From Methanomassiliicoccales archaeon (GTDB lineage Archaea > Thermoplasmatota > Thermoplasmata > RBG-16-68-12 > SOIM01), in assembly GCA_030593885.1 (NCBI GenBank), contig JAUVGH010000012.1:1-54164 (forward strand): a stretch of 54,164 nucleotides of DNA, read 5' to 3'. The notes beneath the pieces were generated by a model. That model was not told where the DNA came from. It saw nothing but the letters and a program-made list of their open reading frames with translations, and searched no databases. Positions 1-54,164 of this stretch are shown piece after piece. The position numbers and the translations under genes were made by a program. Positions within the stretch are counted from its first letter, which is position 1. Each line of letters starts with the position of its first letter.

Positions 1-2
1 TC

Positions 3-293
3 CACTCGGCTGGGAAGGAGATCAGCGAGGCAAGCGTGAAGAAGGTCCTCACCGCAGCGGGAGTCAAGCCTGACGAGACCAGGATCAAGGCTCTCACTGC
101 CGCCCTGGAAGGGGTTGATATCGAGGAAGCTCTTACCACGCAGGTTGCACCGGTGGCATCCGCTCCCGCAGCCGCTCCAGCGACTGCCGAGCCAGAGGAG
201 AAGAAGGAAGACGAAGACAAGAAGAAGGACAAGAAAGAGAAGAAGGCTTCCGAAGAGGAGGCCGCTGCGGGGCTTGGAGCTCTCTTTGGGTAA
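3..293 (+). CDS. rpl12: Ribosomal stalk protein P1 (L12e), 5' end cut off by the window
   Basis: C-terminal part of the archaeal P1/L12 stalk protein, which binds P0 on the large ribosomal subunit and recruits translation GTPases. The frame is open back to the window edge and reads [20 protein letters not shown], which matches the N-terminal dimerisation region of archaeal P1, so the GTG at 36 is not the start; about a dozen residues are missing. The sequence continues through the helical domain ([11 protein letters not shown]), an Ala/Pro hinge and a highly charged Lys/Glu segment, and ends in the hallmark GLGALFG peptide that contacts elongation factors. The rest of the usual L11-L1-P0-P1 operon presumably lies upstream of the window. 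Identity is very secure. Confidence 0.96.
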
Positions 294-330
294 TCCATCA
301 AGAGCTCTGGTCTTTCGGCCCGTTTCGGGG

Positions 331-353
331 ATGAATTCAGTCGCAGAATTCAT
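331..353. other. Perfect hairpin downstream of rpl12
   Basis: An 8-bp inverted repeat (ATGAATTC / GAATTCAT, 331-338 and 346-353) encloses a 7-base loop, 38 bp after the rpl12 stop codon. No T-run follows, so it is not an obvious intrinsic terminator. It may protect or help process the 3' end of the ribosomal mRNA. The role is inferred from position only. Confidence 0.4.
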
Positions 354-432
354 GTCCTGGCAACCTCATCTCAAAACCCCCAGATATACTCGAACTGCTA
401 TCCGTTCTGATAATCACCTATCGAGTTTTGTG

Positions 433-446
433 TGGACATCTTTATA
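433..446 (+). promoter_or_regulatory. TATA-type promoter of the TPR/winged-helix gene
   Basis: The 14-mer TGGACATCTTTATA holds a TATA-like core and predicts transcription from about 470, leaving a leader of roughly 65 nt before the ATG at 534. The same 14-mer recurs exactly at 1639-1652, in front of the C/D-box sRNA. A Shine-Dalgarno-like GGAGG lies just before the ATG. Confidence 0.5.
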
Positions 447-533
447 GCCACCTGGCGACACTTCCATTGCATAATCCGCTTGTTGATTGAAGGGATGAAA
501 GGTATCACTGCGGACTTGTAATGGAGGAAACCC

Positions 534-1592
534 ATGCAAGAATCCGATAAGAAGACAAAGGCCGAGAATAACACTGACGACGTGCTTAAGGGTCTGGAAC
601 ATCTCTTGAGCGAGTTGCCTGGCGATGACGAGAGTGATATGTTCGACGACCCAGAAGAGGAGGCCTATCGTCCCGGCCCATGGAGAGGCCTGGACTGGGT
701 ATCAAAGGCTCAGGCGCTGAACGAGATGGAGCGGTATAGGGAGGCTATCCAGCAATGCGACGAGGCCCTCAGCATAAACCCCGGAGACTCAAAGGCCCTC
801 TACGTCAAGGGTGAGGCTTTCAGGGGCATCGGCAACCAGAGAAAGGCCCTGGAGTGCTACACCAAGGCCGTCAGGGGGAAACCCAACGACGAAGAGATTT
901 GGTACGCGGCAGGAATCGTCCTCAAGCAGATGGGAAAGCTCGAGGAAGCACTGGTGGCCTTTGAGAAGGCCACTGAGTTCGGAGATACGCATCACGACGC
1001 ATGGTACGAGAAGGCGGTTGTCCTCAGAATGCTGGGCAGGCCCCAGGAGTCAAGGTCGTGCTTGGAGAAGGCTTTCAGGAATTACCCTCTTGGCAATGGT
1101 GATTCTGAAGGCAGGAAGGGCAGACCAGAACCTCCGAGCAGGGAAACACCAGAGTCTGATGGCACCTCATATGACGATGAAGCGGAGGAAGAAGAAGGAA
1201 TCAGCCTGGATAACCTGGACGCATTGCTGGGAGATCTCATGTCCGAACCCGAGAAGTCCTCCGATCCCCAGGAATCGATACCCTTCGACCTCGATGATGA
1301 GAAGGTCCTTCTCAGTACTCTGAACCAATCATTGAACATCCAGCAGATTAGAAGTCTGGTGAAGATGCCGCTTGTCACATGTTACAAGAAGGTCAGGAAG
1401 CTGGAAGAGCTGGGGCTTCTTCGCCGGGTGAAGGTGGAAGTCGCCGGAACAGACAATAAGAAGCGGATCGGCTATTACAGAACAAATCTGAAGAAGGTCA
1501 AGCTCTACTCAAATCAGGGCCAATTGAAGCTGGGCGTGGAGTTCATGCAGTTGATACCACACACCGAGGAGAAGATTGATCCTAGAGTGTGA
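534..1592 (+). CDS. TPR-repeat protein with C-terminal winged-helix domain
   Basis: A 352-residue soluble protein. After an acidic N-terminus (residues 1-50), about four tetratricopeptide repeats follow (about 50-185), with the usual spacing of conserved residues (for example YREAIQQCDEALSINPGDSKA and KLEEALVAFEKATEFG). An acidic low-complexity linker (about 190-255) leads to a C-terminal winged helix (about 258-335; LNIQQIRSLVKMPLVTCYKK, then KLEELGLL). TPRs mediate protein contacts and the winged helix probably binds DNA or RNA, so this looks like a regulator that senses a partner through its TPRs. No specific function is recognised. A GGAGG motif before the ATG supports the start. It stands alone between rpl12 and the sRNA. 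Confidence 0.75.
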   Translation: MQESDKKTKAENNTDDVLKGLEHLLSELPGDDESDMFDDPEEEAYRPGPWRGLDWVSKAQALNEMERYREAIQQCDEALSINPGDSKALYVKGEAFRGIGNQRKALECYTKAVRGKPNDEEIWYAAGIVLKQMGKLEEALVAFEKATEFGDTHHDAWYEKAVVLRMLGRPQESRSCLEKAFRNYPLGNGDSEGRKGRPEPPSRETPESDGTSYDDEAEEEEGISLDNLDALLGDLMSEPEKSSDPQESIPFDLDDEKVLLSTLNQSLNIQQIRSLVKMPLVTCYKKVRKLEELGLLRRVKVEVAGTDNKKRIGYYRTNLKKVKLYSNQGQLKLGVEFMQLIPHTEEKIDPRV

Positions 1593-1638
1593 GCCAGTAA
1601 CGGTTCGGGGACAATCCAATCCCGAATTCGACTGGACC

Positions 1639-1652
1639 TGGACATCTTTATA
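1639..1652 (+). promoter_or_regulatory. Promoter of the C/D-box sRNA
   Basis: An exact copy of the TGGACATCTTTATA element at 433-446. Its TATA core lies about 26 bp before position 1675, just ahead of box C (1677). No plus-strand protein gene begins downstream, which supports an independent sRNA transcription unit. Confidence 0.55.
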
Positions 1653-1671
1653 TTCTCATATCCATTTCACC

Positions 1672-1738
1672 TGTTGGTGATGAACGGACTCTTGCTGAGC
1701 CTTTCGGGGCTGTGATGAGGATCTTGAGTGCTGACTTA
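1672..1738 (+). ncRNA. C/D-box guide sRNA (2'-O-methylation guide)
   Basis: All four boxes are present in order: box C GTGATGA (1677-1683), box D' CTGA (1695-1698), box C' GTGATGA (1712-1718) and box D CTGA (1731-1734). Between them are guides of 11 nt (ACGGACTCTTG, 1684-1694) and 12 nt (GGATCTTGAGTG, 1719-1730). The segment joining D' and C' can form a small AGCC/GGCT stem. By the D+5 rule the D' guide would target the fifth base (A) of CAAGAGTCCGT and the D guide the fifth base (C) of CACTCAAGATCC; the target RNAs (rRNA or tRNA) are not in this window. Size, box spacing and the dedicated upstream promoter fit archaeal C/D sRNAs bound by L7Ae, Nop5 and fibrillarin. The exact ends are estimates. 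The 3' end slightly overlaps the convergent gene that ends at 1736. Confidence 0.75.
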
Positions 1739-2053
1739 GGCCTTTCCTGTGGTCTTCTTCTTTTCCCTGTTCCTTCTCTGCTTGGCGTTGAAACCCGTGG
1801 CCCTTTCCATGAAGGCGTTGTAGTTCTGTATCGTCTTTCGAGCCGTCTCATCATCCGTGCCCGGATTCATCTCTGTATCCACGAACAACAACTTGCCGTC
1901 AGTCCACACTGACAGCCTCTTGAGGGCTCCCCATGAAGCCTCGATCCTCTCATCCTTGTCTTCCGCTTCTCCAAAAACATCTGTGACCAGTTCCTTGAGC
2001 TTCTCTCCTTCAATGTTCTTGAAATGTCCCCTTTTAATGTCGAATGTCTGCAT
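1736..2053 (-). CDS. DUF5611-like small archaeal protein
   Basis: A 105-residue protein whose layout (KRGHFKNIEGEKLKELVTDVFG near the start, then WGALKRLSVWTDGKLLFVDTE) resembles the archaeal DUF5611 family of unknown function; this assignment is from memory of the family pattern. The C-terminus is strongly basic (KQRRNREKKKTTGKA), which suggests nucleic-acid contact. A GGAGG motif (about 2061-2066) sits ahead of the ATG. It is the last gene of a minus-strand set behind raSEA, 32 bp away and probably co-transcribed, so a link with RNA modification is possible but unproven. Its stop overlaps the 3' end of the convergent C/D-box sRNA. Confidence 0.6.
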   Translation of the reverse strand: MQTFDIKRGHFKNIEGEKLKELVTDVFGEAEDKDERIEASWGALKRLSVWTDGKLLFVDTEMNPGTDDETARKTIQNYNAFMERATGFNAKQRRNREKKKTTGKA

Positions 2054-2084
2054 CGGTCAACCTCCGTTTTCATACCGAACTATT

Positions 2085-3101
2085 TCACCCGTAATAACGT
2101 TGAATGTCTATTGAACTTTGCGTGAATCCCTGCAGATCGAGCGTGTCCATCCATCTCTCCCTGCACTCACACTCCAGGTCCCCGAAGTCGTTCCTCTGGC
2201 CGAGCGAGTACTCTGCGATCCCCTTCAGCACATCTTCGTCACACTCGTGGCAGTTGTGAGCGCCCCTTCTCTTCCCCCCGCCGGTGGGAGAGGAAATGAT
2301 CCTAGGATCCAGATCCTGACATTCCTCAATTATCCTGACAACCGACCAGAGCCATGGTGGCCTGTACTCTCCTCTCCTCCAGAGTCTTTCCACCAAAGTC
2401 CCCTTTTGCACGTTGACCGGGTTCAGTGAGATGACGTCAGTGATATCTTTGATCTGACTTGCGGTGTTCACCGCGTCTGTTATTGCTTCGTTCTCGGTCA
2501 GGAATGGGGGTTTCAGAAGCAGGTAGGTCTTGACCGTCGCTCCCGATCGCCTGATGATCTTTGTGGCCTTCAAGTAGTCTTCATAGGTGAATCCCTTGTT
2601 TATCGAGTGTTTGAGGACCATGTCGTTGGCAGATTCCAGGCCCAGCGCCACTTGAAGCCCGGCAACCTGAGCAACACTTTCTTTCAACGACTCCTCAGAG
2701 ACGTATTGTGGCCGTGTCTCCACTATCACTTGTTTGAATCTTTCTGAGGCCATATCAAGAATACCAGCCCTTGTTTCCCGCGGGATCTCTCTCTCATCGA
2801 GGAAACTGCCTGATGTGAACACCTTGAGCATGGTCTGTCCATTGGACTTCTCCATAGCTTTCCTGAATTGGTGCAGTATGTTCTCTCCATCAGCATCCGG
2901 ATGGCAATCATTGAAGTAGCCGCACATGGTGCAACCCTTCTTTCTGGCCCAAGAGCATCCCGAAGTTCTCAGTATGACCACCAAGGCATCGACGACCTCT
3001 CCGCCCAGTACATCCTTTTCCGTCCAGCACGAGACGTATCTGTTGACATCCCCTTTCGGAAAAATCCTCTTCTCAGGTATGTGGTCCTCTAACTTGGTCA
3101 T
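2085..3101 (-). CDS. raSEA: Archaeosine biosynthesis radical SAM protein RaSEA
   Basis: A 338-residue radical SAM enzyme. In the family, RaSEA works with ArcS to convert preQ0-lysine at position 15 of archaeal tRNA D-loops into archaeosine (G+), cleaving the lysine carbon skeleton. The iron-sulfur motif is C49-x7-C57-x2-C60 in GCSWARKKGCTMCGYFND, the characteristic RaSEA/Elp3-like arrangement, followed by the SAM barrel (VFTSGSFLD, VETRPQYV, GLESANDMVLKHSINKGFT). The C-terminus holds a further Cys cluster (CHECDEDV, CECRERW). ArcS and the transglycosylase are not in this window. It lies 34 bp downstream of the SAP/zinc-ribbon gene and 32 bp upstream of the DUF5611-like gene. Length is normal for the family. 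Confidence 0.88.
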   Translation of the reverse strand: MTKLEDHIPEKRIFPKGDVNRYVSCWTEKDVLGGEVVDALVVILRTSGCSWARKKGCTMCGYFNDCHPDADGENILHQFRKAMEKSNGQTMLKVFTSGSFLDEREIPRETRAGILDMASERFKQVIVETRPQYVSEESLKESVAQVAGLQVALGLESANDMVLKHSINKGFTYEDYLKATKIIRRSGATVKTYLLLKPPFLTENEAITDAVNTASQIKDITDVISLNPVNVQKGTLVERLWRRGEYRPPWLWSVVRIIEECQDLDPRIISSPTGGGKRRGAHNCHECDEDVLKGIAEYSLGQRNDFGDLECECRERWMDTLDLQGFTQSSIDIQRYYG

Positions 3102-3135
3102 GTCGAACAGCTCGAATCAGATGGAACGGCCGTGC

Positions 3136-4590
3136 TTACTTCCGCTGCCCCGCTCTGGGGAGCCACTTCGCCATTGAAAAGCCGTAGAGGGCGATTCCCA
3201 ATCCTCCGAACAGAATTGCCAGGAACAGCAGGATGTTGAACGTGTAGGTTACAGTGACCGGCGTGGCTGCTGGGTCGAACTCTATGCCCGCCAAGCCCCC
3301 ATCCAAGGTCACCTTGTGAGATCCGCTCTCAAAGAGGGCTACCGAATCCATCGATCCCGTGTAGACCATGAGAGTGATCAGGCCTGAAATGGTGAAGAAG
3401 ATGATGCCCAGCAATACCAGTATGGCGCCGGCTTTCGCAGTTCCGTCTGACGGGACGACCGCGAGAGCGCCGGCTGCTGGCCTTGCAGCTGCTGGTCGGG
3501 CCCTGGTTCCAGGTCTTGCGGCACCCGGTCTCGCACCGGTCGGCCTCACGGCGACGGTCACCCTCTGAGGTGGGGCCGCCTTGACGGGTCTGTATGCCTG
3601 ACAGCTCCAGCAATAATACTGCCTGTGCTTGGGCACGTATTTCATGTCCGAATGGCATGTTGGGCATCGCTTCACCGCTGGAGGTGCTCCAGCTGGTCTC
3701 GGCTCGACCTTCTTGACCCCCTCGTACGCCTTGCAGCTGTTACAGTACCACCTGTTGTATTCTTTGATGTGCCTGAGAGGTCTCCCGCACGTAGAGCAGG
3801 TTCTCGCAGGTTTCTTTGCGACTTCTGGAGCTTCTTTCTTGGGAACGGTCACCGGAGCGTATGTTCCACAACTCTGGCAGTACCACCTGTTGTATTCCTT
3901 GATGTACTTGAGCGGCCTCTTGCAGGTGGGACAAGGTTTCACCGCCTGTGCCGGGACCGCTGCGGCGGCAGTGGGAGCAGCAGGCTTGGGCTTCTCTCTC
4001 GGAGCATATGATTTGCAGCTGTAACAGTAATACCTATCATACTTCTCAACGTGTTCGAGCTCGGTCCCGCAAGTTGGGCAGGGGCGCTCGACTTTCTCCT
4101 TGGGAGGTGCTGGAGCCTCTTCCTCAATGGGTGCGGCGACTTCTTCTTCGGGCTCTTCTTCTGGAGGTTCCTCTTCTTCGGGCTCTTCTTTCTCTTCTGG
4201 CTCCTCTTCTTCAGGTTCCTCTTCTTCTTCGGGTTCTTCCTCAGGAGCTTCCTCTTCAGGTGCTTCTTCCTTTTTGGGTTCCTCTTCTTCCTCTGGAGCC
4301 TCTCCCTCTTCGTCTCCTGCTTCCTCTTCAGGTTCTTCTTTCTCAGGAGCTTCCTCTTCTACCTCTTCCTCGGCCTCCTCCTCTTCACCCTCAATAGGCT
4401 CTTCTTCCGGCTCTTCCTCTTCGGCCACCTCTTCAGCGGGACCTTCGCCAGATATGTAGGCGTACAACCTGTTCTGTAGATCTCTCTTGACGCCAGAAGT
4501 ATCAAGGTCGCATGTCTCACACATGTCCTTCAGTTGGGCCTTCTTAGCTTTCTGTATGTCTTCCTCCGTGATAGAAGATTCTTCGGCCAT
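3136..4590 (-). CDS. SAP-domain, four-zinc-ribbon membrane protein
   Basis: A 484-residue protein of unusual architecture. Residues about 10-45 (AQLKDMCETCDLDTSGVKRD) look like a SAP motif, a helix-extended-loop-helix usually found in DNA-binding proteins. Residues about 48-160 are almost entirely Glu/Pro. Four similar zinc ribbons follow (starting near 168, 218, 265 and 308), each CPTC-x14-18-YYC/WYC-x2-C with a conserved aromatic pair. An Ala/Arg/Pro-rich linker leads to two predicted membrane helices (about 385-408 and 447-474). The ribbons are probably cytoplasmic and could bind nucleic acid or protein at the membrane. No named function is recognised. It is probably the first gene of the set with raSEA and the DUF5611-like gene, driven by a TATA box near 4754. 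Confidence 0.7.
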   Translation of the reverse strand: MAEESSITEEDIQKAKKAQLKDMCETCDLDTSGVKRDLQNRLYAYISGEGPAEEVAEEEEPEEEPIEGEEEEAEEEVEEEAPEKEEPEEEAGDEEGEAPEEEEEPKKEEAPEEEAPEEEPEEEEEPEEEEPEEKEEPEEEEPPEEEPEEEVAAPIEEEAPAPPKEKVERPCPTCGTELEHVEKYDRYYCYSCKSYAPREKPKPAAPTAAAAVPAQAVKPCPTCKRPLKYIKEYNRWYCQSCGTYAPVTVPKKEAPEVAKKPARTCSTCGRPLRHIKEYNRWYCNSCKAYEGVKKVEPRPAGAPPAVKRCPTCHSDMKYVPKHRQYYCWSCQAYRPVKAAPPQRVTVAVRPTGARPGAARPGTRARPAAARPAAGALAVVPSDGTAKAGAILVLLGIIFFTISGLITLMVYTGSMDSVALFESGSHKVTLDGGLAGIEFDPAATPVTVTYTFNILLFLAILFGGLGIALYGFSMAKWLPRAGQRK

Positions 4591-4624
4591 TCAATCCGCC
4601 TCCTAAATGAAGTCCAATTCCTTG

Positions 4625-4663
4625 TTGAGTTGGGTCATCTTACGTGCATGTGCGGCAACTCAA
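4625..4663. other. Leader hairpin of the SAP/zinc-ribbon gene
   Basis: An 8-bp inverted repeat (TTGAGTTG 4625-4632 / CAACTCAA 4656-4663) enclosing 23 bases, in the predicted 5' untranslated leader of the minus-strand gene starting at 4590. It may be regulatory; it matches no riboswitch known to me. Confidence 0.35.
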
Positions 4664-4694
4664 GAACCGGCTGTTGCTTCTCTCCGATAGTTCA

Positions 4695-4724
4695 AGCGGG
4701 CATCTTGCAGTCAGATGTCCCGCT
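4695..4724. other. Strong GC-rich hairpin at the start of the same leader
   Basis: AGCGGGCATCT (4695-4705) pairs with AGATGTCCCGCT (4713-4724), 11 bp with one bulged base and a 7-nt loop. On the minus strand it would form the very 5' end of the transcript predicted from the TATA box near 4754. No T-run follows on either strand, so termination is unlikely. Confidence 0.45.
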
Positions 4725-4748
4725 GTTTCAGTTAAATAGTCCTAGCCT

Positions 4749-4759
4749 TATATAACGTT
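4749..4759 (-). promoter_or_regulatory. TATA-type promoter of the SAP/zinc-ribbon gene set
   Basis: On the minus strand the sequence reads GTTATATAAGG. It predicts a start near 4727 and a leader of roughly 135 nt containing two hairpins, unusually long for this window, where many genes look leaderless. Confidence 0.5.
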
Positions 4760-4795
4760 TAAGGTATACTTGTCTGGCCACCAGGTTTCCCATAT

Positions 4796-4806
4796 GCTTT
4801 TATATC
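4796..4806 (+). promoter_or_regulatory. TATA-type promoter of tRNA-Thr
   Basis: CTTTTATATCG lies about 42 bp upstream of the tRNA 5' end, predicting a start near 4828 and a short 5' leader for RNase P to remove. Confidence 0.5.
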
Positions 4807-4844
4807 GTTCTGGATATGGTAGCGTCCGCCTTATTTGCGCTCGT

Positions 4845-4917
4845 GCCACCGTAGCTTAGCTGGTAGAGCGGCTGATTTGTAATCAGCAGGTCGGGAGTTC
4901 AAATCTCTCCGGTGGCT
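4845..4917 (+). tRNA. tRNA-Thr (anticodon UGU)
   Basis: A complete 73-nt cloverleaf with no intron: acceptor GCCACCG / CGGTGGC, D-arm with GCTTAGCTGGTAGAGC, anticodon stem GCTGA / TCAGC around loop TTTGTAA (anticodon TGT), T-arm GGGAG-TTCAAAT-CTCTC, discriminator T; CCA is not encoded. Its 3' half (4881-4917) is repeated exactly at 5993-6029, the mark of an integrated element; the 3' half seen here is therefore probably the copy brought in by that element. Confidence 0.95.
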
Positions 4918-4918
4918 T
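4881..4918. repeat. attL-like direct repeat inside tRNA-Thr
   Basis: A 38-bp stretch from the anticodon stem to one base beyond the tRNA 3' end, identical to 5993-6030. The match extends seven bases leftward (4874-4880) with two mismatches in the anticodon loop. The anticodon stem gives a GATT-N3-AATC dyad, as expected for a tyrosine-recombinase core site. Distance between copies: 1112 bp. Confidence 0.85.
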
Positions 4919-4919
4919 G

Positions 4920-5837
4920 TCAAGAGGACTTGAGCTGCACTCCTCGCCGGCCAACGAACTGAGTGTAAAGCCGCACGGCCCGTTCGCTGGAATGCCATTT
5001 TCCCGACGTCTTGATGGCGGGCAGCTCTCCTTGACTAGCACGAAGCCCCAGGTACTTCGTGGAGTGGTCATATCGTACCTTGAGGGTCCCAAAAGGTTTC
5101 AGCTCATCTTCTTGCGTCCCGACCTGATCAAGTAGGTCCAGAAGAGAACGGGCCACTATGATCCTGAGGAAAGCTTCCAACTCATTGAGATCCCCCGAAT
5201 GCCCCGATTCAAGGGCGTGAACATATCGACTCCTATCGGGCGGTAATACATGCGCTGGTGGCCAACTGTGTTTGAGGAAGTGCAAGTTAAGGAGGAGCCT
5301 CCCGATACGTCCATTGCCATCGGTAAAGGGGTGAATTGCCTCAAAACGGTGGTGCATCCACGATGCCAGCCCGAACGTCGATTCGCCTCTTAGGTCGCGC
5401 TCGGCGTACTCCTCCTCCCACGAGGCCATGGCTGCAACAACTTTCTCCGCCCTTGGTGGGGTATGCATCGAGCTAGTAATCCGGACGTTCACTCGTCTCC
5501 ACTGACCGGCATCGGGATAGATCCCTCGGAAGACCGTCTCGTGAAGCCTCAAGACCGTCTGCAGCCGGATTGGGGCTTCGAGCTGTTGAATCAAACCCCG
5601 AAATGCCGCTTCGTGTTGCAACGTCTCTAACACGTCTGAGATTGGGCGGTTCCCTACGCTAACCTGTTCCAATAGGACCCTCTCGACGTCCCGCCACGTC
5701 AACGTATTTCCCTCGATGGCGTTCGTACCCCATGTGTTCAGGGCCCCGGTTCTCTTCCAGACCGACTCCGGAAGAGCCGTCAAGGGGGTCCGGGTCAAGA
5801 ACGATTGGCGAAGTTCCAACAGTATAGATTCTCGCAT
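4920..5837 (-). CDS. Fic/DOC-family AMPylase with N-terminal inhibitory helix and C-terminal HTH
   Basis: A Fic protein, an enzyme class that usually transfers AMP from ATP to hydroxyl side chains of target proteins. The full catalytic motif HPFTDGNGRIGR (residues 169-180, catalytic His169) is present. The self-inhibitory motif [S/T]xxxE[G/N] is seen as TNAIEGN (38-44; Glu42), which places it among Fic proteins with the inhibitory helix N-terminal to the Fic core. The C-terminus (about 260-295; KYLGLRASQGELPAI then SGKWHSSERAV) resembles the MerR/excisionase-like helix-turn-helix attached to some prokaryotic Fic proteins. TTG (5861) and ATG (5855) starts lie upstream in frame, but the TATA-like box at 5861-5870 fits a leaderless ATG at 5837. 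No separate antitoxin gene is adjacent, consistent with built-in inhibition. It is the sole cargo of the tRNA-Thr cassette. Confidence 0.88.
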   Translation of the reverse strand: MRESILLELRQSFLTRTPLTALPESVWKRTGALNTWGTNAIEGNTLTWRDVERVLLEQVSVGNRPISDVLETLQHEAAFRGLIQQLEAPIRLQTVLRLHETVFRGIYPDAGQWRRVNVRITSSMHTPPRAEKVVAAMASWEEEYAERDLRGESTFGLASWMHHRFEAIHPFTDGNGRIGRLLLNLHFLKHSWPPAHVLPPDRSRYVHALESGHSGDLNELEAFLRIIVARSLLDLLDQVGTQEDELKPFGTLKVRYDHSTKYLGLRASQGELPAIKTSGKWHSSERAVRLYTQFVGRRGVQLKSS

Positions 5838-5860
5838 GCAAGTATGACATTCCATATCCA

Positions 5861-5870
5861 ATATTTAAAG
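5861..5870 (-). promoter_or_regulatory. TATA box of the Fic gene
   Basis: Minus-strand CTTTAAATAT lies about 27 bp before the ATG at 5837 and overlaps the longer candidate starts, so it argues for the shorter reading frame and a leaderless mRNA. The promoter lies inside the cassette, so the cassette is self-sufficient for expression. Confidence 0.45.
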
Positions 5871-5992
5871 ATATATGGTATTCAGATAATAACTCGGTAA
5901 TCCCATACGTCATATAATCCCCGTCCTTTGCGTATCCCCAGGTCACCAGCCTTCAAATACTCTGAGAAGTTCCTTCGACCCTGGCGATTCGA

Positions 5993-6030
5993 AATCAGCA
6001 GGTCGGGAGTTCAAATCTCTCCGGTGGCTT
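5993..6030. repeat. attR-like direct repeat (displaced tRNA-Thr 3' half)
   Basis: A perfect 38-bp copy of 4881-4918. It lacks the 5' half of a tRNA and cannot fold as one. The bases before it (GATTCGA) keep the GATT-N3-AATC dyad but with a different 3-base centre. T-rich sequence after it (TTTGCATTCCTTTTCG) is probably the original transcription end of the tRNA-Thr gene. Confidence 0.85.
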
Positions 6031-6054
6031 TGCATTCCTTTTCGTTCAAGACCC

Positions 6055-6975
6055 CTATGTGGCTATGTCAAGAGGTGCTCTCTCAGTCTTAGCCTGGGTG
6101 TACAGTCTATAGGCAACATAAATCGCCCCGATGAGAGCGGTCACGAGCGCCATTACGAAGTCCCCTGGCGCTTCTTGGAGATAGAAACCGAGTGCGTCGA
6201 ACAGGTATACAAGAGATATCCCCTCACTCATGAGCCAGAAGGCCATATAGAAGATCTCTCCGATGATGACTGCAAAGATCGTCAGGACTATTCCTATGGC
6301 TATGACCCCGCCGGTAACCTTCTCAGTCCCCTGCGTCAGTGCGTATGCCACGAACATTCCGATGACAAATCCTGCAAAGAAGAACACGTAGCCTGCGAAG
6401 TACGCGATCAATGCCCAGACCAACCCGGAGACGATGGCAGCCCCCAGAGCGTATGTGATGCCTCTCGCGTAGTTTGGCTGCTGAGCTGATTTCCGTTCTT
6501 GGATGGATCCGACCTGCGACCTCAGTTTGTTCACGCAAGGATTGCACAGCTGGATGGTTGTCCCGTTCACAAGGATGACTTCCGAGCTGGGGCTGTCGCA
6601 CTCTTCGCAGTTGTTATCGTACTTCTCGGTCACATATGAGAGAGAAGTTGTGATATCGCTCAGAAGTTCAGCAAGCTGATCCGTTTTGGGCGGTTTCCAT
6701 TTGGGCGTGAAATTCATCACCACCACCCCTGACTGGGTGGCGACCTGTCCCATGGAACCCACCATTTTCAATAGCTTCTTACTGTCCAAAGCAGTCTGGA
6801 CCTTGAAGCTGTCCTCCTGCTTGGGAAACGAGACCTGAAGCGAAAAACTGCTGCCCAAAGCGGCCGCACTCAACGCAACCTGGTAACCCCTGTGCAGCCC
6901 ATAAACGGTCTTATCTTTGACCTTCATTCCTGTTCTAAGAGCCACATCCCTCATGATGTCCTGAATGTTCACCAT
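6055..6975 (-). CDS. Membrane protein with a Cys4 site and C-terminal helices
   Basis: A 306-residue protein that I do not recognise. Residues 1-118 form a soluble domain with beta-rich patterns (YQVALSAAALGSSFSLQVSFPK). A zinc-site candidate, CEEC-x20-CNPC, follows (about 121-150). The C-terminal half holds about four hydrophobic helices (about 170-190, 192-212, 217-247 as a long or paired span, and 273-293), so the soluble domain is probably tethered to the membrane. It lies alone on the minus strand just beyond the Fic cassette, so it was the original downstream neighbour of tRNA-Thr. The start ATG has a weak AT-rich promoter region near 7045-7060. Confidence 0.6.
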   Translation of the reverse strand: MVNIQDIMRDVALRTGMKVKDKTVYGLHRGYQVALSAAALGSSFSLQVSFPKQEDSFKVQTALDSKKLLKMVGSMGQVATQSGVVVMNFTPKWKPPKTDQLAELLSDITTSLSYVTEKYDNNCEECDSPSSEVILVNGTTIQLCNPCVNKLRSQVGSIQERKSAQQPNYARGITYALGAAIVSGLVWALIAYFAGYVFFFAGFVIGMFVAYALTQGTEKVTGGVIAIGIVLTIFAVIIGEIFYMAFWLMSEGISLVYLFDALGFYLQEAPGDFVMALVTALIGAIYVAYRLYTQAKTERAPLDIAT

Positions 6976-7116
6976 TTAACTTCCCCTCCGTGGTTGTGCG
7001 CCTCCGTATCCTACTGGGTCACTTCAACAATCGATGAATAAGACTCATATTATTACAATTTTTCTGCGAACCCCAATAGAACACTGGCCAAGAAGCGCTG
7101 TCAGTCTTGAAGGAGG

Positions 7117-8328
7117 TCATCTGAATTCCTGGACTATCTTCTCCAGTTCTTCCGCGAAGATCCGAACCTCATCCTCTGTGTTGTAGATGTAGAAGGAGGC
7201 GCGAGATGAACCCCTAATGCCGTGATCATTGAACCAAGAGTTGTTGCAGTGCATCCCGCTCCTTATCATCACATTGGCCACTTCATCAAGGATCATTGCC
7301 ACGTCATGAGGTTCCATTCCATCGATAATGAAGGCGGTGATGCCTCCTCTATTCTCTGCGCTCGGTCCGAGGATCGTCAAGCCTGGAATGTTGGATAGAA
7401 GGTCTGTGGCAATCCTGTTCAAGCTCTTCTCGTGTTCATGGATCTCTTCCATCCCGATGTTCATCAGGTATTTTACCGAAGCACATGTTCCGATTATCCC
7501 GGCGAAGTTCTGGAGACCAGCCTCGAATTTCTGCGGAGGCCTCAGCAGCTTGTAGTCGTCATACGTCGTATCAGCGACCGAACTGCCCCCAACCAGGAAC
7601 GTGTCCAGGCTGTCCAGCAGGTCGTACTTGCCATAAAGCACCCCCATCCCGCTCGGACCGCACATCTTGTGGATTGAGAAACAGAGAAAGTCCAAGTCCA
7701 ATTCTTGAACGTCCATCTTCCGGTGAGGGACCGACTGCGCTCCATCGAAGAGCACCAACGACCCGTTATCGTGAGCGACCTCGATGAGATCCTTGGCGGG
7801 CACGGTCGAACCGTCCAGGTTGGACACCTCTGCGATGCTGATCAGCTTCACGTCCGGGCTTAACTTCTCCTTGAGGTTCTCCATGGAGAACGACCCGTCA
7901 TCGTTTGATCTGAAGACCTGATGTTTGGTTCCGGCTCTAGTAACCAGAACCTGCCATGGCACCAGATTAGAATTGTGTTCTTTGTCTCCGGTCAGGACTA
8001 TGTCGCCCTTCTTCAGACCCAGAGTGTGGGCGAGCAGGTTGATGCCTTCGGTGGTGTTCTTCAAGAAGATAATCTCTTCCGATCTCTCAGCGTTCAACAA
8101 TCTCTGCAATTGGTCCCTGCCCTCGTCACACCTGATGGTGACCTCTGTGCCGAACTTGTGAACGCTTCTTCCTCCGCATGCTGGGAATTCGATGTAATAC
8201 TCGTTCATTGCATCTATGACCTGCTTGGGTCTCAATGCGGTGCATGCTGTGTCTAAGTAGATTGGCAGCTTGCCGTTGATTTCCTTATGGAGACATGGAA
8301 AGTCCTTTCGAATCTCCTCAGGATTCAT
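7117..8328 (-). CDS. SufS-like cysteine desulfurase (class V aminotransferase fold)
   Basis: A 403-residue PLP enzyme that takes sulfur from L-cysteine for Fe-S cluster assembly or other thio-cofactors. The PLP-binding lysine is K221 (SIHKMCGPSGMGVLYG). A conserved His lies in DKEHNSN (about residue 118). The catalytic persulfide cysteine C361 lies in RSGMHCNNSWF, matching the RxGxxC pattern of group II (SufS/CsdA) enzymes. Length and order agree with SufS. No sufBC or scaffold genes are adjacent. A minus-strand TATA-like GGATTAAAG lies near 8355 and suggests a leaderless start at 8328. A selenocysteine-lyase activity is possible, as for other SufS relatives. Confidence 0.88.
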   Translation of the reverse strand: MNPEEIRKDFPCLHKEINGKLPIYLDTACTALRPKQVIDAMNEYYIEFPACGGRSVHKFGTEVTIRCDEGRDQLQRLLNAERSEEIIFLKNTTEGINLLAHTLGLKKGDIVLTGDKEHNSNLVPWQVLVTRAGTKHQVFRSNDDGSFSMENLKEKLSPDVKLISIAEVSNLDGSTVPAKDLIEVAHDNGSLVLFDGAQSVPHRKMDVQELDLDFLCFSIHKMCGPSGMGVLYGKYDLLDSLDTFLVGGSSVADTTYDDYKLLRPPQKFEAGLQNFAGIIGTCASVKYLMNIGMEEIHEHEKSLNRIATDLLSNIPGLTILGPSAENRGGITAFIIDGMEPHDVAMILDEVANVMIRSGMHCNNSWFNDHGIRGSSRASFYIYNTEDEVRIFAEELEKIVQEFR

Positions 8329-8399
8329 GGACGTTAGATAACATCTTTTGGATTAAAGTTTTCCCAACTTCGAGCTTACATGTCCATCCATCGTTCGCA

Positions 8400-8409
8400 A
8401 GATATAACT
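8400..8409 (+). promoter_or_regulatory. TATA-type promoter of the first glycosyltransferase gene
   Basis: AGATATAACT lies about 33 bp before the ATG at 8438, predicting a start only a few bases upstream of the coding region. Confidence 0.4.
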
Positions 8410-8437
8410 ATCCCGTTCCGCTTTTCCAATCGAGTTC

Positions 8438-9526
8438 ATGAAGGTATGTCTGATCGCCAATGAGTTCCCGCCAGATGTCGGTGGTTGGCAGACATACTCT
8501 TATGAGCTGGCCGGTGCACTGTCCGAGATCGATGATGTTTGGGTTGTTGCACCTGATTACGATGAGGAGTGGGAGGATCCTCGGGGATTGAAGATCAAGA
8601 GATTCGAGAGACACAATCTACGTTCTTTCGTCAGGAATGCTACAAGAGCGGTCAGAGAGATCGCCCGTGGGGGATTGGACGTTGTCCACGCTCTCATGGT
8701 CCATCCCTCCGGGTATGTGGGGTCTCGCATCAAGGTTCCTTTGGTTCTCACCGCACATGGCAATGACTTCCTATTCCCAGATATTGTCGCCAAGACTATG
8801 ACAAAGGTGGCTCTCAAGAGGGCTGACTCGATAGTCTGCGTGAGCAGGGGTACGAGGAACCTCCTTCCCGCAAAACACCAGTCCAAGGCCACAGTCATCC
8901 CTAATGGAACCAGGCCCGAGAACTTCCTGACCGACAAGGATGGATCCAAGGAGATACTGGGTCTGGGGAGAATGATTCTATCCGTCGGGCGTCTTGTCAA
9001 GAGGAAGGGTGTGGATGATCTGCTCAGGGCGGGAGTGGATGTGCTGGACAATTTCCCGGATGTCAAGTTCGCAATTGTGGGTGATGGCCCGGAAAGAGAA
9101 GCTCTAGAAGACCTAGCCAAAGAGCTTGGCATGTCTAACTCGGTCATCTTCACTGGAAGGGTGGACGATGAGACGCTTAGAAGATACTACTCGGCAGCCG
9201 ACGCCTTCGTGATGCCCTCCAAGTTCATCGGAGGCACGGATGTTGAAGGATTCGGGATAGTCTTTCTCGAGGCAAATGCGTCGCTGACCCCGGTCATAGG
9301 CCGAAGGAGCGGCGGGATCGAGGACGCAATAGAGGATGGGAAATCCGGATTCCTGATAGATGACCCTTCAGAACTGGCTGAGAAGATATCCTATCTACTT
9401 GAGAATCAAGACGTCGCAAGGCAAATGGCAGAGTATGGGAGGAATAGGGTACTCGAGTCATTCAACTGGGAGCGCATCGCTACAAGGGTCCACCAGGTCT
9501 ATGAGGACGTCGTGCGAAGTAGTTGA
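8438..9526 (+). CDS. Glycosyltransferase family 4 (GT-B fold)
   Basis: A 362-residue GT4 enzyme, probably acting on lipid-linked glycan or S-layer oligosaccharide at the cytoplasmic membrane face. The N-terminal Rossmann domain opens with MKVCLIANEFPPDVGGWQ, the usual acceptor-side glycine-rich loop. The C-terminal nucleotide-sugar domain shows IPNGTRPENF, LSVGRLVKRKGVDDLL, IVGDGPERE and the EX7E motif EGFGIVFLE. Sugar and linkage cannot be predicted. The last 47 bp overlap the convergent flippase gene. It opens a block of five cell-surface glycan genes. Confidence 0.85.
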   Translation: MKVCLIANEFPPDVGGWQTYSYELAGALSEIDDVWVVAPDYDEEWEDPRGLKIKRFERHNLRSFVRNATRAVREIARGGLDVVHALMVHPSGYVGSRIKVPLVLTAHGNDFLFPDIVAKTMTKVALKRADSIVCVSRGTRNLLPAKHQSKATVIPNGTRPENFLTDKDGSKEILGLGRMILSVGRLVKRKGVDDLLRAGVDVLDNFPDVKFAIVGDGPEREALEDLAKELGMSNSVIFTGRVDDETLRRYYSAADAFVMPSKFIGGTDVEGFGIVFLEANASLTPVIGRRSGGIEDAIEDGKSGFLIDDPSELAEKISYLLENQDVARQMAEYGRNRVLESFNWERIATRVHQVYEDVVRSS

Positions 9527-11024
9527 CCAGCTTCTTGAACGGAACGTCGGCCTTTTCGACTATCTCGATCACCTCGGGAGTAATCGGCTTCAGGACCAGG
9601 GCGATGCCAACATACACGAGCAGGCCCACAAGGATCAGCAAAGGCAGTGAGGCCGTGACGTATTCATGCAACACAAAGACCAGAATCCCCATCGCAAGAG
9701 AGGCCAGAACCACCTTCCCGACGAACTTCACCGGGTAGTCCGGCTTGATCAGTTTGTGAACAAGATAGCTTTCATACACGGTCATCATGATTCCCGCTAT
9801 CGCTGTTCCAATCACTGCTCCCAGCGCGCCGTAGGGCGGAATGAGCATCAGGTTGAGTCCGATGTTGGTGGCACCGAATATGGCCCTTGACTTCAGGAGC
9901 TTGGACTCCCTGTCCATAGCGCTCAGATAGGTCGCGGTGATGGACGAGACCTTGGTTAGATTGAAGGAGATGAGGAAGACGACAAGTATGGCCACCACAT
10001 CGAAGTACTCCGGACCGTAGAGCAGCCCGATCAGGTCCCTGGCCAGAACTATCCCGCCCACGCTGATGGGGATCATGGTGATGTATATGAACTCGAAGTT
10101 GGCAGCGTAGGCCTTCTTCAGAGACACCATGTCCTTTTTTGCATAAAGCTCCGAATAGAAGCTGAGGGCGATGCCTCCCAACAGAACGATTGCGAAGAAA
10201 TTGGCCGAGAAGTATGCGAGATTGTACCCCAGGAAGTAGAATCCAGCGATCTTGGACTCCCAGAAAATCCCGAGCAGGATGACGTCCATCTGCTGCATTA
10301 TTATGAAGTTGGTGACGGTGAAGATGTACAGGTATCCGGAATAGCGAATGACGCGTGCCAGGTCAATGCTCTCGGATTTCGGTTTCTTTGTCGTCAGGTA
10401 TGCCTTGAGTGCGTACGCCACCATCAGAAAGGTCCAGGTCAACAGGTCCGCGACAATGGGACCCATCAGGTCCTCACCGAACGCGTAGAAGAGCGTGAAG
10501 GCCAGGGCGAAGTTGACCGATCTCGCTATCAATATGGCGATGTTGACGTACTTCAGGTCGTAATAGCTGACCAGAAGCGATCGGAATATGCCCTCGAACC
10601 CGTAGGGGAGGACGATGACCGCCAGGACCCTGATGTAGACCCCGATCTCGGGCTCGGAGAAGATGGTCGTGGCGATGAAGTCCGAACCGAAGAAGAGCAG
10701 GACCGAGATGGCCGAGATGACGCCAAGACGGATCAGCAGGAGCTTGTTGAGAAGCGATTTGATCTTACCGAACTTCTTCTGAACGCGGTATTCAGGAACG
10801 AACCTGTTGATCGTGGACTCAAACCCAAAAGAGGTCAGTAGGACGAGCGTACCAGCGAGAGTCACCAGGAGCGTCAGTTTCCCGTAATCGTCAGGTTGCA
10901 GGAGCCTCGCGATGACTATCGAATAGATGAATGCGAAGAGGGCGACAGATACTGTTCCAAGGAGGTTCCAGCCCATTCCCCTGAGAACCTTGGTGGACAA
11001 ATCAGCATCCTTCGGTTCCTTCAC
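9480..11024 (-). CDS. Polysaccharide/oligosaccharide flippase (Wzx, MATE-like MOP family)
   Basis: A 514-residue polytopic protein with about 14 predicted helices and an N-terminus typical of Wzx/RfbX flippases (TKVLRGMGWNLLGTVSVALFAF, then LLQPDDYGKLTLLVTLAG). Such proteins move lipid-linked oligosaccharide across the membrane. Later helices show the usual charged inter-helix residues (RESKLLKSRAIFGATNIGLN). It is flanked by GT4 genes on both sides, on opposite strands, fitting a glycan export role. Its 3' end overlaps the convergent GT4 gene by 47 bp. It diverges from the next GT4 gene over a 41-bp AT-containing spacer that must hold both promoters. Confidence 0.85.
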   Translation of the reverse strand: MKEPKDADLSTKVLRGMGWNLLGTVSVALFAFIYSIVIARLLQPDDYGKLTLLVTLAGTLVLLTSFGFESTINRFVPEYRVQKKFGKIKSLLNKLLLIRLGVISAISVLLFFGSDFIATTIFSEPEIGVYIRVLAVIVLPYGFEGIFRSLLVSYYDLKYVNIAILIARSVNFALAFTLFYAFGEDLMGPIVADLLTWTFLMVAYALKAYLTTKKPKSESIDLARVIRYSGYLYIFTVTNFIIMQQMDVILLGIFWESKIAGFYFLGYNLAYFSANFFAIVLLGGIALSFYSELYAKKDMVSLKKAYAANFEFIYITMIPISVGGIVLARDLIGLLYGPEYFDVVAILVVFLISFNLTKVSSITATYLSAMDRESKLLKSRAIFGATNIGLNLMLIPPYGALGAVIGTAIAGIMMTVYESYLVHKLIKPDYPVKFVGKVVLASLAMGILVFVLHEYVTASLPLLILVGLLVYVGIALVLKPITPEVIEIVEKADVPFKKLVNYFARRPHRPGGPL

Positions 11025-11065
11025 AAAAAGGTTAATAGTCCCGCCATAGTTAATGGTTAAGGTTT

Positions 11066-12244
11066 ATGAAAATCCTAATGGCAGCGCCCGCAATTATGAT
11101 CCCCGAATCCCTTGCCCAGTCGGTTCACCAGCAGCAGTTCGCCAAGAATCTGGTGGAGATGGGACACGAACTTCATATCGTGTGCAGGAGGCCCCCAGGA
11201 AGGGAGGAGGTGGAGGGAGGCGTAACCTACCATCGAGTTATGTCCGAGGACTTTCCGTTGAAGAGGATCGTATTCACTCTCGATGCGGTCAGACAGATGA
11301 GGAGATTGTTGGACAGGGAGGATTTCGATGTCATCCACGATAGGGGCTATCTGTTCGGGGCAGTCGGGACCAAGGTCGGACTTGAGAAGAGGGTTCCAAC
11401 CGTTCTGCAGATAGACGACGATTGGGTTGAGACCGAGGCCATGGCATCCCGCATCACCTCCACGCCCATCTACAAGATGTCTGCCATGTCCTGGTGCAAG
11501 AGCCTTATGAAGAAGTCCAAGGTCATGTTCGCGGTCAGCGAGACCCTGAGGGACCTCGTTTCAGAAAGATGGGACGCAGAGCCTGAGAGGATTTCGATCG
11601 TGCCGAACGGTGTCGAACTGGAGGTCTTCCGGCCTGATGCAGAACCACTGGGTATGAGAAAGGAGTTGGGCCTGGAAGGCAAGAAGGTCATCTGTTTTGT
11701 CGGCGCTCTGGGCCCCTGGCACGGCCTGGAGAACCTCATCAAGAGCTTCCCCTATGTGTTGGAGGATGTGCCAGATGCAGAGCTGGTGCTCGTGGGGTCC
11801 ATGAAGGAATTCGGCACCTCACATCTGGCTGAGATGGCGAAGGAATACGGCGTTTCGGAGAAGCTGCACCTTTTTGGCAGGAAGCTCCCTCATGAGGTTC
11901 CCAGAGTACTGGTCGAATCGGATGTGGCCGTGGCGCCCTACCCCGCCAGGGATTTTGGTTTCTCGCCCTTGAAGCTCTTTGAGTACATGGCTTGCGGCGT
12001 CCCGATAGTGTGTTCGGACCTACCCTCCACGCGCGAGATAATAGACCATGACCGGAACGGCCTCCTGGTAACGCCCGAGGACGGCGATTCTCTTGCTGAG
12101 GCGATTGTTCGCGTTCTCGTTGACAAACCTCTGGGTAAGAGATTATCCGTTGAAGGTCTGAGAAGGGTCACATCTTTCAGCTGGAAGGAATCCACAAAGA
12201 AGTTGGTGAGCGTCTACCAGAAAGCTCTGGATTCTGCCACCTAG
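11066..12244 (+). CDS. Glycosyltransferase family 4
   Basis: A 392-residue GT-B glycosyltransferase. N-terminal domain: MKILMAAPAIMIPESLAQSV with an acceptor-site loop and DVIHDRGYLFGAVG. C-terminal donor domain: IVPNGVELEVFRPD, ICFVGALGPWHGLENLIKSF, VLVGSMKEF and FGFSPLKLFEYMACGVPIV, where the terminal Glu binds the sugar nucleotide. It is probably cytoplasmic and membrane-associated and works with the flippase and the other glycosyltransferases. Its last codons overlap the convergent membrane glycosyltransferase gene by 4 bp. Confidence 0.85.
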   Translation: MKILMAAPAIMIPESLAQSVHQQQFAKNLVEMGHELHIVCRRPPGREEVEGGVTYHRVMSEDFPLKRIVFTLDAVRQMRRLLDREDFDVIHDRGYLFGAVGTKVGLEKRVPTVLQIDDDWVETEAMASRITSTPIYKMSAMSWCKSLMKKSKVMFAVSETLRDLVSERWDAEPERISIVPNGVELEVFRPDAEPLGMRKELGLEGKKVICFVGALGPWHGLENLIKSFPYVLEDVPDAELVLVGSMKEFGTSHLAEMAKEYGVSEKLHLFGRKLPHEVPRVLVESDVAVAPYPARDFGFSPLKLFEYMACGVPIVCSDLPSTREIIDHDRNGLLVTPEDGDSLAEAIVRVLVDKPLGKRLSVEGLRRVTSFSWKESTKKLVSVYQKALDSAT

Positions 12245-13923
12245 GCCAATCCCCAGTTGACGTAGTAGAGTCTGGAATAGCCATTGTCGAACAGTTTCAT
12301 GAAGGGAGCCTGATCGAACTTGTCCACAGCTTCTGTGCTCGGAACTGGGGCTGGGTTCCAGGGGTAGAGCATCACACCCTTCTCCATGTCCCTGTCATAG
12401 GCCACGAAATCCACCCTTTTTTTCCCCGAGGGCGTATCCACTTCCTCCATTTCGTCCCTCGCTTCTTCAAAGGTGTCCGCCAGCAAGGTGTCCTGAGCAG
12501 TGTCCCATGTCCCGTCTGCGCCCCCGAACCCGAACAACGTCGTCGAGGCCATATGGTCCGATGCCACTAGTCCGTCGACATACAAACCGGAGAAGAAGGC
12601 GTTTGAGACCAGCTTCGCTGGGACTCCTTCATCCAATCTATCAAGCAGGTCCTTCTGTGGATGAGCTGTGGCGGCCAGCATGAAGAGAAGCGTCGTTATC
12701 AGAGCCCCCACAACCACCTTTCTTCTCTTGTTGGTGGCGCCAAGAAGTCCGGCCATCCTTGAAAGACCGATACCGATCAGGAGAGCGGAGGCAGGCATCA
12801 TGTACTGCAGGTGTCTGTAAGGGATTATCACGTCGCTTGCGAACATTGAGGCCAAGACCAGAGAAGCTGTCATCACGACAGACCAGCTCGTTAGATCCAT
12901 GCCCCTCCTGTGGAAGTCCAAGAATCCCCGTCCGGCAATTCCGAATGCAAAGGTGACCATGAGCGGGGTGAAAAAGATGAAGGCCCAATCCGAGGGGGTA
13001 ATCGTGGTTCCGGGGATCTGCACATACACAATGATGGCCATTATTGAGTAGATGACGACAATTCCTATCGAGAACGAGGCCAGTCTATTCATCAGGGTGG
13101 GATACTTCGGACGAAAGGTCCAACCCGCCCTTCTTCTCAGCTTGACCATTGCGCAAAGACCGACGATTGCCAGCGCAAAGACCGCGATAACGACCCACCA
13201 AGCACCCAGCACCTTGGACATGACGATATCCCTGAAAGGTACCGCGTAAAGGGCCCAGTAGAGGAACGCGGAAGCTACCAGGAAGATCAGGAACATGACG
13301 CTGAGACGGAGCCCCCTGATGTCGGATTTCTTTGAAATGAGCTCCTGGACGAAGACCGCTCCCAGAAGCGCTATGATGAGGAAGTAGGTCGTCAAGTGAT
13401 GTGTCATGATCAGGGCAATCGAAGTTGGGTACAGGAGGTAGTACATCTTTGGATGGAATTGCGCTTTTACGAACAACAGCAGGCAGGTGACGAAGAGCAG
13501 GTCACCAACCGAGCCTGGGCTGGCGTGGGATGTTGTGTACACCATGGGCATGGACACCGCTATTACCCCAGTCGCGATCAAACTAGCAGCGTCTTCGTGG
13601 AACAATGTTCTCCCAATGAAGAAGATGGGAAACACGGACAGGGATGCCAGGATGACGGATACCAGTGAGACCGCCATGGGAAGTGAGACGCTGGTGAACC
13701 CGACAACCCCGTTCAGGAAGATCGATCCTGGGAAGTATGGATACGTGAATCCCCAACCGTCATACGGCAATGATATCGAACCGTTCTCCATCAGACCTCT
13801 TGTTATGAAGAAGTACTCTCCGAAATCTCCGCCCCAATACAGATTCCCCAGCAGCGGGAGCAGGCGCAAGATGAGTCCGGTTACGAATATCGATAGAAGT
13901 GCAAAGCCAGTGGACTTCCGCAT
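12241..13923 (-). CDS. Polytopic membrane glycosyltransferase (GT39/GT-C-like)
   Basis: A 560-residue protein with about a dozen membrane helices and a C-terminal extracytoplasmic domain (from about residue 440). After the first helix comes GGDFGEYFFITRGL, where the acidic residues fit the catalytic D/E of GT-C enzymes that use dolichyl-phosphate sugars. The loop TSHASPGSVGDLLF and LIMTHHLTTYFLI also resemble archaeal GT39-like proteins. It could add sugars on the outer face or transfer glycan. It lacks the WWDxG signature of oligosaccharyltransferase AglB, so AglB is unlikely. It sits between two GT4 genes. Confidence 0.7.
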   Translation of the reverse strand: MRKSTGFALLSIFVTGLILRLLPLLGNLYWGGDFGEYFFITRGLMENGSISLPYDGWGFTYPYFPGSIFLNGVVGFTSVSLPMAVSLVSVILASLSVFPIFFIGRTLFHEDAASLIATGVIAVSMPMVYTTSHASPGSVGDLLFVTCLLLFVKAQFHPKMYYLLYPTSIALIMTHHLTTYFLIIALLGAVFVQELISKKSDIRGLRLSVMFLIFLVASAFLYWALYAVPFRDIVMSKVLGAWWVVIAVFALAIVGLCAMVKLRRRAGWTFRPKYPTLMNRLASFSIGIVVIYSIMAIIVYVQIPGTTITPSDWAFIFFTPLMVTFAFGIAGRGFLDFHRRGMDLTSWSVVMTASLVLASMFASDVIIPYRHLQYMMPASALLIGIGLSRMAGLLGATNKRRKVVVGALITTLLFMLAATAHPQKDLLDRLDEGVPAKLVSNAFFSGLYVDGLVASDHMASTTLFGFGGADGTWDTAQDTLLADTFEEARDEMEEVDTPSGKKRVDFVAYDRDMEKGVMLYPWNPAPVPSTEAVDKFDQAPFMKLFDNGYSRLYYVNWGLA

Positions 13924-13949
13924 CGCGGTTTAATGCGTGATTCACTACA

Positions 13950-15044
13950 TTATGATTGTTGCGCTCCCTTCCAGATGTGTTCTCTCATCCTAGAAACGAA
14001 CATCTTCTCGTCGAACAACATGGACCTCTGGAGGCATGCTTCCCTCATGGCTTCCAGCCGGTCCTTGGTGAGGCTTCCTATTCTGTCCACGAACGCTTCA
14101 GCTGTTGGGGGCAGAAGCCAACCCGTCTCACCATCTACGACCGTTTCCCTGTACCCTCCTTCGTCCGTCACCAGGGCTATCTTTCCCGACGCCATGGCCT
14201 CAACCGGCGTCATGCCGAAGTCCTCGTCAACGGCCGTTGCGATGAAACCTCTGCACTTGGAGTACAGGTCAGTGAGCTCTTCCTGGTCGATCTGGCCAAG
14301 CAGTTCCACGTTCGGTGGGATCTCTCCCAGGTTGGAGATATATGATTTGGAATGGTCCCCCTCGGCGAACCCGCCCACGATCTTCAATCTCTCGTCCGGC
14401 AGTTTGCTGAATATGTCAAGCTGGAGGGCGATCCTCTTCTCTGGGTACAGCCTGTTCACGGACAGCCAGAAGTCGCCCACCTCGGAGAATCTGAAGTCAT
14501 CAGTGGGTACTGGTGGATTGACAACACTTGCATCTCTCCCATAGAATCTCTTGACCCTGCCCTTCACGTTCTCGCTGTTGGCGACTATCATATCAACGCT
14601 GCGAATTGACCTCTCGTTGAACCTCTTATGAGTGAATATCCACATCCTTGCCCCCAATCGTTGCAGTCCGTTGTCCAGATTCTTCAGCGTCCAGTCCTTA
14701 AGATCATAGAATGCCCGAACCGGGGTGTGGCAGTACAGGAGGTTGGGGTGAAGTCTCTTTGCGGAATAGTGTGACCAGTTCCCTGAGAACACGTAGAAGT
14801 CGTACCTCTCCTTCGGACGGAACCTCTTGAACTTGGTCGAGGCATTGATCTGCTTGAGAGGAGGCGTTTTCGACAAGGGGCCAAGGTCAACTATGTTCAC
14901 ATCATCATAACCAAGCTTGGAAACGGTCTCCCTGTTCAGGTCTGTGGTGTAAAGATCGGCATCCATCGCCCGTGCCAGAGTTAGGACGAGCTTCTCTCCT
15001 CCGCCGATGGAGCTCATGAAATCATGGAAGATGGCTATCCTCAT
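13950..15044 (-). CDS. Glycosyltransferase family 4
   Basis: A 364-residue GT4 enzyme. The N-terminus MRIAIFHDFMSSIGGGEKLV is typical of the mannosyltransferase-like subset that starts with a GGGE loop. Donor-domain motifs are VVNPPVPTDDFRFSE, WLSVNRLYPEKRIALQLDIF and the EX7E motif EDFGMTPVE, followed by MASGKIALVTDEGGYRETV. It is in the same direction as the membrane glycosyltransferase 27 bp downstream, so the two may form an operon. It is probably the last member of the surface-glycan block before polC. Confidence 0.85.
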   Translation of the reverse strand: MRIAIFHDFMSSIGGGEKLVLTLARAMDADLYTTDLNRETVSKLGYDDVNIVDLGPLSKTPPLKQINASTKFKRFRPKERYDFYVFSGNWSHYSAKRLHPNLLYCHTPVRAFYDLKDWTLKNLDNGLQRLGARMWIFTHKRFNERSIRSVDMIVANSENVKGRVKRFYGRDASVVNPPVPTDDFRFSEVGDFWLSVNRLYPEKRIALQLDIFSKLPDERLKIVGGFAEGDHSKSYISNLGEIPPNVELLGQIDQEELTDLYSKCRGFIATAVDEDFGMTPVEAMASGKIALVTDEGGYRETVVDGETGWLLPPTAEAFVDRIGSLTKDRLEAMREACLQRSMLFDEKMFVSRMREHIWKGAQQS

Positions 15045-15102
15045 TGAATCTGACCAGTATCTCCACTATGCTTGAACACTTCTTAATTGTTTCTTGGGTG
15101 GC

Positions 15103-18100
15103 CTAACAGAAGTCATCCAGCTTCAGGTCCTTCACCTTGTCGTTCGTGAAAAGGGACTGAATGGCGAAGTCTATCAGTTCCAGTCTCTGCTGAACGTAAT
15201 TGGAGACGCCGTATTCCTCCGATATCTTCTTGGATAGCTCCAGATACTTCTTCACAGAGCCCTCGTGGACCGTCAAGGTGAGGTTGCCTCCGCACTTGGA
15301 ACATTTCCCCTCCAGCGGCATCCTCCGGAACTTGGCGTTGCATTTTGTGCATCTCAGTTTCTGGTTCGAGAACGCGTTGAGGTTGCCAATAATGTCTGGA
15401 AGGAAATGGTGTACTACCATCCTGGAGACCACGTCGGAAGCGTCCACCGCCCTTATCTTGCCCTGCAGCTCGAGCTGTTTCTCCATCTTCTCCTTCATCG
15501 ACCCGGATGTGTACGCGGACTTCAGTGGACCGACCGCAATCCCTTCTGTCTGGTGTGTGAACCCGAAACCTTCATACTGCAGTACGGTCCCGATCCTGTC
15601 GCCAACCATGTTCACAAGGTGCTTCACGTCCTTAGGATTCGTGTATTTCATGGTCTCCTCATAGAACTCCAGAGGGTATGACGTTTCAACGTCCACGTGG
15701 TGCGCTTCCTTGTCTATCTCGTCCGGGTTTATCCTCAAAGTCAGAACGAGGGGTGCATCCATCAAGCCTCCCCGCTTCTCGGGCAGGAATGACCGACTGA
15801 AGTTTATCAGGCCGTCCAAGAGGAGCATCACGCAGTCCTCATCACCGTCACAGTTCCTTCTTTTGGCTGCATGGAAATACGGGTGCGCATATCCCACTCT
15901 CGCATCGGTGTAACCTATGAGCCTCGCCAGGACGCCGCTGGACGTGTGGGGCGCCAGTCCGACGATCATGTGTCCGATGAGGTCCTCCTTCGTCTCCGCT
16001 TTGTAGAAGGGTTCTATCCCGTACACTTTCTCCAGAAGGTCGTCCATGAAGCGGGAGATCTTGACCATGTATATGCCACATGACGATGAAGCAACGAAGT
16101 CCTGCGGACGGAGCTCGACCAACTGGTCCCCATCCTCTATTGGCTCACCATTGATGTCTTTCTGGTATCCCAGTTCTTTCAATTGAGAGAGGCTCAATCC
16201 GATCTCTGAAGGCTTGAAGTGGGTCAAGGGGACATCCGTCATATCGAACCTGCACGTTCCGTCCTTGAACACGTAGACCTTGTTCTTGGCCCTTAGCATG
16301 CCTTTCTCCAGAGCCTCAGGCGTCTTATCCTTCGATATCATGCCCTTGACTCCCTTGATGTTCGGGATGTCATTGATGCCCAGTCTGTCCTTTGCAGAAT
16401 TGAAGATCTTTTCCAGCTCTATCTCCATGCGTTTCGGGTCACCGATCGGCTTCGTGTGTCCACCGCACGTGCATTTCGAGAGTGACCATCTCTTGCCGCA
16501 TTCCTCGCATCTGCGTGTTCCGACATCTATCTTGATCCTCCCTTTGGAAAGCGCCTGCTGCAGCAGACGTTGGGGCCCGCCGGCGATTCCCACTGGGAAC
16601 AGGGAGTGCGGAGGCGGCTTCATCTTCCTCTCTTTGGCCTTCTCCGGTCTGGCCATCCTTGCTCCGATGCGTGTGCAGGACCTAGGCCTGATCTTCACCC
16701 CTGAGAGCTTCGAGACGTACTCGATGGGATCTTCTCCATCCGCTTGGACCTTGGAGACGAGTGTCGAACCAGCCACTTCCAATCCGAGGCATCTGACCAG
16801 CGGATAGGAGTATTCGCCAAGCACCAGATTGTCACCGTCAACCTTGTGGGTTGCGCCCAGTGATATCAGTGATTCCTTGATCTCCTCTTCATTTGGCAGT
16901 TTCAATCGACCTTCTTCATAAGTACCGTTCTTCTCAATGGTCTCCGCTAGCTTCTTCAGCTCCCCAACCTCTAGGTCATGCCAGAATAAATTGTAATTCG
17001 GATGAAGCGGAACATTGTGCTTCTCGGCCAGCTCGAAGGCCCGTTCAGGTGTGGGCGATTCCCAGTCTTCAGGCAGGTCCTTGCATTCCTTCAGTAGTTC
17101 CTTCTGATACCACTCCAGAGAATAAGCACCCGGGACAAGAACATGGTTGTTCTCCAGGAACTCCCCATAGGGAATGAGCAGTTCTCCCAGGTCGGTGATC
17201 TCCTCTATCTCGTCTGCGAGGCGTTTAGCTTCCTTGTGATCGTCAATTCTGATGAAGTCTCCGTTCTTCAGGATAACCAGGGGACCTTCGATGTGATCGC
17301 ACGGTGTGACCGCTCCAGCTTTCCCCGGCCTCTCGATCTTCATCTGGGTGCCGACGGCAATGAACTCACCGACGACCGTCATGGTCGCTGGATTGACTCC
17401 CAAAGCCGCCAGACCCGTAGCTCTGGTCCTGCCGTACCTTAAACGGAACCCACCCTTCCTGCTTGGATGCGACAGCACCGGGCGTCCGGCGATTATGTTG
17501 CTGATGTATTTGTCGTCCGGCGTTATCTCGGCCTTCTCTTCGTCCTTCTTGATCTTGCGCCTGAGATACTTCCCCACGAAGTCCCATCCGTCTATCTTCA
17601 GTTTGTTAACATGCTTCGCTATCTTTGGGGCCTTCAGGCACAGACCTTCGGCAACGACGAGACACGCCCCACCTCTGACACGGTTGGTCTCTATCCTCGG
17701 CAGGTCACGATGTCCAGATATCTCCTCTTCCTCGGTTCCTTCTCCATTGATGCACACGGGGCAATTGCCCACCATCAGCTCGATCTCCTCGCTTGTTGGT
17801 GTGTACTGGAGGTGCTGTGAACGCTTGTAGAGAGGTATCTCCTCCTTGAAACGCTCAACTTCCTCTTTGGAGGGCTTGTATTCGCCGATACCAAGATCTC
17901 TCCTGACCACATCCGCTATTAGAACGCTCATTGCCTGACCGGTACCTCCAGCGGAGCGTATGGGTCCTGCGAAGTAGATGTCCGCATACGTGCTCCCGTC
18001 TGGGTTCCTCCCGATCTTGACCGCACCCACGCCTTCGAGAGGTGCTACGAGAATACCTTCCGTGAGTATTGCCAATCCCGTTCGTATCGCCTTGTCGAGA

Positions 18101-18399
18101 GCCTCATCTTTTCTACCCTTGTACCTCTTAGCGATCTCTCTAGCTATTTGGAGGGAAACCTCTTCTCTATCCATCTTCGTGCTGAGCTCTCTTATCCTCC
18201 TCGAGATGCCTTTTATGGTGTGGTCGCCCAGCAGTTCCTCCACCCTTGAGGCAAGGTCCTCGGCCTTTGGGATCTCAACGTAGAGCTGAGGATCAAATCC
18301 TTTCTTTCTGGCCTTTTCGGCTACCCTGTAACACTTGGTCGCCGCCCCCTCCAGGCTCTTGAAATAGTCCTTTATCTCTTTGCTGGCTATTATCGCCAT
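15103..18399 (-). CDS. polC: DNA polymerase II (PolD) large catalytic subunit DP2
   Basis: Catalytic subunit of the D-family replicative polymerase, which pairs with the DP1 exonuclease subunit (not in this window). The ATG at 18399 (1098 residues) is preferred over the longer frame from 18528: the protein then starts MAIIASKEIKDYFKSLEG like other DP2 proteins, and a TATA box lies about 55 bp upstream. Landmarks are the early helical region (KKGFDPQLYVEIPKAEDLASR), an internal zinc site CEECGKRWSLSKCTCGG (about 630-652), the catalytic acidic cluster NCDGDEDC (about 846-853) and a C-terminal zinc finger CTKC / CSKC (about 1015-1037). The length is normal, so no intein is present. Presence of PolD excludes most Crenarchaeota. 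Confidence 0.96.
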   Translation of the reverse strand: MAIIASKEIKDYFKSLEGAATKCYRVAEKARKKGFDPQLYVEIPKAEDLASRVEELLGDHTIKGISRRIRELSTKMDREEVSLQIAREIAKRYKGRKDEALDKAIRTGLAILTEGILVAPLEGVGAVKIGRNPDGSTYADIYFAGPIRSAGGTGQAMSVLIADVVRRDLGIGEYKPSKEEVERFKEEIPLYKRSQHLQYTPTSEEIELMVGNCPVCINGEGTEEEEISGHRDLPRIETNRVRGGACLVVAEGLCLKAPKIAKHVNKLKIDGWDFVGKYLRRKIKKDEEKAEITPDDKYISNIIAGRPVLSHPSRKGGFRLRYGRTRATGLAALGVNPATMTVVGEFIAVGTQMKIERPGKAGAVTPCDHIEGPLVILKNGDFIRIDDHKEAKRLADEIEEITDLGELLIPYGEFLENNHVLVPGAYSLEWYQKELLKECKDLPEDWESPTPERAFELAEKHNVPLHPNYNLFWHDLEVGELKKLAETIEKNGTYEEGRLKLPNEEEIKESLISLGATHKVDGDNLVLGEYSYPLVRCLGLEVAGSTLVSKVQADGEDPIEYVSKLSGVKIRPRSCTRIGARMARPEKAKERKMKPPPHSLFPVGIAGGPQRLLQQALSKGRIKIDVGTRRCEECGKRWSLSKCTCGGHTKPIGDPKRMEIELEKIFNSAKDRLGINDIPNIKGVKGMISKDKTPEALEKGMLRAKNKVYVFKDGTCRFDMTDVPLTHFKPSEIGLSLSQLKELGYQKDINGEPIEDGDQLVELRPQDFVASSSCGIYMVKISRFMDDLLEKVYGIEPFYKAETKEDLIGHMIVGLAPHTSSGVLARLIGYTDARVGYAHPYFHAAKRRNCDGDEDCVMLLLDGLINFSRSFLPEKRGGLMDAPLVLTLRINPDEIDKEAHHVDVETSYPLEFYEETMKYTNPKDVKHLVNMVGDRIGTVLQYEGFGFTHQTEGIAVGPLKSAYTSGSMKEKMEKQLELQGKIRAVDASDVVSRMVVHHFLPDIIGNLNAFSNQKLRCTKCNAKFRRMPLEGKCSKCGGNLTLTVHEGSVKKYLELSKKISEEYGVSNYVQQRLELIDFAIQSLFTNDKVKDLKLDDFC

Positions 18400-18450
18400 A
18401 CCATCCCTTGTCGTTCCCCGGAAAAGCAGACAGACATGCGGTAGGGTTTG

Positions 18451-18461
18451 TATAAATATAT
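18451..18461 (-). promoter_or_regulatory. TATA box of polC
   Basis: Minus-strand TATATTTATA predicts transcription from about 18430, inside the longer frame that begins at 18528. That frame's first 43 codons could then not be transcribed, which fixes the start at 18399 or later. Confidence 0.6.
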
Positions 18462-18585
18462 CGATGCGGCGGGTAGCGTCATCTCCCTTCTCTTGCAGAT
18501 TGTCTGCGATTATTCGCCGATAAATCAATTACGCAGAGGACCTTTACACTACTGAATCCTGACAGTGACTCATTGGAGGGTAGAG

Positions 18586-19749
18586 GTGAGACAAGATAGG
18601 AGGACGGTGCGATTTGCGAAGGTAGTTAGCTTCTTCGCTGCAATTCTCCTGCCATCCCTCGTTTTCTTGCCTTCCATCTCTCAAGCGGACACAACCCCCA
18701 CTGCATCGAGAATTCCGCATATGACCAAGAAATGGGATATCGATATTACAGCTTACAGAATGGATTGGCACCCTTCCAAGCCGATAATTGCATTTGGCGC
18801 TAAGAACAATGAAATCCACTTCAGAGACAAGAAAGATGGATCTCTGATTACAAAAATCGAGCTTTTCGAGGAACCAAAGCATAGCGCAGGTTTCAGTTAT
18901 CTTGACTATTCACCAAACGGTTCATGGATCGCATTCCCGGGTTATGTTGAAATAGACGAATGGTCGTTTGACAAAAGGTGGATAAGGGTCTATGACACGT
19001 CAACGTTATCCTTGGCTTTCGAGTTAGAATCTCAATTCAATATCTCATATTTTGACTGGTCTCCCGATGGCGATAGATTCGCTTTTGGAACTTCTCGCAC
19101 CCCCATCGAAGGCAATGGCAGCTACAACTGGACCTACATTATGGACTCCGTCTCTCGCCAAATACTCGACAAGTTCCAATCTCCCTCGTATATACACGAA
19201 GTGAGATGGTCGCCGGATGGAGCTGAGCTTGTTGTGCTTTCTCAGTCGGGTCTGCAGAAGTGGAACGAAAGCGGGACCGTGTTTGTTCCACATGCATTTC
19301 CTGATCATACAGGTTATGGAGATCTGCAGTGGTTCTCTGATGGCAAGTCTGTGTTGTTCTACGCAAGAAGAACGATAAAGGCTTTTTATCCCAGGCTAAT
19401 GGTAATCTCACACTATATCGAATTGGAGGAAAACATTGGTTCCTTTGCCCTCTCTCCAGACGATTCTGCAATTGCTGTGTTTATGCCTTCACAAGGACTG
19501 ACATTCTATCGAGTGGAGACCCTCGAAAGAATTGACAAAGTCTTCACCGGAACCCACGTGTGGGACCTGAAGTGGTCGCCTGATGGCTCGAGTCTGGCCG
19601 GGACAAGCGTTGGTACCATGATGGTTATATCCTACTCGGAGCAAAGCGATTGGATGCTCCCTCTGTTGTTGACAATAGCAGTCGTAGTCGTTGTATCGTT
19701 AGCGGTCGTAGCATATGTCAGGAGGCAATCCTCAAGAAGAAATGAATAA
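18586..19749 (+). CDS. Secreted, membrane-anchored beta-propeller (WD40/TolB-like) protein
   Basis: About 387 residues. A signal peptide (FAKVVSFFAAILLPSLVFLPSISQA) is followed by repeated blades with the pattern WSPDG (for example FDWSPDGDRFAFGTS, VRWSPDGAELVVLS, LKWSPDGSSLAGTS), at least six in number, and a C-terminal membrane helix (about 360-380) with a basic tail. It is probably a propeller domain facing outward, anchored by its C-terminus; its partner is unknown. GTG at 18586 is chosen because GGAGGG (18575-18580) lies 6 nt before it; a GTG at 18565 is in frame but has no such site. It has lower G+C and more A/T-rich codons than the neighbouring polC, so transfer is possible. Confidence 0.7.
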   Translation: MRQDRRTVRFAKVVSFFAAILLPSLVFLPSISQADTTPTASRIPHMTKKWDIDITAYRMDWHPSKPIIAFGAKNNEIHFRDKKDGSLITKIELFEEPKHSAGFSYLDYSPNGSWIAFPGYVEIDEWSFDKRWIRVYDTSTLSLAFELESQFNISYFDWSPDGDRFAFGTSRTPIEGNGSYNWTYIMDSVSRQILDKFQSPSYIHEVRWSPDGAELVVLSQSGLQKWNESGTVFVPHAFPDHTGYGDLQWFSDGKSVLFYARRTIKAFYPRLMVISHYIELEENIGSFALSPDDSAIAVFMPSQGLTFYRVETLERIDKVFTGTHVWDLKWSPDGSSLAGTSVGTMMVISYSEQSDWMLPLLLTIAVVVVVSLAVVAYVRRQSSRRNE

Positions 19750-19813
19750 CCGCAACTCCAGTCGGTATTGTTGACAAAAGTTTCTTATACACCACCTCCG
19801 TTGGAAAGGGAAG

Positions 19814-20689
19814 ATGAAGAAGATCAAGAGCGGAATCTATGGTCTGAACGAACTCATCGACGGGGGGATGAACGAGAACTCAACCACCGTCATTATCGGT
19901 TCATCAGGTGCGGGGAAGACCACCCTCGCAACCCAATTCATCAGACGCGGTTTGGAGGAGGGCCAGGAAGGGATATTCGTCAGCCTCGATGAGAACAAGG
20001 AACAGATAATCAGAGAAGCGGTCGAGATGGGGTGGAGCGAGATCCTTGAATATCTGGATGACGAGCTCTTGGTCTTCATTGATGCTTCAGGCAGGGAGTT
20101 CTCCAACTTCATCAAGAAGGAGTTGCCGGCATTCGTTTCGGACTGGAGCGGCTCCAAGGCCAGGATCGCAATAGATCCCCTCACACCCGTCATGTGGTCA
20201 ACCAAGGACCCCTACGAGCAGAGAGACCTTGTCGGGTTCATGTTGAAGCAAACCAGAAAGGTCGGTACAGTCCTGTGCACCCTGGAGGAGCACGGAGGGA
20301 TAAGTGACCTTTCGGGGTCGGAGACCGTCATACCCATGTACCTTGCGGACTGCGTCATCCATCTCCGGTACATCCCTCTTGAAGGCGGAGTAAGCAGAAT
20401 GTTGAAGATTGTCAAGTGCAGGAGCAGCAGGCACAGCGAGCACTCTCATCCATACTTCATCATGAAGGGTCTGGGTCTGGTCGTGGAGAAAGGGGACTTC
20501 AAGACGCTCACAAGCAACGACATACCCTTGGAGATGAAGAAGAAGCTCGCGGAGAATAAAGACGATCTCCCTGAGAAGGTCTATGCAAGGTTGGAGAAGG
20601 TCCTGGACGAGCTCACCGATGGTGATTTCCGGGGTCTGAAGGCCGCCCATCTTGTGGACAGCATTCTCAATGAATACGCTGGTGAGTAA
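19814..20689 (+). CDS. KaiC/RadA-like RecA-superfamily ATPase
   Basis: A 291-residue single-domain KaiC-family ATPase. It opens like archaeal KaiC-like proteins (IKSGIYGLNELIDGGMNENS), with Walker A GSSGAGKTT (29-37), a region VSLDENKEQIIREAVEMGW, and a Walker B-type strand ARIAIDPLTPVMW (about 115-127). It lacks DNA-repair-specific RadA domains. Related proteins act in signalling, gas-vesicle control (GvpD) or archaellum assembly (FlaH), but none of these is indicated here. The stop codon abuts the ATG of the next gene (double winged-helix regulator), so the two are translationally coupled and probably work as an ATPase-regulator pair. Confidence 0.8.
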   Translation: MKKIKSGIYGLNELIDGGMNENSTTVIIGSSGAGKTTLATQFIRRGLEEGQEGIFVSLDENKEQIIREAVEMGWSEILEYLDDELLVFIDASGREFSNFIKKELPAFVSDWSGSKARIAIDPLTPVMWSTKDPYEQRDLVGFMLKQTRKVGTVLCTLEEHGGISDLSGSETVIPMYLADCVIHLRYIPLEGGVSRMLKIVKCRSSRHSEHSHPYFIMKGLGLVVEKGDFKTLTSNDIPLEMKKKLAENKDDLPEKVYARLEKVLDELTDGDFRGLKAAHLVDSILNEYAGE

Positions 20690-21397
20690 ATGCCCGAGGG
20701 GGTAGGTAGAGCCCTCGAAAGGATGGTCAAGCGCAAGGAGCCCGACGAAAGGGGGGAGCGGAGAGACTCTTCTCTTTTGATGAACGCGGTCAGGAGGAGG
20801 CTTTTTGAGTATCTCTGCATGCATCCTTGTTCTCATCTGTCTGAGGTCTCTAGCGCCTTGAAGGTCTCGACAAACACCGCAAGATGGCATCTCCGCAAGC
20901 TTATTGGCGGGAATCTCGTCTCTAAGAAGAAATCCGGAGCCAGGACATTGTATTACCCGTCCGATCTGATCTCTCTCGACAGTCTTGACGTATTCGAGTT
21001 CCTTAGCGACCGACGGATGAGGGGGCTCTATCTGCTTCTGGTCGACAACCCTGGGTCCACCCAGAGCGATTTGGCCAAGTCGTTGAAGCTCAGCAACCAG
21101 GCTGCGATAAGGGGGACGAAGAAACTCGAGAATCTGGGTCTGGTGTCCAAGATACAGGACGGCGTGTATGCCAGATACTTCCCAACCGACCTGCTGACAA
21201 GAAAGAGAGAAGCCGAATCACCTAGAATGAAGGCTTTTCAGGACAGCATCCTCAAGAGGCTCCAGAGCGAAGGTCTGAAGCCTAGGATCATCAGGCGTGA
21301 ATCCGGCTCGATCATGATCGAGTTCAGGCTCGCGTCCGAGAAGGGAATTCTCAACGTCTCAACGGACCCTTTCTCTACTGCACTGGTTGCTGAATAA
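20690..21397 (+). CDS. Double winged-helix transcriptional regulator
   Basis: A 235-residue protein with two winged helix-turn-helix domains: about 28-90 (RRRLFEYLCMHPCSHLSEVS, then VSTNTARWHLRKLIGGNLV) and about 100-165 (GSTQSDLAKSLKLSNQAAIR, then KKLENLGLV). The arrangement resembles archaeal ArsR/MarR-like regulators with tandem winged helices. The C-terminal 60 residues are a small alpha/beta extension. Its ATG begins immediately after the stop of the KaiC-like gene. The intergenic region downstream holds a palindromic repeat pair (21422-21457) that is a good candidate operator for this protein. Confidence 0.78.
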   Translation: MPEGVGRALERMVKRKEPDERGERRDSSLLMNAVRRRLFEYLCMHPCSHLSEVSSALKVSTNTARWHLRKLIGGNLVSKKKSGARTLYYPSDLISLDSLDVFEFLSDRRMRGLYLLLVDNPGSTQSDLAKSLKLSNQAAIRGTKKLENLGLVSKIQDGVYARYFPTDLLTRKREAESPRMKAFQDSILKRLQSEGLKPRIIRRESGSIMIEFRLASEKGILNVSTDPFSTALVAE

Positions 21398-21421
21398 CAA
21401 CGTTTTGTTCGAATGAGTTCC

Positions 21422-21457
21422 GATTTGCGGGCAAATCCGTTGATTTCAGGGCAATAA
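21422..21457. promoter_or_regulatory. Tandem palindromic operator candidate
   Basis: GATTTGC-GG-GCAAATC (21422-21437) is a perfect 16-bp palindrome. Exactly 20 bp downstream a related copy begins (GATTTCAGGGCAATAA, 21442-21457; 11 of the first 13 bases agree). The pair ends just before the TATA box of the 1543-residue gene. The 20-bp period puts both sites on the same DNA face, as expected for a dimeric winged-helix regulator. Confidence 0.5.
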
Positions 21458-21460
21458 ACC

Positions 21461-21470
21461 AATTATATAC
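21461..21470 (+). promoter_or_regulatory. TATA box of the 1543-residue surface protein gene
   Basis: AATTATATAC is centred about 27 bp before the ATG at 21493, predicting a leaderless transcript and supporting this start codon. Confidence 0.55.
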
Positions 21471-21492
21471 TCTCTGAAGCTAAATAGTCTGA

Positions 21493-24400
21493 ATGGAAGA
21501 GGATTTCCTCCAATGGATCTCCATCATCCCTGGTGTTGGACCTCAAAGAGCCAAGCGTCTCAAGAAGGCCGGATTAACGTCTCCCGAATCGATTCGCGAA
21601 GCTTCGATTGAAGAGATAGCACAGATTGAAGGGATTGGACCCGAGTTGGCCAAGCGCCTCAAGGATTATGCCGAAGAGATCGTTCAGTTGAGGGAAGATC
21701 AGGCCTTCTTGTTCATTTGTCCAGATTGTGGAGCATTCATAAGCCGAACCGCCAAGAAGTGTGAGGTCTGCGGTGCGGCAATTGAGGAAGGGGAGCCAGA
21801 TGAGACGGGGCTGGCACCCGAGCCTGAGCTTGTCAGTGAGGAGGAAGAGGCTCCAGAGTTGTTCATTTGTCCAGCGTGTGGCAGGTTCATCGGGAAGGAT
21901 GTTCGAACGTGTCCACATTGCGGTTCATCCTTCGACGAGGAGCCAGAGAGGGAGGAAAACCTCGAGAAGCTCATGTTGGAGCTTGAGAAGCAGCTGGAAG
22001 AACTTGACGAAGACATCAAGACCCCCTTGGAGGACCTCGAAGAGTATCTGAAGGAGGAACCCCTGAAGGTTGAGCCAAAAGAGAAGAAGGCGATAACCAA
22101 GGACTTCCTGAAGAGGTGGCAGCGTGTCAGGGAGGAGGAAGAACAGAAGGGAACCCGGAGGCTCGAGGAAGAGCTCCGGCATTACGACAGCCTGCTCGAT
22201 TCTGACCCCACACTTCAGAGGGCCTGGGGAAAGAAGGCCGTCATTCTAGTTGAACTTGGCCGGTTCGAGGAAGCAATAGAATGCTATGATAGACTCACTG
22301 AGCTGGATCCTGATAGGGAAGGGGAGTACAAGCTTGAAGTCCTTAACCTGGTCAAGGAGATCGAAGGGCTGGCCGGGGCCCCGGTCGAACCAGAGGAAGC
22401 TCCTTCGATAGATGAGAAGAATGAGATAGAGACGGCAGTCACCCATTACGATGAACTTCTGCGGATAGATCCATCATTGAAGCAGGCCTGGCAGACCCGA
22501 GGAGAACTGTTGGAGAAGCTGGGCCGACACGAGGAGGCCGTTGCCAGCTATGACAAGGCCATAGAATGCTCCAAGCAAGAGAGATTGCTCGAGATAATGG
22601 ACCTGGCAAGCCTCAGAAAGAAGGGCTTGATGGAAGGCCGAACCTCTAGCAAGGCCCTGATACAACGTATGGGCAGGACCAATGGCCTCGTGAACGGCAT
22701 GGTCAACGGGCGCACCAACGGGCGCGTCAATGGCATGGTCAATGGAAAGACCAACGGCCTCGTGAACGGAAGGGGCAGGGTCAACGGCATGGTGAACGGC
22801 CTTGTCAATGGTCTGATGGACGGTGAGGGCAGGGTCAACGGCATGGTGAACGGCCTGGTCAACGGACTTGTCAATGGTATGGGAAGGGTCAACGGCCTGG
22901 TGAACGGCCTGATCAATGGTAACGGGCTGGTGAACGGGAGAGGGTCGAAGCACATGCCCCGGTTCAGAACTACTGGTGTGGGATGGACCAGATCCCTTGG
23001 AGCAATTGCGGCTGTCCTTTCGATACTGATCGTCGTGCCGCTTCTTATTGGCCTGATTTCGCCCCCCGCGCTTCCCTCTCCTATTAAGGTCGATGGCAAT
23101 TTCAATGACTGGGCCGGCGTCCGTGCTTTTGCTGATGGCCAGTTAGACCAAACTGCCAATCCTGATGTGAATGTCATTTCGTACAAGGCCGAGATACACA
23201 GGAACACCGCGTTCGTCTATGCCAAGGTCGAAGGTGTCATACTCAACGGTTCAGGGAGTCAAGGCGTTGATTCGATCTACGTTTTCATAGATAAGGACAA
23301 TGACCCGGACACAGGCTATCTTGTTGCAGGACTGGGTGCCGACAATCTGATTGAAATCGGGGGATGGAACAACTCAATCGAGAAGAGCGCCTTCTATACC
23401 TTCTCTGAGGGCTTTGAGAGGGATGACTGGAGCTCATTTCGAAGGGTCCATCGGGTGAACAGCGCCATTGGAGTCCAGGAGTTCGAGACGGCGTTCGGCG
23501 TGAACGGCGTCAAGGATCCTCGGATATTCGTCACGACCTCGGACAATGTCGGTAACTTCGACTTCTTTGACACAATAGTCAGTCCAAAGAAGGATGTGCT
23601 GAAGGTCGTCCAGACCACCATCGCTCCGGAAGTGATCCCGGTAATCGCACCAGTCCACTTCCTGAAGCTCGATCTCGATGCCCGAAACGGGGCTGCCCGC
23701 ATCTCCCAGATAAACATCACCAAGAATGGCGATGTCCTCGATTCGTCTGTTGCAATCGACCTCGCAATAGACTTCGACGGCGATGAAGTACCTGATCAGC
23801 AGGTTTCCTCAGCGGTGTTCTTGACCGATATGGCAACATTCGACGTCGACCTCGAAGTGATCAGCGGAATGACACTGATCGTTTCTGTGGCGCTCACAAA
23901 TTCGGCTCCCTCAGCCAGCCTCGGGCTCAGCTTGACAGGAATGACCACCAACGCAACCGTTTCTATCATTGACGAGTTCATCACAAAGGCCTACCTTGAA
24001 GTCGCTCCGATCGTCACAATAGATGGGGCTTTCGGCGACTGGTCCTCCATCAACAGGGTCCAGGATGGCAATGACGATGTCGTAATGAAGGGCCCGCCCA
24101 CAGCTTGGATCAATGAGAACGTCGATCTCAGGAACTACGCGGTTAACGTTGGCGCAGAAGCCTCGTTCTATCTGAACGTGGACGGGAATGTTCTCGGAGG
24201 TGCGGACATACCCATCTTCAGGCGGAGGCCAACCGTTTCCTCCGTATTCTTGGACAGCGATCGGGATTCTGTCCCCGATGATTTCGACTTTTACGACTTC
24301 GATTTCAACAACGATGCGATTCCTGACAGTCAGACCGGTAATGACTTCGACGGGGACGACATCCTGGATTATCCCTTGGGATCTGACTATTGGCTCAATA

Positions 24401-26124
24401 CCACGATACCCATTGACTTCCCTGCACCTTATGCGAATACCAATGTCTCGGTCTTCATCGGCCCAATGACATACCCGGTCGTGAAAGGTCTGGATACGCT
24501 CTCAATATACATTGATGCCGATAATGACACTACCACCGGACTCCCCATGATTCTGAACAGCCAATCATACGGAATGGACAAGCTCTTGGTGGTATCCGGG
24601 AGGAATGGTGTTGCTCACGTCGCAGGGCTTTACAGGCACGTTCCCCTGTCCATTCCCTGGGAATATGTGGAAGATATCTCCAGTCTGGCCTTCGATACCC
24701 GGTCGATGGAACTCTCTGTCCCTCTGACTTCTTTGCAGCTCGGCCCCGGCTTCTCGGTGGTTTTCAATCTCATGGACTGGCAACGCGACTTCGACATCTC
24801 TGATCAAGCCACAGGTCGGTCCCGAAGCCCCTCAACTGGTACGAGATCTCCAGCTGGTGACGATGTCGTTATCAACGAGGTCTATTCGGTCACTGCAACA
24901 AATGAGTGGTTCGAACTTGTGAACCCAACTTCCAGCGCGATCAATCTGAATAACTGGGAGGTCGAGATAAAGAGCAAAGGAAAATGGACAAGCATTTACA
25001 TTTTTGGCGCCGTGTCAATTGGAGCCTGGCTGAGCGGAAGTGAGTATTTGGACGTCGACCTGCCACAGAACTCCATCAAGGACAAGCCCGTCGACATTCG
25101 CCTATTGGACTCGACAGGGACTGTAGTGGATACGACCAAGCTTCCCAAGCTCAAACCGGGCGAGAGCTGGGCTCGGTTCAAGGACGAAACAGATGGAAAG
25201 CCCGAGGACACTGACGATGACTCGAGTGATTGGTATGTGTCCATATCACCAACAAAGGGCAAGTACAACGAGAGGAAACGCCCGATAATAGCCGTGGAGA
25301 AGACCTCCAACACCGGAACTGGAGCTCCAGGGGATCTGATTACGTACACCATCTACTACAACAACACTGGGGACGGCATCTCGAAGGACATATGGATAAA
25401 CGACACCCTACCATCAGAAGTCACTTTCATCTCCTCTTCGGAAACACCCGTCGGCTCATCTGGCAACACATACTACTGGGAATTCACCAACGCCGCTCCA
25501 GGATCGTCGAACTCGTTCACTGTCACAGTCCAAGTTAATGACGGACTTACGGACGGAACGCCGTTCAACAACTACGTGGAACTGGATTATACGGACGTGT
25601 TCCGGCAACCCATGGAATGGTCAAGTTCGAACAAGACCATGGTCGTTGAGCGTCCGGTGATCACGGTCGTCAAGGTCTCAGATGTGGCCGATGCGGGAAT
25701 TGGCGACACGATCACCTACACCATCTACTACAACAACACGGGCAACGGGACGGCAGCCCATGTATGGGTCAACGACACCATTCCGATATTCACCACTTTT
25801 CAGTCTTCCAGCGTTCCCTTTGAGTCCCAAGTAGGTCTGACCTATGTGTTCCACTTCTACGATGTGACGCCTGGATCCAACTCGTTCACAATCTCAGTGA
25901 TGGTCAATATGACTGCCCCAGACGGGATCGACCTGGTGAATCTGGCGGTTCTGGACTATACCACCGTCAATGAATATCCACTGGAAAGCAGCAGTGACAC
26001 GGCCATCGTCCACGTTCCCGAGTTCGATGCCTATCTTATCCCGATAATCAGCGTGGTCGTCATCTTCATGTTAAGGAACAAGAGGGCGAAGAAACGTCGA
26101 GAAGAGGATTCTGAAAAAGAGTGA
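21493..26124 (+). CDS. Giant transmembrane protein: HhH, zinc ribbons, TPRs, NG-repeat tract, ectodomains
   Basis: 1543 residues of unusual composition. Cytoplasmic half: a helix-hairpin-helix pair (5-62; IPGVGPQRAKRLKKAGLTSP, IEGIGPELAKRLKD), two zinc ribbons (74-97 and 122-147; CPDC/CEVC and CPAC/CPHC), an acidic helical linker and two TPR units (229-272, 316-359). Then comes a 90-residue tract of x-V-N-G tetrapeptides (395-485) and a membrane helix (500-522). Extracytoplasmic half: two domains starting with VDGNFNDW / IDGAFGDW (about 531 and 836), Asp-rich calcium-type loops, a lamin-tail-like domain (about 1120-1255; VVINEVYSVTATNEWFELVN), two DUF11-type repeats (about 1263-1383, 1386-1506; TYTIYYNNTG in both) and a C-terminal membrane helix (1511-1531). 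It probably links the cell surface to cytoplasmic partners. No known homologue with this order comes to mind. Confidence 0.8.
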   Translation: MEEDFLQWISIIPGVGPQRAKRLKKAGLTSPESIREASIEEIAQIEGIGPELAKRLKDYAEEIVQLREDQAFLFICPDCGAFISRTAKKCEVCGAAIEEGEPDETGLAPEPELVSEEEEAPELFICPACGRFIGKDVRTCPHCGSSFDEEPEREENLEKLMLELEKQLEELDEDIKTPLEDLEEYLKEEPLKVEPKEKKAITKDFLKRWQRVREEEEQKGTRRLEEELRHYDSLLDSDPTLQRAWGKKAVILVELGRFEEAIECYDRLTELDPDREGEYKLEVLNLVKEIEGLAGAPVEPEEAPSIDEKNEIETAVTHYDELLRIDPSLKQAWQTRGELLEKLGRHEEAVASYDKAIECSKQERLLEIMDLASLRKKGLMEGRTSSKALIQRMGRTNGLVNGMVNGRTNGRVNGMVNGKTNGLVNGRGRVNGMVNGLVNGLMDGEGRVNGMVNGLVNGLVNGMGRVNGLVNGLINGNGLVNGRGSKHMPRFRTTGVGWTRSLGAIAAVLSILIVVPLLIGLISPPALPSPIKVDGNFNDWAGVRAFADGQLDQTANPDVNVISYKAEIHRNTAFVYAKVEGVILNGSGSQGVDSIYVFIDKDNDPDTGYLVAGLGADNLIEIGGWNNSIEKSAFYTFSEGFERDDWSSFRRVHRVNSAIGVQEFETAFGVNGVKDPRIFVTTSDNVGNFDFFDTIVSPKKDVLKVVQTTIAPEVIPVIAPVHFLKLDLDARNGAARISQINITKNGDVLDSSVAIDLAIDFDGDEVPDQQVSSAVFLTDMATFDVDLEVISGMTLIVSVALTNSAPSASLGLSLTGMTTNATVSIIDEFITKAYLEVAPIVTIDGAFGDWSSINRVQDGNDDVVMKGPPTAWINENVDLRNYAVNVGAEASFYLNVDGNVLGGADIPIFRRRPTVSSVFLDSDRDSVPDDFDFYDFDFNNDAIPDSQTGNDFDGDDILDYPLGSDYWLNTTIPIDFPAPYANTNVSVFIGPMTYPVVKGLDTLSIYIDADNDTTTGLPMILNSQSYGMDKLLVVSGRNGVAHVAGLYRHVPLSIPWEYVEDISSLAFDTRSMELSVPLTSLQLGPGFSVVFNLMDWQRDFDISDQATGRSRSPSTGTRSPAGDDVVINEVYSVTATNEWFELVNPTSSAINLNNWEVEIKSKGKWTSIYIFGAVSIGAWLSGSEYLDVDLPQNSIKDKPVDIRLLDSTGTVVDTTKLPKLKPGESWARFKDETDGKPEDTDDDSSDWYVSISPTKGKYNERKRPIIAVEKTSNTGTGAPGDLITYTIYYNNTGDGISKDIWINDTLPSEVTFISSSETPVGSSGNTYYWEFTNAAPGSSNSFTVTVQVNDGLTDGTPFNNYVELDYTDVFRQPMEWSSSNKTMVVERPVITVVKVSDVADAGIGDTITYTIYYNNTGNGTAAHVWVNDTIPIFTTFQSSSVPFESQVGLTYVFHFYDVTPGSNSFTISVMVNMTAPDGIDLVNLAVLDYTTVNEYPLESSSDTAIVHVPEFDAYLIPIISVVVIFMLRNKRAKKRREEDSEKE
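22675..22947 (+). repeat. 12-bp-period coding repeat (x-V-N-G tetrapeptide tract)
   Basis: About 90 codons of near-continuous tetrapeptides (GLVNGMVNGRTNGRVNG and variants), with occasional GRG/GEG spacers every 20-30 residues. At DNA level the unit is about 12 bp, with longer near-identical blocks (a roughly 27-bp block at 22775-22801 recurs at 22827-22853), indicating expansion by slippage or unequal exchange. It lies between the TPR part and the membrane helix. Confidence 0.85.
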
Positions 26125-26128
26125 GGGG

Positions 26129-26366
26129 GTGGCTGACAGCTTTCCATGAGCCAGAAGGCCGTTAAAGCAGCGCGGTTTACCGACAACCATTGGCCGAAGC
26201 CTCCGGAAGCCAGCTCCCGCACCTAGGCCAAAGGTTCACGACCCCCGAAGGGGCTAAGCTTCCCGTGGGCTCGCGCACCACAGTACCGCAGAGAACGTAG
26301 GCGGGCTTAACTTCTGGGTTCGGGATGAGACCAGGTGTATCCCCACCGCTATGGCCGTCATACCAC
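26129..26366 (-). rRNA. 5S ribosomal RNA with a large internal insertion
   Basis: The conserved 5S core is clear on the minus strand: CCATAGCGG, CCCGAACCCAGAAGTTAAGC, CTACGTTCTCTGCGGTACTG and the helix IV hairpin TGGTGCGCGAGCCCACGGGA. The 3' strand of helix I is missing where expected and instead appears 119 nt further on: GCTGTCAGCCAC (26129-26140) pairs with the 5' end GTGGTATGACGGC (26354-26366), 12 pairs with two wobbles and one bulged A. Without the extra segment the molecule would be about 119 nt, the normal size. A TATA box near 26393 predicts a start close to 26366, and a T-run (26114-26118, inside the end of the upstream convergent gene) follows the 3' end. It is not linked to 16S or 23S genes, as in Thermoplasma. 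Exact ends are estimates. Confidence 0.85.
26138..26256 (-). other. About 119-nt insertion within the 5S rRNA gene
   Basis: Located between the helix IV/V region and the 3' strand of helix I, and flanked by GGGAAGCT (26257-26264) and GGAAAGCT (26138-26145). It is GC-rich and can form hairpins, for example CCCC-TTC-GGGG next to the 5' junction, while AGCC and GGCT near the two ends can pair. No convincing bulge-helix-bulge splice motif was found, so the segment may stay in the mature RNA as reported for Halococcus morrhuae. Boundaries are uncertain by several bases because of the flanking repeat. Confidence 0.65.
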
Positions 26367-26388
26367 TTTGACGTTCAAAGGACTAATG

Positions 26389-26397
26389 GCTATAAAG
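26389..26397 (-). promoter_or_regulatory. TATA box of the 5S rRNA gene
   Basis: Minus-strand TCTTTATAG is centred about 27 bp before 26366, the inferred 5' end. A CTTTGA-ACG-TCAAAG dyad lies between box and gene (about 26366-26380). Confidence 0.5.
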
Positions 26398-26435
26398 ATT
26401 TTGCGATATCAGGAACAAGTATTCAGCCAATTCAC

Positions 26436-27356
26436 TCAGGTTATCGCCAGCACAAGTCCCAAGATCAGGTTCCCTATGAAGAACGATATCAGAAGACCGA
26501 GGAGCAACGGGACCATGAAAGGCAACTGCGGTGTCGCCCATGCTTCACCCCGGCCAATTGCAATCAGTGCCTGGATCTCCTCCTCTTTGTCGCCTCTCCT
26601 TTTCGGGAAGACGCTTATCTCCACTCTTTCATTACGCACTCGCTCCATCAGCCAAGCGAACTTGGGGAAATCGGCCAGACTTGCCTTGTACCCGAACAGG
26701 CACTGGGGGAACTCAAGGTTCCTCTTCCGAGCGTTGATGACCAGGAAGGCCAGGGGTGCGAAGACGGTCAATATGGCGGCGTTCATCAGGATCACCAAGG
26801 AGAACGGGAAGACGATTTCCATGAAACTCCCTGCTGGAGATCCCATTTCAATGATCGGAAACCCGAGGAACGCGGGATAGAACGGGGCCAGTACTGCCAG
26901 GGACATTAGGGCCTTGGCATCGGCCCCGCCCTTCAGTAGCCCTGTCTGGAAGAATATGTGGGCGACGATGATCATCGCAGGGACCGTCAAGAGTCGAAGA
27001 AGAAGGTCCATCTGATCAGGGTCCTGATGGAGCAAGAACACTTGGGCAATGATCACAACCGCCACCGTCCCGTAGAGAACGAACCCGAGCGGAACGAAGT
27101 GGAAGCCTTCATCGATTATCGGCTCGCGTTCGATGTATACCTCATAGAAGAGTATCCCTGCCGGGAAGAAGATCAGGAAATGGACCCAGGTCGCGTCGGA
27201 ATGACTGAGAAGGTCCATCCCCAGAATCAAGAACCCAATAGCTCCAAGGATCATCCAGACCTCGTTCTTTACCCTCCTCGTTTTGACATCAGAGTAGGCA
27301 GCAAACCCAAAGAAAACCACCCCGACCAGAAGTCTCAGGAGAGAGAAAGTCTCCAT
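26436..27356 (-). CDS. Archaeal prepilin/prearchaellin peptidase (A24 family)
   Basis: About 306 residues of polytopic membrane aspartic protease, which cleaves class III signal peptides of archaellins and type IV pilins on the cytoplasmic side. The first catalytic Asp is in AAYSDVKTRRVKN near the N-terminus and the second in LKGGADAKALM, matching the family GxGD-type motif. About seven hydrophobic segments are seen, with a cytoplasmic Lys/Arg-rich loop (FPKRRGDKEEEI) before the last helix. The ATG at 27356 is chosen over the frame start at 27539 because a minus-strand TATA box (27379-27386) sits 26 bp before it and the protein then begins with its first membrane helix. No pilin or assembly ATPase genes are adjacent. 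Confidence 0.82.
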   Translation of the reverse strand: METFSLLRLLVGVVFFGFAAYSDVKTRRVKNEVWMILGAIGFLILGMDLLSHSDATWVHFLIFFPAGILFYEVYIEREPIIDEGFHFVPLGFVLYGTVAVVIIAQVFLLHQDPDQMDLLLRLLTVPAMIIVAHIFFQTGLLKGGADAKALMSLAVLAPFYPAFLGFPIIEMGSPAGSFMEIVFPFSLVILMNAAILTVFAPLAFLVINARKRNLEFPQCLFGYKASLADFPKFAWLMERVRNERVEISVFPKRRGDKEEEIQALIAIGRGEAWATPQLPFMVPLLLGLLISFFIGNLILGLVLAIT

Positions 27357-27378
27357 GTTTTTGTGTAGAATGGGTTTG

Positions 27379-27386
27379 TATATAAT
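27379..27386 (-). promoter_or_regulatory. TATA box of the prepilin peptidase gene
   Basis: Minus-strand ATTATATA is centred 26 bp before the ATG at 27356 and fits a leaderless mRNA. It is one half of a compact divergent promoter region. Confidence 0.55.
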
Positions 27387-27411
27387 ACTATTGAGATGGC
27401 CATTGAGAAGG

Positions 27412-27418
27412 TTTATTA
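27412..27418 (+). promoter_or_regulatory. TATA-like box of the MscS-type channel gene
   Basis: TTTATTA lies about 27 bp before the ATG at 27442, the other half of the divergent promoter. It supports 27442 over the upstream start at 27355. Confidence 0.45.
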
Positions 27419-27441
27419 GTCCTCTTTCTATTGCCTGCCAC

Positions 27442-28983
27442 ATGTCAAGCAGACTCGCCATTATTTCGATTCTTGGCATTTTCTTTTTGGCTCTATTCAG
27501 TATGAACGCCTTGGCAGCAGAACAGATTGGCAGCACCAATCTCTACGCTTTTCCTGATGGCGATGTGGATGTGGAGGTTCATTTGGACGAGGAAGTTGTG
27601 TATGGTTGGTCGATCTGTAACACCGGTTCAGAGAGGTACCACGTCTCGACATCCGTGAACAACACGGGCGACTTCGATGCCATCGTCACTCCGACCCATC
27701 TCGATTTCCTGCCGGACCAGAGCGACGAGGGCTGCAAGGATGTGACCCTGATCGTGAACGCTCCCTCAGAAGGGGAAGAAGAGGTCGTACTCATTGGAGT
27801 TGTCTTCAGCACCACCAACCTGGCGACGTTTGAAGTTTCGAACGAGACGATATTCACGACCAACAGATTGACTGGTGTGACCCATCCCGCCGATCCCGAA
27901 GGGAAGTTCTTTGGCGTTGATGACTGGCTTCTGCCGGCTCCCATTGACACTGCATTCTGGACCTTCATTTTCACATTCCTTTCATGGATTGCCATAGCGG
28001 GAGGCATCGTCGGGCTTGCCAATTTGATTGCCAGGACCTTTGCACGCGAGACCGAGACAAAGGTCGACGACATGGTCGTTGAACTGATGAAGGGCCCCGT
28101 CTTTCTTCTGATAATCTTCTTTGGTTTTCAACACTCTATGCCCATCGGTGGAATCGACAGCAGCCAGATACCGTTTCTGGATTCGGTCCTTGGCATGATG
28201 TTGACCGCATTGATTACTTGGATTTCGTATAAGGTCTTCAAAGACATACTCGTCTACTACGGCAAGATGCTCTCGGCCAAGACCCAGACCGACCTGGATG
28301 ACAGATTGATACCGGTGATCTCAAAGCTGGGCGGTATGGTGATAATTATCTTTGGAGTCGTCGCAATCTTCGGGTCCTTTGGCTTCGACATAGCCCTGTT
28401 CCTCGCTGGTATGGGTTTCTTGGGCATTGTCATCGGGTTCGCCGCCAGATCCACTCTTTCCAATTTCTTCGCTGGTATTTTCCTGATGCTGGATCGGCCG
28501 TTCAAACCCGGCGATTTGATCGTCATTGGATCCGGAGAGGTCTGCAGGGTTGCCTGGGTCGGATTGAGGAGCACCAAGTTGTATCACATTTCCAGCCATC
28601 AGATGATCACCCTTCCGAACAACATGCTGGCCGAAGAAAAGGTCATCAACATAACTCAACCCGACGAGAGGTTCAGGACCAAGGTCGAGATCGGCGTTGC
28701 TTATGGAACGGACCTGGACCATGTGAAGAAGACCCTTCTTGGCATAGTGAACAGTCATCCGGACGTTCTGAAAGGGGAAGACACGAAGGTCATCTTCCGT
28801 GTGCTGGAATTTGCGGACTCGAGCATTAACGTCAAGGTGATTTTCTGGGTCAACAATGTGGGGAACAAGTGGCGGGTAGAGAGCGAACTGAAGGAGACGA
28901 TCGACAAGAGGTTCAAGGAGGAGAGGATAGACATACCCTTCCCGCAGAGGGTTGTCTATTTGCACCAGGAGACAAAGATGTAG
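27442..28983 (+). CDS. MscS-family mechanosensitive channel with N-terminal ectodomain
   Basis: About 513 residues. A cleavable-type signal sequence (MSSRLAIISILGIFFLALFS, ending NALAAEQ) is followed by a beta-rich extracytoplasmic domain (about 27-150, CARDB-like pattern with paired Cys), four or five membrane helices, then the MscS core: the pore helix (FLAGMGFLGIVIGFAARSTL), the loop FFAGIFLMLDRPFKPGDLIV, the beta domain and the C-terminal domain (VEIGVAYGTDLDHVK). MscS channels open on membrane tension to release osmolytes. The start at 27442 rather than 27355 is supported by the TATA-like box and by the signal sequence beginning there. It converges with the antiporter gene 13 bp away, which also has an added ectodomain. 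Confidence 0.88.
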   Translation: MSSRLAIISILGIFFLALFSMNALAAEQIGSTNLYAFPDGDVDVEVHLDEEVVYGWSICNTGSERYHVSTSVNNTGDFDAIVTPTHLDFLPDQSDEGCKDVTLIVNAPSEGEEEVVLIGVVFSTTNLATFEVSNETIFTTNRLTGVTHPADPEGKFFGVDDWLLPAPIDTAFWTFIFTFLSWIAIAGGIVGLANLIARTFARETETKVDDMVVELMKGPVFLLIIFFGFQHSMPIGGIDSSQIPFLDSVLGMMLTALITWISYKVFKDILVYYGKMLSAKTQTDLDDRLIPVISKLGGMVIIIFGVVAIFGSFGFDIALFLAGMGFLGIVIGFAARSTLSNFFAGIFLMLDRPFKPGDLIVIGSGEVCRVAWVGLRSTKLYHISSHQMITLPNNMLAEEKVINITQPDERFRTKVEIGVAYGTDLDHVKKTLLGIVNSHPDVLKGEDTKVIFRVLEFADSSINVKVIFWVNNVGNKWRVESELKETIDKRFKEERIDIPFPQRVVYLHQETKM

Positions 28984-28996
28984 CCCTCTCGTAGGG

Positions 28997-30895
28997 TTAC
29001 TTCTCCCTTTCCTTGTTATCCATCTTCTTCTGGAACTTCTTGGCCTGGATTCTCATCCTCCTTTCCTGGTCCAGCTTCTTCTTGAGCTCTTTCTTCTTCA
29101 ATGAGTCCTGCTTTCTTTCGTGCCTGAGTTTCTCTTGTTCCAGAGGACCCTGTTTGGCGTTCTTTCTTTCGCTGAAGACGACTCCCAATGTAGTCACAAC
29201 AACGCTGATGACTATGATCAGGAAGGCTATGTTGAGGAACTGGTCCTTGTACGGGCTCATCATGTCATAGTAGGAAGTACCTTCTTTGAACGCATTGATG
29301 GTGAACGGGAGAGACGCCAGAACGGCTGCTGCCAAACCTCTCCCCATCATGAGCCAGATGGCGAATTTGTCATCCCTACTCTCCGGGTGTAACCTGACCG
29401 TTATGGAAGTGGTCAGGTAACGAACGGCCATCAGCGCCAGGAAGATGAGGACCACTCCGATCAGGAACAGAGTTCCAGTGTTGTTCAAGGCATCCAGTCC
29501 TGGGAGGATCGTTTCCACATCCATGTGGCCGCTCAAGGATAAGGTGAAGACCAATCCAAGGAACACAAAGAAGAACGTCCTGACAACGAAAGACAACTCC
29601 GAATGGAACTGTTTTATCCTCTCGTCAAGAACGAACTTCGTCTTGATCTTGAACATCCTTGCGATCTCATCCTTGTTGCCGAGAACGAGACCGAAGATCA
29701 GTGCCGCCATCGCACCACTCCCGCCCACCAGTTCCACAAACCCGTACAGGATGAACAGGGCTGCTATCGTGATCATGAAGGAGAAGGGCTTTCCGTAGAG
29801 CCTTTTGAGAATCCTCAGCCAGAAGATACCGAAGAACAAGGCGACCAGGAACGCGATGGAGAACCCCGCGAACAGGTTGGTGACCGCTTCTGCTGGATCA
29901 TCCGTTCCAATGATGAATTCAACAAGTGCCAAGGCAACTATGATGCAAAGGACGTCCGTCAGGACCGCTTCAAGTGTCAGGACCGTCTGAGTCTCCTCGT
30001 CCATGGCCATCCGCCTTACCAGCGTGATGATGACCGCTCCGCTAACGCCGCCCAGGACCGCCCCCAAGAGGATGCCGATGATCAATGGATAGCCCAAGAC
30101 GACGTTCGCCACAAAAGCGACCGCGATGATTGTCAGGATGAATCCGACAAGCGTGTGAATGAAAGCGATGTTTATCTTCCTCAGAACCAGGTCGAAGTTG
30201 AGGTTGAGTCCGCCGTCGAACAGGATTATCACCAGAGCCAGCGCGGCGAAGTAGGGCATCACCGTCTCAAGCAGGGCCCTCGGTACCAGTTCGACTCCAA
30301 AATACGCAATCGTGATAGGACCCAGGATCAGCCCGAGGATTACCAGAATAAGCAGGTCGGGTACTCTGGTCCTCTCGAATATCAGGGTCGCGAAGAATCC
30401 GACGAAAATGATCGCTCCTATTGCCATGAAGGCCAGCAGGACGGTGGGAATGTCACTCACCGGTGTGGTCGCGATTATCTCGGTTTCTGTTGATATGACC
30501 AGTTCACCGCTCTCATTCGTCGTTTGGGTCGTTGCATTGAACGTGACGCTCACATTCCCCATCTCTCCGGTTCTCGCGGTTCCGGAATCGACGGTGAGGA
30601 CCACATCTTCAGTTCCGTAGGGTAGCAGCTGGAACTGTTCTGCGGATAGGTTGGCGACCATGTTCGAATTATCAGAGGTGAGCGTGATGTTGACGAGATA
30701 TGTGACATTGCGGGAATTGAGCAGGGTCCAAGAATAGGTCACGAAGGAGCCCACTTCCGCCTCTTTCTGGAGCGTCTCCTCAATGGACATTATGACGCCA
30801 GTGTCGGGTATTGGCTCAAGGGCAGATGCATTGGTGGATAAGAATACACAGATTAACACTGCGAAGATCGAGAGTGCTCCCATCAGCCTACGCAT
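28997..30895 (-). CDS. Cation/proton antiporter (CPA family) with N-terminal ectodomain
   Basis: 632 residues. A signal peptide (MRRLMGALSIFAVLICVFLS, ending NASA) and a beta-rich extracytoplasmic domain (about 26-147, several N-x-S/T sites) precede a CPA-type transporter of about 12 helices (150-560): RVPDLLILVILGLILGP, ILFDGGLNLNFDLV, GGVSGAVIITLV and the ion-site helix LTLEAVLTDVLCIIVA. The last normally reads ESxxND in NhaP-type CPA1 proteins; here it is EAVLTD, with Thr in place of Asn. The tail (575-632) is highly charged and helical. It probably exports Na+ or K+ in exchange for protons. A TATA box at 30919-30927 gives a leaderless start at 30895. Confidence 0.85.
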   Translation of the reverse strand: MRRLMGALSIFAVLICVFLSTNASALEPIPDTGVIMSIEETLQKEAEVGSFVTYSWTLLNSRNVTYLVNITLTSDNSNMVANLSAEQFQLLPYGTEDVVLTVDSGTARTGEMGNVSVTFNATTQTTNESGELVISTETEIIATTPVSDIPTVLLAFMAIGAIIFVGFFATLIFERTRVPDLLILVILGLILGPITIAYFGVELVPRALLETVMPYFAALALVIILFDGGLNLNFDLVLRKINIAFIHTLVGFILTIIAVAFVANVVLGYPLIIGILLGAVLGGVSGAVIITLVRRMAMDEETQTVLTLEAVLTDVLCIIVALALVEFIIGTDDPAEAVTNLFAGFSIAFLVALFFGIFWLRILKRLYGKPFSFMITIAALFILYGFVELVGGSGAMAALIFGLVLGNKDEIARMFKIKTKFVLDERIKQFHSELSFVVRTFFFVFLGLVFTLSLSGHMDVETILPGLDALNNTGTLFLIGVVLIFLALMAVRYLTTSITVRLHPESRDDKFAIWLMMGRGLAAAVLASLPFTINAFKEGTSYYDMMSPYKDQFLNIAFLIIVISVVVTTLGVVFSERKNAKQGPLEQEKLRHERKQDSLKKKELKKKLDQERRMRIQAKKFQKKMDNKEREK

Positions 30896-30918
30896 TGGCG
30901 TGCAGATGAGACAAATGG

Positions 30919-30927
30919 TTTATAAAT
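30919..30927 (-). promoter_or_regulatory. TATA box of the antiporter gene
   Basis: Minus-strand ATTTATAAA is centred about 28 bp before the ATG at 30895 and predicts a leaderless transcript. Confidence 0.5.
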
Positions 30928-30957
30928 GTTAGCGAAGTGTGAATTTCTTCAATTCGG

Positions 30958-31833
30958 CTACTTCATTTCCACCTTTCCCTTTTCCAGGAGGGTCTTGAGG
31001 GCGTCGTCAGCAGCCTTCTCCTTCTTCTCTTTGCTGTCCAGCGCTTCCCGGGTCTCGATGTTCTGCTTCTTTATGAGGTCTCTGGCCTTCTTCGCTTCTT
31101 CCCTCTTCTCCTTTCTCTTGGAGAGTATCTTCTCCCTCATCTCCATGGCCCTATTGTGGTAGTAATCCGCCTTTTCTCGGATTGCCGAGAACTCATCGTG
31201 CTTTTTGTTCGACTCAGAAATGAGATGTGAGATCTCCTTCACCAGACCGACTATCTTCTCATGTATGATGTGAGCCTCCTCTGAGAGCTTCACCACCAGT
31301 TCGTGCTCCGCGTCCGCCTTCTGAAAGAAGAGGTTGATGGAGTCATCCAGGCTCTCGATATCGGTCGAGATCCTCTCCTGCTCCTGGAACAGTTTCTCGT
31401 ATTCCTCGATATCCTTCCTCTTCCTCTTTATCTCTTCCAGGACGAGGTTCTCATCCTTAAGCCCCATCGGAACCGTCTCCTGCTTGTTCTGCAGGTTCTC
31501 TATATCCGTTCTCATCCTGTCGAGGTTGGCTCCCAGGTTGCCCCCCATCTCCTTTCTCTTCTTCCTTCTGAACTCGATAAGTTCTTTGGCCTTCATCTGG
31601 CACTCGTTCCTTTCTTTCTTGTGCAGCCTCATCTCAGCCACAAGCGAGTCCCTCTGCTCCTTCAGGGTCTGCATCTTTTCGTTGAGCTCCCTCCTCTCTT
31701 CATTCAACGTGTCCCTCTCATCCCTGGAAACGTTGGCCTCATCGTTGAACGCGTCCCTCTTGTCGAGCAGCGAACGGAACTTGATTTCCGCCATCTCCAA
31801 CTCAGATTTGCTTTTCTTCCTTACCATCCTCAT
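30958..31833 (-). CDS. Archaeal coiled-coil protein (COG1340-like)
   Basis: 291 residues, almost all charged coiled coil with heptad repeats (RDAFNDEANVSRDERDTLNE, REELNEKMQTLKEQRDSLV), with a Gly-containing break near 95-100 and another near 155. It matches the pattern of the archaeal coiled-coil family COG1340, whose role is unknown; proteins of this type are thought to be structural or scaffold components. Its start overlaps the end of ksgA by 4 bp (ATGA-type), so the two are translationally coupled. Close linkage to an rRNA methyltransferase hints at a ribosome-related job, but nothing direct supports that. Confidence 0.75.
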   Translation of the reverse strand: MRMVRKKSKSELEMAEIKFRSLLDKRDAFNDEANVSRDERDTLNEERRELNEKMQTLKEQRDSLVAEMRLHKKERNECQMKAKELIEFRRKKRKEMGGNLGANLDRMRTDIENLQNKQETVPMGLKDENLVLEEIKRKRKDIEEYEKLFQEQERISTDIESLDDSINLFFQKADAEHELVVKLSEEAHIIHEKIVGLVKEISHLISESNKKHDEFSAIREKADYYHNRAMEMREKILSKRKEKREEAKKARDLIKKQNIETREALDSKEKKEKAADDALKTLLEKGKVEMK

Positions 31834-32696
31834 CTATCCTTGTCTCGAGCGCTGGAAGTAGTGGAATGATGACCTTTTCCCAAATTAAGCTTTTCCTTTA
31901 TTATGCGGTTGGACAGTTCACCGATCTCCTCGGGGCTCAACTCTTCTACTCTTCTCTGGGAACCAGGAAGTCCTGAAACGAACTGAGCCATCGACTCCTT
32001 GGTGTCTGTGAGACTCTTCCATTCAAGCATCAGCGAGTTCCGTATCTGCTTTCGCCTGTGGGTGAACAGGGCCCTGACGACCTTGAAGAACTGATCTTCG
32101 TCAATGACCTCGAAAGGCGGATGCCTGGGCTTGATCCTGACAATTGAAGCGTCCACCTTGGGTTCAGGGTAGAACAGGGTTCTTGGGACCGTCTCAAGAA
32201 TCTCGCAATTGGCCCTGTAGAACGCGTTGACCGAGAGCCTGGAATAGTCCTTGTCCCCCTCAGGTGCCACCAAACGTTCGGCGAACTCCTTCTGATACAT
32301 CAGTATGCCTGAGTCAAAAGGCACCTCCAGTAGCTTGAAGGTGACGGGCGATGAGATGTTGAACGGGAGGTTCGAGACCACCTTGTCGAATTCCGGCAGG
32401 TCGACCTTGAGGACATCTCCCCTGATGATCTCCACATCCTCATACGTTCGCTCGATGTAGTCCGCTGCCGCTGGATCAGCCTCCACTGCAACAACCCTCT
32501 TGGCCCTCGTGGAGAGAATGCCAGTGAGCATCCCCAGCCCTGGCCCGATCTCGAGCACAGTGTCGTTCTTTCCCACCTTGGCGTATTGCACTTGTCTGTT
32601 TGCGGTCGCTTCATCACTGAGGAAATGCTGACCGAGTCTTCTGTTGGGAGTCATCCCAAGATCTCTTATCTTGGCTTTGAGTTCAGAGATATCCAT
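31830..32696 (-). CDS. rsmA: 16S rRNA dimethyladenosine transferase KsgA/RsmA (Dim1)
   Basis: 288 residues. KsgA dimethylates two adjacent adenosines in the 3'-terminal hairpin of 16S rRNA during small-subunit maturation. The family start is present (GMTPNRRLGQHFLSDE), then SAM motif I (VLEIGPGLGMLTGIL), the acidic motif (VVAVEADPAAADYI), motif IV NLPFNISSP, and FYPEPKVDASIVRIKP before the C-terminal helical domain (ALFTHRRKQIRNSL). A minus-strand TATA-like box near 32724 suits a leaderless start. It is divergent from the small zinc-binding membrane protein gene. Confidence 0.95.
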   Translation of the reverse strand: MDISELKAKIRDLGMTPNRRLGQHFLSDEATANRQVQYAKVGKNDTVLEIGPGLGMLTGILSTRAKRVVAVEADPAAADYIERTYEDVEIIRGDVLKVDLPEFDKVVSNLPFNISSPVTFKLLEVPFDSGILMYQKEFAERLVAPEGDKDYSRLSVNAFYRANCEILETVPRTLFYPEPKVDASIVRIKPRHPPFEVIDEDQFFKVVRALFTHRRKQIRNSLMLEWKSLTDTKESMAQFVSGLPGSQRRVEELSPEEIGELSNRIIKEKLNLGKGHHSTTSSARDKDR

Positions 32697-32759
32697 CTTG
32701 GCGACATCGATGACTGGGCCTATTATAGTTTTTTTGGAGATGCGATTCGTTCAACAAGT

Positions 32760-32769
32760 ATTATATAAC
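32760..32769 (+). promoter_or_regulatory. TATA box of the small zinc-binding membrane protein gene
   Basis: ATTATATAAC is centred 26 bp before the ATG at 32791, so the longer frame opening at 32644 is rejected in favour of a leaderless 93-codon gene. Confidence 0.55.
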
Positions 32770-32790
32770 CATGCACCTATCGAAACGAAA

Positions 32791-33072
32791 ATGCTCATCC
32801 CTTTCCAGACTAACGACACTGGCCCTGCATGCTGGGTTTTGGGACTTGTTCTCCTTTTTCTCTTAATCGCGCTGGTCATCTTGTACTTCTATCAACGATA
32901 CATAGCCAGCAAGAAGGCCGTGCATCACCTCTGCGATTACTGCGGGCACATGGTAAATGCGGTTTCAGACTGCCATCACGCCATGGTCAGGGAGAGGTTC
33001 CTTCACGGGGTCTGCATGGAATGCAAGAAGGAATGTAAGCTTGTTTGCGCAAGGTGCAAGAGACCTCTATAG
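32791..33072 (+). CDS. Small single-pass membrane protein with zinc-binding Cys/His cluster
   Basis: A 93-residue protein. After about 14 residues a long hydrophobic helix (WVLGLVLLFLLIALVILYFY) anchors it, followed by a cytoplasmic domain rich in metal ligands: CDYCGH, CHHAM, HGVCMECKKEC and CARCK, enough for two zinc sites. I do not recognise the family. The start at 32791 is set by the TATA box 26 bp upstream. It is convergent with the Cys-rich gene at the end of the RNA polymerase operon. Confidence 0.65.
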   Translation: MLIPFQTNDTGPACWVLGLVLLFLLIALVILYFYQRYIASKKAVHHLCDYCGHMVNAVSDCHHAMVRERFLHGVCMECKKECKLVCARCKRPL

Positions 33073-33095
33073 GATCTGGCCGGACTCTTGGATCC

Positions 33096-33422
33096 TCACT
33101 CCATTTCTACTGTAGATCTGATGTGATTCTCAAAGCTCAGAGCGTAGTCCTCGAATGTCCCACAGCCATCCTTGCCTGGGCAGAAGAACCTCTTGTACTT
33201 GGCGCAGTACAGACCGTACCACGCATCGTGGTCGCAGGCCTGTTCCTCCCGGTCATTGGACTTGGAGAAGAAAGCACAAACCTGCCGCCCGCCACACAGC
33301 ACACCATCGACATCGGAGTTGGAGCAACGCCCTTCCCCGTAGAAGTATTTGCACATGTTTCCCATCCCTTGGTAGACGTTCCTGGACATGCGCTGGAGGA
33401 AATATAAACCTTCCGAGATCAT
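33096..33422 (-). CDS. Small Cys-rich protein at the end of the RNA polymerase operon
   Basis: 108 residues with ten cysteines in a regular array (MCKYFYGEGRC, VLCGGRQVCAFFS, ACDHDAWYGLYC, FFCPGKDGC), probably binding zinc or an Fe-S cluster. No named family is recognised. The frame start at 33422 overlaps the stop of the nusA-like gene (ATGA), which suggests coupling. However, a minus-strand TATA-like TTTATATTT (33400-33408) could drive starts at 33389 or 33365, so the first 11-19 residues are uncertain. It occupies the place where rps12 is often found after nusA in archaeal genomes. Confidence 0.6.
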   Translation of the reverse strand: MISEGLYFLQRMSRNVYQGMGNMCKYFYGEGRCSNSDVDGVLCGGRQVCAFFSKSNDREEQACDHDAWYGLYCAKYKRFFCPGKDGCGTFEDYALSFENHIRSTVEME

Positions 33423-33844
33423 GCAACACTGACACTGTCGATGTTGTGATGCCGGCTCATCAGCTCCCTCGCGACCTTCAGATTCTTGGCATCCCTGCCG
33501 ATGGCCAAACCCTTCTGGGTGGTCTCGACCGATACCGTTGCATGAAGACCTTTTTCCCTCTCTTCGATCTCCACACCCTTTATGTTGTATGACCTGAAAA
33601 TGTTCCTCAAGAACTGCTCTGGCATGGAGGAATACTCTATGACCTTGATCTCCTTACCGATCATTTCCCTGAGCCTCGCGATGTTCTTCCCGCCTTTGCC
33701 AATCGCCTTCCCGCCTTCTCCTTCTTTGACTACAAAAACGAGCTTCTCAGGGGTCTCCAGGAGGTCTTTGGCTGTCGACCTGGTCACCCTTTGGAACAAG
33801 CCGATGATTCTGAGCGTGTCCTCATTGAAACTGATGTCTGTCAT
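33419..33844 (-). CDS. nusA: NusA-like transcription termination/antitermination factor (KH domains)
   Basis: About 141 residues with two KH domains: KAIGKGGKNIARLREMIG (first GxxG) and GLAIGRDAKNLKVARELM (second, with GRDA). It begins MTDISFNEDTLRIIGLFQRV, the usual archaeal NusA-like N-terminus. The ATG at 33844 is preferred over an upstream in-frame start at 33925, because the extra 27 residues would overlap the L30e gene and do not match the family. The archaeal protein lacks the S1 and N-terminal domains of bacterial NusA and binds RNA. The position after rpl30e is conserved in archaea. Confidence 0.92.
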   Translation of the reverse strand: MTDISFNEDTLRIIGLFQRVTRSTAKDLLETPEKLVFVVKEGEGGKAIGKGGKNIARLREMIGKEIKVIEYSSMPEQFLRNIFRSYNIKGVEIEEREKGLHATVSVETTQKGLAIGRDAKNLKVARELMSRHHNIDSVSVA

Positions 33845-33852
33845 TGGGCATC

Positions 33853-34124
33853 CTACCTGGACAAGATCCCAGATCCCCCTGCATCGATGATCGTCACAAC
33901 TGATATTGAGAACGGTTTTCCGCAAAGCGCCCCGAGTGCGAGATTGTCTCCTGGGAACTCCAGGACCTTGGCGATTCTCTGGTTCTCAAGAAAATCGTTC
34001 GAAAAGTTACTGGCCAGAACAATCATCTTGGCTGTCTTGTTCTTGACCGATTTCTCCGCTTCCTTCGATCCGAACAGGACCTTCCCGGAGGTAATTGCGG
34101 TCTTGAGGTTCCTCTCGAGGTTCA

Positions 34125-34125
<1 letters not shown>
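33853..34125 (-). CDS. rpl30e: Ribosomal protein L30e
   Basis: 90 residues of the L7Ae/L30e family, a large-subunit ribosomal protein. Recognised by LERNLKTAITSGKVLFGSKEAEKS, IVLASNFSNDF and the later LGALCGKPFSISVVTIIDAG. The ATG at 34125 shares its A with the TGA stop of rpoA2 (TGATG), a classic translational coupling; a GTG one codon earlier is possible but less likely. It lies between rpoA2 and the nusA-like gene, the usual archaeal order. Confidence 0.95.
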
Positions 34126-35594
<1,469 letters not shown>

Positions 35595-38366
35595 CTACTC
35601 ATCCTCCTCGGACGAAGACAGGGCCTCATCTAGGACTTCCGTCCCCATCATGTCCTTCTCCTTCTCACCATATCCGGTGATCTCCTTCTCTACCTCCAGG
35701 AGCTTGTAATCGGCCTCTCCTAGGACTTCCAGCAATACATCGTCCATGTCCACAGGGTCACCCTGAACGCTCCTAGATGGGTCCACGTTGTCCTCTCCGA
35801 ATTTGAATTGAATGATCGTGTCCGCTGTGTTGCGGACCGTCCTGTCCTCTTTGACCTTCAGATCCTCCAAGGCGTTGATGAGCCTCCTCTGCATGTAACC
35901 AGATCTGGATGTTCTGACAGCCGTATCGACCAGACCCTCTCTGCCGCCCATGCTGTGGAAGAAGTACTCCGTTGGAAGAAGACCGCTCTTGTAGCAAGAC
36001 TTGACGAAACCCTTCGCGTCGGCTCCCAGGTCGCCCGCTTCGAAGTGTGGCAACGTTCTGTTCCAGTATCCTCTGGATAACCTCTCACCTCGGACCGCCT
36101 GTTGCCCAATACATCCAGCCATCTGGCTGAGGTTGAGCATGGATCCTCTTGCACCGCTTTTGGCCATTATGACCGCAGAATTCTCCAGACCCAGATGCTT
36201 TCCCGCGATCTCTCCCGCGGTGTTCCTGGCCTTACCAAGCTCCTGAAGCGCTTCCACCTCGAGCGTTTCCTCCAGGGATCGACCAGGTATCTGGTCCAAC
36301 ATGCCCTCTTTGTAGGCTTCAACGAGGTCTTCGACCTTCTTTGCAGCCTTCCTGAGGACCTCGGCTATCTGTTGCTTCTCCTCTTTCGGTATATCCTCGT
36401 CGTCTATGCTAGTGGTGAATCCTCTGATTCTAATGGCACCGATGGCCAGCTTGGTGGCGTCGTCCAAGAACTCTCTTGCCCTGTCAGGCCCATAGTCCCG
36501 AGCGATCTTGTCCAGGATCTTGCCCTTGAACGCTCCTATTCCTTTCTCATCAATGGTTCCTGTCAGGATTTCCCCTTTCCTGATCTTGACATATCCGTCG
36601 TTCTCACAATCCTCCAGCTTGCACTTGTCGCATTTCTGGCAGATGGACGCCTTGAAGTTCATATTAAGGTCCTTTGGCAGGGAGGTGCTGAACAGCTGCT
36701 TACCCGTCCAGTATTCCCCTTTCTTGTCCTTGATCTTGGGTTTTGGTATCTTGCCGAGATTCACCAGCGGGGAGAGAATATGCAAGGTCTCATCCCTGGT
36801 GAACTTCGAGTCCATGTACGTCATCAGGAAGGCACCACTGATGTGGTCGTGAATGGCCCCGATCACCGGGCCCCCGAACCTCGGGGACAGTATGTGCTCC
36901 TGGACCTTCATCAGGATCCTCGCCTCGGCTCTGGCCTCCTCGCTTTGCAGCGCGTGGAGGTTCATCTCATCTCCGTCGAAATCCGCGTTGTACGGTGGGC
37001 AGACCGAAAGATTCAGTCTGAACGTCTTGTGGGGCATGACCCTTACTTCGTGTGCCATCATGCTCATGCGGTGAAGCGAAGGTTGCCTGTTGAAGAGAAC
37101 GATATCTCCATCCTTCAGCTGTCTTTCTACGGTGTATCCGTTCTCGATAGTCTCCGCCACGGTCTCGGCGTTCTTCTCGGTGATCCTGATCCTTCTGCCG
37201 TCCTCTCTTATCACGTAGTTGACGCCATGGACATATCCATCGCCCTCTGGCAAGGGACCCCTTGTCACCCATTCCTTGACCGTGTCGAAGTTGTAATCCT
37301 GAACCTTAACCGGAACCGTAAGCTCCCTGGCCGCTTCCACTGGCACGCCAACCTCGTTCATGGACAGCAACGGGTCGGGCGAGATGACCGTCCTGGCCGA
37401 GAAGTTGACCCTCTTTCCAGAAAGGTTGGATCTGAAACGCCCCTCTTTCCCCTTCAGCCTCTGCACTAGTGTCTTCAGGGGCCTACCTGATCTGTGTCTC
37501 GCTGGAGGTATCCCGCTTGTCTGGTTGTCGAAGTACGTGGTGATATGATACTGCAGAAGCTCCCACAGGTCCTCCACGATCAGTTGCGGTGCTCCCGCGT
37601 CCCTGTTCTCTCTCAGTCTCTGATTGATTCTCAAAACGTCGACCAGTTTGTGGGTGAGGTCATCCTCTGACCTGTCACCGCTCTCAAGGGTGATCGAAGG
37701 ACGAACGGTCACCGGCGGCACCAGAAGGGCAGTCAACACCATCCATTCAGGTCTCGCAACAACGGGCGAAATGCCCAAAGGCGGCAAGTCCTCGTCAGGT
37801 ATCCGCTCCAGTCGTTCCCTCACCTCCTTCGGAGTGAGCTTGTGCCCGTCCTCCCTGAAAGTGGTGGGTTTGTCAAGCGTTATCTTGGACTGCTCTGTCG
37901 CACAATGAGGGCAGATCTGGCGCTTGGCCGCATCCTTCGCGGTTTCCTTTGTGACCATCTGGATCTTAATGTAACCTCCCCCCATCTCTTCGATGGTTTC
38001 CCTTTCCTTGGCATACTCCTCCATTTGCTCTCTCGTCAACAGCAGCCTGCCGCAGGATTTACAGGTCGCCTGAAGAAGCTTCTTGATGTCTTTGATGTAT
38101 CCTACATGGACGACTGGCATGGCAAGGTCTATGTGCCCGAAGTGACCGGGGCAATCGTCCACCCTGCCTCCGCATGTCTTGCATCTCAGACCAGGCTCAA
38201 TGACCCCCAAATGTGAGTCCATCAGACCCATGTCTATCGGAAAACCGTCATCGTCGTAGGTATCTGCGGTAATGATTTTGCTGCCCGACATCCTCCTGAC
38301 CTCGTCAGGGGACAGAAGTGCGAATTTGATCGATTCTATACGTTTGGTCATTCCTCTATCCATCAT
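35595..38366 (-). CDS. rpoA1: DNA-directed RNA polymerase subunit A'
   Basis: 923 residues, the N-terminal part of the largest RNA polymerase subunit, holding the active-site Mg2+-binding motif NADFDGDEM (about 458-466). Also visible are the N-terminal zinc sites (CKTCGGRVDDCPGHFGHIDL and CKSCG / CPHC), the lid/rudder region LKGKEGRFRSNLSGKRVNFS and the bridge-helix region GYWNRTLPHFEAGDLGADAK. The length is normal and no intein is present. An ATG three codons further on is possible but does not matter for function. It lies 9 bp after rpoB. Confidence 0.98.
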   Translation of the reverse strand: MMDRGMTKRIESIKFALLSPDEVRRMSGSKIITADTYDDDGFPIDMGLMDSHLGVIEPGLRCKTCGGRVDDCPGHFGHIDLAMPVVHVGYIKDIKKLLQATCKSCGRLLLTREQMEEYAKERETIEEMGGGYIKIQMVTKETAKDAAKRQICPHCATEQSKITLDKPTTFREDGHKLTPKEVRERLERIPDEDLPPLGISPVVARPEWMVLTALLVPPVTVRPSITLESGDRSEDDLTHKLVDVLRINQRLRENRDAGAPQLIVEDLWELLQYHITTYFDNQTSGIPPARHRSGRPLKTLVQRLKGKEGRFRSNLSGKRVNFSARTVISPDPLLSMNEVGVPVEAARELTVPVKVQDYNFDTVKEWVTRGPLPEGDGYVHGVNYVIREDGRRIRITEKNAETVAETIENGYTVERQLKDGDIVLFNRQPSLHRMSMMAHEVRVMPHKTFRLNLSVCPPYNADFDGDEMNLHALQSEEARAEARILMKVQEHILSPRFGGPVIGAIHDHISGAFLMTYMDSKFTRDETLHILSPLVNLGKIPKPKIKDKKGEYWTGKQLFSTSLPKDLNMNFKASICQKCDKCKLEDCENDGYVKIRKGEILTGTIDEKGIGAFKGKILDKIARDYGPDRAREFLDDATKLAIGAIRIRGFTTSIDDEDIPKEEKQQIAEVLRKAAKKVEDLVEAYKEGMLDQIPGRSLEETLEVEALQELGKARNTAGEIAGKHLGLENSAVIMAKSGARGSMLNLSQMAGCIGQQAVRGERLSRGYWNRTLPHFEAGDLGADAKGFVKSCYKSGLLPTEYFFHSMGGREGLVDTAVRTSRSGYMQRRLINALEDLKVKEDRTVRNTADTIIQFKFGEDNVDPSRSVQGDPVDMDDVLLEVLGEADYKLLEVEKEITGYGEKEKDMMGTEVLDEALSSSEEDE

Positions 38367-38375
38367 CTGATCACC

Positions 38376-41300
38376 TCAGGTAAGATCCTCCAACTGGAGC
38401 CTCATTGCCACACCCAGCGAAAGAAGCTCATCCAGCAGCAGTTTGAACGCATAGCTCGTCTGCACCGGATATATCTTGGAATTGTTCTCGCACACCGGAC
38501 ATCTCAGGTTCCCCTTTCTGTCCTTGATGGCAAAATGACCGCACTCCGGATTACCGCACACATATTGGAGGGTTCCATCCGACTCGTCCAGCAGTCTGTC
38601 TTTGATTGCCATGGCTGCGCCGTGCCCTATCAGGCAGTCCCTTTCCATCTCTCCGAACCTAAGCCCGCCCTGTCTCGAACGACCCTCGGTCGGCTGTCTC
38701 GTTAGAATCTGAATCGGCCCCCTTGACCGAACATGCAGTTTCCCGGAGACCATATGGTGGAGTTTCTGGTAGTAAATGACCCCCACAAAAATCTCGGCAT
38801 CGATCATGTCCCCCGTCAACCCGTCGTACATGACCTCCTTGCCATTTGACTTGAATCCGTTAGTTATCAATGCATTTCTGAGCGACTCCTCCCTCTCGCC
38901 GCTGAACGGGGTACCGTCCACGAATCTTCCGTCCATTGACCCGATCTTGCCGCCGATCATTTCCAGAACGTGCGCGACGGTCATCCTGGACGGAATGGCA
39001 TGCGGGTTCATTATCAGGTCCGGAACGACGCCCTCGGCCGTGAAAGGCAAGTTCTCCATTGGTGCTATCAGTCCGATGACCCCTTTCTGACCGTGCCTGG
39101 ATGCGAATTTGTCCCCAAGCTCTGGAATCCTGAGGTCCCTGACCTTGACCTTCGCAAGCTTGCTTCCGTTCTCGGACTCGGTTAGCATCGCGCTGTCCAC
39201 CCAACCTCGTTCTCCGTGCCGAACGGTGATGCTGGTCTCTCTCCTCTTCTGTGGCGTCAGAAAATCGGTTTCCTCCTCCAGGAATCGAGGGGGTGATGTC
39301 TTCCCTATGAGGACATCTCCTCCATCAACAGCAGCCTCGGGGCATATCATTCCGTCGTCTGGTGTGAGATTGCTGTACGACAGGTCAGCCCTGGCGCCTC
39401 TGACATCCGGTGAGGGAATCTCGAAGTGGTCCTCCTGGCCACCAGGATATCTCCTCTCCTCGGAGCTATAGGTCCTCATGAAAGTGGACCGCCCAAGACC
39501 TCTGTCTATGCTGGCCTTGCTGATGACCACCGCATCTTCCATGTTGTAGCCACGATAAGACATGACCGCGACGACGTAGTTCTGACCGGCTGGCCTGTTG
39601 TTGAAATTGACGTATTTCATCTCTTCAGTCTGGACAAGCGGTGCCTGCGGGTAGTGGAGAAGATGACCTCTCGTGTCCGGCCTCTTCCTGTAGTTCGACG
39701 CTCCGAGTCCCAAGGACTGCTTCGCCATTCCGGCTCCCATTGTGACCCTGGGTGATGAATTGTGTTCTGGATATGGTACCAGACCTGCGCAGACCCCGAG
39801 AATCGTCATCGAGTCCATCTCGAGATGTGTGTGTTCCGGTCTGAGAAGCGTTTCGACTTCGAAGACCTCATTGCAGTGGTGGCACTCCAGTCTTGGCGTG
39901 TCCTCCTCGCCCATATTGACCCAGCCCACATCATTCCTGGACAAGGGGGCTCTGCAGTGCTCGCATCGCGCTGGGACATCGTAGGGATAGATGGCGATGA
40001 ACGAATCCTCTTCCTCCTCCGCGTCCACCCATTCGACCACCCCGATTCTGATGAGGTCGCCCATCTTTCGCTTGCCTGTAGTTATCTCTTCCAGATGTTT
40101 TGCAGTCAAGACCGGCCTTCCATCTCTGATCACTACTAGTGGTCTTCGCAACCTCCCCTCGTCGCAGTTGATGATGACCTCATTCATGTGCCGGTCATGA
40201 CGTATGTTGACCTCATGAGGGAGTAGACCTTCCCGTCTCCTTTCCCTGATCTTCTTGACCAGTTGTTCTGCGTTGTCGTGCAGACCGACCAGGTCCCCGT
40301 TGATATAGACCCTTGTGAGCGAGGTCTGTTCCCCCTTCACCTGTTGGGTCCCCAGATCAGCCAGTAGGACCTTGACTTCGCCCTCTGGCACACCCTCAGA
40401 AACATCGACTATCAGTGCACAATTCTTCACCAGGCCGCAGTTCTGACCTTCAGGAGTCTCGTTGGGACACAGCCTTCCCCATTGTGTTGGATGAAGGTCC
40501 CTTGCCTCGAAGTGAGGCTGACTTCTTGTCAGCGGTGATGTGACCCTTCTCAAATGGCTGATCGCGCTCATGTTGGAGGTTCTGTCCAAAAGCTGCGACA
40601 CGCCGGCCCTGCCGCCCACCCAGTTTCCTGTAGCCAAAGCGTGGAGAAGTCTCTGCGTGAGCAGGTCTGGCCTGATGGAGGAGGATATCTTGACCTCCCT
40701 CTTTCTGGCATAGCTCCTCTCCACCTGGTATCTCAGGTCCTTGATGAGATTGGCGAAGCTCACTCTGAACAGATCTTCCATCAGGTCGCCGGCCAGTTTG
40801 AGCCTCTTGTTAGCGTAATGGTCCTTGTCGTCCTGATGTCTCTTCTCCAAGGACAACTCAAGAACGGTTCTTGCCACACGACCCAAGAATATTGATTTCT
40901 TTATCCTGTCCTCGTGCGCATCTCCGAGATGGGGCAGGAGTGACCTGTCGATGATCGAGGATACCTTCCGTTCTCTGTATTCTTTAGCTTGACCCGTGGC
41001 GAACTTCTTCTCAAGCCAGTTCAGAGCATCGGCCTTGGTGAAGATTCCAGTCGGAGGGAACAGTTTCTTGTTCTGACATTCCTCGATGTTCGCATATACA
41101 ATGTTCCTCATCTCCGGATCGGAGACGATAGCCTCGAAGATATCCGCGTCGGAGTCCATCCCGAGAGCCTTCATCAGTATTACTAGAGGTATTTGGCCGG
41201 ATGCTGTTGGCACAGAGACCATCAGCATACCATCCTTCTTCTTCTCCATCAGTGTGAGCGCCCTGTAGCCCTCCTTCTGGGAGAAGACCTTGGCGACCTC

Positions 41301-41966
41301 CACCTTCTTCCCGTACCTCTCGCTGTATTCCACAAGGACCCTGTTTGGTGCGAGGTCCTCGAGCGAGATGGTCGCTCTCTCAGTACCGCCGATGATGAAG
41401 TAGCCACCTGGGTCGCGGGGATCTTCGCCCAACTCGATGAGCCTTTCTATGTACTCCTCATCTGTCAGCTCCCCGTCGTCCTCCAGGTTCTCCTTGTAGA
41501 GGGTGCACTTCTTGGACTTGATCATTATGGGGAGTGAGCCTATCCTTACCCTTTCTGGCTCGTGTTCTACCCCGTTCTCGATCACCGTGAACTCCAGCTC
41601 TATCGGGGCTTGATAATTCAGGTTCCTGAGTCGTGCCTCCATTGGGGTCAACTTGTGGGTCGCCCCGTTCGTCTCCCGAACCTCTGGCGCCCCAACGCGG
41701 ATGGTCGGCTTCGCCTCGTAGTCGATCTTGAACTTCTCGTCCCTTTTCCTACCGAACCTGATTTCGACCATGTCGCCATCGGTTCTATCCTCATCCAGCC
41801 TTATCATCCCCCTCATTTCGTCCTCGACGCTGCTCCTGAGGTTGTCGACAATCCTCTGCATTCTAGCGTTCGGATTATCCAGCGTTGGCAGAAAATCGTT
41901 AAAGCTGGCTATATGGTGGTTTACTATGCTCCTCTCCCTGAAGAAGGCTTCAACAAGTTCTCTCAT
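38376..41966 (-). CDS. rpoB: DNA-directed RNA polymerase subunit B (unsplit)
   Basis: 1196 residues, the complete second-largest subunit in one chain, not divided into B' and B'' as in Methanobacteria, Methanococci and Halobacteria. That agrees with Thermoplasmata. Landmarks are the zinc-type segment [12 protein letters not shown] / CHHC, the active-site region [15 protein letters not shown] (about 949-963), [15 protein letters not shown] and the C-terminal zinc site [11 protein letters not shown] / CPVC. It lies 6 bp after rpoH and 9 bp before rpoA1, so the operon is tightly packed. Confidence 0.98.
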
Positions 41967-41972
41967 TGAGGA

Positions 41973-42221
41973 TTACCTCCTTATTATCAATCGATACGCT
42001 TTTGCCTTGCCTGCGGTCTCGCTTGCCCGGGTTATCTCGACGACCATGCCCTCTTTGACATCGTGGTTCTGACTCAGAATCTTGATGCATGGGTCCGTAA
42101 ACTTGATTTTGGGGAGCTGTTCCTTGGAAATCTTCAGGTCAGAGACGACTTTCTGTACCTGTTTCTCATTCAACAATCTATGCTCTGGGACCAATTGGTG
42201 TTCCATAACGTTGAAGGGCAT
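41973..42221 (-). CDS. rpoH: DNA-directed RNA polymerase subunit H (Rpb5 C-terminal domain)
   Basis: 82 residues, equal to the C-terminal domain of eukaryotic Rpb5. Recognised by NVMEHQLVPEHRLLNEKQVQ, KISKEQLPKIKFTDPCIK and the final AGKAKAYRLIIRR. It is the first protein gene of the RNA polymerase operon. GAGGT lies a few bases before the ATG. The tRNA-Lys gene ends only 52 bp upstream on the same strand, so tRNA and operon may share a transcript. Confidence 0.95.
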   Translation of the reverse strand: MPFNVMEHQLVPEHRLLNEKQVQKVVSDLKISKEQLPKIKFTDPCIKILSQNHDVKEGMVVEITRASETAGKAKAYRLIIRR

Positions 42222-42287
42222 ATTCTACCTCTGGGTTTTCTCTCCTGGGGGGCGTTCGACCATATGGGTATGACGGGCCCGCGGGGA

Positions 42288-42317
42288 ATTTCGAGTCCTC
42301 CTGTGTCGGAGTTTCTA
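42288..42317 (-). other. tRNA-Lys intron 3 (T-loop, position 59/60), 30 nt
   Basis: Exon TTCG (42323-42320) pairs with CGAA (42293-42290) as the 4-bp central helix. The bulges are AAT (42319-42317, cut before T42317) and ATT (42289-42287, cut before T42287). The intron-side stem includes CTCC / GGAG. Excision restores TTCGAAT. Confidence 0.85.
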
Positions 42318-42339
42318 TTCGAACCCCGGACCACCTGGT

Positions 42340-42385
42340 TTCTTTCTAACTGGGTCGCGCAGCTTGTCTCTTCGATCACGTTAGA
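42340..42385 (-). other. tRNA-Lys intron 2 (anticodon loop, position 37/38), 46 nt
   Basis: Exon CTTT (42391-42388) pairs with AAAG (42345-42342). The bulges are TAT (42387-42385) and AAA (42341-42339), and the intron-side helix CTAAC / GTTAG is five perfect pairs. This is the canonical archaeal intron site and a textbook hBHBh' motif. Confidence 0.92.
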
Positions 42386-42402
42386 TAAAAGCCAGATGCT
42401 CT

Positions 42403-42437
42403 TTCTAGGGAGTTCTGCCACTCAGACAAGAACTCCA
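42403..42437 (-). other. tRNA-Lys intron 1 (D-loop, position 20/21), 35 nt
   Basis: Exon CTAG (42443-42440) pairs with CTAG (42408-42405). The bulges are GTT (42439-42437) and AAA (42404-42402), and the intron forms a perfect 8-bp hairpin GGAGTTCT / AGAACTCC. Removal yields the typical D-arm GCTCAGCTAGGTAGAGC. Confidence 0.9.
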
Positions 42438-42660
42438 ACCTAGCTGAGCTACGGGCCCTACGCTTCTCCAGGCAAGCATGCGAACTTTAGTCATTGCTAA
42501 ACACCCTTATTAACTTTTTGGGCGGACGGTCATTTGGCCGGACGATTTCCCGTTTTCTTGTTTAATTTCAAAGAGTAAGATATTAATCCAAGGATAAAAA
42601 CCCAAAAAAACAATAAATATAAATATTAGTGCTCAAACCAGCCCTGGAATCCGATAAAAT

Positions 42661-42670
42661 CTTTATATTA
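42661..42670 (+). promoter_or_regulatory. TATA box of the zinc-ribbon/aEF-1beta operon
   Basis: CTTTATATTA is centred about 31 bp before the ATG at 42697, predicting a leader of only a few bases. It lies at the edge of an AT-rich 238-bp intergenic region that also carries the tRNA-Lys promoter on the other strand. Confidence 0.5.
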
Positions 42671-42696
42671 AGCCATTATTCTTAGGACGGATTCAA

Positions 42697-42861
42697 ATGG
42701 AAGAACAAAGATGCTCATCATGCGGGGCCATCCTTTTCGGAGAAGGCAACGTCGTCTTCAAGTGCCCTAAATGTAGTGAGAGCGAAATCGGGCGCTGCTC
42801 CAATTGTAGGGATCAGAGCGTCACTTACGTATGCAAGGCTTGTGGTTTCGAAGGACCTTAG
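42697..42861 (+). CDS. Small archaeal zinc-ribbon protein (DUF1610/COG2888-like)
   Basis: A 54-residue protein with four CxxC knuckles: CSSCG, CPKCS, CSNCR and CKACG. The pattern matches the short archaeal zinc-ribbon family (COG2888 type, thought to be RNA-related) that is typically encoded next to aEF-1beta. It starts at the ATG at 42697 behind a TATA box and stops (TAG) at 42859-42861; aEF-1beta follows after 9 bp, so the two are co-transcribed and probably coupled. A link to translation follows from this context and from general knowledge of the family. Confidence 0.88.
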   Translation: MEEQRCSSCGAILFGEGNVVFKCPKCSESEIGRCSNCRDQSVTYVCKACGFEGP

Positions 42862-42870
42862 GTGGGAATC

Positions 42871-43131
42871 ATGGGAAAAGTGGCAATTACATTCAGGCTG
42901 ATGCCGGAAGGCCTTGAGACCGACATTGACAAGCTCCAGGAAGATGTCAAGGCCGTTCTGGGAGATTATGTGAAGTCGATGCAGTCCAAACCCTTCGCTT
43001 TCGGTTTGAACGCATTATACGTGGTGGCTCTGGTTCCGGACGAGAGAGGTATCGCTGATAAGCTGGAATCCTCACTCGGCGAGATCAAGGAGGTCCAGGG
43101 CGTTGAGGTCGTAGGTCTGGACCTTCTGTAG
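42871..43131 (+). CDS. Translation elongation factor aEF-1beta
   Basis: 86 residues from the ATG at 42871. aEF-1beta is the nucleotide exchange factor that reloads aEF-1alpha with GTP. Recognised by VAITFRLMPEGLETDIDKLQ, PFAFGLNALYVVALVPDERG and the C-terminal VQGVEVVGLDLL. A GTG at 42862 is in frame, but the ATG is preceded by GGTGGGA and gives the normal family start. It is the second gene of the zinc-ribbon/aEF-1beta pair. Confidence 0.93.
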   Translation: MGKVAITFRLMPEGLETDIDKLQEDVKAVLGDYVKSMQSKPFAFGLNALYVVALVPDERGIADKLESSLGEIKEVQGVEVVGLDLL

Positions 43132-43215
43132 GCCGGTCGCCAGATATGTCAGCTCTACAGTCTGTGTATTCTTTGATACTACTTATCTGAAAACGCTTAA
43201 ATAAAGGAGGATTAC

Positions 43216-44568
43216 ATGCTCGGTGCGATGCCTTTGATTCCGTTCGACCTTGGTGGGGACATCTCCCAGTTCTTCGGAGATTTCGGGCTAATCATACTCG
43301 TCGTCATAATCATGTTCGTCGTGATGCTGTATGGGCTGGCCTACTTCTCGAGGTACATCGAATTCCAGAAGCTGAAGGAAAGCAAGTATCTTGATGATCC
43401 CATACTGAACATGATTAACAAGGCTGTTCACATAATCGTGATATTCATCGTCCTGATGCTCTCCATCGTCCTTATCCAGACGAGGTCCGAGGCGGTTCGG
43501 AGCGGACTGATCACCTTCTTTGAGTTCTTCCCTGCGATCTTCGTTGTCATTGCCATCCTTTTCATGGTCTACGTGTTCATGAAGGTCCTGGAGAGATTGA
43601 TCATATCTCTCCGAAGCCAGGTATCCAAGGGGGACGCGGCCATTGAGACCTCACGTTTCCTGAGCTTGACTGAGATATTCCTCAAGTACACGATATACAC
43701 ACTTGGCACCTTGTTTGCCGTTTTCGGAGGATTGGCCGCTTTGCCCAGTGGTGATCTGAAGACCTGGGTCGTGGATAACATATTCGGCCCTCTGGGCGCC
43801 AAATGGCAGAGCCTGGTCTTTGTGGCCATAACCATCTTGGTCGCTTATGTTCTCCACATGTTCATCGACTCGGTGTTGGAGGATTACAAGAAGAGATCGA
43901 AGAAGTTCAGTCCAAGGGTAATGGACGTGTTCCGGTCGATATCGAAATACGTATTCATGTTCATCGCTGGAGTCATCGTTGCATTGATACTGCTGAGCAC
44001 CGTTGTTTCTGAGACCGAGATCTATGTTATCGCAATCGGGTTCACCATCATGGCCGCGGGCGTCACAATTGCCCTCTCTGAACCGATTAGGAATGTGCTT
44101 TCTGGGATCGTCCTGATGATGGCAGATCCGTTTGACGAGGGTGACCGCGTGAAGATCCTCGACCACTTGGTCTGCGATGTTCTGCAGATGAACCTGACTT
44201 TGACCACAGTGAAATCCCTGAGGGGTGAGGTCATCAGCATCCCCAACGGCGAGGTCATGTCCAAGAGCATCGTCAATTTCACCCGATCTGGTGCCTACGC
44301 AATGAATGTTCATGTCGGCGTTTCTTTTCAAATTCCACACAAACACGTCGAGGAGATTCTGATCAAGGCGGCAGAAAGGACTGAAGGTATCATGGAAGAG
44401 CCTGAGCCAGAGGTCTTTGGGCGGGAAACCGAGGGGAATACGATCATACATCAGCTCTTGGCATATATTGAGAACCCAATGGAGATGAAGAAGGTCAAGA
44501 GCGAGCTTGTCTATAACGTGCAAGACCTGTTTCATGAGAACGGGATCACCGCTCTCTTCAAGGACTAA
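43216..44568 (+). CDS. MscS-family mechanosensitive channel (second copy)
   Basis: 450 residues, with no ectodomain, unlike the MscS gene at 27442. Six or seven membrane helices (from about 20 to 285) lead to the pore helix (YVIAIGFTIMAAGVTIALSEPI), the MscS loop GIVLMMADPFDEGDRVKI and the beta domain (SLRGEVISIPNGEVMSKSIV), then a C-terminal alpha/beta domain. The pore helix is less Gly/Ala-rich than in classic MscS, so conductance may differ. A strong GGAGG precedes the ATG, and a TATA-like TTAAATAAA lies just before that. The stop overlaps the convergent APC transporter stop by 4 bp. Confidence 0.85.
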   Translation: MLGAMPLIPFDLGGDISQFFGDFGLIILVVIIMFVVMLYGLAYFSRYIEFQKLKESKYLDDPILNMINKAVHIIVIFIVLMLSIVLIQTRSEAVRSGLITFFEFFPAIFVVIAILFMVYVFMKVLERLIISLRSQVSKGDAAIETSRFLSLTEIFLKYTIYTLGTLFAVFGGLAALPSGDLKTWVVDNIFGPLGAKWQSLVFVAITILVAYVLHMFIDSVLEDYKKRSKKFSPRVMDVFRSISKYVFMFIAGVIVALILLSTVVSETEIYVIAIGFTIMAAGVTIALSEPIRNVLSGIVLMMADPFDEGDRVKILDHLVCDVLQMNLTLTTVKSLRGEVISIPNGEVMSKSIVNFTRSGAYAMNVHVGVSFQIPHKHVEEILIKAAERTEGIMEEPEPEVFGRETEGNTIIHQLLAYIENPMEMKKVKSELVYNVQDLFHENGITALFKD

Positions 44569-46829
44569 TCATCCTTACCCAGGACCTTCCTGAACATGAT
44601 AACCGGCTTGTCCACTTTCTTTGCTATCTGATCCGTCACCCCTCCAAACGCGTACTTCCTCAGAACCCATTGGGTTGTGGCTCCCAGCACTACCAGATCG
44701 TATTTTGCGGACTCACCCACAACTCCGCTCACCTCCGACCGTGCATGAATCACCTTCAGGTTGTGCGGAATCCCTGAGTCCTCGCACATCATCATCAAAC
44801 GATTCGAGTATTCCACGTCCTTCAACTCATCTGACTTGTCCGTTGCGACCGTAAGGATGGTTATCTCCGCACCGTGTTCTTTGGCGAGCTGAATGGCCAG
44901 CTCCATTGCATGGGACGCATGCCAGGAATGGCCCGAGACTACCAGGATCTTGTTGATATTCTCGGGGAGCCCTTCGGTCTTGAAGACAATCGCATCACAC
45001 CTGCTTCTCTGTATCAGATGATCGATGTTGGAGCCCAGTATCCTTCTCCCGCTTACCGGCTTGCCCTTCCATCCCAGGACAAGTATGTCCACAGCCCCTT
45101 CCTCCATCGAGTTGAGTATGGTCTGATATGGGCTGTGCCCGATCTTGATCATTGACCTTACCTTGGCTTCTTCTTTTCTGGCAATCCTCTCCAGTCTGTC
45201 CATCTTCCTGATTCTGGGATCCACCATTGAGAAGGATATCGACTTGGGTGGTGTTGGAGCAGGCACTTCATATACGTTCAAAATGTCCAGTTCTCCCCCA
45301 GCGTTTCGAGCTAGCAGAGCGCCCAGGCGGACCAAGTTCTCGTTCTCCAGGTCCGCTATGGGTACCAGTACTCTGAAGATCTTCTTGTCTATTACGGTCT
45401 TCTCGGAAGCCAGCAGCTCCAACAATTCCTTTCTCTCTTCCATGTCGATCTCGGCTATTGCCCGTCTCCCACCTGTGGGATAATGGATCACCAAACCCGC
45501 AACAATCCAGACAAGCGCCAACGCCCATGCGATCTGTCCGTAGCTCCACAAGCCATCCTCGTAGAACAGGAACCAAACTCCGATTGCGAGGCCCAGGTTC
45601 AGGATCATACCGATTATCGGGACCACTGGGACAAATGGAACTTTGAAACCACGGTCCAGGTCTGGCCTTTTCTTCCTGAGCGAAATCAGACACGCATTAG
45701 CGACAAAGAACAATAGCAGGAACATGATTCCTGCGGCCGCAGCCAGTATCTCTATCGCGGGAAGAAGCGCCATCAGAATGATGAAAACACCGCTCAAGAT
45801 GACCGCGTTTGCCGGGGTCCTTCTCTTCTTGTTCACCTTTCCCAGCGCAGTGGGGATCACCTTGTCCCTGCCCATTGCAAAAGACACCCTCGAAGAGGAG
45901 TATATGGTTGCGTTCAGAGCGGATGTTGTCGCCAGGAGCCCTCCCACGACCATTAACATGAAACCGAAGAATCCCAGAAGTTCCTGGCCCGCAACCAGCA
46001 TGCCGGTTTCCGAGCCCCCGACAGACTCCAACTTGGGGAAAGCGATGTAGAAAACGCTCACGTAGAGAATCACAGCAACGATGATTGATATGAATATGGC
46101 TCTTGGAATGTTCTTTTTCGGGTTCTTGACCTCCTCGCCGGATTGGGCTATGATCTCATACCCCTCGAAGGCCACGAACATCAGACCCATCGCCAAGAAA
46201 ATGGCACTGAAACCGCTCGTGTAGATCTTATCATTGAATTCAGCGGCAAGTAATGGGTCTCTGATGAACTGTACCACTCCCGCGACCACGAACGTTCCCA
46301 GAACGATGATCTTCGAGACCGTTATGATGCTTTCAGCCTTGCCGGTCGTCTGAGCGCCCCAGTAATTGATGAAAGTGAAGAAGAGGATTATCAGGATCGC
46401 AATGACCTTGGTTGTTAAGAAGAAGTCCGTATTGAGGATCCCCATCTGTTCAGGTCCAAGCAGATAGGCGACAAAACCTCCGAAACCGGCCGCATAGAGA
46501 GAACATGCGATCATGGCCGCTGTCCATGACATCCATCCGCTTAGGAATCCCGCTGGTGCTGGAAGCCCCTCTCTGGCCCAGAGGTACACCCCTCCAGCCT
46601 GCGGAAAGCAAGAACCGAGCTCTGCGTACGTCATCGCTGTGATGAAGGTCACAACGCCGTTCAGGGCCAGCGCGATAATTGCAGCGGACCCCGCTACATC
46701 CTTTGCCGCGCTCATGAGGACAAAAATCCCGGCCCCGATCATGGCGCCTATGCCAATCATGGTGATGTCGAAGAGTCCGAGGTCCCGACTGAGAGTAATC
46801 TCGACCCTTGATTCTCGGATCTGTGCCAT
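44565..46829 (-). CDS. APC-superfamily amino acid permease with two C-terminal UspA domains
   Basis: 754 residues. Residues 1-465 hold about 12 membrane helices with APC-family hallmarks (GIGAMIGAGIFVLMSAAKDVAG, MTYAELGSCFPQAGGVYLWA, FVAFEGYEIIAQSGEEVKNP). Residues about 480-620 and 625-750 are two universal-stress-protein (UspA) domains. The first ends in ILVLGWKGKPVSGRRILGSN and the second in LVVLGATTQWVLRKYAFGGV, both with the G-x2-G-x(n)-G nucleotide-binding signature in some form. UspA tails probably sense ATP or adenylate state and control uptake. This fusion is known in archaeal and bacterial APC permeases. The substrate is not predictable. Confidence 0.85.
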   Translation of the reverse strand: MAQIRESRVEITLSRDLGLFDITMIGIGAMIGAGIFVLMSAAKDVAGSAAIIALALNGVVTFITAMTYAELGSCFPQAGGVYLWAREGLPAPAGFLSGWMSWTAAMIACSLYAAGFGGFVAYLLGPEQMGILNTDFFLTTKVIAILIILFFTFINYWGAQTTGKAESIITVSKIIVLGTFVVAGVVQFIRDPLLAAEFNDKIYTSGFSAIFLAMGLMFVAFEGYEIIAQSGEEVKNPKKNIPRAIFISIIVAVILYVSVFYIAFPKLESVGGSETGMLVAGQELLGFFGFMLMVVGGLLATTSALNATIYSSSRVSFAMGRDKVIPTALGKVNKKRRTPANAVILSGVFIILMALLPAIEILAAAAGIMFLLLFFVANACLISLRKKRPDLDRGFKVPFVPVVPIIGMILNLGLAIGVWFLFYEDGLWSYGQIAWALALVWIVAGLVIHYPTGGRRAIAEIDMEERKELLELLASEKTVIDKKIFRVLVPIADLENENLVRLGALLARNAGGELDILNVYEVPAPTPPKSISFSMVDPRIRKMDRLERIARKEEAKVRSMIKIGHSPYQTILNSMEEGAVDILVLGWKGKPVSGRRILGSNIDHLIQRSRCDAIVFKTEGLPENINKILVVSGHSWHASHAMELAIQLAKEHGAEITILTVATDKSDELKDVEYSNRLMMMCEDSGIPHNLKVIHARSEVSGVVGESAKYDLVVLGATTQWVLRKYAFGGVTDQIAKKVDKPVIMFRKVLGKDD

Positions 46830-46917
46830 TCCCCGAAAGTATGGGTCGGCAATAGATAAGTCTTTTCTGAGGTTAGCTGGTAAGTTTATTTACGCAAATG
46901 AGTATTGAGAGAGCGGG

Positions 46918-47922
46918 ATGAACGCCAAGGAGGCCCTGGCCAGATATTTCCGTGTTCTGGACGAGAGAGAACTGCCCTACTACATGATATGCAAAGGTGT
47001 ACCGGTGCGGTCATCTCTGGATTCTGAAACATATCTTCTCTGGGATGAGCATGCCGAGCTTGTGGAGAAGGTCAGATCGACTAGAGTTCCTTCCCCGGTT
47101 GCGGAGCCGAATCTGCTGGATCTGAAGATCGAGCTCGGGAGGAGGATGCTGAACCCTTGCCGTCTGTGTGAAAGGAAATGCAACGTGAACAGGTTGGAAG
47201 GGGAGGCGGGGTACTGCAGGGTCAAGGAGTCCAAGGTCTCATCCAAGTTCGTGCACTGGGGTGAGGAGCCGGAGCTTGTGCCTTCGTACACCATTTTCTT
47301 TTCCAGATGCACCTTCGAATGCGTCTTCTGTCAGAACTGGGACATAAGCCAGAGAGACACTGGACAATACATTTCACCAGACGATCTGGCAAACTCGGTA
47401 GAGAGGATGCTGGGAGGAGTGAGGAACGTGAACTGGGTAGGAGGGGATCCAACGCCAAATCTGGTCTACATTCTGGAGGTCTTGAAGAACTGCAATGCCA
47501 ATATTCCCCAGGTCTGGAACTCGAACATGTACCTGACCGAAGATGCAATGGCTCTCTTGGATTGCATCGCTGATGTGTACCTTGCTGACTTCAAATACGG
47601 GAATGACAAGTGTGCCGGGAAGCTGTCAAGGATCACTAGATATTTCGAGGTGGTTTCAAGGAACCACGCGATTGCCAACAAGCAAGCTGGGATTGTGTTG
47701 AGGCACCTAGTGATGCCAGGTCATTTTGAGTGTTGTACGAAACCGATAATGGATTGGATCGCAGAGAACCTAGACACATCCCGTATCAGGGTAAATGTGA
47801 TGGATCAGTACCGCCCTGAGTACAATGCCAGAGATTTCGAAGGATTGGAGAAACGTCTGGCCCACAGGGAGTTTCTTCAGGCCTATCGGTATGCCGAGGG
47901 TCTAGGTCTGAACATCGTCTGA
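46918..47922 (+). CDS. Radical SAM protein, PflX-like (COG1313)
   Basis: 334 residues. An N-terminal Cys cluster CRLCERKC (about 81-88), continued by GYCRV, is followed by the radical SAM motif C-x3-C-x2-C in RCTFECVFCQNWD (about 129-141) and NWVGGDPTPNLVYIL. This matches the COG1313 family of uncharacterised Fe-S proteins, related to pyruvate formate-lyase activating enzymes (PflX). The role is likely activation of a glycyl-radical enzyme or a modification reaction, but no partner gene is near. A TATA-like TTTATTTAC lies about 33 bp upstream. The 3' end overlaps the convergent giant surface-protein gene by 21 bp. Confidence 0.8.
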   Translation: MNAKEALARYFRVLDERELPYYMICKGVPVRSSLDSETYLLWDEHAELVEKVRSTRVPSPVAEPNLLDLKIELGRRMLNPCRLCERKCNVNRLEGEAGYCRVKESKVSSKFVHWGEEPELVPSYTIFFSRCTFECVFCQNWDISQRDTGQYISPDDLANSVERMLGGVRNVNWVGGDPTPNLVYILEVLKNCNANIPQVWNSNMYLTEDAMALLDCIADVYLADFKYGNDKCAGKLSRITRYFEVVSRNHAIANKQAGIVLRHLVMPGHFECCTKPIMDWIAENLDTSRIRVNVMDQYRPEYNARDFEGLEKRLAHREFLQAYRYAEGLGLNIV

Positions 47923-50900
47923 TTCCTCTGTTGGTTCTTCCTCAGCCTCAACGTTATCGGGTTCATCCTCTTTGTCAGAATCCCTCGTCTTCCTATACCA
48001 GAGGTAGGGAATAAGAAGTAGAACAACAGCGACTATGATAACCAGAATCACCACAAGAAACACCGGGGGACCATCAGGGTGAACGTGACAGCTTCCCGTT
48101 TGGACAGCCGTGTATGATGATATGAGGTCGGTTTCGTTGGATGACACGACAAACAAGTATGTCTCTTCACACTCAAGTGCGTCTGGAATGACGAATGTGG
48201 TTGTGATGATTCCGTTCTCTCTGCTGACAGTGAAGGTTTCTGTACTGACTAACGTCGTGTCGAGGTTCTCAAGCTGGAGAATCAACTCGACACCTTCAAC
48301 CCCTTGATCAGTTCCTACCTCGCGCACCCATCCATCGACCTGGATTTCATCTCCTCTATCAATCCTCTGGTCCTCAAATGGGTTGTAGACCAACACGTAG
48401 ATGCGCGTTGGAGTCGGAATGTCGGTTGACTGGACATAGAACGTTTCATCCTGCGAAGCCCAGTTTCCACTTGAATCAACAGCCCATATCGTCACGTTGT
48501 AGTATCCAGCCAGGGTATACATTTGGCCAAAGTAGTAAGGCGTCCCTGGATTCATACTGTAGTTGGATGCCTGCAGGTTCGGATTCTCAATGGCGATCCA
48601 AACACCCGTGAGATCGTAATTGTCGGTGACAATGGCAGAGATGTTCACGTAGTCATCCTGTTCAGGAGTTGCCGGGTCGTACGCCCAGGTGTTGATTGTC
48701 GGTGGAGTCAGGTCAACCACTTGGAACTGCCCCGTCATCCAATTCCAGTTCCCGGATGAATCCACTGCTGATATCGTGAAACCATAGGTTCCAAGCACGT
48801 CCCAATTACTGACATTGTAGTATCTGGTTCCCAACGAATCCAGAGTCGTGTTGATCGGAGGCAATGAAGGAGGTGTGATCTCGATCCAAGCGTCAAACAC
48901 CGCGAAATCGTCGAAGGTATCTGCCGAGATGTTGATGCTGTTGAACACCTCCAGTGGGGATGGATTCAGAGTTAGATTCTCTATCACGGGTGGTTGTGTA
49001 TCTGGTGCAAGTGCTGTCCTGAAACTCCAGCTGTGAAGCGAAGCCAAATTGTTTCCCGGGTCTGAATCATCAGCTGCTAGTGTGGTGAAGTTCGCCGTAT
49101 GCCAACTGGCGATGGCCAGATCGAAGTCGGGATTGAACGAGAAGGTTGTACCCATCCAACTCATTTGCCCTGTTAGGGTGGTCCATGTTGCATTGTCCTT
49201 GAGCGAGAATGACCCGTTCGTTATCGGCATGTTCATTGGTTCGCTCCATGTCGCCTGCAGGAAAACGTTCGTTGGTACGTTCTGTACGCCGTCCGATGGG
49301 GTTGTCGAGATTACGGTAGGGTTCGTTGAATCAATTTCGAACACGGCGCTGGTTCCCGAACCAGTTGCCTCTTCTGTGTCCGCCACCTCGGCCCTAATGT
49401 ACACGGTGGTTGAGTCCACGATCGGCAAAGTCCAGAGATATGGTGAGGAGTCTCCAGCGATTGCCCCTACAATCGGAAGCCAAGGGGCACCCCCTGTCAG
49501 AGAGTAGTTGAGCCAGACTTGAAGGGAAGAGGATGGATCCTCCGTGTCGGAAGCAGTGAAAGAGACGAAATGGTTCGAATTGCCCGTCCAGACTTCTCCA
49601 CCTGTAGGTATGTCCACCAAGACTGTCGGTGCTACGTTCGGCGCTTCGGTCGTGAACGAGAAGCTCAGCATGCTATCAAGCGGATTTCCCGGTGAAGAAG
49701 CATCCACAGCGGTCTGAAGAAGGGTCACGAAATATGTTTGGCCATAATTGAACGGGTTGTGATTGCCTGTAAGGTTGTCATCCGGATAGGTGATCGAGGA
49801 CCACGCCCAAGACCATCCTCCTGGATTCTGTATCACGCCCATGGATGATATGACCGAGTTGGTGTTCATGCTTTCTTTGAACTGGATGATTATGGGTTGA
49901 TCGATCGGGATGTCGGTCGCGCCGTCTGCGGGAATGGTGTAGAGCACATTTGGCAACGTCGAATCGATATCTGAGACCATTGTCTCATCCCAGTTGACCA
50001 GGCCTCCTGGGTCAATGACTGTTATGTTGATTATCACGTCGGTCGCATCGATCGATGGCGTGTTCCAAAGGTATGAGTTCAGATTTGTAGCTCCAGCTAT
50101 TGGTCCCGCCAAGGTGCCCGTTGCAGCCCCAGCGTTGTAGCTGTAGTTCAGATAAACAATGAGGTTGGCGTTGGGGCTGTCGTCGCTCATGTTCCACCAG
50201 ATCGTGTGATCGGTATTGCCCGTCCAGTTCTGAAGTCCAGTCGGATGACTGAACGAGACCTGTGGTCTGAAAACTGGAGGCGCTCCCTGCTTGTAGACAC
50301 GCACCCCGGAGGTGCTTGTGGCCGCTATGTCCTGAATACCATCATTATCCATATCCCCGAATGCAACTCCCCAGTGTATTCCAGTGGTGGGAATCCCTGA
50401 CACTCCCGGATCGGACCAGATCATCGAACCGCCTGCTCCTCCATTGCCTCTCATGTATCCGATGCCAGTTGCCCCGGGATTATCCACACTTGTGAATATC
50501 AGATCGGCGTTGCCGTCAAGGTTGGTGTCGCCGATGTTCACTCCTCCGAATCGACCCGTCGCCGGAAGACCGGTATCTTCTGGTGTCCAGATCATGGTTC
50601 CTCCAGCTCCACCGTTGCCCCGCCAAACATGCATTCCTTCCCATCCGGCAGTGAATCCAGTACCGACGAGATCGGGATTCCCGTCATGATTGACATCAGC
50701 AAAATCGAGGCCCAGCCAAACGTTCGTCGTAGGCAAACCTGTATCATCCCTCGTCCAACTTCCCGGCAGACCAGTTCCGTCCCCTGTCCAAAGTTGAATG
50801 CCAAGATTGTTCATCGCACTGGCGGCAAAATCCAGATGACCGTCATGGTTGACGTCCGCAACTGCAACATCATCCACGTTTATGATCTCTCCAGGCGGCC

Positions 50901-52626
50901 CCATGTCCGTGGTCCAGGTGAAATCCCCGTTCCCCAAGTAGATCATCGGACCCCAGTTGTTCTCCCAGTATCCGGTTATCACATCTAGATTGCCATCATG
51001 GTCAAGATCGACGAGCTCCAATCCCGCACCAGACTCTGCGGCAACCAGCCCCATCTCGGTCCATGACCCAGCCCCATCTCCGCTGTATGCATGGATTCCG
51101 TTGCTTCCTCCGCCGCCGTCTTGGGCGACTATCAGATCCATCGTCCCATCGTGGTCAATGTCCGCGAACCTCAAACCGCTAAAGTCCCCTGATGTTGGCA
51201 GGCCGTTTGAGGCGAGCGTCCAAACACCGGTGCCATCCCCCAGGAAGACCCTGATCCCTTGGTTCTGTCCCTGGAAGCTTGTGATGCCGATGTCAAGTTT
51301 TCCGTCGTGATTCACATCTGAGAACTGTACATCCGCCCATGTATTGAGCGTGGGCAGGTTGATTGAAGCTGAAACGTACGAGTCAATGATGAAATCGGCT
51401 CTGTCGTTCTGCCATATCTCGACACCTTGACTAAGGCCTGCTACGAAGTCGATTTTTCCGTCGTTGTTGTAGTCTCCAGCATCCACGGCTAGGTAGCTTC
51501 CAGCTGGAAGTCCCGTGGAGGTCTCTGTCCAGTCCATTGTTCCTCCGTCGCCGCCGTCGCCCAACCAAGACCTCAATCCTCCGCCAAAGTAACGCCCTGC
51601 GAATATGTCCAGATCTCCGTCGTCGTCGATGTCTTCCAGTGCAACCCCGAGCCATGAGAACGTGTTCGTCTCAAGTCCGGCTGAGTTCTCGGTCCAGACC
51701 ATCGATCCTCCGGCGCCCCCGTTGCCGAGCCAGATCCTCACCCCATTGCCCGAATAAAAGGCTGTCGAGACCACATCAAGGTTTCCATCGAGGTTGACGT
51801 CACCGAGATCGACGCTGGCGTACTCCTCCGTTTCTGGCAGACCTGTCCCCGTGTAAGCGTCGGTCCATAATGCCGAAGGGCCACTGAGCCCGTTCCCGGT
51901 CCACGCCTTTATTCCGTTGTTTCTGTCCGTACAGACGATGTCGGGCTTGCCATCGTGGTCAATGTCCCCCACAGCAGGCTTCCAGAAGGCCCCTATCGCA
52001 GGAAGGCCTGTGGATGATTCTGTCCATACAATGCTCCCACCGGCACCGCCATCTCCCGCGTAGACGTGAACCCCGTTGTCCTCACCTGCGATAATGTCCA
52101 TCTTGCCATCGAGGTTCATATCCGCGGCGGTTGCAGAGAACCATGATCCTGGGTCGCTGTCAAAGGTCCATGTCATCGAACCCCCCGCACCCCCATCTCC
52201 GAGATACACTCCATCGCCGGCCAGGTCTAAGTTCCCATCGTTGTTGAAGTCTGCCAGAATGACCTCATATGAATTCCCCGCAGGGATCCCAGTGGACTCC
52301 TCTGAAAAGGATCCAGCTCCATTGCTGACATAGACATGCATCCAACCTGTAGCTGTGGCCGCGGCTACGTCCAGGTTACCGTCGTTGTTGACATCTCCAT
52401 AAGCAACGCTGTTGAACTCTCCGGTCGATGGGAGTCCGTTGGTGATAGGCGTCCAGCGACTCTCTGTGGGCTCGGAAATATGGGGAACAACATCGTTCAA
52501 TGTACTGCCAGATGGGCTTTCAGGTACAGGAAGTAAAGCACTAGCTCCAAGCAAGCAACAGATCAAGATTGCCATTGCCCTGAGCGAGCTTGCCCACAAT
52601 CGGCTCGTGCGTTTGCGAATGCCCAT
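47902..52626 (-). CDS. Giant FG-GAP/VCBS-repeat surface protein
   Basis: 1574 residues, secreted and anchored. A signal peptide covers about 1-36. Residues about 60-780 contain some fifteen FG-GAP/VCBS units, each with a calcium-type loop DVNNDGNLDVA, DINHDGKPDI or close variants, which normally form a seven-bladed propeller or pairs of them. Residues about 785-1480 contain several beta-sandwich domains (Big_5/Ig-like; DGATDIPIDQPIIIQFKESM and DGVQNVPTNVFLQATWSEPM), then a helix (about 1522-1545; VFLVVILVIIVAVVLLLIPY) and an acidic cytoplasmic tail. It could be an adhesin or S-layer-associated protein. A GGAGG lies before the ATG, and the small AsnC/RAM-domain gene is 20 bp upstream on the same strand. 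Confidence 0.85.
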   Translation of the reverse strand: MGIRKRTSRLWASSLRAMAILICCLLGASALLPVPESPSGSTLNDVVPHISEPTESRWTPITNGLPSTGEFNSVAYGDVNNDGNLDVAAATATGWMHVYVSNGAGSFSEESTGIPAGNSYEVILADFNNDGNLDLAGDGVYLGDGGAGGSMTWTFDSDPGSWFSATAADMNLDGKMDIIAGEDNGVHVYAGDGGAGGSIVWTESSTGLPAIGAFWKPAVGDIDHDGKPDIVCTDRNNGIKAWTGNGLSGPSALWTDAYTGTGLPETEEYASVDLGDVNLDGNLDVVSTAFYSGNGVRIWLGNGGAGGSMVWTENSAGLETNTFSWLGVALEDIDDDGDLDIFAGRYFGGGLRSWLGDGGDGGTMDWTETSTGLPAGSYLAVDAGDYNNDGKIDFVAGLSQGVEIWQNDRADFIIDSYVSASINLPTLNTWADVQFSDVNHDGKLDIGITSFQGQNQGIRVFLGDGTGVWTLASNGLPTSGDFSGLRFADIDHDGTMDLIVAQDGGGGSNGIHAYSGDGAGSWTEMGLVAAESGAGLELVDLDHDGNLDVITGYWENNWGPMIYLGNGDFTWTTDMGPPGEIINVDDVAVADVNHDGHLDFAASAMNNLGIQLWTGDGTGLPGSWTRDDTGLPTTNVWLGLDFADVNHDGNPDLVGTGFTAGWEGMHVWRGNGGAGGTMIWTPEDTGLPATGRFGGVNIGDTNLDGNADLIFTSVDNPGATGIGYMRGNGGAGGSMIWSDPGVSGIPTTGIHWGVAFGDMDNDGIQDIAATSTSGVRVYKQGAPPVFRPQVSFSHPTGLQNWTGNTDHTIWWNMSDDSPNANLIVYLNYSYNAGAATGTLAGPIAGATNLNSYLWNTPSIDATDVIINITVIDPGGLVNWDETMVSDIDSTLPNVLYTIPADGATDIPIDQPIIIQFKESMNTNSVISSMGVIQNPGGWSWAWSSITYPDDNLTGNHNPFNYGQTYFVTLLQTAVDASSPGNPLDSMLSFSFTTEAPNVAPTVLVDIPTGGEVWTGNSNHFVSFTASDTEDPSSSLQVWLNYSLTGGAPWLPIVGAIAGDSSPYLWTLPIVDSTTVYIRAEVADTEEATGSGTSAVFEIDSTNPTVISTTPSDGVQNVPTNVFLQATWSEPMNMPITNGSFSLKDNATWTTLTGQMSWMGTTFSFNPDFDLAIASWHTANFTTLAADDSDPGNNLASLHSWSFRTALAPDTQPPVIENLTLNPSPLEVFNSINISADTFDDFAVFDAWIEITPPSLPPINTTLDSLGTRYYNVSNWDVLGTYGFTISAVDSSGNWNWMTGQFQVVDLTPPTINTWAYDPATPEQDDYVNISAIVTDNYDLTGVWIAIENPNLQASNYSMNPGTPYYFGQMYTLAGYYNVTIWAVDSSGNWASQDETFYVQSTDIPTPTRIYVLVYNPFEDQRIDRGDEIQVDGWVREVGTDQGVEGVELILQLENLDTTLVSTETFTVSRENGIITTTFVIPDALECEETYLFVVSSNETDLISSYTAVQTGSCHVHPDGPPVFLVVILVIIVAVVLLLIPYLWYRKTRDSDKEDEPDNVEAEEEPTEESDDVQT

Positions 52627-52646
52627 CGTTTCAGTGCCTCCGGAAT

Positions 52647-52895
52647 CTATAGCTTCTCTTCTTCTGATTCTGACGCGATCAGCGTTGTAGTGGTCGAAAC
52701 ACCCTCGATGTTTCGAATCCGCTCCAAAACAATTTCGCTCAATTCATTTAAATCATTCGATTTCAGTCTCGCAATTATATCATAATGCCCGAAGACCATC
52801 TGGATTCCCTTCACTTCGGACACGTTCGTGAGACCATCGAAAACCGCTCTCTCCTTCCCCGCACCAACCGTTATCAAAACGAACCCGTTGACCAT
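52647..52895 (-). CDS. Stand-alone AsnC/Lrp ligand-binding (RAM) domain protein
   Basis: About 82 residues from the ATG at 52895: a single RAM/AsnC C-terminal domain (FVLITVGAGKERAVFDGLTN, EVKGIQMVFGHYDIIARLKS, ERIRNIEGVSTTTTLI) with no helix-turn-helix. Such lone domains bind small ligands, often amino acids, and modulate full-length Lrp proteins by forming mixed oligomers. An upstream in-frame ATG at 52958 is less likely, because a TATA-like box (about 52926-52934) falls within the longer reading. It is probably co-transcribed with the giant FG-GAP gene. It is preceded by three ATGGTCA repeats. Confidence 0.78.
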   Translation of the reverse strand: MVNGFVLITVGAGKERAVFDGLTNVSEVKGIQMVFGHYDIIARLKSNDLNELSEIVLERIRNIEGVSTTTTLIASESEEEKL

Positions 52896-52958
52896 AGACT
52901 CCCCATATTGTATGTTCGGATGACCATTAATAAGTTTTTCTATGGTCAGGATGACCAT
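52889..52958. promoter_or_regulatory. Repeated ATGGTCA elements around the AsnC/RAM gene promoter
   Basis: TGACCAT occurs at 52889-52895, 52921-52927 and 52952-52958 (spacing 32 and 31 bp, about three helical turns). The inverse ATGGTCA at 52942-52948 makes a palindrome ATGGTCA-GGA-TGACCAT with the last. The elements flank the TATA-like box and overlap the predicted start codon. They may be operators for an Lrp-type regulator; the first copy may be coincidental, because it includes the start codon. Confidence 0.4.
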
Positions 52959-52985
52959 CGAACGTCATGGCTTTGTCGTAGCGGC

Positions 52986-54164
52986 CTAGACTCGGGTGTG
53001 AACGATATCGCCCCGCTTGATGACCGTGTCAACATGATTGGATGCGAAACGATAGGGGATCTGTTCGTGGTTCTCTATGTCCAGTATTATGATGTCACCC
53101 TGTTTTCCGATTTCCAGCGAGCCAACATCACGGGCCCTTCCTATGGCATGGGCCGCGTTTATGGTCGATGCCACCACGGCCTCGGTCGGGAACATCCTCA
53201 TCTTGTAGCATGCGAGGGAGATCATGAACTGCATCGACTTGGTCCAGCAATTGGGGTTGAAATCAGTTGCCAGGGCCACCGGAAGTCCCAGATCTATCAT
53301 CCTCCTCGCATCCGCGTAGCCGATGTTCGTAGAGAACGATGTCCCGGGGAGGAGTACACCCACGACATCTGCTTCTGCCATCTGGCCTATCCCGTCGTCC
53401 GAGGATTTCTCAAGATGGTCCGCCGAGATCGCGCCCACCTCCGCTGCGAGATTCGCACCCCCCATGTCACTCAGTTCATCCGCGTGCAACTTGGGAACCA
53501 GACCGTATATCTTACCTTCCTCAAGGATCGCCCTTGATTGTTCAACGTCGAAGAAACCCTCCTCGCAGAACACGTCGCAGAAATCGGCAAGTTCCTCGTC
53601 AGCAACTCTCGGTATCATCTTATCAATCACCTGGTCCACATAACCTTCGGGATGGTCCTTCAACTCAGGCGGAACCGCATGTGCGCCGAGGAAGGTCGTT
53701 GAGATGTCCGCCCTGTGTTCCTCGGACAAAGCTCTGGCAACCTCGAGAATACTCATCTCGGCCTCAACATTCAATCCATATCCGCTCTTGACCTCGATGC
53801 TGGTTGTCCCATGGCGCATCATGATGTCAAGTCTATTACTTGCTAACGTTAGGAGCTCGTCGCTCGAAGCTTCCCGAGTGGCGTTCACGGTGCTCAATAT
53901 GCCGCCACCTTTGGAAGCGATGTCAGTATAGGACGCCCCCTCGATCTTCCAGCGAAGTTCATTCTCTCTTGATCCAGCAAAGACCAAGTGCGTGTGAGGG
54001 TCCACGAAACCGGGCATGACCGTCTTTCCAGTTGCATCTAAGATCATGGCATCATCGGTGTCAATCGAGGTCAAAACCTCCTTTCTTGGACCGACTTCCG
54101 AGATGATCCCGTTCTTGATCACGAGCGCCGCTTCCTTCATGACGCCAATGTCCTGAAGCGACTC
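52986..54164 (-). CDS. hutI: Imidazolonepropionase (HutI), N-terminus beyond the window
   Basis: At least 392 residues visible, with the frame open to the window edge (ESLQDIGV before the first ATG at 54140), so the true start lies outside. HutI hydrolyses imidazolone-5-propionate to N-formimino-L-glutamate in histidine degradation. Metal and substrate residues are seen in FVDPHTHLVFAGSRENE, LGAHAVPPE, PKLHADELSD and LATDFNPNCW, and SYTDIASKGGGILSTV is characteristic of HutI. Other hut genes (hutU, hutH) are not in this window but may lie beyond the edge. Confidence 0.94.
   Translation of the reverse strand, partial: ESLQDIGVMKEAALVIKNGIISEVGPRKEVLTSIDTDDAMILDATGKTVMPGFVDPHTHLVFAGSRENELRWKIEGASYTDIASKGGGILSTVNATREASSDELLTLASNRLDIMMRHGTTSIEVKSGYGLNVEAEMSILEVARALSEEHRADISTTFLGAHAVPPELKDHPEGYVDQVIDKMIPRVADEELADFCDVFCEEGFFDVEQSRAILEEGKIYGLVPKLHADELSDMGGANLAAEVGAISADHLEKSSDDGIGQMAEADVVGVLLPGTSFSTNIGYADARRMIDLGLPVALATDFNPNCWTKSMQFMISLACYKMRMFPTEAVVASTINAAHAIGRARDVGSLEIGKQGDIIILDIENHEQIPYRFASNHVDTVIKRGDIVHTRV

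Follow-up and report, generated by a model that had tools for sequence, protein, structure and literature searches.

The window examined here, a stretch of 54,164 nucleotides of DNA from a Methanomassiliicoccales archaeon, carries on its minus strand a single gene for 5S rRNA, about 238 nt long (26129–26366), the RNA of which is nearly twice the usual size owing to an extra folded arm of about 110 nt. 5S rRNA is generally treated as nearly invariant. The reading which best accounts for the data, and which we regard as highly probable, is that of one functional 5S gene whose product retains an expansion segment homologous to the insert of Halococcus, derived from an old and patchily distributed domain, with a loop that may act as a docking surface.

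In this model, the segment would break into helix V on the stretch that links loop E to the three-way junction, and the site would become a four-way junction. By analogy with the cryo-EM structure of Halococcus, it would consist of a short hairpin and a long arm that point outward, away from the central protuberance, with the long arm divided into a conserved core (P1, an internal loop of the form YNA:GYU..AA, and P2) and a variable tip. Homology would extend to Halococcus and its relatives, and descent would be from an old 5S domain that became patchy in Thermoplasmatota and Halobacteriota via repeated loss, transfer or both. The least certain step, which has about an even chance of being right, concerns the conserved internal loop, which may be a surface on which a ribosomal protein or an assembly factor docks, or one that makes a tertiary contact with RNA.

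Site and fold of the inserted segment

The insertion point is flanked on one side by GGGAAG, the loop E 3' strand, with which the 5' part of the 5S core ends (26259–26366, as aligned with relatives and by Rfam; this and all following features of the gene are on the minus strand), and on the other by GGAAAGC (26139–26145), in the region of the helix V 3' strand. This second motif reads GGAACGC in most relatives, overlaps the first bases of the 3' strand of helix I and has an equivalent motif in relatives that lack the insert. The placement follows from these insert-free relatives, which read, for instance, CGGGAAGCCUGGAACGCUGUCAGCC across the site, with the two flanks joined directly. In the window, 113 nt separate the conserved 5S motifs (26146–26258), which makes the gene about 110 nt longer, net, than its insert-free counterparts, for example GGGAAGCCUGGAACGCUGUC. 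An earlier sequence-only reading of this DNA had placed an insertion of 119 nt directly before the helix I 3' strand; the comparison shortens it and moves it to the loop E/helix V position given above. The GGGAAGCT/GGAAAGCT repeat on its flanks, which had been taken to mark the insertion point, is rejected as a scar, as both segments are ordinary 5S sequence and are present in insert-free relatives.

The insert was modelled from 22 sequences as a covariance model (R1), which scores the window insert at 98.5 bits, the window being one of the 22 sequences used to build it. Judged by this score and by its presence across a dozen families, the insert is not a product of chance. No other Rfam family was detected within it at E-values up to 1.

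The segment folds into a short hairpin (GCCCC-UUCG-GGGGU, 26241–26254), in which 98.6% of alignment cells are paired and all five pairs show compensatory changes, followed by a long arm. The arm starts with P1, whose 5' and 3' strands share the core GGCC (26226–26229 and 26157–26160) and are extended by outer pairs upstream and downstream, respectively; all eight pairs of this helix are compensatory. Next comes the conserved internal loop, composed of CUA on the first strand (26224–26226; YNA in the family, its first base possibly pairing in P1) and GCUUUAACG on the second (26160–26168; GYU..AA in the family, its last G possibly pairing in P1), both identified by core extraction and a shuffle test. 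P2 follows, formed by GGUGCG (26218–26223) and CGCGCU (26169–26174) with 97.2% of cells paired; its strands, like those of P1, were also located by core extraction. Beyond a second loop, the alignment shows a variable tip of stems and a terminal hairpin which differs in length between sequences (26175–26217).

Support for this fold comes from covariation. RNAalifold, run on 22 inserts in a MAFFT alignment that had not been fitted to any structure, returned 28 pairs, 24 of which have two-sided changes. In a larger alignment of 59 distinct sequences, which was fitted to the structure and whose numbers lean towards it, 90.2% of the cells pair, the covariation score is 0.687 compared to 0.267 for shuffled and at most 0.162 for slid controls, and two-sided changes are found in 364 cells compared to 110 after shuffling.

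Distribution and probable kinship with the Halococcus insert

The search covered Thermoplasmatota and Halobacteriota, mostly as metagenome-assembled genomes (MAGs). A 5S gene was found in 92 of the 100 relatives searched, and the insert is present in every member of the window's order that can be read through the site, a few sequences stopping at a contig edge. Across the class, R1 matches 71 of 400 sampled genomes in 12 families (f1–f8, f12, f13, f14 and f23), with inserts of 98–116 nt; families f9, f10, f11, f15–f22 and f24 have a normal 5S where inspected. Among the named carriers are Euryarchaeota archaeon RBG_16_67_27, Ca. Sysuiplasma superficiale, Ca. Saliniplasma halalkaliphilum and Ca. 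Haladaptatiplasma halalkaliphilum. The single-contig relatives G091 and G098 have one 5S gene each, with the insert; G004 has two, both with it.

A joint model (R3) extends this range to 20 genomes of family f48 from another Thermoplasmatota class, with E-values of 1e-10 to 1e-6 for genomes that had no part in building it; all five of the f48 matches inspected fall inside 5S genes. In Halobacteriota, R3 matches 8 of 394 genomes, one of them from a class of three species. Two species of this class match while the third has a normal 5S, and mcrA is present in one of the two; the class may be Methanonatronarchaeia. A scan of genome contigs revealed expanded 5S genes in Halalkalicoccus, in other Halobacteriales MAGs and in a Marine Group IV MAG, with more from the class Halobacteria. 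Matches to a pattern for the halobacterial distal stem-loop were often due to chance, and only those in a 5S context were used.

Some sequences stand apart. The 5S core of G008 (L040) has 9 nt missing in the loop C/helix III region (CCCGUU-AACCCGG), unlike its sister G012, by deletion or assembly error. G001:C76 (L122, about 590–720) has a second insert-like match, a 5S end with just the 3' half of an insert of f2 type behind unrelated sequence; the contig is probably stray or chimeric. The halobacterial expanded 5S in PXTT01000034.1 (L148), a Bacteroidetes MAG, most likely comes from a mis-binned haloarchaeal contig. In family f11, the 5S match at G041:C1:81505–81592 (L073) is just 88 nt long; both this and a second copy at G041:C9 appear to lack the part after loop E, while other f11 5S genes are normal.

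To our knowledge, the sole well-studied large insert in an archaeal 5S rRNA is that of Halococcus, which had been regarded as restricted to a handful of genera of haloarchaea. It measures 108 nt in Halococcus morrhuae (PMC7530397, PMC7812874), is located at 104.1/105 between loop E and the three-way junction, is V-shaped, one limb being a short hairpin and the other a long arm (PMC7812874), and exits the core at a four-way junction, as seen by cryo-EM (PMC7530397). When aligned with insert-free relatives and with halobacterial expanded 5S genes, the window insert falls at the same site. The resemblance to H. morrhuae of a GC-rich, structured insertion in a Thermoplasmata genome had already been pointed out by the sequence-only reading and holds; its further assumption that the two are independent does not fit the common site and the shared covarying core, which make a relationship probable.

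The main competing explanation is convergence, in which unrelated insertions in Thermoplasmatota and Halobacteriota reached similar two-armed folds. Such an origin would suit a site that has been argued to be permissive and outward-facing (PMC7812874), as well as the different distal hairpins of Halobacteria and Thermoplasmata. It would also suit a tree of EF-2, made by a quick method from a single gene and only a guide, in which insert-bearing and insert-free families are interleaved and at least seven changes of insert state are needed. R2, a model without flanks, also gives it some room: it is in register on halobacterial inserts but weak, with a best E-value of 0.77 in 47 kb. R1 reaches 31 bits (E 3.7e-5) on the Halalkalicoccus insert, partly from the 5S flanks, compared to less than 12 bits on normal halobacterial 5S loci. 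As R2 is weak because its alignment had lost the P1 3' strand, a shuffle test of the core motif was used instead. The core profile (P1, YNA:GYU..AA, P2), learned from Thermoplasmata and one f48-type sequence, was compared in 15 halobacterial variants with 400 dinucleotide shuffles of each. All 15 contain the internal loop with its flanking covarying stems, and only 0–9 of 400 shuffles were as good, with none in nine of the variants. Furthermore, the loop CCA:GUUACAACG is identical in Halalkalicoccus-type inserts and in G008 of the window's order, and MAFFT brought the cores of both groups into alignment unguided. In a joint alignment, 20 of 22 pairs have two-sided changes and covariation is 0.789 compared to 0.275, for a structure derived from the same alignment that was scored. 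These findings render convergence unlikely. The inserts are probably homologous, a conclusion based on the combination of common site, core motif and joint covariation and not on a single strong score.

Both ancient presence followed by losses and horizontal transfer are compatible with the EF-2 tree. The same tree sets f1 and f2 apart from f3–f6 despite their assignment to one order, through single-gene signal or transfer. What was a haloarchaeal oddity now seems to be an old and widespread ribosomal domain, with related inserts in a dozen Thermoplasmata families, a second Thermoplasmatota class, Halobacteria and a small Halobacteriota class that includes a methanogen. An isolated oddity thereby becomes a comparative system for gain and loss, for retention and for the partner of the conserved loop. 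A bolder proposal, to which we would give a little less than an even chance, is that the ancestor of Thermoplasmatota and the Halobacteria-related archaea already had the expansion segment, that it was lost many times, and that its conserved internal loop has a specific binding partner, either protein or RNA; many archaeal ribosomes would then contain a functional domain that has not been described. No report of an expanded archaeal 5S outside Halobacteria was found in the openly accessible literature that was searched, so the novelty is provisional.

Probable retention of the insert and ends of the gene

Some insertions in rRNA genes are cut out, and this has been raised as a caution for 5S (PMC7812874); taking out the insert would leave a normal 5S core. 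The segment could accordingly be an intron or intervening sequence whose removal yields a normal spliced 5S or a nicked one held together by pairing. Excision by the archaeal route would call for a bulge-helix-bulge (BHB) motif across the junctions, but only 5 of 34 sequences satisfy the BHB definition, compared to 2.5 expected, and they do so in differing places. We also know of no self-splicing intron that matches the insert in length and structure. In Halococcus, the best-studied homolog, the cell's only 5S keeps the insert, which is visible in the large subunit (PMC7530397, PMC7812874). Removal of the insert is thus improbable, at perhaps one chance in ten.

A TATA box (TTTATA, 26391–26396) preceded by an A-rich, BRE-like stretch is found 25–30 nt before the 5S start, similar to the TATA-like box about 25–35 nt upstream of most Thermoplasmata genes inspected. 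Just past the distal 3' strand follows a pyrimidine- and T-rich tract (CUUUUUC, 26113–26119), a likely terminator; across 44 genes, the T fraction is 0.39 past the distal end compared to 0.22 within the insert. The lack of a recurrent BHB motif, the gene's own TATA box, the T-rich end beyond the distal strand and the retention in Halococcus together make a retained arm the best reading, and the insert most likely remains in the mature 5S rRNA. On the opposite strand, an open reading frame of 1543 aa (21493–26124) converges on the 5S gene. Read by eye, its start is helix-hairpin-helix-like; it also has CxxC motifs that resemble a zinc ribbon, TPR-like repeats and, ahead of a membrane segment, a series of repeats of the NGMVNG type.

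The extent of the gene is set by helix I. The Rfam model RF00001 matches 26362–26243 with 74.1 bits, well above its curated cut-off of 38, and the conserved core segments are present. Taken literally, its stop at 26243 would mean an ordinary 5S followed by a separate small RNA or a spacer hairpin. The 3' end of that alignment is, however, forced onto the insert hairpin, where helix I pairing is poor, and only the distal strand GCUGUCAGCCAC (26129–26140) closes helix I with the 5' strand GUGGUAUGACGGC (26354–26366). Among the 22 distinct 5'/3' combinations, drawn from Thermoplasmatota and a single Halobacteriota relative, the inner seven pairs are standard without exception and show UA/CG compensation; covariation extends to the outer pairs (GUGGU/GCCAC, GCAAC/GUUGC, AGGGU/GCCCU, AUGGU/GCCAU). 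As helix I closes with this covarying distal strand, the gene has a length of about 238 nt. An ordinary 5S with a neighbouring RNA is rejected by the helix I covariation and the T-rich end past the distal strand, and with insert-free relatives joining the two flanks directly it is very improbable. In insert-bearing genomes, the 3' end given by the standard 5S model is about 115 nt short of the true one.

That this is one oversized gene closed by a distant strand was the central claim of the sequence-only reading and is borne out by the Rfam match and by compensatory changes across relatives. A normal 5S copy elsewhere would have spoken against it; no second 5S was found in the draft genome (2.14 Mb, 91 contigs, 86% complete). 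A pseudogene or an assembly artefact, conceivable for a draft MAG in 91 contigs, is refuted by the same structure in more than 70 independently assembled genomes, single-contig ones included, and its probability is negligible.

Comparison with known systems

With the canonical archaeal 5S described by RF00001, the window gene shares all core helices and conserved segments, but it differs by the roughly 110 nt in helix V, and the canonical model truncates it at 26243. Archaeal BHB introns in rRNA and tRNA genes are likewise insertions, although the consistent motif that characterizes them is not found here. Bacterial expanded 5S rRNAs also carry structured insertions, but at other sites, such as the helix III bulge at 52–53 in the Thermoanaerobacter type, loop C and others (PMC7812874).

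The closest likeness is to the Halococcus/Halalkalicoccus-type segment, which agrees with the insert described here in site, in V shape with an unbranched long arm and in the P1/YNA:GYU..AA/P2 core, and is similar in length. The Halococcus insert has been seen in the ribosome, whereas that of the window is known from its sequence, so its position there is drawn by analogy. In contrast to the Halococcus type, Thermoplasmata inserts also occur in lineages not known as halophiles, and in the window the gene has a stand-alone promoter. Their tips are of the UUCG type, the UUGU type or larger, unlike the distal hairpins of Halobacteria. The most conserved part of the halobacterial segment, a distal stem-loop around GGGUYCGUCCCGGUGGAA, is absent from them, and the Thermoplasmata insert is therefore best described as a variant of the Halococcus-type segment rather than as the same type.
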